From Pseudomonas trivialis (lineage in GTDB: Bacteria > Pseudomonadota > Gammaproteobacteria > Pseudomonadales > Pseudomonadaceae), in contig NZ_JYLK01000002.1 of the NCBI RefSeq assembly GCF_001439805.1, positions 1-64,000 of the forward strand: a stretch of DNA of 64,000 bases, in the 5' to 3' direction. Below the pieces are notes generated by a model, which was not told where the DNA came from, searched no databases, and saw only the letters and a program-made list of their open reading frames with translations. The translations under genes were made by a program, and so were the position numbers. Positions 1 through 64,000 of the stretch are shown piece by piece. Position 1 is the first letter of the stretch. Each line of letters begins with the position of its first letter.

Positions 1-2
1 TG

Positions 3-83
3 GAAGAGCGCGATGAATCAATTTGCGATTCTGTACGGAGATCGATTTATCAGGCCAACCTGGTAAAGATAGGGCCTGCCTGA
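3..83 (+). CDS. Possible C-terminal tail of a truncated gene
   Basis: One plus-strand frame is open from the window edge and ends in TGA at 81-83. The tail reads EERDESICDSVRRS followed by IYQANLVKIGPA. The pattern (acidic, C, V-R-R/Q-R, Y) loosely recalls the C-terminus of Rieske-type ring-hydroxylating oxygenase large subunits, but it is too short to assign. Frame 1 is also open to a TAA at 64-66, so the frame itself is uncertain. A perfect 8-bp stem (73-92) overlaps the end of this frame. Confidence 0.3.
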   Translation, partial: EERDESICDSVRRSIYQANLVKIGPA

Positions 84-127
84 CGGCAGGCCGTAACCGG
101 CCCGAACACAAAAAATCTGACACTCTC

Positions 128-162
128 GCAAAGAGCCGAGTTCCAAATGTGGCTCTTTTGCA
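128..162. terminator. Bidirectional rho-independent terminator
   Basis: AAAGAGCC (130-137) pairs with GGCTCTTT (151-158), with A- and T-rich flanks on both sides, so it can work in both directions. It lies between the plus-strand gene tail at the window edge and the minus-strand operon ending at 228. A further small inverted repeat, CCGTC-GTAAG-GACGG, sits at 171-185. Confidence 0.6.
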
Positions 163-227
163 AAAGTGACCCGTCGTAAGGACGGAACCCCTACCCGCCA
201 TCACCCAAATAACGGACATACACCCAA

Positions 228-1403
228 TCAAGCCAACCGAGCCCGCATCACATCCCCCCACCGCCGCACCAGATAATTATGCTCATCCATCACCGAATTC
301 CACACCGCGATATGCCCCATGCGCTGCTCATAACCGCCTCCATCACGCAGCTCCCCCACCTCGATCAGGGGCAGCCCGTCACTCCCCGGCAACTGCTCCC
401 GCGCCGGCTTGCCGGCATACCAGTAATCCCACTCCGCCGCGCTCAAATGATCACGGCTGCGCGCCGGATTGCCAATGTAATACCCCTGCCGCGCCATCAC
501 CGCACCCGGCCAGCCCGACAACCACCAGTTGAGGTACGCATACGCCGCATCCAGCACCGGCCCCTGGGCGTGGCGCGACAGGGACAAACCGCCGAACCAC
601 GCGCGATAACCTTCACGCGGCACCGCCAGCCGGTACTTCACGCCGGCGCGGTGCAGGCGCATCAGGGTCGGCGACCACAGGCTCTGGATATCCACATTCG
701 GGCTGAGCATCAATTGCGCCGCTTCTTCGTCGTCCGACCAGAACGCCGCAAAGTGCCCTGCCTTCTGTTTGCGCACGAGGATGTCAGCCAGCACATCGAT
801 CTCTTCGATGCTCATATTGCCAATGTCCTTGAAGTGCGCCAGGCCCGCGCCCTGCACCGCCAGCGCCGCGTCCAGCGCGCCGATGGCGGCATCGCTTTGC
901 AGCGCGGTGCGCGCGCCCCAGGCCGGGTCGAGCAACCAGCCCCAGCTTTCATTGCCGTGACTGAACCCTTCGGGCACGCGCTCGGGGCGGTAGGCGAAAC
1001 TGTCGGCATTGTGGGTCAGGGGCAGCATGCTGATGCGCTCGGTCACGCTGCTGCCCAGGCTGCCGTCGTGCTGCACGAACAGGCGCTCGCTGGGCACGCT
1101 GCCGCTGCCGAGACGATCGTCGGGCGACAGGCGACCGCGCTTGGGCAGGTCGTTGATCTCGTGCCACAGCGCGATGCGCCGCGTGTCGATGGGCTGGATC
1201 GCCCGCGCCGGCCACACGAAATCGACGTTGTGGAACCACTGGTCATACAGGTCGTAGCTGTCGGGCTGCATCACCGCGATGCGCTGCGCCTGGGCAACGT
1301 CGTGCACCTGGTACACCAGGCGAATACCCAGTTCCTGCTCCGCCCTCACCCGCAGGCATTCGAGCAGGGTCACCGACGTGCCGAGCACGCGCAGGGTGAT
1401 CAT
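228..1403 (-). CDS. Solute-binding-protein-like protein without signal peptide
   Basis: 391 aa. The fold-level pattern is that of a periplasmic solute-binding protein (SBP_bac type): an N-terminal MITLRVLGTSVTLL strand, a YDLYDQW segment, WHEINDLPK, and a C-terminal part with AYLNWWLSGWPGAVMARQGYY. The ATG overlaps the stop of the CobW gene by 4 bp (ATGA), so translation is coupled and this start is well supported; a longer upstream reading would lie entirely inside the CobW gene. No signal peptide, lipobox or Tat motif is visible, and no permease or ATPase gene lies nearby. It may therefore be a cytoplasmic binding protein, or one whose export signal is not recognisable. Last gene of the operon that starts at 7861. 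The family call is by pattern; the ligand is unknown. Confidence 0.7.
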   Translation of the reverse strand: MITLRVLGTSVTLLECLRVRAEQELGIRLVYQVHDVAQAQRIAVMQPDSYDLYDQWFHNVDFVWPARAIQPIDTRRIALWHEINDLPKRGRLSPDDRLGSGSVPSERLFVQHDGSLGSSVTERISMLPLTHNADSFAYRPERVPEGFSHGNESWGWLLDPAWGARTALQSDAAIGALDAALAVQGAGLAHFKDIGNMSIEEIDVLADILVRKQKAGHFAAFWSDDEEAAQLMLSPNVDIQSLWSPTLMRLHRAGVKYRLAVPREGYRAWFGGLSLSRHAQGPVLDAAYAYLNWWLSGWPGAVMARQGYYIGNPARSRDHLSAAEWDYWYAGKPAREQLPGSDGLPLIEVGELRDGGGYEQRMGHIAVWNSVMDEHNYLVRRWGDVMRARLA

Positions 1404-2374
1404 GCCGCGAAGCGCCGCGAGAACACATCGAAGGAACGGCGCAGTTGCGCAGGGTCCAGGCCACGCAGGATAAACACCAGTCGCGACTGGCGGTCGCTGC
1501 CCGGCCACGCGGGCAGGTGCACCGGGGCATGCAGGCAGTGCTGCACGCCATGAATGACAATGGGGGCCGAGCTTGCGTTCACGTTGAGCAGTCCTTTGAC
1601 GCGAAGGATTCGTTCGCCGTGGCATCTTAGCAGCATCGATAACCACACCCCGAAACCGACCCAGTCGAGCGGCTGCTCAAACGTGAGGCAGCACACTTGC
1701 GCGTCGCCATGGGTGACGGTGGTGGCCTGATGCAGTTGCCAGCGGCGCACTTCCACCGCCGGTTCAGCGCTGCGCAGGCCTTCGCCGAGCAGCAACTGGT
1801 CGCCGCTGTGGATCGTGTAGGTGTCGAGGATCGGCGTGCCGGCATTGAGCGCCTGCAGGTGCGCGCGCAGCGGTGCGCAGTCGTCCACCAGGTCGGTCTT
1901 GCTCAGCAGCAGACGGTCGGCCGCCGCCACCTGGGCCAGCCATTCCGGGTGCAGGCGTTCCTGCAGGGCGGCGTGGCTGGCGTCGACCAGGGTGATCACC
2001 AAACCAATATGAAAACGCCCGCGCAGTTGCACGTCGTTGTTCAGGGTGGCGAGGATCGGCGCCGGGTCGGCCAGGCCCGTGGTTTCCAGGATCACCCGCT
2101 TGAACGGCGGAATGTCCCCGCGCTCGCGACGTTGCAGCAGGCCGAGCAGCGCGTCTTTCAACTCGCCGCGAATCGAGCAGCACACGCAGCCACTGGGCAG
2201 CAGCACGGTGTCCGGCGCGACTTCTTCCACCAGCAGGTGGTCAATGCCCACATCGCCGAATTCGTTGATCAGCAGGGCGGTGTCGCCGAGGCTTTCACCT
2301 TGCAGCAGGCGCGTGAGCAAGGTGGTCTTGCCGCTGCCGAGAAAACCGGTGATGACGTTAAGGGCAATGCTCAT
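1400..2374 (-). CDS. CobW/COG0523-family GTPase (putative metal chaperone)
   Basis: 324 aa, usual length for the family. Residues 10-18 carry the P-loop GFLGSGKTT. The family-specific metal-binding motif GCVCCS lies near residue 63, INEFGDVGID follows the P-loop, and SKTD stands for the NKxD guanine-recognition motif. The C-terminal CobW_C domain is present. COG0523 proteins are GTP-dependent metallochaperones or insertases, usually for zinc, and often sit next to the metalloenzyme they serve. Its start overlaps the stop of the small CxxC protein gene (ATGA) and its stop overlaps the next start, so three genes are translationally coupled. The likely client in this operon is the NodB-fold hydrolase at 5649-6527 (inference). 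Confidence 0.9.
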   Translation of the reverse strand: MSIALNVITGFLGSGKTTLLTRLLQGESLGDTALLINEFGDVGIDHLLVEEVAPDTVLLPSGCVCCSIRGELKDALLGLLQRRERGDIPPFKRVILETTGLADPAPILATLNNDVQLRGRFHIGLVITLVDASHAALQERLHPEWLAQVAAADRLLLSKTDLVDDCAPLRAHLQALNAGTPILDTYTIHSGDQLLLGEGLRSAEPAVEVRRWQLHQATTVTHGDAQVCCLTFEQPLDWVGFGVWLSMLLRCHGERILRVKGLLNVNASSAPIVIHGVQHCLHAPVHLPAWPGSDRQSRLVFILRGLDPAQLRRSFDVFSRRFAA

Positions 2375-2667
2375 GCTGACTCCAGATGGTCGAGCAGGCG
2401 TGGATCAAGCGGGTCCAGCGCTCGTCCGAGCATGGCCTCGGCCGCTTGCCACAATTGATCCAGACCGCTCGCCAGTTCCTGTTTGCCGGTGGCCCCCAGC
2501 AGCAGGTACGACGCGCCCTGGAAGTCTTCGACCTTGAGCCTGAACACCGCCAGCACCTGGTTGATCGCCGCGATCCGGCGCAGGCGTTCGCGGCGCCGGG
2601 GCACTTCGTCGCCCAGGGGGTCGCTCCAGTGCAGGTCTTCGCCGAGCAGTCCGCAGAGTCCGCACAT
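2371..2667 (-). CDS. Small CxxCG protein coupled to the CobW GTPase
   Basis: 98 aa. It starts MCGLCGLLGEDLHW, a CxxCG pair at the extreme N-terminus, followed by an Arg/Glu-rich helical stretch and a leucine-rich C-terminal half. The family is not recognised. The ATG at 2667 lies 13 nt after the upstream SDR stop, and the stop overlaps the CobW ATG by 4 bp. The two cysteines could bind zinc or iron, and the tight coupling suggests a partner of the CobW protein (inference). An upstream in-frame start inside the SDR gene is unlikely. Confidence 0.75.
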   Translation of the reverse strand: MCGLCGLLGEDLHWSDPLGDEVPRRRERLRRIAAINQVLAVFRLKVEDFQGASYLLLGATGKQELASGLDQLWQAAEAMLGRALDPLDPRLLDHLESA

Positions 2668-2680
2668 GCTTACACCCCGC

Positions 2681-3430
2681 TCATGGCATGACGTCGCCGG
2701 AGTTCGGCCCGAGGGTCTGGCCGACGAACAGATTGCCACCCGGCTCGCTGGCCAGCAGCACGGCGGTGGGCGCCACTTCGTCGGCCAGGCCGAAGCGCCC
2801 CAGCGGCAGCTCGGCGGCCTTGGCGCGTTTCCAATCGGCGCTGATGCCGCCCACCAGCGGCGTTTCAATCGGCCCCGGGGCGATGGCGTTGACCAGCACG
2901 TTGTCCTTGGCCACTTCCAGCGCCAGGGACTTGGTGAAACCGATCACTCCGGCCTTGGCCGCCGCGTAGTGGGTCAACTCGGCGCCGCCCTTGATGCCCA
3001 ACTGCGAGGCGACGTTGATAATCCGCCCCCAACGCTGCGCGAGCATGTGCGGCAGGGCGCGCTGGCTGGCGATGAACACGCTGGTGAGGTCGACGCGCAG
3101 CATGTCGTTCCACTGCTCGATGGACAGGTCGACGCAGCGCGCCTGGGTGAGCATGCCGGCGTTGTTGACCAGAATATCGATGCCACCGAAATGTTCGACG
3201 CAGCGGTCGACGCTGGCCTGGGCGCCTTCGACGGTGCCCACATCGGCCAGGCACTCGACCACTTCGGCGCCGAGGTTGCGGCAGGTGATCGCGGTTTCAG
3301 CGAGGCTCGCGGCGTTGCGGTCGGCCAGCAGCAGACGCGCGCCTTCGGCAGCATAAGCGCGCGCGATGGCGGCCCCGATGCCGCTGCCGGCGCCCGTGAT
3401 GACGGCGCGGCGATTAGAGAGAGCGAGCAT
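2681..3430 (-). CDS. SDR-family NAD(P)-dependent oxidoreductase
   Basis: 249 aa, classical SDR length. It has the Rossmann glycine motif TGAGSGIG near residue 11, NNAG near residue 87, catalytic Ser (NVASQLG) and YxxxK (HYAAAK). LLADRNA after the glycine motif suggests an NAD preference. Start ATG 3430 has a strong GAGGAG ribosome binding site; the longer upstream reading frame only translates the REP hairpin. Second of two adjacent SDRs in the operon. Substrate unknown, probably a hydroxy/oxo intermediate of the same catabolic route. Confidence 0.9.
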   Translation of the reverse strand: MLALSNRRAVITGAGSGIGAAIARAYAAEGARLLLADRNAASLAETAITCRNLGAEVVECLADVGTVEGAQASVDRCVEHFGGIDILVNNAGMLTQARCVDLSIEQWNDMLRVDLTSVFIASQRALPHMLAQRWGRIINVASQLGIKGGAELTHYAAAKAGVIGFTKSLALEVAKDNVLVNAIAPGPIETPLVGGISADWKRAKAAELPLGRFGLADEVAPTAVLLASEPGGNLFVGQTLGPNSGDVMP

Positions 3431-3461
3431 GTAAATTCTCCTCAAACAAACACAGGCCCCA

Positions 3462-3489
3462 TGTGGGAGGGGGCTTGCCCCCTCCCACA
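3462..3489. repeat. REP hairpin inside an operon
   Basis: Perfect palindrome TGTGGGAGGGGG-CTTG-CCCCCTCCCACA. It is the core of the REP family seen repeatedly in this window. It lies in the 78-bp gap between the two SDR genes, the only sizeable gap in an otherwise tightly packed operon, so it may act on mRNA stability or on relative expression of the distal genes. Confidence 0.85.
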
Positions 3490-3508
3490 CTTGGATTGAG
3501 TACATCCC

Positions 3509-4270
3509 TCAGTCGGGCCAGCGCACGGTTAAACCGCCGTCGATGACGATGCTTTGCCCGGTCAGGTAGCTCGACGCTTCACTGGTGAGAAACTGCACCA
3601 ACGACGCCACTTCATCCGCGCGCCCCACCCGCCCCAGCGGAATCGCCCGCGCCGCCCTGGCCAACCCCTCCAGCCCCAGCGAGTTCTTCGCGTCCAGCGA
3701 TTGCGGCGTTTCGATCAACCCCGGAATCACCGCATTGCAGCGAATGCCCAGCGGCGCCAACTCCACCGCCAGCGACCGGCACAACCCCGGCACTCCCGCC
3801 TTGGCCGCAGCGTAATGGCTGTGGTCCTGCCAGCCATACACGCCGCCGGCAATCGAAGAAATCGCCACCAGCGCGCCGCCCTCCTTCATGTGGCGGGTGG
3901 CCGCGCGAAAGGTGCGCATCACCCCTGTCAGGTCGACATTGAGCATCTCGTTCCACAGCGCATCGGTCATTTCCAGCAACGGTGCGCGACGCAGCAGGCC
4001 GGCATTGGCCACCGCGTAATCAAGACGGCCGAAATGCTGCACCGCCTGCTCGGCCAGGGCGTCGACCGAAGCGGTGTTGCCCACGTCCAACGGCAGCATC
4101 AGGCACTCGCCGCCAGCCTCTTCCACCAGGGACACGGTCACGCCCGGGTCATGGGGATCAGCCGGATAATACCCGCCAACCACCGCCACCCCAACGCGGG
4201 CATAGGCCACCGCGAGCGCCTGGCCGATGCCGCTGGCGGCACCGGTAATCACAGCCACTTTGCGACTCAT
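3509..4270 (-). CDS. SDR-family oxidoreductase
   Basis: 253 aa. TGAASGIG glycine motif at about residues 9-16, ANAG near residue 90, Ser in AISSIAGG, YxxxK in HYAAAK, and a C-terminal G-x-D-E-V-A segment followed by ITGQ-like [10 protein letters not shown], all typical of classical SDRs. The ATG is preceded by AAGGAGTGATCG. It follows the MFS gene by 10 bp. Distinct from the neighbouring SDR in sequence, so the pair may act on successive or stereoisomeric substrates (inference). Confidence 0.9.
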
Positions 4271-4280
4271 CGATCACTCC

Positions 4281-5621
4281 TTACTGAACGGTTTCCGGGC
4301 GCACATGGCGTGCGGCAAACATCAGCACACCGGACAAAAAGCACGGCACGGCGCCAAACCACAGGGCGGCGGTCTGCCAGTCGCTGCCGGCGGACAACAC
4401 TTGTGTGGCGCCAAACCCTGCGACCACGGCTCCAATGGGCCCCATTGCGTGGATGATCGCGCCGCCGGTGGCGCGGATGCTGGTGGGGAAACTTTCACTG
4501 ATAAAGAACAATGCCGCCGAATACGGCCCGATCAGGAAGAACAGGCCCAGGCTGTACAGCCCCACCACGGTCGGCATGTTGCTCGGGCCGTACAGCATGC
4601 CGGCGAACGACAGCCCGCCGAGCATCCAGCCCAGGCCGATCACGTTGCGCCGGCCAATCTTGTCGCCCATCCAACCGTGAGTCAGGTAGCCGCAGTACCC
4701 CACCAGATTCGACAGCACGAGGATGATCAGCGAGTTCTCGAACGAAACCTTGTGCACGCTGACAATGACCGAAGTCCCCAGCACGCTGAACACCTGGATC
4801 GCGGCCCAGTTGAGCAGCAGCGCAGCGCCGATCACCAGGGTGGCGCGACGGGCCGGACCACGGAAGGCGGCTTTGAGACCGGCCTTGCTGTGTTCGTCGT
4901 AGTCCACGCCGTAGGTGACGGCGACGTTTTGCGCCTCGGTCACCTGGCCGCTTTTGCGCAATTGGCTGATGCGCTGGTGAATCTGGAACTGCGGACTCTC
5001 CTTGAGTTTGCGCGCCATGATCGCAATGACGACGGCCGGGATGGCGGCGAAGACGAAGCAGCCCTGCCAGCCGATGACCGGCAGCAACAGCGCGGTCAAT
5101 CCCGCCGCGATCAACGCCCCCACCGGCCAGCCACCCTGTACCAGGCTGTAGATAAAGCCACGGCGTTTGGTCAGCTTCGGATCCTGCAAGGCACCATACA
5201 GTTCGCTCAGGTAGGTGGCGTTGACGGTTTCCTCGGCATAGCCCAGGCCCGCCAGCGAACGGATCAGGATCAGCGGCGACTTGCCCCACGCGCCGCCGAT
5301 GGCGGTGAGCGCCGAGCACAAGGCCGAGCCCGCCACGGTCAGGATGATGCCTTTGCGCCGGCCCAATTTGTCGACCACCGGGCCGACGGCAAAGGCCACC
5401 ACCGCCGTGCCCACCGCCACCCAGGTCGCGATTTGCGCTTGCTCCACTTCACTCCAGCCAAAGTGCCGGCCGATCTCCGGCAGCAAGGTGCCGAACAGGA
5501 TGAAGTCATACACCGCAAACACCCAGGCGAAAAACGCGATCCAGGTGGCGAAACGTACTTCCTGGGACGACAGTTGCCGGGGTTTCCAGCCAGTCAGGTC
5601 AAGCTTGTTGTAGATGGACAT
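4281..5621 (-). CDS. MFS transporter (metabolite:H+ symporter-like)
   Basis: 446 aa with about 12 predicted membrane segments. The signature DKLGRRKG loop between TM2 and TM3 and its second-half equivalent GDKIGRRN are both present. A short cytoplasmic N-terminus (about 25 residues) and a large charged central loop (SQLRKSGQVTEAQ region) fit the sugar/organic-acid branch of MFS. It lies between the deacetylase-fold hydrolase and the SDR genes, so it probably imports the substrate of this catabolic operon. Substrate not determinable from sequence. Confidence 0.88.
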   Translation of the reverse strand: MSIYNKLDLTGWKPRQLSSQEVRFATWIAFFAWVFAVYDFILFGTLLPEIGRHFGWSEVEQAQIATWVAVGTAVVAFAVGPVVDKLGRRKGIILTVAGSALCSALTAIGGAWGKSPLILIRSLAGLGYAEETVNATYLSELYGALQDPKLTKRRGFIYSLVQGGWPVGALIAAGLTALLLPVIGWQGCFVFAAIPAVVIAIMARKLKESPQFQIHQRISQLRKSGQVTEAQNVAVTYGVDYDEHSKAGLKAAFRGPARRATLVIGAALLLNWAAIQVFSVLGTSVIVSVHKVSFENSLIILVLSNLVGYCGYLTHGWMGDKIGRRNVIGLGWMLGGLSFAGMLYGPSNMPTVVGLYSLGLFFLIGPYSAALFFISESFPTSIRATGGAIIHAMGPIGAVVAGFGATQVLSAGSDWQTAALWFGAVPCFLSGVLMFAARHVRPETVQ

Positions 5622-5648
5622 GGGTCGCGCCTCAAGGGTGGGGTGAAA

Positions 5649-6527
5649 TCAGGTTCGGGGTTGGCGGCGGATAAAGTCGTCGGCGATTTCATCGAAGGTG
5701 ACGAAGCGCACGCCGGCATGGCTCTGGATGTGTTCGATCAGGCGCTCGAGCATCAACAGCACTTGCGGGCGACCGGACACGTCGGGGTGGATGGTCATGG
5801 TGAACACCGCGTGTTCGTGTTCGCGGTAGACCCAGTCGAACTGGTCGCGCCACATTTCTTCGAGGTGACGCGGGTTGACGAAGCCGTGGCTGTTGGGGGC
5901 TTTTTTGATGAACATCATTGGCGGCAGGTCGTCGAGGTACCAGTTGGCGGGGATTTCCACCAGGTCGGTTTCTTCGCCGCGCACCAGGGGCTTCATCCAG
6001 GTATCGGGGTGCTGGCTGTAATCGATCCTGGTCCAGCTGTCGCCCTTGCGCACGTAGTACGGATGAAAGTCGTTGTGCATCAGGCTGTGGTCGTACTTGA
6101 TGCCTTTTTTCAGCAGCAGCTCGTTGGTCACCTTGCTGAATTCCCACCACGGCGCCACGTAGCCGGTGGGGCGTTTGCCGGTGACCCGGGTGATCAGCTC
6201 GATGGATTTATCCAGCACGATTTCTTCCTGCTCGGCGGTCATCGCGATGGGGTTCTCGTGGCTGTAGCCGTGCACGCCGATTTCATGGCCGGCGTCGGCC
6301 ACCGCTTTCATTTGCTCGGGAAAGGTTTCCATCGAGTGGCCGGGGATGAACCAGGTGGTGCGCAGGCCGTAGCGCTCGAACAGTTTGAGCAGGCGCGGCG
6401 CGCCGATTTCGCCGGCAAACAGGCCGCGGGAGATATCGTCCGGCGAGTCTTCACCGCCGTAGGAACCGAGCCAGCCGGCGACGGCATCAACGTCGACGCC
6501 AAATGCACAGAGGATGTCTTTAGCCAT
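5649..6527 (-). CDS. Polysaccharide-deacetylase (NodB) fold hydrolase, cyclic-imide-hydrolase-like
   Basis: 292 aa. NodB-fold metal-site motifs: FGVDVDA near residues 9-15 (Asp) and [10 protein letters not shown] (HxxxH) near residues 88-97, with YVAPWWE and a late TIHPDVSG histidine. No signal peptide, so cytoplasmic and not a cell-wall deacetylase. Length and family match the short NodB-type imidase (cyclic imide hydrolase) described from Pseudomonas putida, which I recall as an 879-bp ORF, the same length as here. The adjacent amidase would then act as half-amidase, releasing ammonia from the half-amide. Ribosome binding site AAGGAG is 6 bp upstream. Fold is confident; imidase function is inference. 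Confidence 0.82.
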
Positions 6528-6538
6528 GGTGTGTCTCC

Positions 6539-7861
6539 TTAAACATTCAGTACGGATTCAACGGATAACGCGGCGCGCAACAGGCGTGCGTCTTCGCCGC
6601 TGGGGGCGCTGAGCAGCAGCCCGGTGGGCAGGCCCTGGGCATCGCGGCCGCTGGGCAAATTAACGCCGGGCATGTCGAGCAGGCTGCCGGGCATGGTCAG
6701 GCGCAAGATGGCGAGGTTGGTCTTGACGAACAACGCGTCGTCGGCTTCCAGCGCGGCCAACGGCGGCGCGACATGGGCCACGGTGGGGGTGATAAGGACG
6801 GCGCCGTCGAGGTCGTCGAGCAGTTGCTGTTGCAGTTGGCGGCGCGCGTCGGTCAGGTGGATCAATTGGCTGGCGGGCAGTGCACGCGCGGCTTCCAGGC
6901 GCCGGCGTACGCGGGGGTCGAGCTGTTCGGCGTCGGGGCTGTCGAGCAGCGCCTGGTGCAGGGCGAAGGCTTCGAAGGCGCCGAGCCAGCCGTGGTGTTT
7001 GATCAGGTCGAGCGTTGCCTGGAAGGGCGGGCATTCGCGCTCTTCGATCAGCGCGCCGCGGGCCTTGAGTTGCTCCATGGCGCGCAGCAGGTTGTTGCCC
7101 ACGGCCGGTTCGACGTCCTGTGGTGCCAGCACAAAGCGCTGGCCCTTGAGGCTGCGGGCACTGTGCTGCCGAGTGCGGCCATGCAGCAGGTCGTCGAGGG
7201 TCAGCGCATCACGCACACTGCGGGTGAGCGGGCCGAGGCTGTCGAGGGTGTGTGCCAGCGGGAACACGCCGTCGCGGCTGTAGCGCCGGCTGCTGCTGCG
7301 GTAACCCACCAGACCGTTGAGGGCGGCGGGAATGCGAATCGAGCCTGCCGTGTCGGTGCCCATGGCAATCGGCACGATACCGGCGGCGACGGCCACGCCC
7401 GAACCGGACGATGAACCGCCGGGAATGCGCGGCTGATCAAGGCCATGGGGATTGTGCGGCGTACCGAAATGCGGGTTCAGGCCCAGGCCCGAATACGCCA
7501 GTTCGCTGAGGTTGGTCTTGCCCAGGCTGACCATCCCCGCGCGGCATAACAGGCCGACCACCGGCGCATCGAGCAGAGCGGCCGGCGCATGGCGACGGTA
7601 GGCGGCGCCCGCCGTGGTGACGCTGCCGGCGACGTCGAACAGGTCCTTCCAGGCCAGCGGCACGCCATCGAACCGGCTCAAGGGCTGCCCGGCACGCCAG
7701 CGCGCGACGGCGGCTTCGGCTTCGCGGCGCGCGCGCTCGGTGCTCAGGCTGATAAACACCGAGGGCGAGCGGGCGGCTTTTTCGAGCGCTTGTTCGAGGG
7801 CTTGCACCGGGTCGTTGCGGCCGCTGGCGAAATCCTCGGCCATTGAAGTGGCGTCTGACAT
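6539..7861 (-). CDS. Amidase-signature-family hydrolase (possible half-amidase)
   Basis: 440 aa from ATG 7861 (GAGG nine bases upstream; earlier in-frame starts would overlap the operator). The amidase-signature core is complete: catalytic Lys in [11 protein letters not shown] near residue 76, the Gly/Ser-rich motif GGSSSGSG with cis-Ser, and the nucleophile region [13 protein letters not shown]. First gene of the operon and divergent from the GntR regulator. The family hydrolyses amides to acid plus ammonia. With the imidase-like neighbour, a role on the ring-opened half-amide is plausible but unproven. Confidence 0.88.
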
Positions 7862-7890
7862 CGGGATCAACCTCATAAACGTACATATTA

Positions 7891-7908
7891 ATAAAATGTA
7901 CATTTTAT
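7891..7908. promoter_or_regulatory. Operator-like palindrome, copy 1
   Basis: ATAAAATGTACATTTTAT is a perfect 18-bp palindrome about 30 bp upstream of the amidase ATG, where a repressor would block that operon. An extra half-site GTACAT lies at 7881-7886. The near-identical copy at 8048-8061 strengthens the call. The likely ligand is the divergent GntR-family regulator. Confidence 0.65.
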
Positions 7909-8047
7909 AAAGGCAGCTTTCGTGCCAGTCTCTGCGACGGCTTTTGCACTTTCCACACACAGTCACGGGCTAGATGCTTTGCAGTAGGATAAAAATACTG
8001 GCGCTGAGCGCCCCGAGGGTCTTGAATGAAATAATGTATCTTTGATT

Positions 8048-8061
8048 AAAAAGTACATTTT
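8048..8061. promoter_or_regulatory. Operator-like palindrome, copy 2
   Basis: AAAAAGTACATTTT matches the core of copy 1 (AAAATGTACATTTT, 7893-7906) at 13 of 14 positions, 155 bp away. It is on the regulator side of the intergenic region, so it may mediate autoregulation. An ATGTAT half-site at 8034-8039 extends it. Confidence 0.55.
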
Positions 8062-8173
8062 GGTGCAGAAAAGTAACATCGGCTCCAAAACAGCGCCGCC
8101 GACGTGGCGCAGAGTGACAGCTGCATCTATGAGAGAATCCGCCGCCCCCGTCCTACAAGGTCTTGAGAAACCG

Positions 8174-9163
8174 ATGAAAGCAGTGTCCGCCCCGGCCTCT
8201 CGTTACGCGATGATTCACCAGGTATTGCGTGACTCGATCGTCAACGGCACCGCGCGTCATGGCCTGGTTTTGCTGGAGACGCCGCTGGCCGAACTGTTCG
8301 GCACCAGCCGCGTGCCGGTGCGCAAGGCGCTGGACCTGCTGCACGCCGAAGGGCTGATCTGCCGCTTCAACGGCCGGGGCTACCTGATCAACCCCGACGA
8401 CCTGGCAACAGAGCCGCTGCGCCTGCCCCTGAGCCATGCACACCTGGGCCTCAACGGCGAAGCCGAGTTGGTGGATACACGGCCGCTGGGCGAGCGCATC
8501 GTCGAGGACATCGGCGCGGCGCTGTCCACCTGCATCGCCTTCGGCCATTACCGCCTGGATGAACAAGCAGCGGCCGATCATTTCAAGGTCAGCCGCGCGG
8601 TGGTGCGCGAAGCCTTGATGCGCCTGCGCGACCGTGGCCTGGTGGAAAAGGAGCCTTACTCGCAGTGGCTGGCCGGCCCGCTGACCGCGCGCGAAGTCAC
8701 CGAAGACTACGAACTGCGCGCGTGCCTTGAGCCCGAAGCCCTGCGCCAGAGCGCGCCGAACCTCGACCGCGAGGAACTGCAGGCGATGCTGCAACGGGTG
8801 CTGGCAGCACAAGACAACCCGCAGTGCAGCCTGCAGGCCATCGAGCAGATCGAGGAGGACTTGCACCAGCGCTGCCTGGCGGGTCTGCAGAACCGCAAGA
8901 TGGCCGCACTGATTCGCCAGGGCCAGAGCCCGATGATCATCAGCCGGATTTTCCATCGTCTGCTCGGCATCGGCGCCGACCCGGCGATGCTGGCCGAACA
9001 TCGCCTGATTCTGGAGTTGTTGCTGCACGGCGCGGTGGATGCGGCCGCGTTGAACCTGCGCGAGCACCTGCAACGTGCCAGTCAGCGGATGTTGCAGCGT
9101 TTGAAAGTGTTGTCGGTACTGCCGGAACAGCCCCTGCCTGCCTACCTGCACAAAATCAGCTGA
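8174..9163 (+). CDS. GntR-family regulator with two winged-helix domains and an FCD domain
   Basis: About 329 aa. Two wHTH units are visible. The first (about residues 9-75) has LAELFGTSRVPVRKALDLLHAEGLI; the second (about 103-160) has AAADHFKVSRAVVREALMRLRDRGLV. An alpha-helical FCD/FadR-like effector domain follows (about 170-320, with EDLHQRCLAGLQN and a final EHL motif). Tandem GntR headpieces are uncommon. Start is uncertain: 8174 is preferred, while ATG 8129 and 8042 are in frame and lack better ribosome binding sites. Divergent from the amidase operon, so it is its likely regulator. Confidence 0.85.
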   Translation: MKAVSAPASRYAMIHQVLRDSIVNGTARHGLVLLETPLAELFGTSRVPVRKALDLLHAEGLICRFNGRGYLINPDDLATEPLRLPLSHAHLGLNGEAELVDTRPLGERIVEDIGAALSTCIAFGHYRLDEQAAADHFKVSRAVVREALMRLRDRGLVEKEPYSQWLAGPLTAREVTEDYELRACLEPEALRQSAPNLDREELQAMLQRVLAAQDNPQCSLQAIEQIEEDLHQRCLAGLQNRKMAALIRQGQSPMIISRIFHRLLGIGADPAMLAEHRLILELLLHGAVDAAALNLREHLQRASQRMLQRLKVLSVLPEQPLPAYLHKIS

Positions 9164-9272
9164 CGGCGTCACGCCGGTTATTTTATGCAATATGTTGCTA
9201 TCGCCACCGCGCCATTGAAACCCTCGCTGCCCCGCCCCATCTAAGCACCATACTTCCTTATGCAGGTGCCCC

Positions 9273-11693
9273 ATGAGCGACCAGCAAGATTTCCCTGATG
9301 ACGACATCAACGATTACGCCGACCCCGAAAACGCTGAATCCGCTTCGTCCAATACCGGGCTGGCGCTGCCTGGACAAAACCTGCCGGACAAGGTCTACAT
9401 CATCCCGATCCACAACCGCCCGTTCTTCCCGGCGCAAGTGCTGCCAGTGATCGTCAACGAAGAACCGTGGGCCGAAACCCTGGAGCTGGTGAGCAAGTCC
9501 GATCACCACTCCCTGGCCCTGTTCTTCATGGAAACCCCGCCAGAAGACCCGCGCCACTTCGACACCTCGGCGTTGCCGCTGTACGGCACGCTGGTCAAGG
9601 TGCACCACGCCAGCCGCGAGAACGGCAAGCTGCAATTCGTCGCCCAGGGCCTGACCCGTGTGCGCATCAAGACCTGGCTCAAGCACCACCGCCCGCCCTA
9701 TCTGGTGGAAGTCGAATACCCGCACCAGCCGAGCGAGCCGACCGATGAGGTCAAGGCTTACGGCATGGCGCTGATCAATGCGATCAAGGAGCTGCTGCCG
9801 CTCAACCCGCTGTACAGCGAAGAATTGAAGAACTACCTCAACCGCTTCAGCCCCAATGACCCGTCGCCGCTCACCGACTTTGCCGCCGCGCTCACGTCGG
9901 CCACCGGTAACGAGTTGCAGGAAGTGCTGGACTGCGTGCCCATGCTCAAGCGCATGGAAAAAGTGCTGCCGATGCTGCGCAAAGAGGTGGAAGTGGCGCG
10001 CTTGCAGAAGGAGCTCTCCGCCGAGGTGAACCGCAAGATCGGCGAGCACCAGCGCGAATTCTTCCTCAAGGAACAGCTCAAGGTCATCCAGCAGGAGCTG
10101 GGCCTGACCAAGGACGACCGCAGCGCGGATGTCGAGCAGTTCGAGCAGCGCCTGGAGGGCAAGGTGTTGCCCACCCAGGCAAAAAAACGCATCGATGAAG
10201 AACTGAACAAACTGTCGATCCTGGAAACCGGCTCGCCGGAATACGCGGTCACGCGCAACTACCTCGACTGGGCCACCTCGGTGCCGTGGGGCGTGTACGG
10301 CAAGGACAAGCTCGACCTCAAGCACGCGCGCAAGGTGCTGGACAAACACCACGCCGGGCTGGACGACATCAAGAGCCGCATCCTTGAGTTCCTCGCGGTG
10401 GGCGCCTACAAAGGCGAGGTCGCCGGCTCCATCGTGCTGCTGGTGGGCCCGCCGGGCGTGGGCAAGACCAGCGTCGGCAAGTCCATCGCCGAGTCTCTGG
10501 GCCGGCCGTTCTACCGCTTCAGCGTCGGCGGCATGCGCGACGAGGCCGAGATCAAGGGCCACCGCCGCACCTACATTGGCGCCCTGCCGGGCAAGCTGGT
10601 GCAGGCGCTCAAGGATGTGGAAGTGATGAACCCGGTGATCATGCTCGACGAGATCGACAAGATGGGCCAGAGCTTCCAGGGCGACCCGGCCTCGGCCCTG
10701 CTGGAAACCCTCGACCCGGAACAGAACGTCGAATTCCTCGACCATTACCTCGACCTGCGCCTGGACCTGTCCAAAGTGCTGTTCGTGTGCACCGCCAACA
10801 CCCTGGATTCGATTCCCGGCCCGTTGCTGGACCGCATGGAAGTGATTCGCCTGTCGGGCTATATCACCGAAGAAAAAGTCGCCATCGCCAAGCGCCACCT
10901 GTGGCCCAAGCAGCTGGAAAAAGCCGGCGTGGCGAAAAACAGCCTGACCATCAGCGACGGCGCCCTGCGTGCGTTGATCGACGGCTACGCCCGTGAAGCC
11001 GGGGTGCGCCAGTTGGAGAAGCAACTGGGCAAACTGGTGCGCAAGGCGGTGGTCAAGCTGCTGGATGCGCCGGACTCGGTGATCAAGATCGGCAACAAGG
11101 ACCTGGAAAGCTCACTGGGCATGCCGGTGTTTCGCAATGAGCAAGTGCTGTCCGGCACCGGTGTGATTACTGGCCTCGCCTGGACCAGCATGGGCGGCGC
11201 GACCCTGCCGATCGAGGCCACGCGCATCCACACGCTCAACCGTGGCTTCAAGCTCACCGGACAGTTGGGCGACGTGATGAAGGAGTCCGCCGAAATTGCC
11301 TACAGCTACATCAGTTCCAACCTGAAGTCGTTTGGCGGTGACCCGAAGTTCTTCGACGAAGCCTTCGTGCACTTGCATGTGCCGGAAGGCGCCACGCCAA
11401 AAGACGGCCCGAGCGCGGGCGTGACCATGGCCAGTGCGCTGCTGTCGCTGGCGCGCAACCAGGCGCCGAAAAAAGGCGTGGCCATGACCGGCGAACTGAC
11501 GCTGACCGGGCACGTGCTGCCGATTGGCGGGGTACGCGAGAAGGTGATCGCGGCGCGGCGCCAGAAGATCCATGAGCTGATCCTGCCCGAGCCCAACCGT
11601 GGCAGTTTCGAAGAGTTGCCGGAGTACCTGAAGGAAGGCATGACGGTGCACTTTGCCAAGCGCTTTGCGGATGTGGCCAAAGTACTGTTCTGA
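9273..11693 (+). CDS. asrA: Lon-type ATP-dependent protease, AsrA-like
   Basis: 806 aa, full-length LonA architecture. N-terminal substrate domain (about 40-240), coiled coil (QREFFLKEQLKVIQQELG), AAA+ module with Walker A GPPGVGKT at 392-399 and Walker B VIMLDEID, and C-terminal Ser-Lys protease with Ser714 (PKDGPSAG) and Lys757 (GGVREKV). The 43-residue Ser-Lys spacing equals that of E. coli Lon. The immediate downstream icp gene matches the P. aeruginosa PA0779/PA0778 pair, which points to the heat-shock-linked paralog AsrA rather than to housekeeping Lon. A degraded CAGG ribosome binding site precedes ATG 9273. Confidence 0.9.
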   Translation: MSDQQDFPDDDINDYADPENAESASSNTGLALPGQNLPDKVYIIPIHNRPFFPAQVLPVIVNEEPWAETLELVSKSDHHSLALFFMETPPEDPRHFDTSALPLYGTLVKVHHASRENGKLQFVAQGLTRVRIKTWLKHHRPPYLVEVEYPHQPSEPTDEVKAYGMALINAIKELLPLNPLYSEELKNYLNRFSPNDPSPLTDFAAALTSATGNELQEVLDCVPMLKRMEKVLPMLRKEVEVARLQKELSAEVNRKIGEHQREFFLKEQLKVIQQELGLTKDDRSADVEQFEQRLEGKVLPTQAKKRIDEELNKLSILETGSPEYAVTRNYLDWATSVPWGVYGKDKLDLKHARKVLDKHHAGLDDIKSRILEFLAVGAYKGEVAGSIVLLVGPPGVGKTSVGKSIAESLGRPFYRFSVGGMRDEAEIKGHRRTYIGALPGKLVQALKDVEVMNPVIMLDEIDKMGQSFQGDPASALLETLDPEQNVEFLDHYLDLRLDLSKVLFVCTANTLDSIPGPLLDRMEVIRLSGYITEEKVAIAKRHLWPKQLEKAGVAKNSLTISDGALRALIDGYAREAGVRQLEKQLGKLVRKAVVKLLDAPDSVIKIGNKDLESSLGMPVFRNEQVLSGTGVITGLAWTSMGGATLPIEATRIHTLNRGFKLTGQLGDVMKESAEIAYSYISSNLKSFGGDPKFFDEAFVHLHVPEGATPKDGPSAGVTMASALLSLARNQAPKKGVAMTGELTLTGHVLPIGGVREKVIAARRQKIHELILPEPNRGSFEELPEYLKEGMTVHFAKRFADVAKVLF

Positions 11694-11720
11694 TCGTTAT
11701 GCAGTGCCGGTAAGGGCCTC

Positions 11721-11794
11721 ATCGGGAGCAAGCCCCCTCCCACACTTGAAGGTATTCACACTTCAAAATGTGGGAGGGGGCTTGCTCCCGATAG
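11721..11794. repeat. REPIN (two inverted REPs)
   Basis: ATCGGGAGCAAGCCCCCTCC... at 11721-11744 faces ...GGAGGGGGCTTGCTCCCGAT ending at 11794, forming a long hairpin between asrA and icp. Same family as the copies at 16115, 17740, 27205 and 44521. Confidence 0.9.
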
Positions 11795-11883
11795 CGCCAT
11801 CCGCCACACCACACACCTCGCCTGTCACACCTCGCTCCATCTTCGGTTATGCTCGCCCTTCGTCATGTACAACCGGAGCCCCC

Positions 11884-12273
11884 ATGACCGTTGCCCGCCT
11901 GTTTCTCCCCTTGAGCCTTGCCTTGTTGTCCGCGTGCGCCAGCGCGCCGAAGCAAAACATCACCGTGGACGACCAGAGCGCCTGCCCGCTGCAGCTCAAA
12001 TCCGGTCAGAACCTGATCGTCACCCTGCCGAGCAACCCCACCACCGGCTACCGCTGGGCCATTCAGGATTCGGCCGGCGGCGTGTTGCGCGCGTTAAGCC
12101 CCGAGGTTTACAGCAGCAGCGAATCTGGCGTGATCGGTGGCGGCGGCCAGTCCACCTGGCGGTTCCAGGCCTTCGCCGCCGGGCAGGGCCGTTTGCGCCT
12201 GACCTCCCAGCAACCGTGGGAGCCGGAAGCCGAGCCCATCGACACCTTCGACTGCGCCATTACGGTGAACTAG
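11884..12273 (+). CDS. icp: Chagasin-like (I42) cysteine-protease inhibitor lipoprotein
   Basis: 129 aa. Lipoprotein signal with lipobox LSAC (Cys18). It carries the chagasin inhibitory loops: NPTTGYRW (51-58), the glycine loop [12 protein letters not shown] and a C-terminal QPWEPEAEP loop. The family are tight-binding inhibitors of papain-type proteases; here it would be anchored in the periplasm or outer membrane. It lies 190 bp after asrA, the same order as in P. aeruginosa. Start at 11884 is fixed by the signal peptide; the longer upstream frame reads through the REPIN. Confidence 0.88.
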
Positions 12274-12353
12274 GCCCCCCATCAGACAACCCGCGCACCG
12301 ACGGGCCAAGTTGGCTAAAATGCCGGCCCTTCCCTTTCGTCGCCGGAACAACC

Positions 12354-13097
12354 GTGAGCAAAGAACCCGATCGCCTATTCGCCCAGCCCTTGCCCCAGGT
12401 GCCGGACTTCGCCTTTAACGAGGACGTGGTGCGGGTGTTCCCGGACATGATCAAGCGCTCGGTGCCGGGTTACCCGACCATCGTCGAAAACCTCGGCGTA
12501 CTCGCGGCGCAGTTCGCCCAGCCGAGCAGCGTGCTCTATGACCTGGGCTCATCCCTCGGCGCCGTCACTCAGGCTTTGCGCCGCCATGTGCGCACGGACG
12601 GTTGCCGGGTGATCGCGGTGGATAACTCGGCGGCGATGGTCGAGCGTTGCCGTGAATACCTCAATGGCCAGGACTCGATGTTCCAGGAGCTGCTGCCGGT
12701 TGAGGTGATCGAAGGCGATATCCTCGCTTTGCAGTTCCAGCCGGCGTCAGTGGTGGCCCTGAATTTCACCCTGCAATTCATCGCCCCGGACGAGCGCCTG
12801 GCCTTGCTCGCGCGCATTCGCCAGGCGCTGGTGCCGGGCGGTGCGCTGATCCTCTCGGAAAAGCTGCGCTTCAATGACGCGCAGGAACATGCGCTGCTCA
12901 CCGACCTGCATATCGCGTTCAAACGCGCCAACGGCTACAGCGAACTGGAAATCGCCCAGAAGCGCAGCGCCATCGAAAACGTCATGAAGCCCGACAGCCT
13001 CGAAGAACACCGCGAACGCCTGCTGGCGGCCGGGTTCTCAAGCGTGGTGCCGTGGTTTCAGTGTCTAAACTTTGCCTCGTTGATTGCCTTGCCATGA
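12354..13097 (+). CDS. cmoA: Carboxy-SAM synthase
   Basis: 247 aa with GTG start at 12354, [14 protein letters not shown]-binding Rossmann motif [12 protein letters not shown] near residues 60-70 and LSEKLRF near the C-terminal part. CmoA makes carboxy-S-adenosylmethionine from SAM and prephenate, which CmoB uses for the cmo5U modification of tRNA wobble uridines. The stop overlaps the cmoB ATG (ATGA), so the two are coupled. Confidence 0.95.
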
Positions 13098-14050
13098 TTG
13101 ATCTGTCCCCCCTCGCCCGCCACTTGGTCGGCACCCCTCTGGCCGTGTGGGCCCAGGGCCTGCAAGCGCAGCTCGATAGCAAGATGGAAAAAGGCCACGG
13201 CGACCTGGAGCGCTGGCAAAGTGCGCTGGATGCGCTGCCGGCCATCCAGCCGAGCACCGTCGACCTGTTGAACGGCCTGACGCTGGACACCGATTGCGAC
13301 GACCAGACCCGCGCGCAGATGCACACCGCCCTGATGGGCCTGAGCCCGTGGCGCAAAGGGCCGTTCCACCTGTTCGGCGTGCACGTGGACACCGAATGGC
13401 GCTCGGACTGGAAATGGTCGCGGGTGGCGCCGCACCTGGACTTGAAAGCTAAACGTATCCTCGATGTGGGCTGCGGCAACGGCTACTACATGTGGCGCAT
13501 GCTCGGCGCCGGTGCCGACAGCGTGATCGGCGTGGACCCCAACTGGCTGTTTTTCTGCCAGTTCCAGGCGGTGCAACGCTACCTGTCCGAACCCAGGGCC
13601 TGGCACCTGCCGTTCCCGTTCGAAGACTTGCCGGCGAACCTCGAAGGCTTCGATACGGTGTTTTCCATGGGCGTGTTCTATCACCGGCGTTCGCCCATCG
13701 AGCACCTGCTGGCGTTGAAGGACACCCTGGTCAAGGGCGGCGAACTGGTGCTGGAAACCCTGGTGGTGGACGGCGACCAGCAACAGGTGCTGGTGCCCGA
13801 AGACCGCTACGCACAGATGCGCAACGTGTGGTTCCTGCCCTCGGTGCCGGCCCTGATGCTATGGCTGCGCCGCGCCGGGTTCAGCGAGGTGCGCTGCGTG
13901 GATGTGAGCGTGACCACGGTGCAGGAGCAGCGCGGGACCGAGTGGATGAAGTACCAGTCGCTGAGTGATTTTCTTGATCCGCAAGATCACAGCAAAACCA
14001 TCGAAGGGCTGCCGGCGCCGATGCGGGCGGTGATCATCGCCAGGAAATAA
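13094..14050 (+). CDS. cmoB: tRNA 5-carboxymethoxyuridine synthase
   Basis: 318 aa. [15 protein letters not shown] is the SAM-binding motif (about 120-133). [11 protein letters not shown] and [16 protein letters not shown] are typical CmoB segments. It transfers the carboxymethyl group from carboxy-SAM to ho5U34 of tRNAs. Start ATG 13094 overlaps the cmoA stop; a slightly earlier in-frame start inside cmoA is not needed. Confidence 0.95.
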
Positions 14051-14081
14051 ACCACAACGTCCCTGACTAATGAACATCACC

Positions 14082-14109
14082 TGTGGGAGCAGGCAAGCCA
14101 GCTCCCACA
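14082..14109. repeat. REP-like palindrome, variant family
   Basis: TGTGGGAGC (14082-14090) and GCTCCCACA (14101-14109) pair around a 10-nt loop. Same outer sequence as the other REPs but with a different core. It sits between the convergent ends of cmoB and tadA and may serve as a terminator hairpin. Confidence 0.7.
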
Positions 14110-14124
14110 TTGGTTTTCCCGGTG

Positions 14125-14625
14125 TCAGCCAGGAGAGGGTTTGGCTCGGCGGGCCTTGAAGAACTCGCTCAACACGGCTCCGCATTCCTCGGCCAGCACC
14201 CCACCTTCAAACAGCACTCGGTGATTGAGAAAGTCCTGGGTAAAAAACTGCCCCTGACTCTGCACAATCCCGGCCTTGGGCTCCAGCGCGCCATACACCA
14301 CCCGCGCAACCCGCGAATGCACGATCAAACCCGCGCACATGCTGCACGGCTCCAGGGTCACATACAGCGTGCTGCCCACCAGTCGATAGTTGTTGATGGC
14401 CTGGGCTGCCGCGCGAATCGCGACCATCTCGGCGTGGGCGCTGGGGTCATTGCCGCTGATGGGGCAATTGAAGCCCCGGCCGATGATTTCACCGTTTTGC
14501 ACCAGTACCGCGCCCACCGGCACTTCGCCGAGTGCCGCGCCCTGGGCGGCAAGGGCCAGGGCTTCGCGCATGAAGTGCTGGTCGCGGCTGCGATCAATGA
14601 TCGCGGCGGGGCGAATCTGGCGCAT
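14125..14625 (-). CDS. tadA: tRNA-specific adenosine deaminase
   Basis: 166 aa. Zinc deaminase motifs HAE (64-66) and PCSMC (93-97). It converts A34 to inosine in tRNA-Arg(ACG). ATG 14625 shares one base with the stop of the multicopper oxidase gene (TGATG), so it is coupled to it. Slightly longer than E. coli TadA through a basic C-terminal extension (FFKARRAKPSPG). Confidence 0.95.
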   Translation of the reverse strand: MRQIRPAAIIDRSRDQHFMREALALAAQGAALGEVPVGAVLVQNGEIIGRGFNCPISGNDPSAHAEMVAIRAAAQAINNYRLVGSTLYVTLEPCSMCAGLIVHSRVARVVYGALEPKAGIVQSQGQFFTQDFLNHRVLFEGGVLAEECGAVLSEFFKARRAKPSPG

Positions 14626-16001
14626 CACGCCACCTCGATGGCGGCCATCAGGCCGGTTTCCATGTGGTCGATCACATGGCAATGGAACATCCACACCCCG
14701 GGGTTATCCGCCACCAACGCCACGCGGGCGCGTTCGTTCTTGCCCAGCAGGTAGGTGTCGGTAAAGTACGGCACCACCTTGTGGCGGTTCGAGGCGATCA
14801 CCTTGAAGCTCATGCCGTGCAAGTGGATCGGGTGCTGGTACTGGGTCATGTTCTTCAGTTCAAAAATGTAGCTCTTGCCCTTTTCCAGCCTGGCAATCGG
14901 GCGGTCGGCGCAGGTCTTGTCGGTGATGTCCCACGCCTTGCCGTTGATCTGCCACAGGCTCGGCGGCTTGCCGTCATCCACCGACACCGTGCCCACCCAT
15001 TCAAAATTGAAGTTGAGTTTCTCGGCATTGGCCAGGTCCGGCTCGCTGATCGGGTTGGCCGGCAACGCGGGCGGCCATTGGCCGGGCGCATCGGTATTGA
15101 CCACCGAGCGGAAAGTGCCCAGGCGCACCGGCCCGTTACGGATCGACAGCTCTTCACCCGCTGGCGGCGCCTTGATCGCCAGACAAATGCGCATGCCGGG
15201 CCCCAGCCAGTATTCCTTGCCCAGCGGGCGCGGCTCGATGGGATTGCCGTCCAGCGCGTAGATCTGTGCGTCGACGTCCGGGATGTTGATGCGATAGGTC
15301 AGAGTGTTGTCGAGGTTGAGCAGGCGCACGCGGGTGATCTGCCCGGCCGGCAGGTCGATCACCGCCTGGGACACCCCGTTGATGGTCGACAGACGCCCCG
15401 CCGTACCGCCGCGCGCCGCTTCGCGTGGAATGCTGAACGCGACGAATGCACCGTCTTCGTCCACATGCCAGCTTTTCAGGCTGAGGGTGCGTTCGTGCTT
15501 GAAGCCGGTGGGCTCGCGCTCTTCGATGATCAACGGGCCGACCAGGCCACGGCCGAGTTCTTCGCTGCTGTTCACATGGGGGTGGTACCAGTAGCTGCCG
15601 GCATCGGGCACGCGGAATTTGTAGTCGAAGTATTCGCCGGGCAATACCGGCAGCTGCGAGACGTAGGGCACGCCGTCCATCTCCAGCGGCAGGCGAATGC
15701 CGTGCCAGTGGATGGTGGTGGCCACCGGCAGGTGATTGATGAAGCGCACCCGCAGCCACTCGCCCTGGCGCACCCGCAGCTCGGTGCCGGGCGCCGAGGG
15801 ACCGAATGCCCAGGCCTGGGTGATATGGCCGGGCACCAGTTCCACGTCCAGAGGCGCCGCGATCAACTCGTAATCGTGCCCCGCCTCGGACTCGGCGACT
15901 TTCCCCAGCCAGTAGCGATAGCCGCCCCCGGCGCCGACGCCTACAACGGCCAGGCCTGCAAGACCACCCAGGATTTGTCGACGGGAAAAGGATCGGGACA
16001 C
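14625..16001 (-). CDS. Tat-exported multicopper oxidase
   Basis: 458 aa from GTG 16001 (ribosome binding site GAGG, spacing 5). The N-terminus VSRSFSRRQILGGLAGLAVVG is a Tat signal. Copper ligands of all four clusters are present: HWHG and YHPH in domain 1, HPIHLHG and HCHVIDHM in domain 3. The last motif includes the type-1 Cys-His pair and the axial Met (METGLM). Laccase/CueO-like, but without the Met-rich CueO insert. Substrate unknown. A start further upstream (ATG 16058) would delay the Tat motif and is less likely. Confidence 0.9.
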   Translation of the reverse strand: MSRSFSRRQILGGLAGLAVVGVGAGGGYRYWLGKVAESEAGHDYELIAAPLDVELVPGHITQAWAFGPSAPGTELRVRQGEWLRVRFINHLPVATTIHWHGIRLPLEMDGVPYVSQLPVLPGEYFDYKFRVPDAGSYWYHPHVNSSEELGRGLVGPLIIEEREPTGFKHERTLSLKSWHVDEDGAFVAFSIPREAARGGTAGRLSTINGVSQAVIDLPAGQITRVRLLNLDNTLTYRINIPDVDAQIYALDGNPIEPRPLGKEYWLGPGMRICLAIKAPPAGEELSIRNGPVRLGTFRSVVNTDAPGQWPPALPANPISEPDLANAEKLNFNFEWVGTVSVDDGKPPSLWQINGKAWDITDKTCADRPIARLEKGKSYIFELKNMTQYQHPIHLHGMSFKVIASNRHKVVPYFTDTYLLGKNERARVALVADNPGVWMFHCHVIDHMETGLMAAIEVA

Positions 16002-16114
16002 AACAACCTCGCGTATCAGCCGCAGGCACAGGGCCTGCAAAGGGCGGATACGATACACCTGCGAGGCCTAAACAGTAAGACTTCGCATTGCCGCACAGTT
16101 GATTGCGATCAAAA

Positions 16115-16204
16115 TGTGGGAGGGGGCTTGCTCCCGATAGCAGTGTGTCAGCCAGCCAATCCCTGCCTGACCCAGCGCCATCGGGAGCAAGCCCCCTTCC
16201 ACAC
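16115..16204. repeat. REPIN
   Basis: TGTGGGAGGGGGCTTGCTCC at 16115 faces an inverted copy ending at 16204, with a 40-bp spacer. The right copy carries one base change in the core (CCCCCTTCCACA). Located between the multicopper oxidase start and the pdxJ end. Confidence 0.9.
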
Positions 16205-16221
16205 TGGATTTTCTGCGTTCT

Positions 16222-16965
16222 TCAGGCTCTGGAAGCGGCGAGGATCAGCGCCTTCATCTCGGCCACCGCGCCTTTGAAGCCGACGAACAGCGCATGGGCC
16301 ACCAGCGCGTGGCCGATGTTCAGTTCGTTGATGCCCTTGATCGCGGCCACCGCCTGCACGTTGTGGTAGTGCAGGCCATGGCCGGCGTTGACGATCAGGC
16401 CTTGAGCGAGGCCGCAGTTCACACCGTCGATGACGCGCTGCAACTCGTCGGCGACTTCGGTGGGCGTGGTGGCGTCAGCGTAACGGCCGGTGTGCAGTTC
16501 GATGGCCGGCGCACCGACACGGCGCGAGGCTTCGATCTGGCGCTCGTCGGCATCGATGAACAGCGAGACTTCGCTGCCGATCTGCGACAGGCGCTCCACC
16601 GCAGCCTTGATCCGCGCTTCCTGGCCGGCCACGTCGAGGCCGCCTTCGGTGGTGAGTTCCTGGCGGGTTTCCGGCACCAGGCAGATGTGCGCCGGGCGGA
16701 TGCGCTCGGCGAACGCCATCATCGCTTCGGTGACGCCCATTTCGAAATTCATGCGGGTTTGCAGCACATCCTTGAGCAGCAGCACATCGCGTTCCTGAAT
16801 ATGACGACGGTCTTCGCGCAGGTGCACGGTGATGCCGTCGGCGCCCGCTTCTTCGGCGTCCAGAGCAGCCTTGACCGGGTCCGGGTAGCGGGTGCCGCGG
16901 GCCTGACGCAGGGTGGCAACGTGGTCGATATTGACGCCAAGAAGAATGCGATTGCTGGTGCTCAC
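16222..16965 (-). CDS. pdxJ: Pyridoxine 5'-phosphate synthase
   Basis: 247 aa, GTG start at 16965 after AGGAGCGCTTTC. The N-terminal [15 protein letters not shown] signature and the [11 protein letters not shown] segment identify PdxJ. It condenses 3-amino-2-oxopropyl phosphate with 1-deoxyxylulose 5-phosphate, the last step of de novo vitamin B6 synthesis. It follows recO in the conserved pseudomonad order lepA-lepB-rnc-era-recO-pdxJ. Confidence 0.96.
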
Positions 16966-17016
16966 GAAAGCGCTCCTGAAAGGGGAAAGAATCGGTGCAC
17001 AGCATACACGGGGATG

Positions 17017-17706
17017 TCAGGGCTTTCGAAACAACTCGCGACTGACCAGCGGCTTGCCGCCCAGGTGCACCGCGAGGGCCTGTCGCATCAGGCGTTTGGC
17101 AGCGGACAGCGCGCCGGGCGCGGTCCAGTCCGCCTCGCTCATGGCCAGCAACTCGGCGCCCTGGAACAGACCCGGCTGCAGCAGGTAGACGCGCTCCAGG
17201 CCGGCATCGACCTGCAGCCGGTACATGCCGTCGGCGGCGACAGGCTCGCCGTGCACGTCGTTGCTCAGTTCGAAGCCGTAGCCCAGATCGTCCAGCAGGC
17301 GCCATTCGAACGCGCGCAGCAACGGCTCCAGCGGACGGCCTTCGGCGAGGGCGAGCAAGGTGGCGGCGTAGTGATCGAACACGCCGGGGTGCGGGTCTTC
17401 GGCGGGCAGCAGGCGGATCAGCAGTTCATTGAGGTAGAGGCCACTGAACAGCGCATCGCCATTGAGCCAGGCGGAGGTGCCGACGCTTTCCAGGCGGCCG
17501 ACGTTCTTCAGCTCGCCCTTGCCACGAAACTCCACGTCCAGCGCCACGAACGGCCGGGCCAGTGTGCCGGCCTTGCCGCGCGCGCTGCGCAATACCGCGC
17601 GCAGCCGGCCCTGGGGCGTGAGGAAGTCCACCAGGGCGCTGGTCTCGCGGTAGGCGCGGCTGTGCAGGACGTAGGCGAGTTGGCTCAGAGGTGGGGATTG
17701 GGACAT
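17017..17706 (-). CDS. recO: DNA repair protein RecO
   Basis: 229 aa. N-terminal OB fold ([20 protein letters not shown]) followed by the helical C-terminal domain ([16 protein letters not shown]). RecO mediates RecA loading on SSB-coated DNA in the RecF pathway. Start ATG 17706 has only a weak AGAG ribosome binding site. A REPIN separates it from era. Confidence 0.93.
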
Positions 17707-17739
17707 GGGGTCTCTATCTTGAAAACAACACAAACCTAA

Positions 17740-17828
17740 TGTGGGAGGGGGCTTGCTCCCGATAGCGGTGGTTCAGTCACTTATCTATCAACTGACCCAC
17801 CGCTATCGGGAGCAAGCCCCCTCCCACA
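17740..17828. repeat. REPIN
   Basis: TGTGGGAGGGGGCTTGCTCC at 17740 and its inverted copy ending at 17828. The inner flanks also pair (GATAGCGGTGG with the CCACCGCTATC side). It lies between recO and era in an otherwise compact essential-gene cluster. Confidence 0.92.
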
Positions 17829-17847
17829 TTTTTGCCCTGCGGTGTCT

Positions 17848-18750
17848 TTACAGGTCGCCGTAGCCGAGGGAGCGCAGTGCACGCTCATCGTCAGACCAGC
17901 CGCCCTTCACCTTCACCCACAGGTTGAGCATGATCTTGGAGTCGAACAGCAGCTCCATGTCCTTGCGCGCTTCGGTACCGATGCGCTTGATGCGCTCGCC
18001 CTTGTCGCCAATGATGATTTTCTTCTGGCCGTCACGCTCGACGAGAATCAGCGCGTGGATGTGCAAGGTCTTGCCCTGCTGCTTGAACTCTTCGATTTCC
18101 ACGGTGATCTGGTACGGCAGCTCGGCGCCCATCTGGCGCATGATTTTCTCGCGCACCAGCTCAGCAGCGAGAAAGCGGCTGCTGCGGTCGGTGATCTGGT
18201 CTTCCGGAAAAAAGTGCTCGTTTTCCGGCAGGTAGCCGGCAATCACGCGCTCCAGGGCTTCGAGGTTATGACCGTGCTGGGCCGAGATCGGCATGATCTG
18301 CGCGTTCGGCAGTTGCTCCTGTAGCCAGGTCAAGTGCGGCATCAGCTCGGCTTTGTCTTCGATGCGGTCGGTCTTGTTCAGCGCCACGATCAACGGGCCG
18401 GTGACGTACTGCACGCGCTCCAGGACCATCTGGTCTTCATCGGTCCACTTGGTGCGGTCAACCACGAAGATGACCACGTCGACGTCTTTCAACGCCGCCG
18501 AGGCGGTCTTGTTCATGTAGCGGTTGAGGGCTTTCTCGCCGCCCTTGTGCATGCCCGGCGTGTCGACGTACACCGCTTGCACCGTGCCTTCGGTCTTGAT
18601 ACCGAGCATGTTGTGCCGGGTGGTCTGCGGCTTGCGCGAGGTGATCGCAAGCTTCTGGCCGAGGATGTGGTTGAGCAGCGTGGACTTGCCCACGTTGGGG
18701 CGGCCGACGATGGCAACATAGCCACAGCGTGTTGCGGTTGAATCAGTCAT
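17848..18750 (-). CDS. era: GTPase Era
   Basis: 300 aa. G1 GRPNVGKS (16-23), G3 DTPG, G4 NKTD, and the C-terminal KH domain with [14 protein letters not shown]. Era binds 16S rRNA during 30S assembly. The ATG at 18750 lies inside the rnc stop region (8-bp overlap) with GGAG seven bases upstream; an alternative ATG is at 18756. Confidence 0.97.
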
Positions 18751-19432
18751 GGCCATTCTCCACGCCCAGGGCAATCAGTGCTGCAGCGGCCGCTACCTGT
18801 TCGGCAATACGACGGCTCACACCCTGACCTCGGCTTTTTTCGTTCAATAAAGTGATTTCACATTCCACGAAGAACACGCGGCAATGGGGCTCACCCTGGA
18901 TATCCACCACTTCGTAGCGTGGCAGTTCGCACCCGCGCGACTGCAGGTATTCCTGCAGGCGGGTCTTGGGATCCTTGTTGGTGTCGACCAGGGTCAGGCT
19001 CTCGATCTCCGAGGCCAGCCAGGCGACCACACGCTCTTTGGCGGTCTCCATGCCTGCATCCAGGTAGATCGCGCCGATCAGGGCTTCGAGGGCATCGGCC
19101 AGGATCGACTCACGACGAAAGCCGCCGCTCTTCAATTCACCGGACCCCAGGCGCAGGTACTCGCCCAGGCCGAAGCCACGGGCCAGCACGGCCAGGGTCT
19201 CGCCTTTCACCAGCCGTGCACGCAGGCGTGACAACTGGCCTTCGCGGGCCTGGGGGAAGCGCTCGAACAACGCCTCACCGGCGGCGAAATTGAGGATGGC
19301 ATCACCGAGGAATTCCAGGCGCTCGTTATTGCGCCCTGCAAAGCTGCGGTGTGTGAGGGCAAGGACCATCAATTCCTGATCCTTGAAGGTGTAGCCGAGC
19401 TGGCGCTCGAGACGACTCAGAGAAACGGTCAC
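18743..19432 (-). CDS. rnc: Ribonuclease III
   Basis: 229 aa. RNase III signature [12 protein letters not shown] (36-47; catalytic Glu40, Asp44) and a C-terminal dsRBD ([14 protein letters not shown] onward). It processes rRNA and double-stranded RNA. Overlaps era at the 3' end, as in many bacteria. Confidence 0.97.
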
Positions 19433-19552
19433 GGTTTATCCATATCTAGTTGGTGGCACCGGCGGCCATCGACGATTGACGCAGTGTTCAAATTCAAATC
19501 CTGATAATTGCCGCGTGAGGCCGGACATTGTCCAGGCCCCAGAAAAGCATTC

Positions 19553-19572
19553 GGCGCTGTGTTCACAGCGCC
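19553..19572. terminator. Perfect hairpin between lepB and rnc
   Basis: GGCGCTGTG-TT-CACAGCGCC is a perfect 9-bp stem eight bases after the lepB stop. In the direction of transcription it is followed by GAATGCTTTTC, a poor U-tract. It is either a weak intrinsic terminator or an RNA processing element in front of rnc; RNase III mRNAs are often self-cleaved in such leader stems. Confidence 0.5.
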
Positions 19573-19579
19573 GCCTGTA

Positions 19580-20434
19580 TTACTTGATCAGCCCGACCCG
19601 CGAGAAGTTCGGCAGGTGGCTGAGCTTGGGTTCCGGCCAGCTCATCCAGACCGCGAAGGCCTTGCCGACGATATTCTGGTCGGGGACCATGCCCAGCAGC
19701 TCCTTGGGAATGCTCGGATCATCCCAGTAGCGGCTGTCGTTGGAGTTGTCGCGGTTGTCGCCCATCATGAAGTAGTGCCCGGCCGGCACTTTCCACTCGC
19801 CATCGGGCGTGGCGCGGTAGCGGCTCATTTCCTTGCGGATCTGGTGCTCCACCGCGCCGAGTTTTTCCTGATACAGCTCGGCGCTGCCCAGGGTATTCGG
19901 CTCGGCGCCCAGCAGCTTCTCGGCCACCGATTCACCGTTGATGAACAGGCGCTTGTCGCTGGTGTAGCGAATCACGTCGCCCGGCAGGCCGACCACACGC
20001 TTGATGTAGTTGACGTTCGGATCGCTCGGGTAGCGGAACACCATCACGTCGCCGCGCTGCGGGTCACCGACTTCGATGACTTTCTTGTCGACCACCGGCA
20101 GGCGAATGCCGTAGGAAAACTTGTTCACCAGGATGAAATCGCCCACGTCCAGGGTAGGCTTCATCGACCCCGAAGGGATCTGGAACGGCTCCACCAGGAA
20201 CGAACGCAGCACCAGCACGATGAACAGCACCGGGAAGAACGACTTGCCGTATTCAACCAGCAGCGGTTCCTTGTTCAGCTTCTCGACCACGACCGCATCG
20301 GGCTGGCTGACGCTGCCCTGATACGACGCGATGGCCGCGCGCCGACGGGGTGCGAAGAACACCAGATCGAGCAACGCCAGGAGGCCGCAGACGGCGACGG
20401 CAATGACCAGCAACAGCGGGAAATTTAGTGACAT
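19580..20434 (-). CDS. lepB: Signal peptidase I
   Basis: 284 aa. Two N-terminal membrane segments, catalytic Ser90 in PSGSMKPT and Lys145 in YIKRVVGLPGD, and box E GDNRDNSNDSR. It cleaves Sec and Tat signal peptides on the periplasmic face. Follows lepA by 5 bp. Confidence 0.97.
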   Translation of the reverse strand: MSLNFPLLLVIAVAVCGLLALLDLVFFAPRRRAAIASYQGSVSQPDAVVVEKLNKEPLLVEYGKSFFPVLFIVLVLRSFLVEPFQIPSGSMKPTLDVGDFILVNKFSYGIRLPVVDKKVIEVGDPQRGDVMVFRYPSDPNVNYIKRVVGLPGDVIRYTSDKRLFINGESVAEKLLGAEPNTLGSAELYQEKLGAVEHQIRKEMSRYRATPDGEWKVPAGHYFMMGDNRDNSNDSRYWDDPSIPKELLGMVPDQNIVGKAFAVWMSWPEPKLSHLPNFSRVGLIK

Positions 20435-20439
20435 AGGAC

Positions 20440-22239
20440 CTAACTATCCAACCTGAGCACCGCAAGGAAGGCTTCTTGTGGAATTTCCACGTTGCCCACT
20501 TGCTTCATGCGTTTTTTACCGGCCTTTTGCTTCTCAAGCAGCTTGCGCTTACGGCTTACGTCACCGCCGTAGCATTTGGCCAATACGTTCTTTCTGAGAG
20601 CCTTGACGGAGGTTCGCGCAATGATCTGCCCGCCAATGGCGGCCTGGATCGCGACGTCGAACATCTGACGCGGAATCAGTTCTTTCATTTTTTCGGTCAA
20701 CTGGCGACCTTTGTAGTGCGCGTTGTCCTTGTGCACGATCAGCGCAAGGGCATCCACTTTGTCGCCGTTGATCAGTACATCCAGTTTCACCAGATTGGCC
20801 GATTGGTAACGGTCGAAATGGTAATCCAGCGAAGCATAGCCGCGACTGGTGGATTTGAGACGGTCAAAGAAGTCCAGGACCACTTCGTTCATCGGCAAAT
20901 CGTAGGTCACTTGCACCTGGGTACCGAGGAACAGCATGTCGTGCTGCACGCCACGCTTTTCGATACACAGGGTAATCACGTTGCCCAGGTGTTCCTGGGG
21001 TACCAGGATATTGGCGCGCACGATGGGTTCGCGCATGTCTTCGATGGAAGACAGGTCTGGAAGCTTGGAGGGGTTGTCGACGTAAATCGTTTCACCGGTT
21101 TTCAGCAACAACTCGAAAATAACGGTTGGCGCGGTGGTGATCAGGTCCAGGTCGTATTCGCGCTCCAGGCGCTCCTGGATGATCTCCATGTGCAGCATGC
21201 CGAGGAACCCGCAGCGGAAGCCGAAGCCCAGGGCGTCGGAGCTTTCCGGGGTGTACTGCAACGACGAGTCGTTGAGGGTCAGCTTTTGCAGGGCCTCGCG
21301 GAAGTCTTCGAAATCGTCGGAGCTGACCGGGAACAGGCCGGCGTAGACCTGCGGCTGGATGCGCTTGAAGCCCGGCAGCATGTCGACGTCAGGCGTGGAG
21401 CTGAGGGTCAGGGTGTCACCCACCGGCGCACCGTGAATGTCCTTGATACCGGCGATGATGAAGCCTACTTCACCGGCTTTCAGATCCGTGGTCGCGGTGT
21501 GCTTGGGGTTGAACACACCGACGCTGTCCACCAGGTGGATCTTGCCGGTGGACTTGACCAGGATCTTGTCGCCCTTCTTCACACGGCCGTGGCGCACGCG
21601 TACCAGGGAAACAACGCCCAGGTAGTTGTCGAACCAGGAGTCGATGATCAACGCTTGCAGCGGATCTTCGTAGTTGCCGGTAGGGGCTGGAATGGTCTTG
21701 ACCAGGCGCTCGAGCACTTCGTCAACGCCCAGGCCGGTCTTGGCGCTGCACTCGACGGCGTCGGTGGCGTCGATGCCGATGATTTTTTCGATTTCTTCTT
21801 TCACGCGGTCCGGATCAGCCTGGGGCAGGTCGATCTTGTTCAGCACCGGCATTACTTCAAGGCCCTGCTCGATGGCGGTGTAGCAGTTGGCCACTGACTG
21901 GGCTTCCACGCCCTGGCCCGCATCCACTACCAGCAACGCGCCTTCGCAGGCCGCCAGCGAGCGGCTGACTTCGTAGGTGAAGTCAACGTGCCCCGGGGTG
22001 TCAATGAAGTTGAGCTGGTACCGGATACCGTCTTTGGCGGTGTAGTACAGGGTGACGCTGTGGGCCTTGATGGTGATCCCGCGCTCGCGTTCGAGGTCCA
22101 TGGAATCCAGGACCTGGGCTTCCATTTCACGCTCGGCAAGGCCACCGCACATCTGGATGAATCGATCGGCCAGCGTCGACTTGCCATGGTCAATGTGGGC
22201 GATGATGGAGAAATTGCGGATATGACTCAAATCACTCAC
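20440..22239 (-). CDS. lepA: Elongation factor 4 (LepA)
   Basis: 599 aa, GTG start at 22239. The GTP-binding P-loop AHIDHGKS (14-21), DTPGHVDF and NKIDLP are present, and the LepA-specific C-terminal domain ends [12 protein letters not shown]. It is a ribosome-associated GTPase acting in initiation and back-translocation. Upstream (22240-22340) there is a stand-alone promoter region, not mucD as in P. aeruginosa. Confidence 0.97.
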
Positions 22240-22340
22240 GGATCAACACTCAAAAAGGCTGCAGGCAGATTGCCCGCTGAAAAATAGCCGGGAATTGTAC
22301 CTGAAGCTCGGGCCAGACGTCATCTTTGCTGTCCGGAACG

Positions 22341-22371
22341 CAAAAGGCCCCGTCAATACGGGGCCTTTCGC
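22341..22371. terminator. Rho-independent terminator after lptG
   Basis: AAAGGCCCCG and CGGGGCCTTT pair across a short loop, 15 bp beyond the lptG stop. A/T runs on both sides allow bidirectional function. It isolates lptGF from lepA. Confidence 0.85.
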
Positions 22372-22385
22372 TTGCCGGGGCATCG

Positions 22386-23457
22386 TTACCCGGCGCGGCG
22401 CAGCAGCCAGAACCCTGCCAGGGCGCAGATGGCGGTTGGCACCAGCACCGCAAACAGCGGCGAGAAACCGAACACCAGGCTCGACGGCCCGAGCAGATCC
22501 TGGGCAATGCGGAAGGTAAAGCCCACCAGCACACCGGTGAATACGCGCTGGCCGAGGGTGACCGAGCGCAACGGACCAAAGATGAACGAAATCGCCATCA
22601 GCACCAGCGCGGCGGTGACCACCGGCTGCAACACCTTGACCCAGAATGCCAGCCAGTAACGGCCGTTGTTCAGGCCCTGGTCCTTGAGGTAATGGATATA
22701 GCTCCACAACCCGGAGATCGGCAGGCTTTCCGGGATCATCACCACGGTATTGAGCAGCTCCGGCTTGAGGGCGATGTCCCATTGCTCGGTCGGCACGTTG
22801 ATCACTTCGGTACTGGCCTTGGTGCCCTGGCCGACATTGCGGAAATAGGTGGTGGTGACGTCGGTCAATTGCCACTGATTGGCGCTGTACTGCGCACGCT
22901 TGGCGAAGCTGGACGACAACATGTGGCGCTCTTTGTCGAACGTGTAGCGCGTCACCCCGATCAGCAGGCCGCCCGGTTGCACGGCGTTGATGTGGATGAA
23001 CTCTTCACCCTGGCGGTGCCACAGGCCATGCCTGGCGCTTTGCGCATCCCCCGAACCCTGGGCCAGGGCGCGATTGGCCTGAGCGGTGGTTTCGGCCGGC
23101 GGCGCGACGTATTCACCGATCAGCACGCTGCACGCCATCAGCAGCAGCATGGGTTTCATCACCGCCCAGACGATACGACCGACGGAGACCCCGGCAGCGC
23201 GCATGATGGTCAGTTCGCTGTTGCTGGCCAGGCTGCCCAGGCCGATCAGGCAACCGATCAGCGCGGCCATCGGCATCATGTCGTAGAGACGGCGCGGCGC
23301 GGTGAGGGCCACGTAGCTCAGCACGTCGGTCACCGTGTAGGTGTCGCTGACATTGCTGACCTCATCAATAAAGGCAAACAGCGACGCCAGGCCGAGGATG
23401 ATGCCCAATACCGCCAGGATGGCGACCAGTACACTTTTGCCAATGTAGCGATCGAGC

Positions 23458-23465
<8 letters not shown>
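22386..23465 (-). CDS. lptG: LPS export permease LptG
   Basis: 359 aa from GTG 23465, which has a perfect AAGGAG seven bases upstream; the longer reading inside lptF is disfavoured. YjgP/YjgQ permease: six membrane segments around a periplasmic jellyroll domain (about 100-280). With LptF and the ATPase LptB it extracts LPS from the inner membrane. It overlaps lptF by 8 bp. Confidence 0.95.
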
Positions 23466-26349
<2,884 letters not shown>

Positions 26350-26359
26350 CACTGAAGAC

Positions 26360-26390
26360 GCCGGGGCGGTGATCATTTCGCCGCTCCGGC
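26360..26390. other. Intercistronic hairpin pepA-holC
   Basis: GCCGGGGCGG (26360-26369) pairs with CCGCTCCGGC (26381-26390), one G-U pair. There is no U-tract, so it is more likely an mRNA-stability or attenuation element than a terminator. Confidence 0.4.
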
Positions 26391-26403
26391 CTCAGGAACC
26401 GCA

Positions 26404-26832
26404 ATGACCCAAGTCGACTTCTATATATTGCCCAGCGCCGACCCGCTCGCGCGCCTGGACTTTGCCTGCAAACTCACCGAAAAAGCCTGGCGCATGGGCC
26501 ACCGCATCTACCTGCATTGCAGCGATGCCGGCCAGCGCGATGAGCTGGATGCGCGCCTGTGGCGCTTCAAGGGCGAAAGCTTCGTGCCCCACGGCTCCGC
26601 CGAATCCGAACCCGACAGCCCTGTGGTGCTGGGGTTGGGCGACAGCTGCGGCGACCATCAGGACCTGCTGATCAACCTCGACCTGAAAGTACCGACCTTT
26701 GCCAGGGCATTCGCCCGCGTGGCGGAGGTGGTGGTGGAAGACCCGGCTGTTCGTCAGGCCGCCCGTGAGAGTTTTCGTTTCTATCGCGAACAGGGCTATC
26801 CTCTGCAGGATCACCGGCTACAACGACTTTGA
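26404..26832 (+). CDS. holC: DNA polymerase III chi subunit
   Basis: 142 aa. Starts MTQVDFYILPS, with CKLTEKAWRMGHRIYLHC and the D-x-L-W-x-F motif (ARLWRFKGESFVPH) of HolC. Chi links the clamp loader to SSB. Order pepA-holC-(hypothetical)-valS is conserved in Pseudomonas. Confidence 0.95.
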   Translation: MTQVDFYILPSADPLARLDFACKLTEKAWRMGHRIYLHCSDAGQRDELDARLWRFKGESFVPHGSAESEPDSPVVLGLGDSCGDHQDLLINLDLKVPTFARAFARVAEVVVEDPAVRQAARESFRFYREQGYPLQDHRLQRL

Positions 26833-26836
26833 GTAG

Positions 26837-27187
26837 ATGATGGACACGCCAAACCCGATTAAAAAAGACGACCATTTACTGGACGACCTCGAGTCGATCC
26901 GTCAACTGCTGGGTGATGATGACCTGCAGCCGCCGTTGCTGACCGAAGCGGTCATGGACGAGGCACAGATTGCCATGGCGTTCGACACGCCAACGCCGCA
27001 ACCTGCTGCCGCCACAGCGGAAAAACCGCAGGACGCCCTGTTGCTGCACCTGGACAACGAGCTGCGTGCCGCCGCGCAATTGATCATGCAGGACGTGATC
27101 GACGACTTCGCCCCGCACATCGAAACCGAGATCAAGCGCCGGCTGGATGCGCGAATGGAGCGGCTGCTCAGCCAATACCAGTCCTGA
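26837..27187 (+). CDS. Conserved hypothetical protein between holC and valS
   Basis: 116 aa, ATG four bases after the holC stop. Acidic N-terminal half (KKDDHLLDDLESIRQLLGDDDLQ), an Ala/Pro-rich linker (about 52-65), and an amphipathic C-terminal helix region (LDNELRAAAQLIMQDVIDDFAPHIETEIKRRL cut here as two helices). Corresponds in place to PA3833 of P. aeruginosa. Function not known; position suggests a possible replisome link, without direct evidence. Confidence 0.8.
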   Translation: MMDTPNPIKKDDHLLDDLESIRQLLGDDDLQPPLLTEAVMDEAQIAMAFDTPTPQPAAATAEKPQDALLLHLDNELRAAAQLIMQDVIDDFAPHIETEIKRRLDARMERLLSQYQS

Positions 27188-27204
27188 GCTTCACCCCTAT
27201 CCCG

Positions 27205-27292
27205 TGTGGGAGGGGGCTTACTCCCGATAGTGGCGGATCAGCTATCAATTGATGACTGACACACCGCTATCGGGAGCAAGCCCCCTCCCACA
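27205..27292. repeat. REPIN
   Basis: TGTGGGAGGGGGCTTACTCC at 27205 (one change in the core) and an inverted copy ending at 27292. Located between the holC operon and valS. Confidence 0.9.
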
Positions 27293-27397
27293 GTTGATTG
27301 CGTACCCCTTAAGCCTGTCTTCGTCTCGCCCTCTCCCCTATCCCCCGTTATACTTGCCGGCTTTCCTGAATAAATGCCAACTAGGGTCCCGCCGCGC

Positions 27398-30244
27398 ATG
27401 GATAAGACCTATCAGCCCCACGCTATTGAAACGTCCTGGTACAACACCTGGGAGTCCGAGAACTATTTCGCCCCACAAGGTGCGGGCGACCCCTACACCA
27501 TCATGATTCCGCCACCGAACGTCACTGGCAGCCTGCACATGGGCCATGGCTTCAACAATGCGATCATGGATGCGTTGATCCGTTTCCGCCGCATGCAGGG
27601 TCGAGACACCCTGTGGCAGCCGGGCACCGACCACGCCGGCATCGCCACGCAGATGCTGGTGGAGCGTCAACTGGAAGCCACCGGCCAAAGCCGTCATGAC
27701 CTGGGCCGCGAGAAATTCCTGGAAAAGATCTGGGAATGGAAAGACCAGTCCGGCGGCAATATCAGCCGTCAGATTCGTCGCCTGGGTTCGTCCGTCGACT
27801 GGAGCCGCGAGCGCTTCACCATGGACGACGGCCTCTCCGAATCCGTGAAAGAAGCCTTCGTGCGCCTGCATGAAGACGGCCTGATCTACCGCGGCAAGCG
27901 CCTGGTCAACTGGGACACCAAGCTGCACACGGCAATCTCCGATCTTGAAGTGGAAAACCACGACGAGAAAGGCTTCCTGTGGAACCTCAAGTACCCGCTG
28001 GCCGACGGCGCCAAAACCGCCGAAGGCAACGACTACCTGATCGTCGCCACTACCCGTCCGGAAACCATGCTCGGCGATGCCGCCGTCGCGGTTAACCCGA
28101 ATGACGAGCGCTACCAGGCCCTGATCGGCAAATTCGTCGAACTGCCGCTGATCGGCCGCCGCATTCCGATCATCGCGGACGACTACTGCGACCCCGAATT
28201 CGGCACCGGCTGCGTGAAGATCACCCCGGCCCACGATTTCAACGACTATGAAGTCGGCAAACGCCACAACCTGCCGCTGCTGAACATCTTCGATAAAAAC
28301 GCCGCCGTATTGCCGGCCTGCCAGGTGTTCAACCTGGACGGCACGCTCAACGACAGCATCGACGGCAAGATCCCGGCCGCATACGCAGGCCTGGACCGCT
28401 TTGAAGCGCGCAAGCAGATCGTCGCCGCGTTCGATGCCGCCGGTTTGCTGGTCAGCGTCGACGACCACGGCCTGAAAGTGCCGAAGGGCGACCGCTCCGG
28501 CACCGTGATCGAGCCGTGGTTGACCGACCAGTGGTACGTGTCCACCAAGCCGTTGGCCGAGCCTGCGATTGCTGCTGTCGAAGATGGCCGCATCCAGTTC
28601 GTGCCCAAGCAGTACGAAAACATGTACTTCTCGTGGATGCGCGACATTCAGGATTGGTGCATCAGCCGTCAACTGTGGTGGGGCCACCGTATTCCGGCCT
28701 GGTACGACGAGTCGGGCAAGGTCTATGTCGGACGCGACGAAGCCGAAGTGCGGGCCAAGCACAACCTCGGCCCGGACGTTGCGCTGCAGCAGGACAACGA
28801 CGTACTCGACACCTGGTTCAGCTCGGGCCTGTGGACGTTCTCGACACTCGGCTGGCCGCAGCAGACTGAATTCCTCAAGAAATTCCACTCCACCGACGTG
28901 CTGGTCACCGGTTTCGATATCATTTTCTTCTGGGTTGCCCGGATGATCATGCTCACCCTGCACCTGGTGAAAAACGAGGATGGCACGCCGCAGGTGCCGT
29001 TCAAGACCGTGTACGTGCACGGCCTGGTGCGTGATGGCCAGGGCCAGAAGATGTCCAAGTCCAAGGGCAACGTTCTGGACCCGTTGGACATCATCGACGG
29101 CATCGAACTCGAAGCACTGGTAGAAAAGCGCACCTCGGGCCTGATGCAGCCGAAACTGGCGAAGAAAATCGAGAAGCAGACCCGCGACGAGTTCGCCGAC
29201 GGCATTGCCAGCTATGGCACAGACGCCCTGCGCTTCACCTTCTGCTCGCTGGCGTCCACCGGCCGCGACATCAAGTTCGACATGGGCCGCGTCGAAGGTT
29301 ATCGCAACTTCTGCAACAAGATCTGGAACGCCGCGCGCTACGTGCTGGACAAAGGCGAAGACTGCGGCCAGAACGGCGAAGCCTATGAGCTGAGCCTGGC
29401 TGATCGCTGGATCATCTCGCAGTTGCAGCGCACCGAAGCCGAAGTGACCCGCCAGCTCGACCAGTTCCGTTTCGACCTGGCGGCACAGGCCTTGTACGAG
29501 TTCATCTGGAACCAGTATTGCGACTGGTACCTGGAGCTGTCCAAGCCGGTGCTGTGGGACGAAAACGCGCCGGTCGAACGCCAGCGCGGCACCCGTCGCA
29601 CCCTGGTGCGTGTACTGGAAGTGGCGCTGCGCCTGGCGCATCCGTTCATGCCGTTCATCACCGAAGAAATCTGGCAGCGCCTGGCGCCGCTGGCCGGTAT
29701 CGACGGCAAGACCATCATGCTGCAGCCGTGGCCGGTGGCCAATGAAGCCCGCATCGATGAAGCCGCCGAAAGCGATATCGAATGGCTCAAGACCCTGATG
29801 CTCGGCACGCGCAACATCCGCGCCGAAATGAACATCGGACCGGGCAAACCACTGGCAGTGTTCGTCAAGAACGCCAGCGCCGAAGATCAGCGTCGTCTCG
29901 ATGAGAACGATGCGCTGCTCAAGAAACTGGCGAAGCTGGAGTCGATCACCGTGTTGGCTGATGGCGCCGAAGCACCGCTGTCGGCCACCGCACTGGTGGG
30001 CGACATGGAAGTGCTGGTGCCGATGGCCGGGCTGATTGACAAGGGCGCGGAACTGGCCCGTCTCGACAAGGAAATGCTGCGCCTGCAAGGCGAAGTGCAA
30101 CGGGTGGGCGGCAAGCTGTCCAACGCGGCCTTCGTCGACAAGGCGCCGGCTGAAGTGATCGACAAGGAACGCGCCAAGCTGGCCGAGGCTGAACAGGCCC
30201 TGGGCAAGCTGGCGGAGCAGCATGCGCGGATTTCCAGCCTGTAA
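27398..30244 (+). CDS. valS: Valyl-tRNA synthetase
   Basis: 948 aa from ATG 27398. Class I motifs HMGH (47-50) and KMSKS (551-555). CP1 editing domain with [10 protein letters not shown] and C-terminal coiled-coil arm ([18 protein letters not shown]). A short upstream in-frame ATG at 27374 adds eight residues without homology-like content. Confidence 0.97.
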
Positions 30245-30261
30245 GGCTTGAGCCGTGTGAG

Positions 30262-30288
30262 AAAAGAGACCTTCGGGTCTCTTTTTTT
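30262..30288 (+). terminator. Rho-independent terminator of valS
   Basis: AAAAGAGACC-TTCG-GGTCTCTTTT followed by a T run. The UUCG tetraloop makes it very stable. Confidence 0.93.
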
Positions 30289-30301
30289 ATGTGGCAAACC
30301 T

Positions 30302-30320
30302 GAGCAAGCCCCCTCCCACA
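30302..30320. repeat. Single REP half
   Basis: GAGCAAGCCCCCTCCCACA, one arm of the REPIN family without its partner, directly after the valS terminator. Confidence 0.75.
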
Positions 30321-30387
30321 TTTAACCCAGGTAGACAGGGGGAATGTGTGACAATACCCACCACTTTGAGCCAACACCAGAATCAAC

Positions 30388-31404
30388 ATGACCGCCCCCA
30401 CTACGCCCAAACCTCCGCGCAAGAAGCCCAAAACCGCCGCCACGGCCAAGCCCGTCGCACCGCGCAAAGAGGCTACCCTGCACCCGCGCAACCGCCACAC
30501 AGGCCGTTACGACTTCCCGGCGCTGATCAAGACCACGCCGGAACTGGCGCAATTCGTGATCATCAATCCCTATGGCAAGGAAAGCATCGACTTCGCCAGC
30601 CCCGACGCGGTGCGCGTCTTCAATCGGGCATTGCTCAAGTCGTTCTATGGCATCCAGCATTGGGATATACCGGCCGACTACCTGTGCCCGCCGGTGCCGG
30701 GGCGCGCCGACTACGTGCACTTCCTCGCCGACCTGCTGGCCAGCGGCAATGACGGCAAGATCCCGCGTGGTTCGATCGTCAAGGTGCTGGATATCGGCAT
30801 GGGCGCCAACTGCGTCTACCCGCTGATTGGCTACATGGAATACCGCTGGAACTTCCTCGGCTCCGAGGTGGACCCTACCGCCGTCGCAGCGGCCAAGGCC
30901 ATCGTGCAGTCCAACGACCTGAGCAAGGTCATCCAACTGCGCCTGCAACCCAACCCGAAGCAGATCCTGCTCGGTCTGCTGGAGCCGGGCGAGCGTTTTG
31001 ACCTGACCCTGTGCAACCCGCCGTTCCACGCCTCCATGGATGAAGCCACCAAGGGCAGTGAACGCAAATGGCGTGCCCTGGGCAGGGCCGATCCGAAGCG
31101 CAAGCTGCCGGTGCTGAACTTCGGTGGCCAGTCGGCCGAGCTGTGGTGTGAAGGCGGCGAAGCGCGCTTTGTGACGCAACTGATCGCCGAGAGCGCGCAT
31201 TTTGCGCACAAGGTGCTGTGGTTCAGCACCCTGGTGTCAAAAGCCTCGAACCTGCCGGCCATCGAAACGGCCCTGAAAAAAGCCGGCGTGCTGGAGAGCC
31301 AGGTGGTGGAAATGTCACAGGGGCAAAAGCAGAGCCGGTTCGTGGCCTGGACTTTCCAGACCAAAAACGAACAGCAGCTGTGGCGCCAGCGCTGGGTGCG
31401 CTAG
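30388..31404 (+). CDS. rlmF: 23S rRNA (adenine1618-N6)-methyltransferase
   Basis: 338 aa. Basic, Pro/Lys-rich N-terminus (1-30), then [13 protein letters not shown], the SAM-binding [14 protein letters not shown] and catalytic NPPF (210-213), all features of RlmF/YbiN. It methylates A1618 of 23S rRNA. Monocistronic, with a terminator shared with the convergent HU gene. Confidence 0.94.
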
Positions 31405-31422
31405 GACTGAATCGCAGGCAAC

Positions 31423-31463
31423 AAAAAACCGTGCCCGGATCGCTCCGGAGCACGGTTTTTTTT
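31423..31463. terminator. Bidirectional terminator rlmF/HU
   Basis: AAAAAACCGTGC (31423-31434) pairs with GCACGGTTTTTT (31450-31461), with T runs in both directions. It serves the convergent rlmF and HU genes. Confidence 0.93.
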
Positions 31464-31471
31464 GCTGCGTC

Positions 31472-31753
31472 TTACTTGTTAACAGCGTCGGTCAGGCCTT
31501 TGGCCACAACCAGCTTGATAACTTTTTTGGCAGCGATTTCGATGGCAGCGCCAGTCGAAGGGTTACGGCCAGTACGGGCAGGACGCTCGGTCACTTTCAG
31601 TTTGCCAACGCCTGGCAGAGTGATTTCGCCGCCGTTTTCCAGCTGATCGGCAACAACCTGGCTCAGTTGGTCCAGCAGAGCGCGCACGGTGGTTTTCGGT
31701 GCGTCTACTGCTTCAGCCAGGTCAGCGATCAGTTGGTCTTTAGTAATAGCCAT
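31472..31753 (-). CDS. hupN: HU-family DNA-binding protein (HupN-like)
   Basis: 93 aa. HU fold with the beta-arm signature GRNPSTGAAIEI and Lys-rich C-terminus. The N-terminus MAITKDQLIADLAEAVDAPK differs from the HupA and HupB types and matches the third pseudomonad HU, HupN, as I recall it. A nucleoid architecture protein. Ribosome binding site AAGGAA. The symbol is less certain than the family. Confidence 0.88.
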   Translation of the reverse strand: MAITKDQLIADLAEAVDAPKTTVRALLDQLSQVVADQLENGGEITLPGVGKLKVTERPARTGRNPSTGAAIEIAAKKVIKLVVAKGLTDAVNK

Positions 31754-32150
31754 TGTGGTGTTCCTTCCCTATCAAATTCATATGGATTGCAGAGTGCAGT
31801 GTCAGCCATCGAGCCCTGCCATCTAGGCCTGGCACCCCTGGCTTATAACCGTCGGAGATCGGGGTTATAGATGCTCTAAACAGGGATTGGTTCGACCTGA
31901 CAGATGCTGAATGCACGCTTAACGCCGAGACTTGGCGCAAGACCGGGCAAAACTAGCACAGAGACGGGGAAATATCCGCCTCTACCTACCCATTTGGTCA
32001 GCTTTATCGCTCTAAACCGTGAAAAAAAGGCATATGGCCTGTAAGCGGGCGTGCAAAACAGCTTCCAGGCGCGCCCCGACCAATGGGTGCGGTACACTGG
32101 ACGACTTTTTGGGGAGGCCCACCGCTCCCCCTCAACCAGCCGAGAAGCCT
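31754..32150. other. Divergent intergenic region HU / yejK
   Basis: About 400 bp without a credible gene. It contains the promoters of HU (leftward) and yejK (rightward). No operator-like palindrome, REP or conserved RNA was recognised. Confidence 0.6.
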
Positions 32151-33155
32151 ATGCCGATCCGTCATTGCATCGTCCACCTGATCGACAAAAAACCCGACGG
32201 CACACCTGCAGTTCTTCACGCGCGCGACTCGGAGCTGTCCGAATCGGTCGCCATCGAGAACATGCTGGCCGACCTCAACGAGAGCTACAACGCCAAGCAG
32301 GGCAAAGCCTGGGGGTTTTTCCATGCCGAGTCCGGCGCGCACCCGTTCAGCGGCTGGTTGAAAGAGTATTTCGACGGTGGCCAGGATTTCACCACCTTCA
32401 GCCGAACAGCGGTCGAGCATCTGCAAAAGCTGATGGAAGAGTCCAACCTCTCCACCGGCGGCCATGTGCTGTTTGCCCACTACCAGCAAGGCATGACCGA
32501 CTACCTGGCGATCGCCCTGCTCCACCACAGCGAAGGCGTGGCGGTGACCGACGAGCTGGACGTGACCCCCTCGCGCCATCTTGACCTTGGCCAGCTGCAC
32601 CTGGCGGCGCGCATCAACGTGTCCGAGTGGCAGAACAACAAGCAGTCCAGGCAGTACATCTCGTTCATCAAGGGCAAGAACGGCAAGAAGGTCTCGGAGT
32701 ACTTCCGCGACTTTATCGGCTGCCAGGAAGGCGTCGACGGCCCCGGCGAAACCCGCACCCTGCTCAAGGCGTTCAGCGACTTCGTTGAGAGCGAAGACCT
32801 GCCGGACGAGTCCGCCCGCGAAAAGACCAAGACCCTGGTGGACTACGCCAGCAGCCAGGCCAAGCTCGGCGAGCCCATGGGCCTGGAGGAACTGTCGGGC
32901 CTGATCGACGAGGATCGGCCCAAGGCGTTCTACGACCACATCCGCAACAAGGATTACGGCCTGTCGCCGGAGATTCCGGCCGATAAGCGCACCCTTAACC
33001 AGTTCCGCCGCTTCACCGGCCGCGCCGAAGGCCTCTCGATCAGCTTTGAAGCGCACCTGCTGGGCGACAAGATCGAGTACGACGAAGCCGCAGGCACGCT
33101 GATCATCAAGGGCCTGCCGACCCAACTGACCGACCAGCTCAAGCGCCGCAACTGA
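32151..33155 (+). CDS. yejK: Nucleoid-associated protein YejK/NdpA
   Basis: 334 aa from ATG 32151 ([15 protein letters not shown]), the typical family start and length. Family-typical segments include [31 protein letters not shown] and EYFRDFIGC. YejK is a conserved nucleoid-associated protein. It overlaps the following glutaredoxin ATG by one base. Confidence 0.93.
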
Positions 33156-33505
33156 TGCTCGGCGGGGTCTTTAAAAAAGTCCTGCTGGTGTTGCTGGTCG
33201 TGGTGGTGATCCAGAACTGGGGCAAGATCGAGCGGGTGTTCAACCCGTCCCAGGTGGTGTCGGAGCAGGTACGCACGTCGGCGCGCGTGGTGCTTTATTC
33301 CACGCAATGGTGTGGCTACTGCAAGCAGATCCGCCGCTTCCTCGACAAGAAAGGCATTGCGTACCAGGCCTTCGATATAGAGAAGGACGCCCAGGCCCGC
33401 ACGGCGTACGAAGCGCTGGGCGGCGGCGGCATTCCGTTTGTGGACGTGAACGGCACGTTGATTCGGGACTACAACCCGGACGCAATCATGGCGGCGCTGA
33501 AATAA
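33155..33505 (+). CDS. Membrane-anchored glutaredoxin-like protein
   Basis: 116 aa. One N-terminal hydrophobic helix (LLVLLVVVVIQNW, about 9-22), then a glutaredoxin domain with the active site WCGYC near residue 52 and GGIPFVDVNG (cis-Pro). The anchor orientation is uncertain, so the thiol domain could face cytoplasm or periplasm. Translationally coupled to yejK. Confidence 0.88.
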   Translation: MLGGVFKKVLLVLLVVVVIQNWGKIERVFNPSQVVSEQVRTSARVVLYSTQWCGYCKQIRRFLDKKGIAYQAFDIEKDAQARTAYEALGGGGIPFVDVNGTLIRDYNPDAIMAALK

Positions 33506-34483
33506 TCAGCGCACCACGATCACCCGGCCCAGCAGGCTGTGTTGCTCAAACCCCAGCACGGCCTGCAAAGCCGTCAGCACGGCCGCCGGGTCCTTGCTGG
33601 GAAAGCTGCCGCTCACGCGTTTGGCGCCCATCTCCTCGTTGAGCAACAGGATGCGTCCCGGATAATAACGGCCCAAGTCGTTGATCACCTCGGCCAACGG
33701 CGCCTTGTAATAATTGAGCCAACCCTCGCGCCAGGCCAGGCGTGATTCGCTGTCGACCGCATGCAGGGGCTCGGCCCGCCCATCGGCATAAGCCACTTGC
33801 TGGCCGGCCGTCAGGATCTGCTGCGGGCCTTGCTTCGACGCGGTGACACCGACCCGCCCGGACAACACCGTTACCTCGGCGCCCGCCGGTTGCAGGCGCA
33901 CTTCGAACTGTGTGCCCAGCACCCGCGCTTCTCCACTGGCCGCCTCGACCACAAAGGGCTCGCCGGTGTGGCTGACCTTGAAAAAACCGGCACCGCGACG
34001 CAGCCGGATATGCCGCTCACCGTGGCTGAAATCCACGGCAATCGCGCTGTCCGCATCGAGGGTGACGCTGGACTGATCGGCAAGGGTAAAAGTCTTTACC
34101 TCCCCCGGCGCGGTCACGTAATCGGCGCCCAAGTCATCGACCCAACGCGACGGCTGCCAGCCGGCGCCCATCGATACCATCAGCAGCAGACAGGCGGCCA
34201 TCGCCAGCGCGCCCGACCAGCGCGCCACCCGCGAGCGCCTGGAGGTGGCCATGGCGTTCAGGTAGCCCTGCAACGCCAGCGCCTCTTCATCCGCCAGTGT
34301 TCGCGCAGGCCCTTCGCTCAATTCCCACAGCACCTGGGCCTGGGAGTAGGCCTCGGCATGGGCGGGGTCGGCGCGCAGCCAGTGGCTGAACCTGAACTGG
34401 TCGCCGCTGCTGGGCTCATCGTGCAGCAGGCTCAGCCAGGCGAGCGCGGCCTGTTGCTGGGCGGGGGTCGGTTGGACGTTCAC
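33506..34483 (-). CDS. FecR-family anti-sigma/sigma regulator
   Basis: 325 aa, GTG start at 34483 overlapping the sigma gene stop. N-terminal cytoplasmic helices (ALAWLSLLHDEPSS), one membrane segment (ALAMAACLLLMVSMGAGW, about 92-109), and a periplasmic FecR domain with TLADQSSVTLDADSAIAVDF, then a secretin/TonB-short-like C-terminus. It would regulate the ECF sigma encoded just upstream. No TonB receptor gene is adjacent. Confidence 0.92.
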   Translation of the reverse strand: MNVQPTPAQQQAALAWLSLLHDEPSSGDQFRFSHWLRADPAHAEAYSQAQVLWELSEGPARTLADEEALALQGYLNAMATSRRSRVARWSGALAMAACLLLMVSMGAGWQPSRWVDDLGADYVTAPGEVKTFTLADQSSVTLDADSAIAVDFSHGERHIRLRRGAGFFKVSHTGEPFVVEAASGEARVLGTQFEVRLQPAGAEVTVLSGRVGVTASKQGPQQILTAGQQVAYADGRAEPLHAVDSESRLAWREGWLNYYKAPLAEVINDLGRYYPGRILLLNEEMGAKRVSGSFPSKDPAAVLTALQAVLGFEQHSLLGRVIVVR

Positions 34484-35058
34484 GGTGCTTTCCCTGGCGT
34501 GCGTGGAGGCGGTGGCTCGCGAAGGCTGGCCTTGCAGGCTTCGAGGGCGCGCATCATATGTTTTTCCACGGCACTTTGGGACAGCCCCATGGCCTTGGCG
34601 ATCTGCGCGTATTTGCGCCCGTGGATGCGATTGAGCAGGAAAATCTGCCGTGTGCGCTCCGGCAGGCTGCGCAGGGCGGCTTCGACGTGGCGCAGGTCGT
34701 TGCCCGCCTCCAGCGCGGCCTGGGGTTCGGCGCCGTGATTGTCCTGTTGCTCCGGCAGCCAGCCTTCGCGGCTGCGCACACGGGCGCCTTCGCTGCGCAG
34801 GTGGTCAATGGCGATATTGCCGGCGCAACGCAGCAGGTAGGTGCTGAGTTCTTCGACCTGCACCAGCGGTCGGCGCCAGAAGCGCAGGAATAAATCCTGC
34901 ACCAGGTCGGCCGCTGTCGCGCGGCAACCGACGCGCCGGCTCACCAGGGCTTCCATCTGTGAACGCTGGGACAAAAACACCTGCAGAAAATACGCACGGC
35001 CGCACACCGCATCAGCGGGCGAGCTGTCTTCGGAATCCGGTGGCGTGCTGATTATCAT
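34480..35058 (-). CDS. ECF sigma factor, FecI family
   Basis: 192 aa. Region 2 (AADLVQDLFLRFWRR) and region 4 (LPERTRQIFLLNRIHGRKYAQIAKAMGLSQSAVEKHMMRAL). Overlaps its FecR partner by 4 bp and starts 9 bp after the DUF3325 gene. It is therefore the fourth gene of the PepSY operon, an unusual place for an iron-starvation sigma. Confidence 0.92.
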   Translation of the reverse strand: MIISTPPDSEDSSPADAVCGRAYFLQVFLSQRSQMEALVSRRVGCRATAADLVQDLFLRFWRRPLVQVEELSTYLLRCAGNIAIDHLRSEGARVRSREGWLPEQQDNHGAEPQAALEAGNDLRHVEAALRSLPERTRQIFLLNRIHGRKYAQIAKAMGLSQSAVEKHMMRALEACKASLREPPPPRTPGKAP

Positions 35059-35067
35059 GGCGCGGGC

Positions 35068-35394
35068 TCAGAGGGTCACAAACGCCGCAACGGGGCAGGC
35101 CAACAACCCGGCACCCGCCAGGCCCAAGGCCAACCTTGGCCGGTAGGGCAACAGCAGCACCAGCAGCAGTGCGCTGAGCATCAGCACCGCGCACCATTCC
35201 ACCAGGCCCTGGCTCCAGCCGGCAACGGCGACGGCCGGCCAGATCGAGCCGGGCAACAGCAGCCAGCCGCTCACGCGCAAACCGAGACGGCGCCGTGGCG
35301 TTGGCTTGCTGTGCAGCAGCTCGCCGTGGTGCCGGTCGGTGGACAGACACAGCGCAGTGAACCCGGCGTAGCACAACAGCAGCGCGAGCAGCAT
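35068..35394 (-). CDS. DUF3325-family small membrane protein
   Basis: 108 aa with three or four hydrophobic segments: residues 1-17, WLLLPGSIWPAVAVAGW, CAVLMLSALLLVLLL and ALGLAGAGLLACPVAAF. The C-terminal half matches the DUF3325 proteins found beside PepSY reductases in iron-uptake operons. Starts 2 bp before the PepSY gene stop region. Function unknown. Confidence 0.78.
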   Translation of the reverse strand: MLLALLLCYAGFTALCLSTDRHHGELLHSKPTPRRRLGLRVSGWLLLPGSIWPAVAVAGWSQGLVEWCAVLMLSALLLVLLLPYRPRLALGLAGAGLLACPVAAFVTL

Positions 35395-35395
35395 G

Positions 35396-36970
35396 TCAGT
35401 GAGCCTCCTGCTTGAGGTTCAGCCGATGGGCGCGTTCGGCCTTGGGCTGAGGCGCCGTGCGGTGCTGCATCTTCCATGCGGCCCAGGCCAGGAAGGCTCC
35501 GCTGCCCAGGCATGTCAGGTCGAAGCCGGCCATGGCCCAGTCGCCCCTGGCCAGTGACACACCCAAGTGTTGATCGGTGGTGAGGGCGTTCAACAGCGGC
35601 ACGGCCGCAAACAACAGCGCCGCGCAGCTCAGTTGCTCGACCCAGCCCTGGCGCCCGCGGCGCAGCGCGGCATGCAACAGACTCAGGCCCCAGGCAATGA
35701 AGAACGCCTGCACCTCCCGGTCGGAACGCTCGGCGAAGCTCGCCGGCAGCAGGCGGTTGGCCCAGAAGAAGGCGCCGATGGCGAGCAACAACCCGGACAT
35801 GCTGGCGATGTTCAGCGTCTCCACCAGTCGCAATTCGAACGGCATGACGCCGGTCCTGGCGTGTTTGAGCTGGCGCTTGCCCAGCCACATTACCAGCCCG
35901 GTGCCGATCATCGCCGTGCCGGCCAGGCCACAGATGAAGTACAGCCAGCGCAGCATCGGGCCAGCGAAATGGCCGATGTGCAGGCCATAGAACGTGCCGC
36001 TGACCAGCGTCGGCAACGACTGCCCGCCGCCCACCCGCAGCAACTCACCCGTGGCGCCGTTAAACGACACCACGCTGCCAAAATCCTGTGCCACACGGTC
36101 GGAGCCTGAGCGGAATATGTTCACCGATGCGTTCACATCGCCCGGGTTGTTCACCGCCAGCCGGCCGACCTGCCCGCCCGCCCAGTGCGCGCGTGCCTGC
36201 GTGTACATCGGCACCAGCGACTGCAACGGCGCCGGCTGCCCGAGGGCCGGCGCGTTGTCGGTGGCGGGGAACAGCTCGCTGAAGAACGCGCGGCTGTCGT
36301 CGCCGTAGGACGCCATGATGGGCGCCGGCATGACCATGCTCATGAAGATCACCAGGCTGCTGTAGGTGATCATCAAGTGGAATGGCAGCACCAGCACTCC
36401 CACCGCGTTATGCCCGTCAAGCCACGAACGCTGGCCCTTGCGCGGGCGGAAGGTGAAGAAGTCCTTGAAGATTTTCTTGTGGGTGATGATGCCGGTGATC
36501 AGCGCCACGAACATCACCATGGCCGCGAGGGTCGACAGCCAGCGGCCCCAGGGATAAGGCATTTGCAGCTGGAAATGGAAGCGGTAGAAAAACTCGCCGC
36601 CTTTGCTGTCGCGGGCCTGCACGGCTTCGCCGCTGACCGGATCAACGACCTTCTGGACGAAATTGCCGCGTTTGCCGGGGTCGAGCTTGTCTTGCCACAT
36701 CACCGACAGGCCGGGATCGCGGCTGTTGGGCAAGGTGATAAACCAGCGCGCGGCGTCGGGTGCATGCTGTTGCAGGTAGGCCTGGGCGACGGTGAGGCTG
36801 CGCGCATCGTCCAGCGGATGCGCCTGCACTTCGGGCTGCATCCAGTGGGTAGTCTCGTCCTTGAAATAGGCCAGGGTACCGGTCAGAAAAATCGCAAACA
36901 GCAGCCAGCCAAAAATCAGCCCGGCCCAGGTGTGCAACCAGGCCATGGCCTGACGAAAGCCCTCTTTCAT
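35396..36970 (-). CDS. PepSY-TM protein (ferric-siderophore reductase-like)
   Basis: 524 aa from ATG 36970, overlapping the DUF3649 stop (ATGA). N-terminal segment AWLHTWAGLIFGWLLFAIFLTG with a conserved His, a periplasmic PepSY region (about 50-145) with FYRFHFQLQMPYPWG, then several TM helices with His residues (LDGHNAVGVLVLPFHLM, GTFYGLHIGHFAGP) fitting haem ligands. Related to FoxB/FpvG-type reductases that release iron from siderophores in the periplasm or at the inner membrane. Context (Fur box, ECF/FecR) supports an iron role. Confidence 0.88.
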   Translation of the reverse strand: MKEGFRQAMAWLHTWAGLIFGWLLFAIFLTGTLAYFKDETTHWMQPEVQAHPLDDARSLTVAQAYLQQHAPDAARWFITLPNSRDPGLSVMWQDKLDPGKRGNFVQKVVDPVSGEAVQARDSKGGEFFYRFHFQLQMPYPWGRWLSTLAAMVMFVALITGIITHKKIFKDFFTFRPRKGQRSWLDGHNAVGVLVLPFHLMITYSSLVIFMSMVMPAPIMASYGDDSRAFFSELFPATDNAPALGQPAPLQSLVPMYTQARAHWAGGQVGRLAVNNPGDVNASVNIFRSGSDRVAQDFGSVVSFNGATGELLRVGGGQSLPTLVSGTFYGLHIGHFAGPMLRWLYFICGLAGTAMIGTGLVMWLGKRQLKHARTGVMPFELRLVETLNIASMSGLLLAIGAFFWANRLLPASFAERSDREVQAFFIAWGLSLLHAALRRGRQGWVEQLSCAALLFAAVPLLNALTTDQHLGVSLARGDWAMAGFDLTCLGSGAFLAWAAWKMQHRTAPQPKAERAHRLNLKQEAH

Positions 36971-37269
36971 GTGCGCGCCATCCACAAACCCACGCCCGCC
37001 AGGGTGGCAAACGCGGCAGTCGGCAGCATCACGCCGAACCAGGCCCGCCAGGCGGTGCGGCAGGCGAAGCACCAGAGCACCGCGAGCAGGTAGAACACGA
37101 AGGAGCTCATCATGCCGGTCACCACCGCATCGGCGCGTGACGTGGGCAGCCACAGCGCCAGGCACACGGCGGCCAGGGACGCCATCAGGTAGCCGCCGAC
37201 CACGGCCGCCAGCACGCGCGAGGTGACGGCGAGGCGGTAGGAGACGGGCAGTGTGGTTTTGCTTTTCAT
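36967..37269 (-). CDS. DUF3649-family membrane protein
   Basis: 100 aa, three hydrophobic segments. First gene of the five-gene iron operon. DUF3649 proteins typically precede PepSY reductase genes in Pseudomonas. ATG 37269 has a weak ribosome binding site. No catalytic motif visible. Confidence 0.78.
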   Translation of the reverse strand: MKSKTTLPVSYRLAVTSRVLAAVVGGYLMASLAAVCLALWLPTSRADAVVTGMMSSFVFYLLAVLWCFACRTAWRAWFGVMLPTAAFATLAGVGLWMART

Positions 37270-37300
37270 TGCGGCGGCGCCAGATTATCCAGCCGGCGAT

Positions 37301-37319
37301 ATTAATGATAAATATTCTC
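37301..37319 (-). promoter_or_regulatory. Fur-box-like site for the PepSY operon
   Basis: ATTAATGATAAATATTCTC matches the 19-bp Fur consensus GATAATGATAATCATTATC at 14 of 19 positions. It lies about 32 bp upstream of the DUF3649 start, within the promoter region. Confidence 0.55.
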
Positions 37320-37388
37320 ATAAGCAAAACAGAACGGATGAATCACCTGCCCTGGCGCATTGCCGAACCCACGTGAGCGCCCTACAAT

Positions 37389-37407
37389 GAGAACAATTCT
37401 TGTTCTC
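37389..37407 (+). promoter_or_regulatory. Fur-box-like palindrome for fecI
   Basis: GAGAACAATTCTTGTTCTC has perfect 8-bp arms around 3 bp, about 33 bp before the fecI start, preceded by AAT. The position and symmetry fit Fur repression of fecIRA. Confidence 0.65.
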
Positions 37408-37439
37408 TAAAGCTTGCTCATGCTTGCGGAGTGTTTGCG

Positions 37440-37928
37440 TTGAGCCCGTCCACCACCGTCGAAGTCTTGTATCAGGACCATCACCACTGGCTCAACGGCT
37501 GGTTGCGACGCAAGCTCGGCTGCCCGGAAAGTGCCGCAGACCTGGCGCAGGACACCTTCATGCGTGTGCTCACCGCGCCGCCAACACCCACATTGATCGA
37601 GCCGCGCGCGTTCCTCACCACCGTCGCCAAGCGCGTGCTGTTCAACTTCTACCGCCGCCAGGACCTGGAGCGCGCCTATCTTGACGCCCTCGCGCAGATG
37701 CCGGAACAGGTCGCGCCGTCGGAAGAAGAACGCGCGATCATCCTGCAAACCCTGCTGGAACTTGACCAGTTGCTGGACGGCCTGCCAACCCCCGTTAAAC
37801 GTGCGTTCCTGCTGGCCCAGCTCGATGGCCTCACCTACGCGCAGATCGGCGCCGAGCTGGGCATCTCCCTCGCCACCGTCAAACGATACCTCAACAAAGC
37901 GGCCATGCGCTGCTACTTCGCCCTATGA
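37440..37928 (+). CDS. fecI: ECF sigma factor FecI
   Basis: 162 aa. Region 2 (ESAADLAQDTFMRVL) and region 4 (LPTPVKRAFLLAQLDGLTYAQIGAELGISLATVKRYLNKA) of FecI-type sigmas. The start is TTG 37440, chosen because GGAG lies eight bases upstream and the protein then begins like other FecI proteins (SPSTTVEVLYQDHHHWLNGW). GTG 37431 is in frame but overlaps that GGAG. Directs transcription of fecA upon ferric-citrate signalling. Confidence 0.9.
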   Translation: MSPSTTVEVLYQDHHHWLNGWLRRKLGCPESAADLAQDTFMRVLTAPPTPTLIEPRAFLTTVAKRVLFNFYRRQDLERAYLDALAQMPEQVAPSEEERAIILQTLLELDQLLDGLPTPVKRAFLLAQLDGLTYAQIGAELGISLATVKRYLNKAAMRCYFAL

Positions 37929-38866
37929 ATTTCTCGACCCAGGTGGCCGAACAAGCCGTGCACTGGCTGATGGAAATGCAGCAAGGCACGCTCAACCCGC
38001 GCCAGCAGGCCGCCTGGCAACAATGGCTGAATGCCCACAGCGAACACCAGCGCGCCTGGGACCACATCCAGCGCGTCAACCAGCGGCTGCGCGGCATGCC
38101 TTCGCCTCTGGCCCATGCCGCGTTGAACGCGCCCACATCCAGCAGCCGGCGTCAGGCGCTTAAATTGCTGTTGATTCTCGGCGCCGGCTCGGCGGCGGCC
38201 TGGGGCCTGCGTCAGCAACATGTGCTGCCGCCGCTGAGCGCCGATTACCGCAGCCCGGTGGGTCAGCGCCGCACGGTGCAACTGGCGGACGGCAGTCAGC
38301 TCACACTCAACACCGGCAGTGCGGTGGATGTGCATTTTGATGGCCAGCAGCGCCTGATCCGCCTGCTCGAAGGGGAAATCCTGCTGACCGCCCGCGCCGG
38401 CGACACACCGCTGCGCGTACTGACCGGCCAGGGCCTGCTCATCAGCCAGGCAGCGCGCCTGAATGTGCGCCAGTTCAATGACCATACACAACTGGCGGTC
38501 TTCGACGGCCATGTCGAGGTCATGCCCAACCGCTACAGCGGCCTGCCGTTGACGGTGGATGCCGCGCGCCAGGTCAATTTCACCCGCAAGGGCTGGGACA
38601 CACCACGGCCCACCGACGCCAACAGCGGCGCCTGGGCCGACGGCATGCTAATGGCCGCGCACATGCGCCTGGAGGATTTCCTCGGTGAACTGGGCCGCTA
38701 TCGACGCGGCCAGCTCCATTGCGACCCGCAGGTGGCCAACTTGCTGATCTCCGGCAGTTATCCACTGGACGATAGCGAGCGCATTCTCGACCTGCTGGAA
38801 GTCAGCCTGCCGGTAAAAGTGCGGCGCTTTACCCGCTACTGGGTCACCGTGCAGGCGCGCGCCTGA
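37925..38866 (+). CDS. fecR: Sigma regulator FecR
   Basis: 313 aa. N-terminal sigma-binding region (EQAVHWLMEMQQG), membrane segment (ALKLLLILGAGSAAAWGL, about 78-95), periplasmic FecR domain (VQLADGSQLTLNTGSAVDVHF) and the C-terminal signalling part that contacts the FecA STN domain. Overlaps fecI by 4 bp. Confidence 0.93.
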   Translation: MNFSTQVAEQAVHWLMEMQQGTLNPRQQAAWQQWLNAHSEHQRAWDHIQRVNQRLRGMPSPLAHAALNAPTSSSRRQALKLLLILGAGSAAAWGLRQQHVLPPLSADYRSPVGQRRTVQLADGSQLTLNTGSAVDVHFDGQQRLIRLLEGEILLTARAGDTPLRVLTGQGLLISQAARLNVRQFNDHTQLAVFDGHVEVMPNRYSGLPLTVDAARQVNFTRKGWDTPRPTDANSGAWADGMLMAAHMRLEDFLGELGRYRRGQLHCDPQVANLLISGSYPLDDSERILDLLEVSLPVKVRRFTRYWVTVQARA

Positions 38867-38956
38867 AAATATTTTCATACCGAGTGAGCCGTTTTCCATA
38901 CCTCGCGTGACAGAGAAGGAAAGCCCCCTTGATCCGCCTTCTCAGGACCACGTCCC

Positions 38957-41296
38957 ATGCCCCAGCAACCCACCCTGCTTGCCCGCACCCTGCGCCACTT
39001 GTTACTGGGCGCCAGCCTCAGCTTCACCCTGCTGCCGCCCGTCATGGCGGCCGAGGCCAAGCCCTATCACATCGCGCCCAGCTCGCTGGAAACAGCCCTG
39101 AACCAGTTTGGCCGCGAAGCCGGCGTGCTGATTTCCTTCGGTTCCGAAATGACGGCCGGCATGCAGAGCCGTGGTTTGACGGGCAATTACAGCGCCGCCG
39201 AAGGCCTGCAGAAACTGCTGGAAGGCACCGGCCTGCAAGCTCGCGCTGAAGGCAACAACGCCTTCAGCCTGCAACCGGCAGACGCGCCGGCCACGCTGGA
39301 GCTGGCCACCTCCAGCGTGGTCGGCGACTGGCTCGGCGATGCTGCGCAGACCAACGTCTTCGAACACCCCGGCGCCCGCGATGTGATCCGCCGCGAGGAA
39401 TTCGAACGCCAGGGCGCCACCCAGGCCAAGGACGTGCTCAACCGTATCCCCGGCGTCAACGCCCCGGACAACAACGGCACCGGCAGTCATGACATGGCGC
39501 TGAACTTCGGCATTCGCGGCCTCAATCCACGCCTGGCATCGCGCTCCACCGTGCTGATGGACGGCATTCCGGTGCCGTTCGCGCCCTATGGCCAGCCGCA
39601 GCTGTCGTTCGCGCCGATCAGCATGGGCAACATGGACGCCGTCGACGTGGTGCGCGGCGGCGGTGCAGTGCGTTACGGCCCGCAGAACGTGGGCGGCGTG
39701 GTCAACTTCGTGACCCGCGCGATCCCGGATGCGCCCACCGTCAAGGGCGGCCTGCAGACCGAAACCAGCCCGTCTTCCAGCCACGACGGCTTCAAGACCA
39801 CCGGCAACCTGCTTGCTGGCGGCACCGCCGACAATGGCCTGGGCGGCGCCCTGTTGTATTCGGGCACCCGCGGCGGCGACTGGCGCGAAAACAGCGACAC
39901 GCGTATCGACGACCTGATCCTCAAGGGCAAATACCAACTGGACGACGCCAACAGCTTCAACGCCATGGCGCAGTACTACGAAGGCCAGGCCGACATGCCC
40001 GGCGGTTTGAGCGTGGCCGACTACAAGGTCGATCCGTACCAGTCCACCCGCGCCTACGACAAATTCTGGGGCCGCCGCACGATGTTCAACGTCGGCTACC
40101 GCTACGAGCAGGACCGCCGCGAATTCACCATCAACAGCTTCTTTACCAAGACCCTGCGCAGCGGTTACCTGGACCAGGGCAGCTTCCTTTCCCTGTCGCC
40201 GCGCGAATACTGGGTACGCGGCATCGAGACCCGCTTCGCCCAGGGCTTCGACCTCGGCCCCACCAGCCATGAAGTGGGTGTGGGCTACCGCTACATCAAC
40301 GAAGCCGGTCATGAGCTGCGCTACCGCACGCCGATCTCGGCCAACAACCAGCAGATGCCCACCACCAACAGCCGCAACGACCGCGACACCCGTGGCGGCA
40401 CCGAAGCCAATGCGTTCTTTATCGATGACCGGATCGATATCGGCAAATGGACCATCACCCCGGGCATTCGCTACGAGATGATCGAGTCGCAGCAGACCAA
40501 CAACCTCAGCAACGTCAAGTACAAGGGCGACTACAATACCGCGCTGCCGGCGCTGAACGTGCTCTATCACGTCACCGACGAGTGGAACCTGTACGCCAAC
40601 ACCGAAGGTTCGTTCGGCAGCGTGCAATACAGCCAGATGCCCAACCGCGTGAGCAGCGGCGAAGTCAAACCGGAGAAGGCCCGCACCTGGGAACTGGGTA
40701 CGCGCTATGACAACGGCAACCTGCGCGCGGAAATCGGCGCGTTTTTGATCAACTTCGACAACCAGTACGAAAGCAACCAGACCAACGATTCGGTGATCGC
40801 TCGCGGCGAGACGCGTCATCAGGGCGTCGAGTCGAGCATCAACTACGCCCTCGACGGCTTGAGCCCGGCGCTGGCCGGCTTTGATGTGTACGTCAGCTAC
40901 GCCTATGTCGACGCCACCATCCGCGAAGACGGTCCGAACAAGGGCAACCGCGTGCCCTTCTCGTCCAAACACAAAGGCACCCTGGGCGTGGGCTACACCG
41001 AAGGCCACTGGAAGCTCAACCTGGACAGCAGCTATCAGAGCAGCCAGTTCGCCGACAACGCCAACACCCGCGCCGAAAGCGCCGACGGTGCCAACGGGCG
41101 CATTCCCGGCTACATGTTGTTCAGCAGCCGCGCGGCCTACGATTTCGGCCCGCAACTGTCGGATTTGAACGTGGCAGTGGGCGTGAAAAACATCTTCAAC
41201 AAACAGTACTACACACGCTCGTTTGACGATAACAACAAGGGCAAATACGTCGGTGAGCCGCGCACGGTGTACGTGCAAACCTCCATCGCATTCTGA
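38957..41296 (+). CDS. fecA: Ferric-citrate TonB-dependent receptor FecA
   Basis: 779 aa, close to the 774 aa of E. coli FecA. Signal peptide (1-31), STN signalling domain (about 38-115, SLETALNQFGREAGVLISFG), plug with NRIPGVNAPDNNGTGSHDMA and NFGIRGLNPRLASRSTVLMDG, beta barrel ending in aromatic F. Many plug and barrel segments match E. coli FecA as remembered (VVGDWLGDA, GARDVIRRE, EKARTWELGTRYD), so the ferric-citrate assignment is strong. Confidence 0.95.
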   Translation: MPQQPTLLARTLRHLLLGASLSFTLLPPVMAAEAKPYHIAPSSLETALNQFGREAGVLISFGSEMTAGMQSRGLTGNYSAAEGLQKLLEGTGLQARAEGNNAFSLQPADAPATLELATSSVVGDWLGDAAQTNVFEHPGARDVIRREEFERQGATQAKDVLNRIPGVNAPDNNGTGSHDMALNFGIRGLNPRLASRSTVLMDGIPVPFAPYGQPQLSFAPISMGNMDAVDVVRGGGAVRYGPQNVGGVVNFVTRAIPDAPTVKGGLQTETSPSSSHDGFKTTGNLLAGGTADNGLGGALLYSGTRGGDWRENSDTRIDDLILKGKYQLDDANSFNAMAQYYEGQADMPGGLSVADYKVDPYQSTRAYDKFWGRRTMFNVGYRYEQDRREFTINSFFTKTLRSGYLDQGSFLSLSPREYWVRGIETRFAQGFDLGPTSHEVGVGYRYINEAGHELRYRTPISANNQQMPTTNSRNDRDTRGGTEANAFFIDDRIDIGKWTITPGIRYEMIESQQTNNLSNVKYKGDYNTALPALNVLYHVTDEWNLYANTEGSFGSVQYSQMPNRVSSGEVKPEKARTWELGTRYDNGNLRAEIGAFLINFDNQYESNQTNDSVIARGETRHQGVESSINYALDGLSPALAGFDVYVSYAYVDATIREDGPNKGNRVPFSSKHKGTLGVGYTEGHWKLNLDSSYQSSQFADNANTRAESADGANGRIPGYMLFSSRAAYDFGPQLSDLNVAVGVKNIFNKQYYTRSFDDNNKGKYVGEPRTVYVQTSIAF

Positions 41297-41310
41297 TCGA
41301 CGCTTGAACG

Positions 41311-41340
41311 AAAACGGGCCTGCATCTGCAGGCCCGTTTT
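41311..41340 (+). terminator. Terminator of fecA
   Basis: AAAACGGGCCTGCA-TC-TGCAGGCCCGTTTT, a perfect 14-bp stem 15 bp after the fecA stop. Confidence 0.93.
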
Positions 41341-41360
41341 ATCAGGGGGGTGAAAAACCG

Positions 41361-41771
41361 TCAGCTGTTGATCGCGGCGTTTTCGTTTTCCAGGAATTCC
41401 TGTTCCAGCGCGTCTTCATTCACTTTATTGATCGGCTGGTTTTTCGCGGCAGCGCGGGGCTTGCCTTGCAGTTTGCCGAACAAGTGCTCCAGCGCGTGAT
41501 CGAGCTTGGTGGCTGCACCGTCGATTGCCTGTTCCAGGGTATCGGCCTTGTGCAGGACCGACAGCGGCTGGTGGCCCTTTGGCCGTGCTTCCAGGCGGCA
41601 ACTTAAATCGTGGGGACCGGGCTTGTCGCCGTTCTCATCGCGCAGGTAAACCTCAACGCGGGTCAGGTCTTCTTCATAACGTTCGAGCGTGCTTTCGATG
41701 GTAGTACGTACCCACTCCTCCAGTCGGATGCTGCTTTCAATATGGTTATCGCTATTGACTTGGATTTGCAT
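41361..41771 (-). CDS. HPF/RaiA-family ribosome-associated protein
   Basis: 136 aa. N-terminal beta-alpha domain MQIQVNSDNHIESSIRLEEWV, then ERYEEDLTRVEVYLRDENG and LEARPKGHQPLSVLHKADTLEQAIDGA, the pattern of the HPF/YfiA fold. An acidic C-terminal tail (EDALEQEFLENENA) extends it. Likely a stress or stationary-phase ribosome-binding factor. Distinct from the rpoN-linked HPF by context. Confidence 0.8.
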   Translation of the reverse strand: MQIQVNSDNHIESSIRLEEWVRTTIESTLERYEEDLTRVEVYLRDENGDKPGPHDLSCRLEARPKGHQPLSVLHKADTLEQAIDGAATKLDHALEHLFGKLQGKPRAAAKNQPINKVNEDALEQEFLENENAAINS

Positions 41772-41984
41772 AGTTCTTCCCTTATTTCAGCTAGCTCGCC
41801 AGAGATCACAAACTGCAACACCGGGGTGGTGAAACCATGACCTCCTGCTTACACAATTGAGCACCCGCTGAAACAATTCAACCCCTTTTCAAAGATAAAT
41901 CCTACATTACAAATTAACCCTGACGACGAGCAGAAACGCTGTTAGGGTGGGGAGTTGGTTACATCTTCTTACGACCACATTTCC

Positions 41985-42932
41985 TCATGATTGCCCCTCG
42001 CCCAGCGGGTGCAACGCGCGAAAATTCCCTGCTTCCTCCACCAGCCAGTCATGCACCGCGCGCACGCCCGGATGATTCAGCGCGCCCGGCGCGTACAGCA
42101 GCACATAGCGTTTATGGTTGGGCACAGCCAGGCCGAATGGCACGATCAAGGTGCCGCGTTCCAGCTCATCATTGAGCAAGGTGCGCCGCGCGATGGCCAC
42201 GCCCATGCCGGCGATGGCGGCCTCGATGGTCAGGTGATTGCGGTTGAAGGTGTGCCCCCGGCGCACATCGGCGTGGTGATAGCCGATTTCATTCAGGTAG
42301 AACTCCCACTCCGCGTACTCATAACTCCCACGCCAGGCGGTAATGTCGTGCAGCAACGGAAAGTGCACCAGATCCGCCGGCCCGTGCAGCGGCGGGCGGC
42401 CACGCAGCAGGCTGGGGGCACACACCGGAAAAATCTGCTCATCCAGCAGGGCTGTGGATAACAGGCCGGGGTAGCTGCCGTCATTGAGGTCAATGGCCAG
42501 GTCAAAATCGCCTTCATGCAGGGCGACGCTGCTGTCTTCAGCAACCAGACGCAGTTGAATGTCCGGAAAACGCTGCTGCAGCCGTGGCAGGCGCGGCGTC
42601 AGCCATTTGCCGAGAAACGACGGGATCGAACGCAGCCGCAGGGTACCGCTGATCATGCCCGCATCCAGCCGCTGCAGTTCGGCGTCGATGCTGCCGTACG
42701 CCTCCCCCACCGTGGTCGCCAGCCGCTGCCCCTCGGCACTGAGCTCCACGCCCCGAGCCCGTCGATGAAACAGCCGAAAGCCCAGGCGCTCCTCCAACTG
42801 GCGGATTTGCTGGCTCACCGCCCCCGGCGTGATGTGCAGCTCCTCAGCACAGCGGGTAAATGACAAGTGCCTCGCGGCGCAGGAAAACACGTGCAGCCAC
42901 ATATAGGTCTGGCCATGGAGGGGACGCGGCAT
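41985..42932 (-). CDS. LysR-family regulator (DsdC/GcvA-like)
   Basis: 315 aa. N-terminal HTH (FTRCAEELHITPGAVSQQIRQLEERLGFRLFHR, given by its two helices around residues 27-59), then the substrate-binding domain (LRLRSIPSFLGKWLTPRLPRL). ATG 42932 is preferred; an upstream in-frame start would run across the palindrome. Divergent from the L-serine dehydratase gene, which it probably activates in response to serine or a related amino acid. Confidence 0.9.
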   Translation of the reverse strand: MPRPLHGQTYMWLHVFSCAARHLSFTRCAEELHITPGAVSQQIRQLEERLGFRLFHRRARGVELSAEGQRLATTVGEAYGSIDAELQRLDAGMISGTLRLRSIPSFLGKWLTPRLPRLQQRFPDIQLRLVAEDSSVALHEGDFDLAIDLNDGSYPGLLSTALLDEQIFPVCAPSLLRGRPPLHGPADLVHFPLLHDITAWRGSYEYAEWEFYLNEIGYHHADVRRGHTFNRNHLTIEAAIAGMGVAIARRTLLNDELERGTLIVPFGLAVPNHKRYVLLYAPGALNHPGVRAVHDWLVEEAGNFRALHPLGEGQS

Positions 42933-42936
42933 AGGG

Positions 42937-42951
42937 TTTAGTCCTGCTAAA
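42937..42951. promoter_or_regulatory. LysR-type binding palindrome
   Basis: TTTAG-TCCTG-CTAAA, a perfect 5-bp interrupted palindrome with the T-N-A form of LysR sites. It ends only four bases before the LysR start codon, suggesting autorepression, with the serine dehydratase promoter on its other side. Confidence 0.5.
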
Positions 42952-43069
42952 GGGTTTCTTAGGATAATTCGTTGGTCAGCACCAATCCACAGGCTCAGTA
43001 TCACGCCAATTGCGCTCGTCCCACAAAAGATGGCAGCGATTTCTGTTCCATTGCTTGTAAGGGTTTAGC

Positions 43070-44446
43070 ATGGCTATCAGTGTTTTTGATCTATTCAAGG
43101 TGGGCATCGGCCCTTCCAGCTCCCATACCGTCGGCCCGATGCGGGCGGCGGCGACCTTTGCCCAGGCGCTGATCGACCAGCAGGTGCTGGCCGAAACACG
43201 CCGCGTCGAAGTGCGCTTATACGGTTCGCTGTCCGCCACCGGTGTGGGTCATGCCACCGACCGCGCCTGTGTCATGGGCCTGATGGGCGAATGGCCGGAT
43301 CAGATCGATCCCACCTCGATCAACCCACGTATCCAGCAATTGCGCGAGTCCGGCCGACTCTTGCTGGCAAGCCAACAGGCAATCGCCTTCGACTGGCACA
43401 CCGACCTCCTGCTGCTGGACGAAAGCCTGCCCTACCACCCCAACGCCATGTCCCTGCACGCCTACGGTGACAACGGGCTATTGAGCGAACAAACCTACTA
43501 CTCGGTCGGCGGCGGCTTCATCATTGACGCGGCTGAAGCGGACTCGGGCATTGCGCCGGCCAGCGATGTTGAATTGCCCTACGACTTTTCCAGCGCCGTC
43601 GAACTGCTCACCTTGTGCAACACACACGGCCTGCGGGTTTCCGAATTGATGATGGCCAACGAGCGCGCCTGGCGCAGTGACGAACAGATCCGCAGCGGCC
43701 TGCTGCATATCTGGTCGGTGATGCGCGAGTGCGTGGAGCAAGGCCTGCGCGATGAGGGCATTCTGCCCGGCGGCCTGGATGTGCCGCGCCGCGCGGCAAA
43801 ACTGCATCGCAGCCTGCTGGAGATCGGCAAGCCCAACGTCATCACCTCGACGTTATCGGCCATGGAATGGGTCAACCTGTTCGCCCTCGCCGTCAACGAA
43901 GAGAACGCCGCCGGCGGGCGCATGGTCACCGCGCCGACCAATGGCGCGGCGGGTATCATCCCGGCAGTGCTGCATTACTACATGAAGTTCAACCCCGACG
44001 CGTCTGACGACGATGTGGTGAATTTCTTCCTGGCCGCCGCCGCCGTCGGCATCCTGTGCAAGAAAAACGCCTCGATCTCCGGTGCCGAAGTCGGCTGCCA
44101 GGGCGAAGTGGGCTCGGCCTGCGCTATGGCCGCCGCAGGCTTGGCCGACATCCTCGGCGCCACGCCCGAGCAACTGGAAAACGCCGCCGAAATCGGCCTG
44201 GAACACAACCTCGGCCTCACCTGCGACCCGGTCGGCGGCCTGGTGCAAGTGCCGTGCATCGAGCGCAATGCCATCGCGGCGGTCAAGGCCATCAACGCCA
44301 CGCAAATGGCCTTGCGCGGGGACGGCAAGCACTTCATCTCGCTGGACCGGGTGATCCGCACCATGCGCGACACCGGTGCCGACATGCACGACAAATACAA
44401 GGAAACCTCACGCGGCGGCCTGGCGGTCAACTGGGTGGAGTGCTGA
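43070..44446 (+). CDS. sdaA: L-serine ammonia-lyase (iron-sulfur type)
   Basis: 458 aa, single-chain type with beta domain (1-150: [19 protein letters not shown]) and alpha domain. Cysteines for the [4Fe-4S] cluster lie in [19 protein letters not shown] and GLTCDPVGG...VPC. Converts L-serine to pyruvate and ammonia. Clearly controlled from the divergent LysR side. Confidence 0.95.
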
Positions 44447-44782
44447 ATGCGCTGCAAGCGACCGTTTTATCGGCGCTGCCCTGAAACAGGTCACCCGTAC
44501 CCCCACACCAGCGACCCCCTATGGGAGGGCGCTTGCTCCCGATAGCGGTACATCAACCAAGTATCCATTGGCTGATACACCCCTATCGGGAGCAAGCCCC
44601 CTCCCACAGTTGCATCTCCTTGTAACAGCGACCGTTGTACGGCACGCCCTTTGCTGTACAGCTATTGAGGAAAACGGACCTTGTGAACCCTCAGCGACGG
44701 AGTGACCGGCGGTCAGGCAATGCGAACCAATCCCGACACCGGTCGTCAATGACTGCATGTTCTTATCAGGCGGTAACGCACC
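44447..44782. other. Intergenic region sdaA / DUF3509 gene
   Basis: 336 bp. It holds a REPIN (annotated separately) and, from about 44610, the promoter region of the DUF3509 gene with a GCTGTACAGC palindrome near 44655. No terminator with U-tract was seen; the REPIN may take that role. Confidence 0.55.
44521..44608. repeat. REPIN (left arm degenerate)
   Basis: Left arm ATGGGAGGGCGCTTGCTCCC carries changes relative to the family core; right arm GGGAGCAAGCCCCCTCCCAC is intact. The 50-bp spacer continues the GATAGCGG/CCCTATC pairing. Confidence 0.88.
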
Positions 44783-45100
44783 ATGGACAATCCTTTTCAG
44801 ATCATCACCGACACCTTCAGCCCTCAATACCGCGTCAACCTGAGCATCCAGCGGCTGGACGGCAGCATCATGCTCACCCTCTCCAATGAGGATGGCGTGG
44901 TAGCCAAACGCATGATCAGCGCCGAACAGCGCAACGACCCGAAACGACTCAAACGCCTGGTGCAGAGCATCCAGTTCGGCATCGCCATCGAGCAGGGCCA
45001 CAGCGCCATGGATATTCTGGCAGTGATGACCGACGGCGACAGCCCCAAACTGCTGCAGCCACCGCCCCCTCATAACCAGCCCTTCAGCGCCGGGCTCTAG
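44783..45100 (+). CDS. DUF3509-family protein
   Basis: 105 aa. Compact domain FSPQYRVNLSIQRLDGSIMLTLSNEDGVVAKRMIS then a Lys/Arg helix, ending in a Pro-rich tail. DUF3509 is a small, mainly Pseudomonas family of unknown function. Convergent with psiE with a 4-bp overlap of the ends. Confidence 0.82.
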   Translation: MDNPFQIITDTFSPQYRVNLSIQRLDGSIMLTLSNEDGVVAKRMISAEQRNDPKRLKRLVQSIQFGIAIEQGHSAMDILAVMTDGDSPKLLQPPPPHNQPFSAGL

Positions 45101-45585
45101 AGCTCGCCCTTCTCGGTCTCCAGGCTCGCCTCGCCTTTGCGACGCGGGCCTTCAATCTTCATGGACGGAAAGGCCGACGAGGCGTAGCGCACCACCAGAA
45201 TCGCGAACGCCAGCAACAGAATGCCGCCACACAGGTAGATGATGCCCAGGTCCGGCGGGTTGTGGTGGGACACGTTGGAGATCAGCAGGCGCGTCAGCGC
45301 GGTGATCGCCACGTAGATCAGGAAGCGCACCGGCATGTGGTTGGTCTTGAAATAAATCCCGACCATCGCGCCCAGTTCCAGATAGATGAACAACAGCAGG
45401 ATGTCATCGATCTTGATGTGCCCGTTCTCCAGCATCCCCAGAAACTCCATCACCGCTGCCCAAGCGGTCACCGCACCAATGGCGAACAGCGCCAGATAGT
45501 GGAAGGTTTCGACAAACAGATTGCCCAGCGACTCGGCCAGCCCGTGTACCTGCCGGCGCAGCCTTTCGGCACAGTTGATTTTCAC
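45097..45585 (-). CDS. psiE: PsiE-family membrane protein
   Basis: 162 aa, GTG start at 45585. Four membrane segments: YLALFAIGAVTAWAAVMEFLG, ILLLFIYLELGAMVGIYF, FLIYVAITALTRLLI and LGIIYLCGGILLLAFAILVV. YLELGAMVGIYFKTNHMPVR is the family core. E. coli PsiE is phosphate-starvation-inducible; no Pho box was recognised here. Confidence 0.88.
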   Translation of the reverse strand: MKINCAERLRRQVHGLAESLGNLFVETFHYLALFAIGAVTAWAAVMEFLGMLENGHIKIDDILLLFIYLELGAMVGIYFKTNHMPVRFLIYVAITALTRLLISNVSHHNPPDLGIIYLCGGILLLAFAILVVRYASSAFPSMKIEGPRRKGEASLETEKGEL

Positions 45586-45780
45586 GATGGTGCTTCCTTA
45601 GGTCGATTCGACCGGATAATGCGGGATGGACGTGACGGTTGTTCTGCATGCAGAAAAAAGGCCAGTGCTGATGAGAGGGTGGCAGCGTGATATGAGGCAC
45701 AGATTGATCACTCGATGCTATTTCCTGACTACTATAAAAAACCTGCTATCCAAACCGTTGCGTTTGGCTTATGCTTTTCG

Positions 45781-45796
45781 CTGTATATAAATACAG
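45781..45796 (+). promoter_or_regulatory. LexA (SOS) box
   Basis: CTGTATATAAATACAG matches the consensus CTG-N10-CAG with AT-rich core exactly, 44 bp upstream of the yebG start. Confidence 0.88.
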
Positions 45797-45839
45797 TAGT
45801 CGCAAAAGACATCTATCGTGAAGGCATGTGAGGTGGTGA

Positions 45840-46100
45840 ATGGCCGTCGAAGTGGTATACCGCAGCAGCCGAGATCTGGAGCGTTTGTTCATGGATAAAG
45901 CCGAAGCTGACCGTCATGACAAAATGCTTGAACTCGCTGAGTTGCTGGCAGAAGTGTTGCAAAAAGCCGTGCCGTCCCTGAGCGAGCAGCAGGTGGAGGA
46001 AGCCGGTATCTACATGGCGAAGAATCGCGATGTGTTTGCCAAGGCGTTCAAGAGCCAGCCGGACGCGTTGTCCGAGTTGCTCAACGCAGCGGCGGAATAA
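45840..46100 (+). CDS. yebG: YebG-family SOS-induced protein
   Basis: 86 aa, begins MAVEVVYRSSRDLERLFMDKAEADRHDKMLE, the YebG family pattern. Small, charged, of unknown biochemical role, and DNA-damage-inducible in E. coli. A LexA box upstream and a terminator downstream make it a one-gene SOS unit. Confidence 0.88.
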   Translation: MAVEVVYRSSRDLERLFMDKAEADRHDKMLELAELLAEVLQKAVPSLSEQQVEEAGIYMAKNRDVFAKAFKSQPDALSELLNAAAE

Positions 46101-46113
46101 GCCCGAATTGAAC

Positions 46114-46145
46114 AGGCCCTGAATCCTTGATTCAGGGCCTTTTTA
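46114..46145. terminator. Terminator yebG / amino-acid dehydrogenase
   Basis: AGGCCCTGAATC-CTT-GATTCAGGGCCT, a perfect 12-bp stem, followed by TTTTT. Convergent genes flank it. Confidence 0.93.
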
Positions 46146-46153
46146 ATGCCCGG

Positions 46154-47173
46154 TCAGCGGTAGAGCAGGCGCTCGGCCAGTTCATCGGCCACGCGTGCGG
46201 GTGAGCGTTTTTCGGCCTGGGCATGGGCGAAAATTTCGGTCAGGCGCGTGCCGATGTTGGAAAGGTGCGCGGTGATGGTCGGCAATTGCGCGCCGCTGTG
46301 CTTGAGGGCAACGTAGATCAGCCCCCCGGAGTTGATCACGTAGTCCGGTGCGTAGAGGATGCCGCGCCCTTCCAACTGGTCGGCGATCTGCAGGTTGGTC
46401 AGTTGCGCGCTGGCCGAACCGGCCACGGCGGCGCAGCGCAGTTGGGCGACGCTCTGGCGATTGAGCACGGCACCGACGCCGCAGGGCGCGAGGATATCGC
46501 AGGGCGTGCTGAGCAAGGCATCGTTGGCGATGGGGTGCGCGCCGAGCTGTTCCATGGCCAGTTGCACCTTGCCGTGGTCGATGTCGCTGACCAGCAGTTC
46601 GGCACCGGCGGCGTGCAGTTGTTCGGCCAGCGCGTAGCCCACATTGCCCAGGCCCTGGATCGCCACGCGCAAGCCCTCAAGGTTGTCGCTGCCCAGGCGC
46701 GCCATGGCGGTGGTGCGAATGCCGGCGAACACGCCCATGGCCGCATGGGGCGAAGGATCCCCGGCAGCGCTGGTGCTGGTGACGAAACGGGTGTGCTGGG
46801 CGATGCAGTCCATATCGGCCACCGAGGTCCCGCTGTCGGTGGCGGTGATGTAGCGACCGCCCAACTGCTCGATGCAGCGGCCAAAGGCTTCAAACAGTGC
46901 CGCGCGGTCTTCCACATGGGCAGGCCGCAGGATCACTGCCGTTGCGCCGCCCACCGGCAGCCCGGCCAGGGCTGCCTTGTAGCTCATGCCCTGGGCCAGG
47001 CGCGCAGCATCCGCCACGGCGCTTTCGTCATCGGGATAGGCAAGGTAGCGACAACCGCCCAGGGCAGGACCGAGGCGGCTGTTGTGAATAGCGATGATCG
47101 CCTTCAGCCCGGTCACCGGGTCGATGCTCAGGTGCAGCGATTCAAGGCGGGTGTCATGCATGAGAGCAAACAT
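46154..47173 (-). CDS. Leucine-dehydrogenase-type amino acid dehydrogenase
   Basis: 339 aa from ATG 47173 (GGGAG seven bases upstream). Glu/Leu/Phe/Val dehydrogenase: ALGGCRYLAY with the catalytic-region Lys in MSYKAALAGLPVGGATAV, Rossmann motif IQGLGNVGYALAEQL, and NAD-binding VSDID. The substrate loop suggests Leu/Val. Note that the GGAKAVI motif is GGATAVI here, with Thr for Lys at that position. Confidence 0.88.
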   Translation of the reverse strand: MFALMHDTRLESLHLSIDPVTGLKAIIAIHNSRLGPALGGCRYLAYPDDESAVADAARLAQGMSYKAALAGLPVGGATAVILRPAHVEDRAALFEAFGRCIEQLGGRYITATDSGTSVADMDCIAQHTRFVTSTSAAGDPSPHAAMGVFAGIRTTAMARLGSDNLEGLRVAIQGLGNVGYALAEQLHAAGAELLVSDIDHGKVQLAMEQLGAHPIANDALLSTPCDILAPCGVGAVLNRQSVAQLRCAAVAGSASAQLTNLQIADQLEGRGILYAPDYVINSGGLIYVALKHSGAQLPTITAHLSNIGTRLTEIFAHAQAEKRSPARVADELAERLLYR

Positions 47174-47359
47174 CGTCAAGCTCCCGGATCACGTCTGGTC
47201 GTGCGCCAAGTATAGGCTCACGGTAAAAATCCGCTGAAGCGTGCTGGAATAAGCAGGCAGATTTCGTAGGCGTTCCGACATAAGCAAGTAGGATATTTCT
47301 CAAGGCACTGGACGTACATGCGCAGCAAGGCTAAAACGGGGCATCTGCCGGAGAATGCA

Positions 47360-48163
47360 ATGACTCCCCGCCAAGCCTTTTTCGACTGCCTGCACCGCTC
47401 GCCGCCTGCGCTGTTTGAAGCTGCGCTGTGGATTGCCGCCGAGCACGACCCGGCCGTGCAACCGGCGGCGATCCTGCGTGACGTTGCCTTGCTGCAACAG
47501 CAGGTCAGTCAGGCCATGCCCATAGTGCCGATGGATGAACTCGGCCAGCCGCTGCTGCGACGCATGAATGACCTGGGCTTTGCTCAGGACGACTTCACCC
47601 CGCTGCGCCCCGCCGCAGCCCTGCTGGACAAGGTGCTGCAACGCAAGCGCGGGCAACCTCTGGCCATGGGCCTGATCGCACTGGAGCTGGCGCGGCGCCT
47701 GGAAATCCCCATGCAGGGTGTGAACTTCCCTGGTCACTTCCTGCTGCGCGTGCCCGGTGCCGATCATCTGCTCGACCCCTGCGGCGGTCGACGCCTCTAC
47801 CCCAACGACTGCCGCGAACTGCTGCAACGTCAATACGGCCCCAACCTCACGCTGAAATCCGAGCACCTGCACACCGCCGAGCCGCGTGCGATCCTGCAAC
47901 GGCTGTCACGTAACCTGCGGCAGTTGCACCTGTCCAACGATGAGTACCTGGCCGCGCTGGTCGACGCCGAGCGCGTGCTGGAACTGGGCAACGCCAGCGC
48001 CGCCGACTACCTGGCGCGGGCCAGTCTGTACCAGCGTTTGGACTGCCCCAGCGCCGAGCGGTTCGACCTGGAACATGCGCTGCTGCTCAGCGAAGACCCG
48101 ATCCAGCGCCTGCGCCTGGCCGAACGACTGGGTCACCTGCCACCCAAATCGGTCGTGCACTGA
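47360..48163 (+). CDS. SirB1-family (transglutaminase-like) protein
   Basis: 267 aa from ATG 47360 (GGAG, spacing 6). Central VLQRKRGQPLAMGLIALELARRLEIPMQGVNFPGHFLLRV is the SirB1 core (cited in parts: RRGNPxxL-like start, GVNFPGHFL end). C-terminal TPR-like helices (LVDAERVLELGNASAADYLARASL). Role unknown. Confidence 0.85.
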   Translation: MTPRQAFFDCLHRSPPALFEAALWIAAEHDPAVQPAAILRDVALLQQQVSQAMPIVPMDELGQPLLRRMNDLGFAQDDFTPLRPAAALLDKVLQRKRGQPLAMGLIALELARRLEIPMQGVNFPGHFLLRVPGADHLLDPCGGRRLYPNDCRELLQRQYGPNLTLKSEHLHTAEPRAILQRLSRNLRQLHLSNDEYLAALVDAERVLELGNASAADYLARASLYQRLDCPSAERFDLEHALLLSEDPIQRLRLAERLGHLPPKSVVH

Positions 48164-48195
48164 ACACGTGCATTCCTAATGGCGATAGGGCCTGT

Positions 48196-48384
48196 TGTGG
48201 CGAGCGGGCTTGTCGTGGCGAGCGGGCTTGCCCCGCGTTGGGGTGCGAAGCGCCCCCAATCAATAAACACGCGGTGTACCTGATACTGCTCAGCGCCTGG
48301 TTTTGGGGCGGCTTCGCCCCCCAACGCGGGGCAAGCCCGCTCGCCACAAAAAGCCCGCCCGCCACAATGAGTCCGCTCGTCACA
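48196..48384. repeat. Large nested inverted repeat of a second REP family
   Basis: Core arms GTGGCGAGCGGGCTTGCCCC (from 48214) and its complement ending at 48347 enclose a second stem (GGGTGCGAAGCGCCCC against GGGGCGGCTTCGCCCC) and a loop of about 40 bp. Further partial copies flank both sides (48196-48212, 48352-48366, 48370-48384). It lies between the convergent SirB1 and maiA genes. Confidence 0.9.
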
Positions 48385-48403
48385 GAGCCTTCCGCATTTG
48401 AAA

Positions 48404-49039
48404 CTAAGGCGCGTCAGCCTGACTGCCGGGATGCGCCTGGATAAACGCCGGATGCTGCGCCGCCAACGCCACGACCCGCTGAATCCGCGGAGACGCCGCC
48501 AGCGACACCTTGAAGCGCTGCGCGGCATACACCTGCGGAATCAAAAACACATCCGCCAACCCCGGCTGCTCGCCCAGGCAATACCCCTCATCGCCAATCA
48601 ACTGCTCCACTGCCGCCAACCCTTGGCTGATCCAGTGACCGATCCATTCCAGCAACTGCGCCTCATCGTGCCCCCATTGCCGCAGCAGGTTCTGGGTGCT
48701 GGAGTTGTGCAACGGGTGAATATCACAGCCAATAATCGACGCCACGGCACGTTCGCGGGCACGGGTCGCCAGATCCCTGGACAGCAGCGGCACCTGTGGA
48801 TAACGCTCCTCCAGGTACTCAATGATCGCCGGTGACTGAATCAACAGTTCGCCGTCATCCGTGCGCAACGCCGGAACGCGCCCTTGCGGGTTGATCGCAA
48901 GGTACTCGGGCTGATGATTCGCGCCGCCCGGCGGCACCAGAAGATTGACCGGCACCGCATTGAACGTCAGGCCTTTGAGCGCCAACGCAATACGCACCCG
49001 GTACGACGAGGTGGAACGGTAATAGGTATAGAGTTGCAT
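48404..49039 (-). CDS. maiA: Maleylacetoacetate isomerase
   Basis: 211 aa zeta-class GST. N-terminal glutathione site YYRSTSSYRVRIAL (S-S motif), then NPQGRVPAL and QSPAIIEYLEE. Isomerises maleylacetoacetate to fumarylacetoacetate. Third gene of the hmgA-fahA-maiA operon, 12 bp after fahA. Confidence 0.95.
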   Translation of the reverse strand: MQLYTYYRSTSSYRVRIALALKGLTFNAVPVNLLVPPGGANHQPEYLAINPQGRVPALRTDDGELLIQSPAIIEYLEERYPQVPLLSRDLATRARERAVASIIGCDIHPLHNSSTQNLLRQWGHDEAQLLEWIGHWISQGLAAVEQLIGDEGYCLGEQPGLADVFLIPQVYAAQRFKVSLAASPRIQRVVALAAQHPAFIQAHPGSQADAP

Positions 49040-49051
49040 CGCCCTGCCCTC

Positions 49052-50338
49052 TCAGCGCGCCGCGATAACAGTACCCCGGCATTCTCCGAATCCGATGGAC
49101 GCAAACCCGTCACGGCGGCAGCGTGCGCGCAGGATGATTTCATCGCCGTCCTCAAGGAATTTGCGCACCTCACCGTTCGGCAATTCGACCACCCGTTTGC
49201 CGCCTTCGGTCATCTCCAGCAGGCTGCCGAACTGTCCCGCTTCGGGCCCGGACAGGGTGCCTGAGCCAAACAGGTCACCGGCCTGCAACTGGCAACCATT
49301 GACGCTGTGATGCGCCACCAACTGCGCGACGGTCCAATACATGTGCAGGCTGTTGCTCAGGGCCAGACGGTGCGCCGGCAGATTCTGCTCGCGCATGGCC
49401 TGCGTGAGCAGCAGCACTTCGAGTTCGATATCCAGGGCGCCGGCGGCCTGATCGCGGGTGTCCAGCAGGTAGGACAGCGGTTGCGGGTCGCCTTCGGGTC
49501 GTGCCGGCTGCGCCTTGCGAAACGGCTCAAGCGCTTCCACCGTCACCACCCAGGGTGAAATGGTGGTGATGAAGCTCTTCGACAAGAACGGCCCCAGCGG
49601 CTGGTATTCCCAGGCCTGGATATCGCGCGCCGACCAGTCGTTGAGCAAACAGAAACCGGCGATATGCTCGGCCGCATCGCCGATGGCAATCGCGTCGCCC
49701 ATGGCATTGCCCTGGCCGATCCAGATGCCCAGCTCCAGTTCGTAATCGAGCCGCGCGCAGGGGCCGAAAACCGGTTCGGTGTGGCCGGCCGGCAAGGTCT
49801 GGCCCTTGGGACGACGCACCTCGGTGCCCGACGGGCGAATGGTCGACGCACGGCCGTGATAGCCGATAGGCACGTACTTGTAATTGGGCAGCAGCGGGCT
49901 GTCGGGGCGGAACAGTTTGCCGACGTTCTGCGCGTGCTCGATGCCGACATAGAAGTCGGTGTAGTCGTTGATCCTGGCCGGCACGTGCATCTGGCAGTCG
50001 GCGGCGCGATGCAGCACCTGGGCCTCACGCGCCTGCAGTGAGCTGCCTTCGGCCAGCAGCTCCAGCAGGCGTTCACGCAGCGCCACGCGCGGGCCACGGC
50101 CGAGTTCGAAGAAGGCATTCAACTGGCCGCCAGCGGTGGCCTCGACGGCGCGGCGCGCCTGGCCCTCGAACGCATCCAGGGCGGCGTGCAGGTCGAGAAT
50201 GCAGTCACCAATCGCCACGCCACTGCGAGGGGCAGAACCGTTGACGCTGAACACGCCCAGGGGCAGGTTCTGCAACGGGAAATCAGGGTGACCGTTGGCG
50301 GAGGCGACCCAGCTGCGGGTGAAGGTTGGCTGCGTCAT
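49052..50338 (-). CDS. fahA: Fumarylacetoacetase
   Basis: 428 aa from ATG 50338 (GGAGATAACC). N-terminal SH3-like domain (FPLQNLPLGVF) and FAH hydrolase domain with RINDYTDFYVGIEHAQNVG, GYHGRASTI and DYELELGIWIG, which hold the metal ligands. Cleaves fumarylacetoacetate into fumarate and acetoacetate. Two bases separate it from hmgA. Confidence 0.96.
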   Translation of the reverse strand: MTQPTFTRSWVASANGHPDFPLQNLPLGVFSVNGSAPRSGVAIGDCILDLHAALDAFEGQARRAVEATAGGQLNAFFELGRGPRVALRERLLELLAEGSSLQAREAQVLHRAADCQMHVPARINDYTDFYVGIEHAQNVGKLFRPDSPLLPNYKYVPIGYHGRASTIRPSGTEVRRPKGQTLPAGHTEPVFGPCARLDYELELGIWIGQGNAMGDAIAIGDAAEHIAGFCLLNDWSARDIQAWEYQPLGPFLSKSFITTISPWVVTVEALEPFRKAQPARPEGDPQPLSYLLDTRDQAAGALDIELEVLLLTQAMREQNLPAHRLALSNSLHMYWTVAQLVAHHSVNGCQLQAGDLFGSGTLSGPEAGQFGSLLEMTEGGKRVVELPNGEVRKFLEDGDEIILRARCRRDGFASIGFGECRGTVIAAR

Positions 50339-50340
50339 GG

Positions 50341-51624
50341 TTATCTCCGATTCGGGTTGAAGGTGGCGGGCAGCGAGGCCCAGCACGCGTCATAGGAAGG
50401 TTGCAAGTGTGCGCACTCAAGGGCGAACCGGGTGGGCCGCAGCACCTGGCTGGTCTCGAACATGAACGCCATGGTGTTATCGATCTTGTGCGGCGCCAGG
50501 TCAGCGTTGATCGCTTTGGTGCAAGTCTCGCCGTCCGGGCCGTGGGCGCTCATGCAACTGTGCAGCGACGCGCCGCCGGGCAGGAAGCCTTCGGCCTTGG
50601 CGTCGTACGCGCCCTGGATCAGGCCCATGTATTCGTTCATCAGGTTGCGGTGGAACCACGGCGGGCGGAACGTGTTTTCGGCCACCATCCAGCGCGGCGG
50701 GAAGATCACGAAGTCGAGGTTGGCCAGGCCGTGGGTGCTGGTGGGCGAGGTCAGGACGGTAAAGATCGACGGGTCGGGATGATCGAAACTCACGGTGCCC
50801 AGGGTGTTGAAGCGGCGCAGGTCATATTTGTACGGCACGTTGTTACCGTGCCAGGCCACCACGTTCAGCGGCGAATGGTCGAGCTCGCAGGCCCAGAGTT
50901 CACCGAGGAACTTCTGCACCAGCGTTGTAGGTTTTTTCAAGTCTTCGTAGTGCGCCACCGGGCTGAGAAAGTCGCGCGGGTTGGCCAGGCCATTGCTGCC
51001 GATCGGGCCGAGGTCCGGCAGGCGCAACGGCGCGCCGTGGTTTTCGGCAACGTAGCCGCGTGCCTGTGCATCAAGCAGTTCGATGCGAAATTTGAGGCCG
51101 CGCGGCAGCACGACAATTTCCAGCGGTTCCACGTCCAGCACGCCGAGTTCGGTGGCGATGCGCAGGCCGCCCTGCTCGGGAACGATCAGCAGTTCGCCAT
51201 CGGCGTTGAAGAACACACGCTCCATCGAACGGTTGGCACGGTAGGTATGAATGCTGATGCCTGATGGTTTTTCCGACGCCGCGTTGGCAACCATCCCCAC
51301 AAGCCCATCGATAAAATCCGTCGGTTCATCCGGAATATCCAGGGGGTTCCAACGCAACCGGTTAGGCGTCACCGCGCCCAGTGGCCCGCCGGCCAACTGC
51401 CGGTCCAGCTTGACGAACGCCGGGTGATTGGCCGACGGCTGAATGCGGTACAGCCAGGTGCGCCGGGCTTCACTGCGCGCCACGGTAAAGGCGGTGCCGG
51501 AGAACAGTTCGGTATACAGCCCGTAGGGCGCTTTTTGCGGGGAGTTCTGGCCGACGGGCAAGGCGCCGGGCAAGGCTTCGCTGGCGAATTGATTGCCGAA
51601 GCCCGACAGATAGTCCAGATGCAT
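50341..51624 (-). CDS. hmgA: Homogentisate 1,2-dioxygenase
   Basis: 427 aa. Starts [23 protein letters not shown]. Iron-site segments [14 protein letters not shown] and [13 protein letters not shown] contain the His/Glu/His ligands. Opens the ring of homogentisate. First gene of the operon, with a divergent IclR regulator. Confidence 0.97.
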
Positions 51625-51655
51625 GGATCGTCCTCTGCAAGGAAGTTGTTTTTAT

Positions 51656-51680
51656 CGTAATCCAGTTACGCACAACGTAA
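51656..51680. promoter_or_regulatory. Probable HmgR operator
   Basis: CGTAA-TCCAG-TTACG is an inverted repeat (51656-51670) followed by a direct CGTAA copy at 51676-51680, about 32 bp upstream of hmgA. Position and form fit the repressor site known upstream of hmgA in P. putida. Confidence 0.65.
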
Positions 51681-51744
51681 TTTGATCACTGTCGAGCGTC
51701 AAGCTATAAAGACGCCCACTCATCTCTCGGATTCTCGCCCTTCC

Positions 51745-52524
51745 ATGGAAAAGCCCCGCGACACCGGCAAACAGAAAGTCCGCTCGGCCGAAGTGGGCAC
51801 CGATATCCTCAAGGCCCTCGCCGAGCTGTCACCGGCCACTTCGCTGTCGCGCCTGGCCGAGCATGTGCACATGCCGGCCAGCAAGGTGCACCGCTATCTC
51901 CAGGCGTTGATCGCCTCGGGGTTTGCCGAACAGAACGCCGCCACCAACCATTACGGCCTGGGCCGCGAAGCCCTGCGCGTGGGCCTCGCCGCACTGGGCA
52001 GCATGGACGTGCTCAAGGTGGGCGCCCAGCCCCTGGCCGAACTGCGCGATGACTTGAACGAAACCTGCTTCCTGGCGGTGTGGGGCAACCAGGGCGCGAC
52101 CGTGGTGCAGATCGAACCGGCGGTGCGCGCGGTCACGGTGGTGACGCAGTTGGGCTCGGTGCTGCCGCTGCTCGGCTCGTCCACCGGACTGGTGTTCAGC
52201 GCCTACCTGCCCGCGCGCGAAACCGTGGACTTGCGTGAGCGCGAAATCCAGGCCGGCATCGCCCACGTACTGGCGGACGATCAGGCTTACGCCAGCACCT
52301 GCGCGCAGATCCGCAGCCGCGGCCTGCATTTTGTACATGGTTTGCTGATGCCCGGTGTGGATGCGCTGTCGGCGCCGGTGTTCAACGCGGTCGGGCAGGT
52401 GGCGGCGGTGATGACCGTGGTCGGCCCCACTTCGGTGTTCCACGCCGATGAAGACGGCCCGGCGGCGCAGCGCCTGCTGGCGGCGACCCGGGCCGTGAGT
52501 TGGCGGATGGGCTACCAGCCGTGA
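51745..52524 (+). CDS. hmgR: IclR-family homogentisate regulator
   Basis: 259 aa from ATG 51745. N-terminal wHTH (TDILKALAELSPATSLSRLAEHV, MPASKVHRYLQALIASGFAEQ) and C-terminal IclR effector domain. Divergent from hmgA, as for HmgR, which is inactivated by homogentisate. The end meets the dacB end with one base between. Weak ribosome binding site. Confidence 0.9.
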   Translation: MEKPRDTGKQKVRSAEVGTDILKALAELSPATSLSRLAEHVHMPASKVHRYLQALIASGFAEQNAATNHYGLGREALRVGLAALGSMDVLKVGAQPLAELRDDLNETCFLAVWGNQGATVVQIEPAVRAVTVVTQLGSVLPLLGSSTGLVFSAYLPARETVDLREREIQAGIAHVLADDQAYASTCAQIRSRGLHFVHGLLMPGVDALSAPVFNAVGQVAAVMTVVGPTSVFHADEDGPAAQRLLAATRAVSWRMGYQP

Positions 52525-52525
52525 A

Positions 52526-53980
52526 TCAGTCGTGCCACTGGCTCAGCGCGACGGCCAGGCGATCTTCCAGGGCGCGAATCGGCGCCGCATCGCTGACGTG
52601 GTTGTTGCTGATCATCGAGAACACCAGGCGCCGCCCGCCGGCGTCGGTGATGTAGCCGCTCAGTGACGACACCCCGGCCATCGAGCCGGTCTTGGCGTGC
52701 AGGTTGTTCGCGGCGGCGGTGCCCCGCAGGCGATAACGCAGGCTGCCGCCGGTGAGGCGGTCGGCATTGCCGGCAATCGGCAAGGCGTTGTACCAGGCGT
52801 CGAACCAGGGCTGTTTTGCGGTCGCCAGCAGCACGTCCGTGAGGTTCTGCGAAGACAGCAGATTACGCCGCGACAACCCCGAACCATCGACCTGACTCAA
52901 CGTTGCCGGGTCCAGGCCCTGGCGTTTCATGAACGCCGCCACTGCTGCCACACCGGCCTGCGCGGTGCCCGCATTGGCGGTCTTGCGCCCCATGGCCTTG
53001 AGCAGCGCTTCGGACATATTGTTGTTCGAGAGCTTGAGCAGCGGCGTGATCAGTTGCTGCAACGGTGCCGAGTGGTGCTCGGCCAACAGCAACGCGGTGG
53101 TCGGACTGGCGCCACCGATCACCCGCCGGCCGAGCACTTGAATGCCCTGCTGCGCCAGCGCCTGTTCAAACAGATTGGCCACCAGTTGCGTCGGCTCCCA
53201 TACACTGACCCACTGCCGGCTCTGCTTGCCCGGCGCCAGGGCGCCGCTCAGTTGCAGCAGATTGGTGCCGTGCTGGCGGGTGATGCCGTAGGTGTTGCCC
53301 GGCCCGCTGACGGCGCGATTGCTCAGTTGCACGTAATCGGTGGCGGGGCTGATCTCCACGCTCACCGGCTGCCCGACCACTGCAGGGGCCCTGGCGGTAA
53401 CCAGCAAGGTGCCTGCATCAAAATCAGTATTGGGCGACACGGTCAGCGCCGAAATCTGCGCGCCGTAGTAGGTGGACTCATCATCCTGGGCCCAGTCGAC
53501 GCCCAGGCGCTCGGCGTCGAACCAGGTGTCGTCGACCACCAGGTCACCCTGCACCTGGCGCACACCCAGGCTCGCCAATTGCGCGGCCAAGGCCTGGTAA
53601 TCAGCGAACTGCATAGTGGGATCGCCCAGGCCACGCAGGTACAGGTTGCCCGTCAGGCGATCACCCTGCTGCGCGCCGTTGCTCAACAATTGCGTGGCAA
53701 AGCGGTATTGCGGCCCCAACACATCCATCGCCGCCGCCGTGGTGAGCAGCTTGAGATTGGACGCGGGAATCAGCCGTGTACGCGGGTTATGCTGGTACAG
53801 CGTGCTGCCGCTGCGGGCGTCGCGCACCATCAGCGACACGGTGGCGCCATTGAGCGCAGGATCCGCCAGCAGGTGGTCCAGCGAGGCCATGGACGTCTGC
53901 GAGACGCTCGCGCAGCCGCCCAGTAAAAGGCTCAGGCCCGCCAGCAGCGTGAGGGGATGTAACCATCGTCCAAAATGCAT
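52526..53980 (-). CDS. dacB: D-Ala-D-Ala carboxypeptidase/endopeptidase, PBP4 type
   Basis: 484 aa from ATG 53980. Lipoprotein-like signal with lipobox LLGGC (Cys23), then SxxK SNLK (74-77), SNN in KLSNNNMSEAL and KTG in LHAKTGSMAG, the three S13 motifs. The long insertion domain after SxxK (about 100-270) is typical of PBP4. Cleaves D-Ala-D-Ala and cross-links. Lipidation is a variation on the usual soluble form. Confidence 0.93.
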   Translation of the reverse strand: MHFGRWLHPLTLLAGLSLLLGGCASVSQTSMASLDHLLADPALNGATVSLMVRDARSGSTLYQHNPRTRLIPASNLKLLTTAAAMDVLGPQYRFATQLLSNGAQQGDRLTGNLYLRGLGDPTMQFADYQALAAQLASLGVRQVQGDLVVDDTWFDAERLGVDWAQDDESTYYGAQISALTVSPNTDFDAGTLLVTARAPAVVGQPVSVEISPATDYVQLSNRAVSGPGNTYGITRQHGTNLLQLSGALAPGKQSRQWVSVWEPTQLVANLFEQALAQQGIQVLGRRVIGGASPTTALLLAEHHSAPLQQLITPLLKLSNNNMSEALLKAMGRKTANAGTAQAGVAAVAAFMKRQGLDPATLSQVDGSGLSRRNLLSSQNLTDVLLATAKQPWFDAWYNALPIAGNADRLTGGSLRYRLRGTAAANNLHAKTGSMAGVSSLSGYITDAGGRRLVFSMISNNHVSDAAPIRALEDRLAVALSQWHD

Positions 53981-54032
53981 CGCCAGGGTGTATCCGCAAA
54001 AAAGTTGCGGCAACGCTACCAGTTCGCCTCCC

Positions 54033-54056
54033 TTGTGGCGAGCGGGCTTGCCACAA
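54033..54056. repeat. REP element of the second family
   Basis: TTGTGGC-GAGCGGGCTT-GCCACAA, 7-bp arms, with the same core as the nested repeat at 48196. Located between the siderophore receptor end and dacB start. Confidence 0.75.
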
Positions 54057-54098
54057 CAGCTACCCCATCAGCCCTTTTCGCAGTAAACCCGCCCCGTG

Positions 54099-56513
54099 CT
54101 AGAACTCCAGCGTACTGGACACCGACACCTGCCGCGCATCGCCCATCGACACAAACAGACGGCTCGCCGCCGAGGTGGAGTAAGTGCGATCGAACAGGTT
54201 CTTCACGTTGAACTGGAACTTGACCTTCTGCCCTTCGATCCGCGTGTCGTAGGTGGCAAACGCGTCGGCCACGGTGTAGCCCGGCAGGTTGAAGCTGTTA
54301 TTCGCGTCGCCTTCGCGCTGGCCCACATAGCGTGCGCCGGCGCCCACGCGCAGGTCATCACCGCCCACCAGGCTGCCGAAGTCGTACACCGCCGACAGTG
54401 AGCCGGTGTGCTTGGCCACGTTCTGCAGGCGCTTGCCTTCCAGGGCCGGGTCCTTGGTCACTTCGGCGTCGGTGTAGGCATAGCTGCCGATCAGGCTCCA
54501 GTTGTCGCTGAGCTGGCCGGTGGCATCCAGCTCCAGGCCGCGCGAGCGCACTTGGCCGGCGACGCTGTAGACCGTGTCCAGCCCGGTGCCCACCGACACC
54601 AGCACATTGCGCTTGTTGATATCGAACAACGCGGCGCTGGCGGTGATACGCCCCGGTATATCCAGCTTGGCGCCCAGCTCCCAGGCTTTGGACTCTTCCG
54701 GCGTGAGGCTGCCGCTCAGGGTGCTGCCATCGGCCAGCGCCGCGATGGTGGAGTTGGGTTTGAACGACTCGGTGTAGCTGCCGTAGAACGACAGTTCATC
54801 GGTGTAGCGGTACACCAGGCCGGCACGCGGCACCCACTTCTGGCCGTTGCCGTCGGTATTGGCCTTGAACGGCACGCCTTTGCCGGCGTACTGGTCGTAC
54901 ATCTGGTAGCGCGCGCCGCCCACCAGAATCCATTGGTCGGTCAGATGGATGGCGTCCTGGAAGAACAGCGAGTCGCTGCGCAGCAGGTCGGTCTGGGCGC
55001 TGTCCGGGGCACTGACGGTCGAGCCCGCCACTTCGTTGCCGTACACCGGGTTCAGGTAGCTGAAAACACCGCGCGACTTCTGCCGAATCAAATCGGCGCG
55101 ATAGACCTTGCGGTACTCGTCATCCAGGCCGAACACCAGGTCATGTTGCAGCCCGCCGGCCTGCACCTTGCCTTCCAGGCTGGCCGTGGTGAAACGGTCG
55201 GTGGTGATCGCGCCCTGGGTGCCGTCCATGCTGCGGGTCAGGGTGCCGTTGGCGTTCACCGCGCTGACACGCACCTGGCTGGCGTCGTAGGTCTCGCGGT
55301 TCCAGCTGTAGCCGAAGTGGGCCTTCCAGTCGTCGTTAAGATCGTGGTCGACTTCCAGACGGTACAGGTCGGAGCGCCCTTCCATGTTGTTGAACGGCTC
55401 ATCCAGGCGTCGGGTTGCGGGGATGTTCAACGGGTGGTTGGTCTTGGGGTCGATGGCGGTGCCACGGTCGAACGGCGAGAGAAATTCGCGATGCTCGTAG
55501 GCAAACACCACCTTGGTGGTGTCGCCATACCAGGCCAGGGACGGTGCCACCAGTGTCTCGCGATGGGTGCCGAAATTGCGCCAGTAGTCTTCGTCTTCAT
55601 GGTCGACGATCAAGCGGTAGGCCAGGCCCGAGTCACCGATAGGCCCGGTGGTGTCGAGGCTGGCGCCGCTGCCGTTCTTGCCGTCACCGAAGGTCGAGCC
55701 GCGCGCGGTCAGGGAGGTGGACTGCACCAGTGCGGGCTTCTTGCTGACGATATTGACCACACCGCCCGGGTCCTGGATGCCGTACAGCAATGACGATGGG
55801 CCCTTGAGCACTTCGACGCGATCGGCGGTGGCGTTCAGCGCACGCCCCTGCACCACGGGCATGCCGTCCTGCATGATCGAGCCGTTTCGGTTATCGCCAA
55901 AACCGCGCAGCATGACCGCATCCTGAGTGCTGCCGAGGGTGTTGGCCTGGGTGATGCCGCTGATATTGGCCAGGGCGTCGTCGAGGTTACGCGGGGTCTG
56001 GTCGCGCAACACCTGGGCGGGCACCACGTTGACGGTCTGCGGGGTTTCCAGCAGCAAGCCCTGGGAGCGCATCACCGAACTGGTGGGCGGCGGCTGGTAG
56101 CTGGTGCTGTCCTGGGCCAGGCCGGCGCCACTGATGGTGGTGGCGCCGAGGTTGACCGCGCCACGGGTGGGCACAGGTTCCAGGGCCAGGGTACGCGCAT
56201 CGATCTGGCGGAAGGTAAACCCTGAGTTGCCCAGCAGGCGTTGCAGCGCCTCGGTGGCGCTCATCTGCCCACTGACCGCAGGCGCGTTGAGGCCATAGGG
56301 CGCTTCGTCGGTGTAGATCACACTGAGCCCGGTAACCCGGCTGAAATCGCTCAGCGCCTGGGGCAGCGGTTTGGCTGCCAGGGCAAAGGTGAACCGCGCG
56401 TTCTGCTGCTCTTGCGCCTGCGCCACCGCCAGGGGCAGCAACGCCAGCCCCGAGACCGCCAATACCGAGGCTCCCAGCCACTGTTTAACCCAACTGCCCG
56501 CCGTCGACTTCAT
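54099..56513 (-). CDS. TonB-dependent siderophore receptor with STN domain (FoxA/FiuA-like)
   Basis: 804 aa from ATG 56513. Signal peptide (about 1-33), STN domain (about 40-115, PLPQALSDFSRVTGLSVIY), plug with MRSQGLLLETPQTVNVVPAQ and MLRGFGDN, barrel ending STLEF. The STN domain means it should signal to a FecR/ECF pair, but none is adjacent. FoxA/FiuA-type hydroxamate uptake is the best guess by pattern; the ligand is not proven. Confidence 0.9.
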   Translation of the reverse strand: MKSTAGSWVKQWLGASVLAVSGLALLPLAVAQAQEQQNARFTFALAAKPLPQALSDFSRVTGLSVIYTDEAPYGLNAPAVSGQMSATEALQRLLGNSGFTFRQIDARTLALEPVPTRGAVNLGATTISGAGLAQDSTSYQPPPTSSVMRSQGLLLETPQTVNVVPAQVLRDQTPRNLDDALANISGITQANTLGSTQDAVMLRGFGDNRNGSIMQDGMPVVQGRALNATADRVEVLKGPSSLLYGIQDPGGVVNIVSKKPALVQSTSLTARGSTFGDGKNGSGASLDTTGPIGDSGLAYRLIVDHEDEDYWRNFGTHRETLVAPSLAWYGDTTKVVFAYEHREFLSPFDRGTAIDPKTNHPLNIPATRRLDEPFNNMEGRSDLYRLEVDHDLNDDWKAHFGYSWNRETYDASQVRVSAVNANGTLTRSMDGTQGAITTDRFTTASLEGKVQAGGLQHDLVFGLDDEYRKVYRADLIRQKSRGVFSYLNPVYGNEVAGSTVSAPDSAQTDLLRSDSLFFQDAIHLTDQWILVGGARYQMYDQYAGKGVPFKANTDGNGQKWVPRAGLVYRYTDELSFYGSYTESFKPNSTIAALADGSTLSGSLTPEESKAWELGAKLDIPGRITASAALFDINKRNVLVSVGTGLDTVYSVAGQVRSRGLELDATGQLSDNWSLIGSYAYTDAEVTKDPALEGKRLQNVAKHTGSLSAVYDFGSLVGGDDLRVGAGARYVGQREGDANNSFNLPGYTVADAFATYDTRIEGQKVKFQFNVKNLFDRTYSTSAASRLFVSMGDARQVSVSSTLEF

Positions 56514-56545
56514 GCTCAAAGGAACCCGTATAGAAAAGCTGGTAA

Positions 56546-56560
56546 TGCGAATAGCTCGCA
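56546..56560 (-). promoter_or_regulatory. Possible Fur-type palindrome upstream of the receptor
   Basis: TGCGA-ATAGC-TCGCA, preceded by AA, 33 bp before the start codon. It resembles degenerate pseudomonad Fur boxes but matches the consensus poorly. Confidence 0.35.
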
Positions 56561-56623
56561 GTTTCAAGCACTACACGGATGGGCCGCAGGTTTACCTCAC
56601 ATTGGTTTGCAAATATTTTTCAG

Positions 56624-57559
56624 TTATTGCGCCTGAAGGCGAAAACCCCAGCGCGGGAAGTGCACGTGCACGGTGCCGGCGCGTTCGTCCGTGCGGCGCA
56701 GGATCAGCTCTTCGCGCCCGGCAAACAGCAACTCGCCGGCTACCGGGTCCACGCCATAGTCAATCGCGCTGACGGTAACGGCCTGCCCGGCGTGGAAGCC
56801 ATTCAAGTCCTCGAACACCTCGTCCGGCAAGGCGGCCGGCGTGGCATTGCGCGAAATTTCCAGCGCCTGTTCGGCAGTCATCTGCGTAGCGGTGCCGTGA
56901 CCAAATTCCAGCACCCGCGCCAGCCACGCGGTCACCGCCGGATAGGCATCCACCAGCGGCGCGGTCACCGGCGTGGCCTTGAGAAACCACAGACAATGGG
57001 CCAGGGCAAAGTCGGCAATCGAAGGTTGGCCAAACAGGAAGCCCCCGGCGCCCGCGCGCAATTGCTGCTCCAGGCGCGCCATGATCGCTGGCCATTGATG
57101 CTTGGCCAGCTCGGCCGGCAACCTGCTCGCCGTGCCGCCGCTGAACAGTGCGGCGCGGTCGGCGAGAAACGCCTTGACCGCCTCCGGCGGCAATTTGCCG
57201 AAGCGCACCGCTACCGATTCGGGCTGGAACACCAGGCTCACGGCCTGGGCGAATACCACACTGTCGGCCCAGGTGGCGAAGGTTTGGGTGATCATTTCCT
57301 GGCCGGGCGGGAACAAGGCAGGACTGGCTTTTTCCTGCTCCAGACGACGCGCGATCAGCGCGGTATCGCAGTAGATATCGGCGCCCACCTGCAACACCGG
57401 AGTCTTGCGGTAACCCCCCGTCAGGGCGGTCAGGTCCGGCTTGGGCATCACCGGCGAAATATGCACCGAATGCCACGGCAGGCCTTTGAAGCCCAGCAGT
57501 AGTCGAGCTTTTTCTGCAAACGGGGACGTTGGATAGTGATGCAGGATGAGCTCAGACAT
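56624..57559 (-). CDS. Glutathione S-transferase-like protein
   Basis: 311 aa from ATG 57559. N-terminal thioredoxin fold LILHHYPTSPFAEKARLLLGFKGLPW with PSPFxxK-type active region, cis-Pro YRKTPVLQ, then helical domain, and an extra C-terminal beta-rich part (FHAGQAVTVSAIDYGVDPVAGEL) beyond the normal 220 aa. The extension is typical of a pseudomonad GST subfamily of unknown substrate. Confidence 0.85.
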   Translation of the reverse strand: MSELILHHYPTSPFAEKARLLLGFKGLPWHSVHISPVMPKPDLTALTGGYRKTPVLQVGADIYCDTALIARRLEQEKASPALFPPGQEMITQTFATWADSVVFAQAVSLVFQPESVAVRFGKLPPEAVKAFLADRAALFSGGTASRLPAELAKHQWPAIMARLEQQLRAGAGGFLFGQPSIADFALAHCLWFLKATPVTAPLVDAYPAVTAWLARVLEFGHGTATQMTAEQALEISRNATPAALPDEVFEDLNGFHAGQAVTVSAIDYGVDPVAGELLFAGREELILRRTDERAGTVHVHFPRWGFRLQAQ

Positions 57560-57634
57560 GGGCAGGTCCACTTGGCAAATGAACCCGCAGCTTAACGCGC
57601 CACACGCTCAAGTGGCGTGATGAGAAGCTATCAG

Positions 57635-57910
57635 TCAGATCAATGCGCCACTGCCCGCCAGACATTCCTTGGCGCTCTTCTTCAACTTCTTGATCAAGCG
57701 TTCCTGGCGCAACGCCTCGCCCTTGCTCGCACATTGCTCGGTGTACACCAGCGCCACGGCCGGGCTGGACAGGAAGAACCGCGCGCCCTTGCCGCTCTGA
57801 TGCATGGCAAAGCGGCGCTGCGGGTCGTTGCTGATGCCGCAATAGAGGGCGCCATTGGCGGCACGCACCAGATAGACAAACCAGGGCTTGGCTTCAGCGG
57901 GAGGGGTCAT
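57635..57910 (-). CDS. GIY-YIG nuclease-domain protein (UPF0213-like)
   Basis: 91 aa. [17 protein letters not shown] carries the VYL...YCGI form of GIY-YIG, followed by [17 protein letters not shown] with the conserved Arg/His. Small stand-alone YhbQ-like protein. Start ATG 57910; GTG 57925 is in frame. Confidence 0.88.
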
Positions 57911-57943
57911 GGATCGAGTCGGCACAATGAGAAAGCGCCAAGC

Positions 57944-58417
57944 TTATCCACGACCGGCCTGAAATGCCTGCAAGCCTTTGCGCGCCTGGGCGCGTACGGC
58001 GTTTTTCAGCGCGGGCGACCAGCCCAGCAGCCAGCCTTTCAGGCCCAGGGCCTGGCGCGACCAACGCCACAGGTCGAAGTGGTCGTGGTGTTCGCAAATT
58101 TTGCCGTCGCGAAACACGAACCGCGCGCCAATGTCGTTGACCACCGTGTTGCCGGTCGCGCTGAACAGGTACGTGGCGACCCAATGGGCGCTGCCGGTGC
58201 TGTCATCGCTGCGTACATGATCGAAGGTCAGGGAGAAATCCTTGGCCCGCGTGGTGAGCATGCGCCACATATCACCGGCGTCGCGACCCCGTAATTCGCC
58301 GAACGCCGGATCGCTGAAGACCACGTCGTCGGTATAGCAGGCGGCCATGGCTTCGGCGTCCAGACGCTGGAATGCCTCGTAGAAACGGGTGATCAATGCG
58401 GTGTGTGCATCACTCAT
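57944..58417 (-). CDS. NTF2-like (SnoaL-type) protein
   Basis: 157 aa. ITRFYEAFQRLDAEAMAACYTDDVVFSDPAFGEL is the NTF2-like opening, followed by a curved sheet and FRDGKICEHHDHFDLWRW. ATG 58417 has GGAG nine bases upstream. Ligand or reaction unknown. Confidence 0.85.
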   Translation of the reverse strand: MSDAHTALITRFYEAFQRLDAEAMAACYTDDVVFSDPAFGELRGRDAGDMWRMLTTRAKDFSLTFDHVRSDDSTGSAHWVATYLFSATGNTVVNDIGARFVFRDGKICEHHDHFDLWRWSRQALGLKGWLLGWSPALKNAVRAQARKGLQAFQAGRG

Positions 58418-58489
58418 GTGCGGCTCCGTGAATCGTTTTTTGTAGGAACGCACAATAGTCCGCACGGCAGCGGAAAGCCACGGCATTCA

Positions 58490-59125
58490 CTAAGGCACCA
58501 TCCCTGCATCCCGCGCATAGGCAAACAAGTCCACATCGGTGGAAATGCACAAGCGGTGCATGGCGGTACTTTTCTGTTTGCTGATCGTGGAAATACTGCG
58601 ATTGACCCGCGCGGCAATCTGGCTGACCGTCATGCCGCTGGCCAGCATCCTCACCACTTCCTGCTCCTTGCCCGACAGTTGCGGTGCCTGCGTCGGCTGG
58701 CCCAGGCCTGCAAGGTCGAGCTGCGCACGCAAGGACTCACTGATAAAGGTGCGCCCCTGCACCACGGTCTGCAGGGCCTGGGGCAACTCGCGCGCCGAAG
58801 CACTCTTGGCCACCACCGCTCGTGCGCCATGGGCCAGCGCGGTGCGCAGGGTGGCGACGTTGGCAAACATGGTCACCACGATCACCGGCACCTTGGGGAA
58901 CTGGCGGTGCAACAAGCCCAGCAAACCGTAGCCATCAGCCTGTTGGTCACCCGGCATGGCGAAGTCCGTCACGATCACATCACAGGGGGTCCTGGCCACC
59001 AGCGCCAGCAGCTCATCAGGGCCATTGGCCTCGCCCACGACTTTGCATTTACCACTCGCCTCTATCACGACTTTTTGCCCGACTCGAACGATAGGGTGAT
59101 CGTCAGCAATAATTATGCGGAGCAT
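58490..59125 (-). CDS. RcsB-like response regulator
   Basis: 211 aa. Receiver domain with ADDHPIV (8-14), phospho-acceptor Asp54 in VTDFAMPGDQ, then LuxR-type HTH (LSGKEQEVVRMLASGMTVSQIAARVNRSISTISKQK). VTDFAMPGD and TISKQKSTAM closely follow enterobacterial RcsB. Encoded just downstream of the REC-Hpt gene; both face away from the fimbrial operon, so it is the likely regulator of that operon. Confidence 0.9.
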   Translation of the reverse strand: MLRIIIADDHPIVRVGQKVVIEASGKCKVVGEANGPDELLALVARTPCDVIVTDFAMPGDQQADGYGLLGLLHRQFPKVPVIVVTMFANVATLRTALAHGARAVVAKSASARELPQALQTVVQGRTFISESLRAQLDLAGLGQPTQAPQLSGKEQEVVRMLASGMTVSQIAARVNRSISTISKQKSTAMHRLCISTDVDLFAYARDAGMVP

Positions 59126-59322
59126 CGGTTTTTTCCCATGATGGCAATTAGTTAGTAGCAAAATATCCCGACTGGCTGTAGGCAACAACCGTCAATAACT
59201 GCGTGAAATTTGCCTCCCCCCAATGTTTTAAGTGCCGTCAGTTGTTACCCACAGAAATAAAAGAAATTACATACAGAACGGTACTACATTGCAGTGGACG
59301 ATATTCCTACAAGAACTAAGGA

Positions 59323-60141
59323 TCAGAGGCTTCTCAAGTACTGTAGGTAATGTTCCACATCACGAAAAAAATCCCGCAGCGCCCCTACATTGTCCGAAAC
59401 CCCCAACTGATTGACCTGTTCCATCAACTGCACGGCCCGTGGTTCAAGGCCCGTGTTTCCCAGAAACGCGACGCTGCCCATCAGACGGTGCAGACGTTGA
59501 CTGACCAACGTCGCATCCAGGCACGTCAGGGCCTGCTCCAGGATGTCGAGGTCATGACGGGCTTCCTGGATCAGGCTATGTAACAGCGGCTGGGTCATTT
59601 CCCAGGAACCGAACATGGCAACCACGCTTGCGCGCGTGGGCCGCCTGGCATGCGCAGACAATGAAAAAGATTCGCCTGCGCCCGTGCGTGCCTGAGGCGC
59701 TGCCAACCAATAGCGCAACACTTCACGGAGTTGGGCCAGGCCGATCGGCTTCATCAGCCAGCCATCCATACCGCAGGCCAGGCAACGCTGGATGTCCCCA
59801 GGGCCAAGGCTGGCGGTAAGGGCCAATACGCAACAGGCAGGGCTGCGCGCCGCACGTTCGCGACGGCGCAGCTCGCGAGTCATCGCGTACCCGTCCATCA
59901 CCGGCATGCAACAGTCGGTGATAACCACGTCAAAATGCAGCGCTTGCATCACCATCAACGCCTGTCGACCGTCGCTGCAACAGAGGTGTAATACGCCGAG
60001 TTTCTTCAACAGCGAACCGAGCAACAGTCGATACGTGGCGTGATCGTCCACCACCAACACGCGAACGCCGCTTTCAGGCCACACCAGCGCGCCGTCGGGC
60101 TCTGCCTGGCATGAACTCCTATCTGGCAACGTGCCCGGCAT
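59323..60141 (-). CDS. REC-Hpt phosphorelay protein without kinase domain
   Basis: 272 aa from ATG 60141 (GAGG, spacing 6). Receiver domain 25-145 with Asp32/Asp33, phospho-acceptor Asp76 (VITDCCMP) and Lys131; Hpt domain 170-270 with His218 in LHRLMGSVAFLG. It looks like the C-terminal third of a BvgS/RcsC/RocS hybrid kinase, but no sensor or kinase sequence is visible upstream and its own ribosome binding site is good. It should pass phosphate between an unlinked kinase and the RcsB-like protein. Confidence 0.9.
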   Translation of the reverse strand: MPGTLPDRSSCQAEPDGALVWPESGVRVLVVDDHATYRLLLGSLLKKLGVLHLCCSDGRQALMVMQALHFDVVITDCCMPVMDGYAMTRELRRRERAARSPACCVLALTASLGPGDIQRCLACGMDGWLMKPIGLAQLREVLRYWLAAPQARTGAGESFSLSAHARRPTRASVVAMFGSWEMTQPLLHSLIQEARHDLDILEQALTCLDATLVSQRLHRLMGSVAFLGNTGLEPRAVQLMEQVNQLGVSDNVGALRDFFRDVEHYLQYLRSL

Positions 60142-60280
60142 AAAGCCCTCTTCACGAGAGCGAACTGCTCAGCCGGCATGACGGGGGTCACACGTGAACC
60201 TTTCGCCCAAAGACGACGCCCTGAACCTCAACCATGAGATTCAAATAAATGCGCTTCGAGCTTTGAACATATCCGGACGA

Positions 60281-60424
60281 ATGCACATCAGCCATACAAC
60301 AAGTACGAAAACTCCAGTAGGCGCTTCCCATCTGATAAAGCGATCCGACATTGCCGATCGTGGCTGTACGACATTCGCTCAGTCTCGTATTAGTTGCATT
60401 TCCCCGCTCTCCCCCTGGCGATAA
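60281..60424 (+). CDS. Short upstream ORF 1 (RISCIS tail)
   Basis: 47 codons from ATG 60281 (GGA eight bases upstream). An in-frame GTG at 60194 with GGGGG upstream would give 76 aa. It ends SRISCISPLSPWR then TAA. The last 12 codons align with those of the second short ORF. Not a recognised family; a leader peptide or a coincidence of the DNA repeat are both possible. Confidence 0.35.
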   Translation: MHISHTTSTKTPVGASHLIKRSDIADRGCTTFAQSRISCISPLSPWR

Positions 60425-60429
60425 ATTCC
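60386..60429 (+). repeat. 44-bp direct repeat, copy 1
   Basis: Starts CGTATTAGTTGCATTTCC and ends GGCGATAAATTCC. It matches copy 2 at 36 of 44 positions without gaps; the outer 11 and the last 8 bases are identical. AT-richer than its surroundings at both ends. Confidence 0.8.
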
Positions 60430-60522
60430 GCAGCCCCCCCTCAAGAGCCAGGCCGCCGATCACTGACGGCGGTCGCCACTGCCTATGCCCCACTTAACGA
60501 AAACAGACACGGGAGTTGCCTC

Positions 60523-60606
60523 ATGTCCCCAACAACACGCACTCACTTTTATTGCCACCGTGTCATTCGTATTAGTTGTATTTCCGCCGTCCCACCCCGG
60601 CGCTAA
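60523..60606 (+). CDS. Short upstream ORF 2 (RISCIS tail)
   Basis: 27 codons from ATG 60523 with GGGAG eight bases upstream, so translation is plausible. The peptide is MSPTTRTHFYCHRV followed by IRISCISAVPPRR. Its tail matches that of ORF 1 (RISCIS, then two or three variable residues, P, x, R, stop), and the stop TAA is conserved. It precedes the first subunit gene by 107 bp. Confidence 0.4.
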   Translation: MSPTTRTHFYCHRVIRISCISAVPPRR

Positions 60607-60611
60607 ATTCC
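60568..60611 (+). repeat. 44-bp direct repeat, copy 2
   Basis: Starts CGTATTAGTTGTATTTCC and ends GGCGCTAAATTCC, 182 bp from copy 1. Covers the last 12 codons and stop of short ORF 2. Confidence 0.8.
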
Positions 60612-60713
60612 CTGCCGCGCGCCGAGCCGTGCTTTAACGACGGCCTTGAGCAACTGCACCCGGGTGGTTTGTTTTACCCGTGAAATTTTCTTAAACCCCA
60701 AGGACGTGTACCT

Positions 60714-61325
60714 ATGGACAGAATCACTCTCGCCTTCCTGCTTGCGGCCTGTGCGCCAGGCGTCTTCGCCGCCAGCCATACCGACCTGAGCGTCTCCGGG
60801 GCGATTGTGCCCAGTTCCTGCACGCCCAGCCTTAGCGATGAAGGCTTGATTGACCACGGCAAGATGACCTCCAAGGACTTGCAGGCAACCAAACCCACGC
60901 TGCTGGCTCCGGCTGAGTTGCGCCTGGAAGTGCACTGCGAGGGCAAGACTTTTTTTACCCTGTCCACCATCGATAACCGCGCCGGCACTTCGGCCATCAA
61001 CTGGCGAGACCACGGCCTGGGCCTGAGTCCGAATGACGAGAAGCTCGGCAGCGTGACGTTCACCCTGTTCGACCCGGTGGCGGATGAAAACGCGGTCAAC
61101 GTGATTGTCTCGAGCAATGGCGCAAGCAGCTGGTCGACATCCAATTACCTGGGCCACGAAGGGCTGACTTCGTTCGCCGCCCTCGGCACCAAAACCCCGA
61201 TCGCCGTCAAGGACCTGAGCGCGCGGTTGCGGGCGTTCTCGATCATCGTGCCGGCCAACGAATTGACGCTGCTTGATGAAGTGCCGGTCGATGGCCAGGC
61301 CACGCTGCAGCTCAAGTACCTGTAA
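60714..61325 (+). CDS. Fimbrial subunit, DUF1120 family (first)
   Basis: 203 aa. Signal peptide to about residue 20 (ACAPGVFA-AS), then DLSVSGAIVPSSCTPSLSDEGLIDHGKM with the first cysteine and a second in LEVHCEGKT. C-terminal strand ATLQLKYL resembles the terminal beta strand of chaperone-usher subunits. AAGGA ten bases upstream. First gene of the operon. Confidence 0.88.
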   Translation: MDRITLAFLLAACAPGVFAASHTDLSVSGAIVPSSCTPSLSDEGLIDHGKMTSKDLQATKPTLLAPAELRLEVHCEGKTFFTLSTIDNRAGTSAINWRDHGLGLSPNDEKLGSVTFTLFDPVADENAVNVIVSSNGASSWSTSNYLGHEGLTSFAALGTKTPIAVKDLSARLRAFSIIVPANELTLLDEVPVDGQATLQLKYL

Positions 61326-61361
61326 ATCCGTTCACTTCCCTTCCCCTGTAGGAGCACCACC

Positions 61362-61982
61362 ATGAAGTCCCTCCATACCCTGTTCGCCGCCTTGCTGCTG
61401 ACCACTGCCGGCACTGCCGTCGCGGCCTCCAGCGTTGACCTGACCGTGCGCGGCATCATCACCCCCAGCGCCTGTGAGCCTGCGTTGTCCAACGGTGGCG
61501 CCGTGGATATCGGCAAGCTGTCAGCGAAGGACCTGAAAGTCGACAAGCCGACTTTTCTGCCCTACCAGACGCTGCAACTGACCGTGACCTGTGACGCGGC
61601 GACCCTCATGGCCCTTGAGCCCAAAGACAACCGCGATGGTTCGGAATATGCCAATGATGCGTCCGTGTTTGGATTCGGCATGATCAACGACAGTGAAAAA
61701 CTCGGCGGCATGGAGCTGACGCTCCTGAATGCGACGGCTGATGGCGTCGCTTCCCGAGTGATCTCATCGCGCAACAACGGCACCAGTTGGACAGCGATAC
61801 CGTCGTTTGAGAAGGGCTCCATTCTTTCGGTCGCCGCGAGTGACGTGAACACACCCACGCCGGTGCGCCTGATGACCGCCAACGTGCGCATCCTCCCAAT
61901 CATTGCACCCGCCGCCGGCCTGACCCTGAACAACGAAGTGGCCATCGACGGCTCCGTCACCCTGACCGTCAAGTACCTCTAA
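61362..61982 (+). CDS. Fimbrial subunit, DUF1120 family (second)
   Basis: 206 aa. Signal peptide (ends AVAAS), VRGIITPSACEPALSNGGAVDIGKL, second cysteine in LTVTCDAAT, C-terminal VTLTVKYL. Ribosome binding site TAGGAG. Paralog of the flanking subunits with the same layout but clearly diverged sequence. Confidence 0.88.
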   Translation: MKSLHTLFAALLLTTAGTAVAASSVDLTVRGIITPSACEPALSNGGAVDIGKLSAKDLKVDKPTFLPYQTLQLTVTCDAATLMALEPKDNRDGSEYANDASVFGFGMINDSEKLGGMELTLLNATADGVASRVISSRNNGTSWTAIPSFEKGSILSVAASDVNTPTPVRLMTANVRILPIIAPAAGLTLNNEVAIDGSVTLTVKYL

Positions 61983-62059
61983 CGCCCGGTCCGCCATGCC
62001 TGCACGGCGTGGCGCGATTGCCACGGATGTCTCCTTAAATCACGGTTTCAAACCTGACC

Positions 62060-62686
62060 ATGAACATGCTCTCGCGCCGTCTGCTGACGCTGTGCCTCTG
62101 CCTGCCCGCCACACCTGCGCTGTGTGCGTCGTCCACCGAGATGACATTCACCGGCATCATCACGCCCAGCGCCTGCACACCCTCCCTGTCTTCCGAAGGC
62201 ATCGTCGATCACGGACGGGTGCCCGCGCGCTCCCTCAACCAATACGAATTCACGCAGTTGCCTACCCGCAACCTTGACCTGGAAGTGAGCTGCAATGATC
62301 CGGTGCTGTTTGTGCTGGTCGGCGTGGACAACCGCGCCGCGTCGTCGGTTGGGCCAGGGTTTTATTACGGCCTGGGCAACAACATTCACGCGCCGAGTGA
62401 GCGTCTGGGCTCCGTCTCGCTGGCGATCCGCGAAGCGTACGGCGACGGCCTGCGCGTGTTGGTCCTGGCGTCGAGCAACCAGGGCGAGACCTGGTTTCCG
62501 GAAGACAATGCGTACCCAAACAATTTCATGGGCTTCGCCACGCCCGGCACGCTGATCCCTGAACCCCATCGCCGGATCGACGCCATCTTGCAGATCGACA
62601 CGTCGATCAATGCCGCCGCCTTCCTGACCCTCGACCAGGAAGTGCCGCTGGACGGCTCCATCGTGCTCGACCTGAGGTACCTCTAA
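62060..62686 (+). CDS. Fimbrial subunit, DUF1120 family (third)
   Basis: 208 aa. Signal peptide (ALCASS), FTGIITPSACTPSLSSEGIVDHGRV, second cysteine in LEVSCNDPV, C-terminal IVLDLRYL. Weak ribosome binding site. The 77-bp gap before it is larger than the other spacings. Closest in its N-terminal motif to the first subunit. Confidence 0.87.
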   Translation: MNMLSRRLLTLCLCLPATPALCASSTEMTFTGIITPSACTPSLSSEGIVDHGRVPARSLNQYEFTQLPTRNLDLEVSCNDPVLFVLVGVDNRAASSVGPGFYYGLGNNIHAPSERLGSVSLAIREAYGDGLRVLVLASSNQGETWFPEDNAYPNNFMGFATPGTLIPEPHRRIDAILQIDTSINAAAFLTLDQEVPLDGSIVLDLRYL

Positions 62687-62688
62687 CC

Positions 62689-63435
62689 ATGTTTCCCGTT
62701 CTGCGTTTTGCCCTGCTCTCACGGTTATTCAACCTTGTTCGCTACACGGGCCTTTATCTCGCCGCCGTGGCCCTGACCCTGTGGGGCCCGACGTGGGTGC
62801 TGGCTGACGGCATGGTGCCGGACACCTCGGTGGTGATCGTCAATGAAGCCGATGGCGAAGCTTCGGTGTCGGTCACCAATACCGACTCAAAGCTGGCGCT
62901 GCTGCATGTGACCCTCGAAGACATTCCGGAAGACACCGCAACGCTGCTGTTTGTCACACCCCCACTGACGCGGGTTGAACCGTCCAAAAGCCAGCTGATC
63001 CGGTTCATCCTGCAATCACCGACGCCACTGACCACGCAACGCTTGAAACGCGCGATCTTCGAAGGCATGCCCCAGGGCCGTGCCGCCGCCGAGGCCGGCC
63101 ATGCCCGCGTGGGCGTGACGGTGCGCCAGAACCTGCCGGTGATCCTGCACCCCAAGGGCCTGGCGCCCAACCGCACGCCCTGGACCGGGCTGACCTGGAG
63201 CCTGCACGACAGCCGGCTGAGCGTGCACAACCCGACGCCCTACGTGGTGCGCCTGGCTCAGGAATTGAGGCTGCTGCCGGGCAACGGCTCTGCGCTGTTG
63301 CCGCGTACCTACGTGTTGCCGGGTGAGACCCTGACGGTCGCCGCCAGCCAGGCCCAGGCCAGCACCGTGCAACTGCAGCCGGCGACCGTCTACGGGTTTG
63401 CCGTGGGGCCTTACGAAGCACCCATCACGCTTTGA
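62689..63435 (+). CDS. Periplasmic fimbrial chaperone
   Basis: 248 aa. Long signal region, then PDTSVVIVNEADGEASVSVTNTDSKLALLHVTLED in the PapD-like N-terminal Ig domain, TRVEPSKSQLIRFIL with the Arg/Lys anchor region, and a C-terminal domain. ATG lies 2 bp after the third subunit stop, with GAGG inside that gene. Folds and delivers the subunits to the usher. Confidence 0.9.
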   Translation: MFPVLRFALLSRLFNLVRYTGLYLAAVALTLWGPTWVLADGMVPDTSVVIVNEADGEASVSVTNTDSKLALLHVTLEDIPEDTATLLFVTPPLTRVEPSKSQLIRFILQSPTPLTTQRLKRAIFEGMPQGRAAAEAGHARVGVTVRQNLPVILHPKGLAPNRTPWTGLTWSLHDSRLSVHNPTPYVVRLAQELRLLPGNGSALLPRTYVLPGETLTVAASQAQASTVQLQPATVYGFAVGPYEAPITL

Positions 63436-63557
63436 TCAAAGCGCCGCAGGACGAGTTGCGGCGCCCTGACAATGAAGTGGCCTCCCATTGAAGGCCACCA
63501 GGAGCCTGCCCGCGTCAGGGATTGGCGCGGCGCAGCTCTCTTATTCGAGTACACCTT

Positions 63558-64000
63558 GTGAGCACAGTTAAGACTGACCGCGACGGCGAAGCCTTGCCCG
63601 GCGTTTCACCGCGCCACTTGCGCCGACTGCTGGCAGGCCTGGCGCTGAGCCTGGGCACCGCGCTGCCCACCGGCACCCCTCTGGCCGACGACAACACCGG
63701 TTCGTTCGACCCGCAAACCCTGTCCCAGCGCGGCATCGACCCGCAACTTGCCAACCTGCTGCTACAGGCGCCCCGGTTCGCGTCGGGGCGTCATGCTCTC
63801 AACCTCAGCGTCAACGGCCAGCGGCGCGGACGTGTGGATGTGGTATTCGACGACCGCGGCACGCTGTGCTTTAACCAGGCGCTGCTGGACGCGGGCAATT
63901 TGCGCGTGCCGCACGCCAATGCCGAGTGCCACGGTTTTCTCGACGCTTACCCGCAAACCGTCATCGAGCAGGACCCGGCCAGCCTCAGCCTGTCGCTGGT
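63558..64000 (+). CDS. Fimbrial outer-membrane usher, 5' part
   Basis: At least 147 codons from GTG 63558, truncated by the window end. Signal region with LRRLLAGLALSLGTALP, then FDPQTLSQRGIDPQLANLLLQAPRFASGRHALNLSVNGQRRGRVDVVFDDRG (here cut in parts), which is the PapC N-terminal pattern. Needed to export and anchor the fimbria. Confidence 0.82.
   Translation, partial: MSTVKTDRDGEALPGVSPRHLRRLLAGLALSLGTALPTGTPLADDNTGSFDPQTLSQRGIDPQLANLLLQAPRFASGRHALNLSVNGQRRGRVDVVFDDRGTLCFNQALLDAGNLRVPHANAECHGFLDAYPQTVIEQDPASLSLSL

Follow-up and report, generated by a model that had tools for sequence, protein, structure and literature searches.

In the leader of a fimbrial operon of Pseudomonas trivialis, each copy of a direct repeat is probably an activator-type promoter of this operon that is read by an RcsB-like regulator, and genes that stood between the two copies are probably missing. 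This proposal is based on the comparison of related loci, which shows a conserved box, its spacing, orientation and place, its link with the regulator and the missing genes. The window, i.e. the whole stretch of 64,000 nt that was analyzed, contains a DUF1120 chaperone-usher operon with three subunit genes and a chaperone gene; the usher is recognized from a fragment that scores below the family cut-off (Table 1).

Table 1. Features of the regulator and fimbrial locus, in positions of the window.
Feature	Position	Strand	Remarks
RcsB-like NarL-family response regulator	58490..59125	-	presumed reader of the box
Receiver-Hpt protein	59323..60141	-	presumed phosphate donor
ORF 1	60194-60424		GTG start
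Box A, putative activator box	60386..60403	+	CGTATTAGTTGCATTTCC
-10-like TAAATT of promoter A	60422..60427	+	TAA is the stop of ORF 1
Leader of promoter A	60428..60522	+	aligns to the leader of a P. poae DUF1120 gene that the window lacks
GGGAG and ATG of ORF 2	60511..60525	+	probable relic start of a missing DUF1120 gene
ORF 2	ATG 60523 to stop 60606		27 aa; GGGAG at 60511-60515
Junction	60524..60550	+	27 nt in place of 1392 nt of P. poae
Box B, putative activator box	60568..60585	+	CGTATTAGTTGTATTTCC
-10-like TAAATT of promoter B	60604..60609	+	TAA is the stop of ORF 2
First DUF1120 gene	60714..61325	+	PF06551; its ATG lies 146 nt from the start of box B
Second DUF1120 gene	61362..61982	+	PF06551
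Third DUF1120 gene	62060..62686	+	PF06551
PapD-type fimbrial chaperone	62689..63435	+	PapD_N, PapD_C
Fimbrial usher, cut by the window end	63561..64000	+	top NCBIfam hit from an usher family, under its cut-off (fragment)

The two copies of the repeat span 60385-60429 and 60567-60611 (45 nt, 82% identity). Counted from the CGT, they form a 44-mer (60386-60429 and 60568-60611) with eight differences, and both copies can be read as RISCIS-x3-P-x-R-stop. The first-pass annotation had described two short ORFs ending in one peptide within a 44-bp repeat, a good ribosome site in front of the second ORF and two silent differences among the eight. These observations hold: both ORFs exist, 36 of the 44 positions are identical, ORF 2 is preceded by GGGAG, and the silent differences lie in codons 4 and 12. 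The kept stop that had been pointed out is likewise present in both copies; its cause, however, is not coding but the -10-like hexamer TAAATT, whose TAA is the stop common to ORF 1 and ORF 2. This hexamer follows, after 18 nt, a box of 18 nt with the pattern CGTA(T/A)T(A/T)GTTG(T/C)ATT(T/C)CC. At up to three mismatches, the 18-nt core occurs at only two sites of the window, versus 0.02 expected.

For the comparison, 81 of 85 regulator loci were examined, i.e. 80 fetched loci and that of the window. All of them contain a box within three mismatches, and the total of 98 boxes compares with 1.0 expected in Markov-resampled sequence. Of these, 28 boxes have no mismatch, 26 have one, 26 two and 18 three. 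With the IUPAC pattern at no more than one mismatch, 33 of the 81 loci lack a box, and complete coverage needs three. The gene downstream of the box lies on the same strand in every case (98/98) and encodes a DUF1120 protein in 94 cases and a chaperone in four. While 87 boxes are on the operon strand, the 11 on the opposite strand stand before a separate DUF1120 gene. The median distance from box to downstream gene is 177.5 nt for the 98 boxes, with gene starts extrapolated from tblastn and one distance negative because of a partial match. Number and kind of DUF1120 genes differ among loci. Most loci (66/81) possess one box, 13 possess two and two possess three; the paired site proposed for the leader is thus seen here with two boxes, but it is not general. 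Loci with several boxes include L146 (at 4103 and 5055), L153 and L160 (oriented coordinates). In L146, a DUF1120 gene follows each of the two boxes at about 108 nt, which would suit a joint duplication of promoter and gene.

The hexamer 3' of the 98 boxes has the form TA...T and is mostly TAAATT or TAGATT. It is separated from the box by 18 nt in 88 cases, by 19 nt in six and by 17 nt in one; after three boxes the rule used detects no -10, and several boxes are followed by weak ones, e.g. TATGGT or TATCTT. Within the box itself, TCGTA, TTG (positions 9-11) and AT (positions 13-14) are invariant, and positions 5, 7, 12, 16, 17 and 18 vary most. Two direct 7-nt half-sites with 2 nt between them may be discerned in the box (CGTATTA-GT-TGTATTT), a candidate arrangement proposed from the letters. 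A promoter scan of 59100-61400 predicted no sigma-70 promoter and no -35/-10 pair, on which count an ordinary sigma-70 promoter with both hexamers was rejected. The absence of such a pair fits activator dependence, yet it gives the promoter model no support. The fixed distance from box to -10 and the lack of a consensus -35, two of the marks of an activator-dependent sigma-70 promoter, are both found. Signs of an RNA element were also sought: the region 59100-61400 has no Rfam match at E values up to 1, and RNAalifold predicts no consensus structure in two sets of 62 and 25 leaders of 55 nt, a weak test given the rough alignments.

The distribution of the box over genomes was analyzed with the pattern CGTATTAGTTGYATTTCC, allowing at most one mismatch, in 398 Pseudomonas genomes. 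It was found at 43 places in 39 genomes, and the reversed control pattern in two genomes. The regulator (E at most 1e-60) is present in 85 of the 398 genomes and DUF1120 genes in 135. Boxes occur in 39 of the 85 genomes with the regulator and in none of the 313 without it, nor in any of the 50 genomes that have DUF1120 genes but no regulator (39/85 vs 0/50, Fisher p 3e-10 with kinship of the genomes ignored). All 43 boxes lie less than 3 kb from a regulator orthologue, the farthest at 2825 nt. An exact scan of named genome contigs yielded 20 stretches, 12 from Pseudomonas and eight from other groups. Cluster genes accompany all 12 Pseudomonas stretches, including those of P. poae, P. lactis, P. 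salomonii, P. viridiflava and P. syringae; in the eight others, none of the eight proteins tried has a match. In the own genome, three box places are found at up to three mismatches, one of them, with three mismatches, beyond boxes A and B, versus eight for the reversed control. As the control exceeds the box count, more distant targets cannot be judged, and none stands out. Of the functions suggested earlier for the repeat, that of a regulator-binding site is well supported by the comparison, given the restriction of the box at up to one mismatch to genomes with the regulator (39/85 vs 0/313) and its presence in 81/81 loci at up to three mismatches.

The regulator (query sequence without the first residue) belongs to the NarL/FixJ family, with 72.5 bits for Response_reg (cut-off 30.2) and 31.2 bits for GerE (cut-off 23.5). 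RcsB is its best solved relative (127 bits), and the model of RcsB proper (NCBIfam NF008098) is the best among the listed families; because its score of 149.6 bits remains under the cut-off of 235, we call the protein RcsB-like only. Among the 81 sequences, the HTH is more conserved than the receiver (0.91 vs 0.82), and STISKQK is conserved to at least 98%. In 21 of the 81 loci, which form a second group, there is no match to the receiver-Hpt protein. The box is kept in these loci, hence it tracks the regulator, and another phosphate donor would presumably serve there.

From these comparisons we infer binding, activation, a phosphorelay and the start sites as follows. If TAAATT corresponds to -12 to -7, the box would be located at about -48 to -31. 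The phosphorylated regulator would most likely bind the box as a dimer and, by a contact at the -35 region, recruit sigma-70 RNA polymerase, which would transcribe the DUF1120-chaperone-usher operon. The phosphate would probably reach the regulator via the receiver-Hpt protein. Promoter B would serve the present first DUF1120 gene, and promoter A would once have stood before DUF1120 genes that are now missing. Promoter B would still be preceded by what remains of a missing gene: its leader, its ribosome site and, in ORF 2, its start codon.

The missing genes are seen by comparison with P. poae (L035; the same stretch occurs in G156 and L085), where two DUF1120 genes lie between the first and the second box, and the second box is followed by a gene orthologous to the first DUF1120 gene of the window (88% identity). 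The window matches the leader of the first P. poae box up to 60523 (76%) and resumes its match from 60551 with the second promoter and gene (87%), so that 1392 nt of P. poae with two DUF1120 genes stand against 27 nt here. Among 57 relatives searched at the DNA level, the own genome was the only match; in a search of 298 genomes, eight matched including the own one, and only G156 did so at both promoter regions. The alignment of leader and start implies that ORF 2 consists of the leader and start of the missing gene run into promoter B. Transcripts from promoter A may still allow translation of ORF 2, which would then be a relic of this lineage. The close pair of boxes would accordingly go with gene loss between the copies, a direction suggested by one relative. 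That P. poae instead gained two DUF1120 genes between tandem promoters, the window representing the older state, seems unlikely to us. The single informative relative and the variation in number and kind of DUF1120 genes among loci would be compatible with a gain. However, the leader in the window can be aligned to P. poae as far as the start codon of a gene that the window lacks, and the ATG is found 137 nt from the start of box A, versus 136 nt for the P. poae gene; under a gain, this leader with its ribosome site would have had no gene.

The relic start also bears on the idea, put forward in the first-pass annotation, of a translated leader peptide controlling the operon. In the version considered here, both ORF 1 and ORF 2 would encode such peptides, which would act through their common RISCIS tail by stalling or attenuation. 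We regard this as highly improbable, even though ORF 1 and ORF 2 are both open frames with a common tail, ORF 2 has a good ribosome site, and the -10 element supplies the in-frame stop for 76 of the 98 boxes. In the other 22, the -10 lacks an in-frame TAA or TAG, an earlier stop occurs, the spacer puts the hexamer out of frame, or no -10 was detected. The frame is not conserved: seven spacers (17 or 19 nt) shift it, an in-frame start upstream is absent in 48 boxes and present in 50 (ATG or GTG in 43), and a start combined with an SD-like 4-mer occurs in only eight. Nor is the peptide tail kept when sought in other Pseudomonas loci, as RISCIS is read in 22 of the 98 boxes and 30 different six-residue readings exist, counts that depend on allowing three mismatches. 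The proposed check for synonymous change turned out against coding as well. The main variable sites fall on codon positions 2 (ATT/AAT), 1 (AGT/TGT), 3 (TGT/TGC) and 1 (TCC/CCC), and third codon positions at box positions 3 and 9 are invariant. A leader peptide or attenuator, for which a conserved frame with start and peptide was sought, was rejected on these grounds. The case represents a trap for readers of sequences: because 18 nt is a multiple of three, a TAAATT at this distance from a conserved box mimics a shared peptide with a kept stop.

Somewhat better placed, yet still improbable in our judgment, is the explanation that the box is the site of another factor, such as an alternative sigma factor or an unlinked activator, and that its link with the regulator reflects a co-inherited cluster. 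Box and regulator always occur in one cluster in the genomes sampled, and co-inheritance alone would give the same counts. Against this, the 50 genomes with DUF1120 genes but without the regulator have no box, a moderate argument, as these genes may belong to other systems; the location of all 43 strong boxes in the 398 genomes at the regulator locus fits a dedicated local regulator more readily than a global factor, and the -10 is sigma-70-like. The same location of all 43 strong boxes led us to reject the target of an iron-type ECF sigma factor, a candidate suggested by the probable TonB receptor at 54099-56567. Beyond activation by the RcsB-like regulator, we tentatively propose a one-locus system, in which an RcsB-family regulator has its own direct-repeat (7-2-7) operator and the subunit genes are operator-carrying cassettes that are duplicated, strand-switched and lost. 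If true, the set of subunits would change between species with every cassette under one switch, and the 7-2-7 operator would occur at high similarity only at the regulator's own locus. With the box, a precise and testable candidate operator is at hand for this two-component regulator and its fimbrial operon, which occur in 85 of the 398 Pseudomonas genomes sampled.

Operators of the 7-2-7 type are known from NarL and consist of two inverted 7-nt half-sites 2 nt apart. The box would share with them two 7-nt half-sites at this distance for a NarL-family dimer, but its putative half-sites look direct and have another sequence. The consensus of the RcsAB box is TAAGAATATTCCTA; within 59123-60713 it has only two matches, each with 4/14 mismatches and neither at the boxes, and identity with the RcsAB box was rejected for boxes A and B. 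The yhc-type fimbrial operon of E. coli comprises the chaperone YhcA and the DUF1120 protein YhcF. By gene names and families, the operon in the window resembles it, with DUF1120 subunits beside chaperone and usher, and the chaperone passes NF007392/PRK09918 (249.7 vs 183 bits); it differs in the several DUF1120 genes before the chaperone and in the two-component pair alongside.

In P. aeruginosa PA14, the fimbrial promoter of cupD is activated by RcsB, according to excerpts of two papers (PMC3842833, PMC2696094). As described there, an RcsB-type NarL-family regulator adjoins the oppositely oriented chaperone-usher operon and activates cupD, a phosphorelay with receiver and Hpt domains is involved, and activity requires a site located near -75 relative to the reading frame (PMC3842833, PMC2696094). 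In the same excerpts the cupD site is like the E. coli RcsAB box, with an essential GAA, whereas the window box has no RcsAB-like match. Likened by description, the locus analyzed here further differs in its separate receiver-Hpt protein beside the regulator and in its DUF1120 subunits. Among the literature matches listed for DUF1120 and Pseudomonas, the box letters, RcsB and fimbriae, none describes this operator; the match for DUF1120 and Pseudomonas is a cysteine database, and no box-letter match is bacterial by title. In the accessible parts of the texts, RcsB and cupD appear in PMC8041468 in the reference list only, and PMC13188923 has no mention of a DUF.

A few further elements of these loci were noticed. 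Judged by eye, many leaders of the second group (L144-L160) start in a short inverted repeat (e.g. CCCTG...CAGGG), which sits just 3' of the -10 at operon-strand boxes and is possibly a hairpin at the 5' end of the mRNA; RNAalifold, run on a rough alignment, gave no consensus for it. At second-group promoters (L145-L160), a second conserved stretch, CTTTCATACA, is located about 20-25 nt upstream of the box; CTTTCATACA may represent a further pair of half-sites. In the window, AAGGACG at 60700-60706, just 5' of the first DUF1120 start, overlaps the ribosome site and resembles an RsmA/CsrA site. Finally, the minus strand at 54099-56567 contains a long ORF whose appearance suggests, by eye, a TonB-dependent receptor carrying a signalling domain at its N-terminus.
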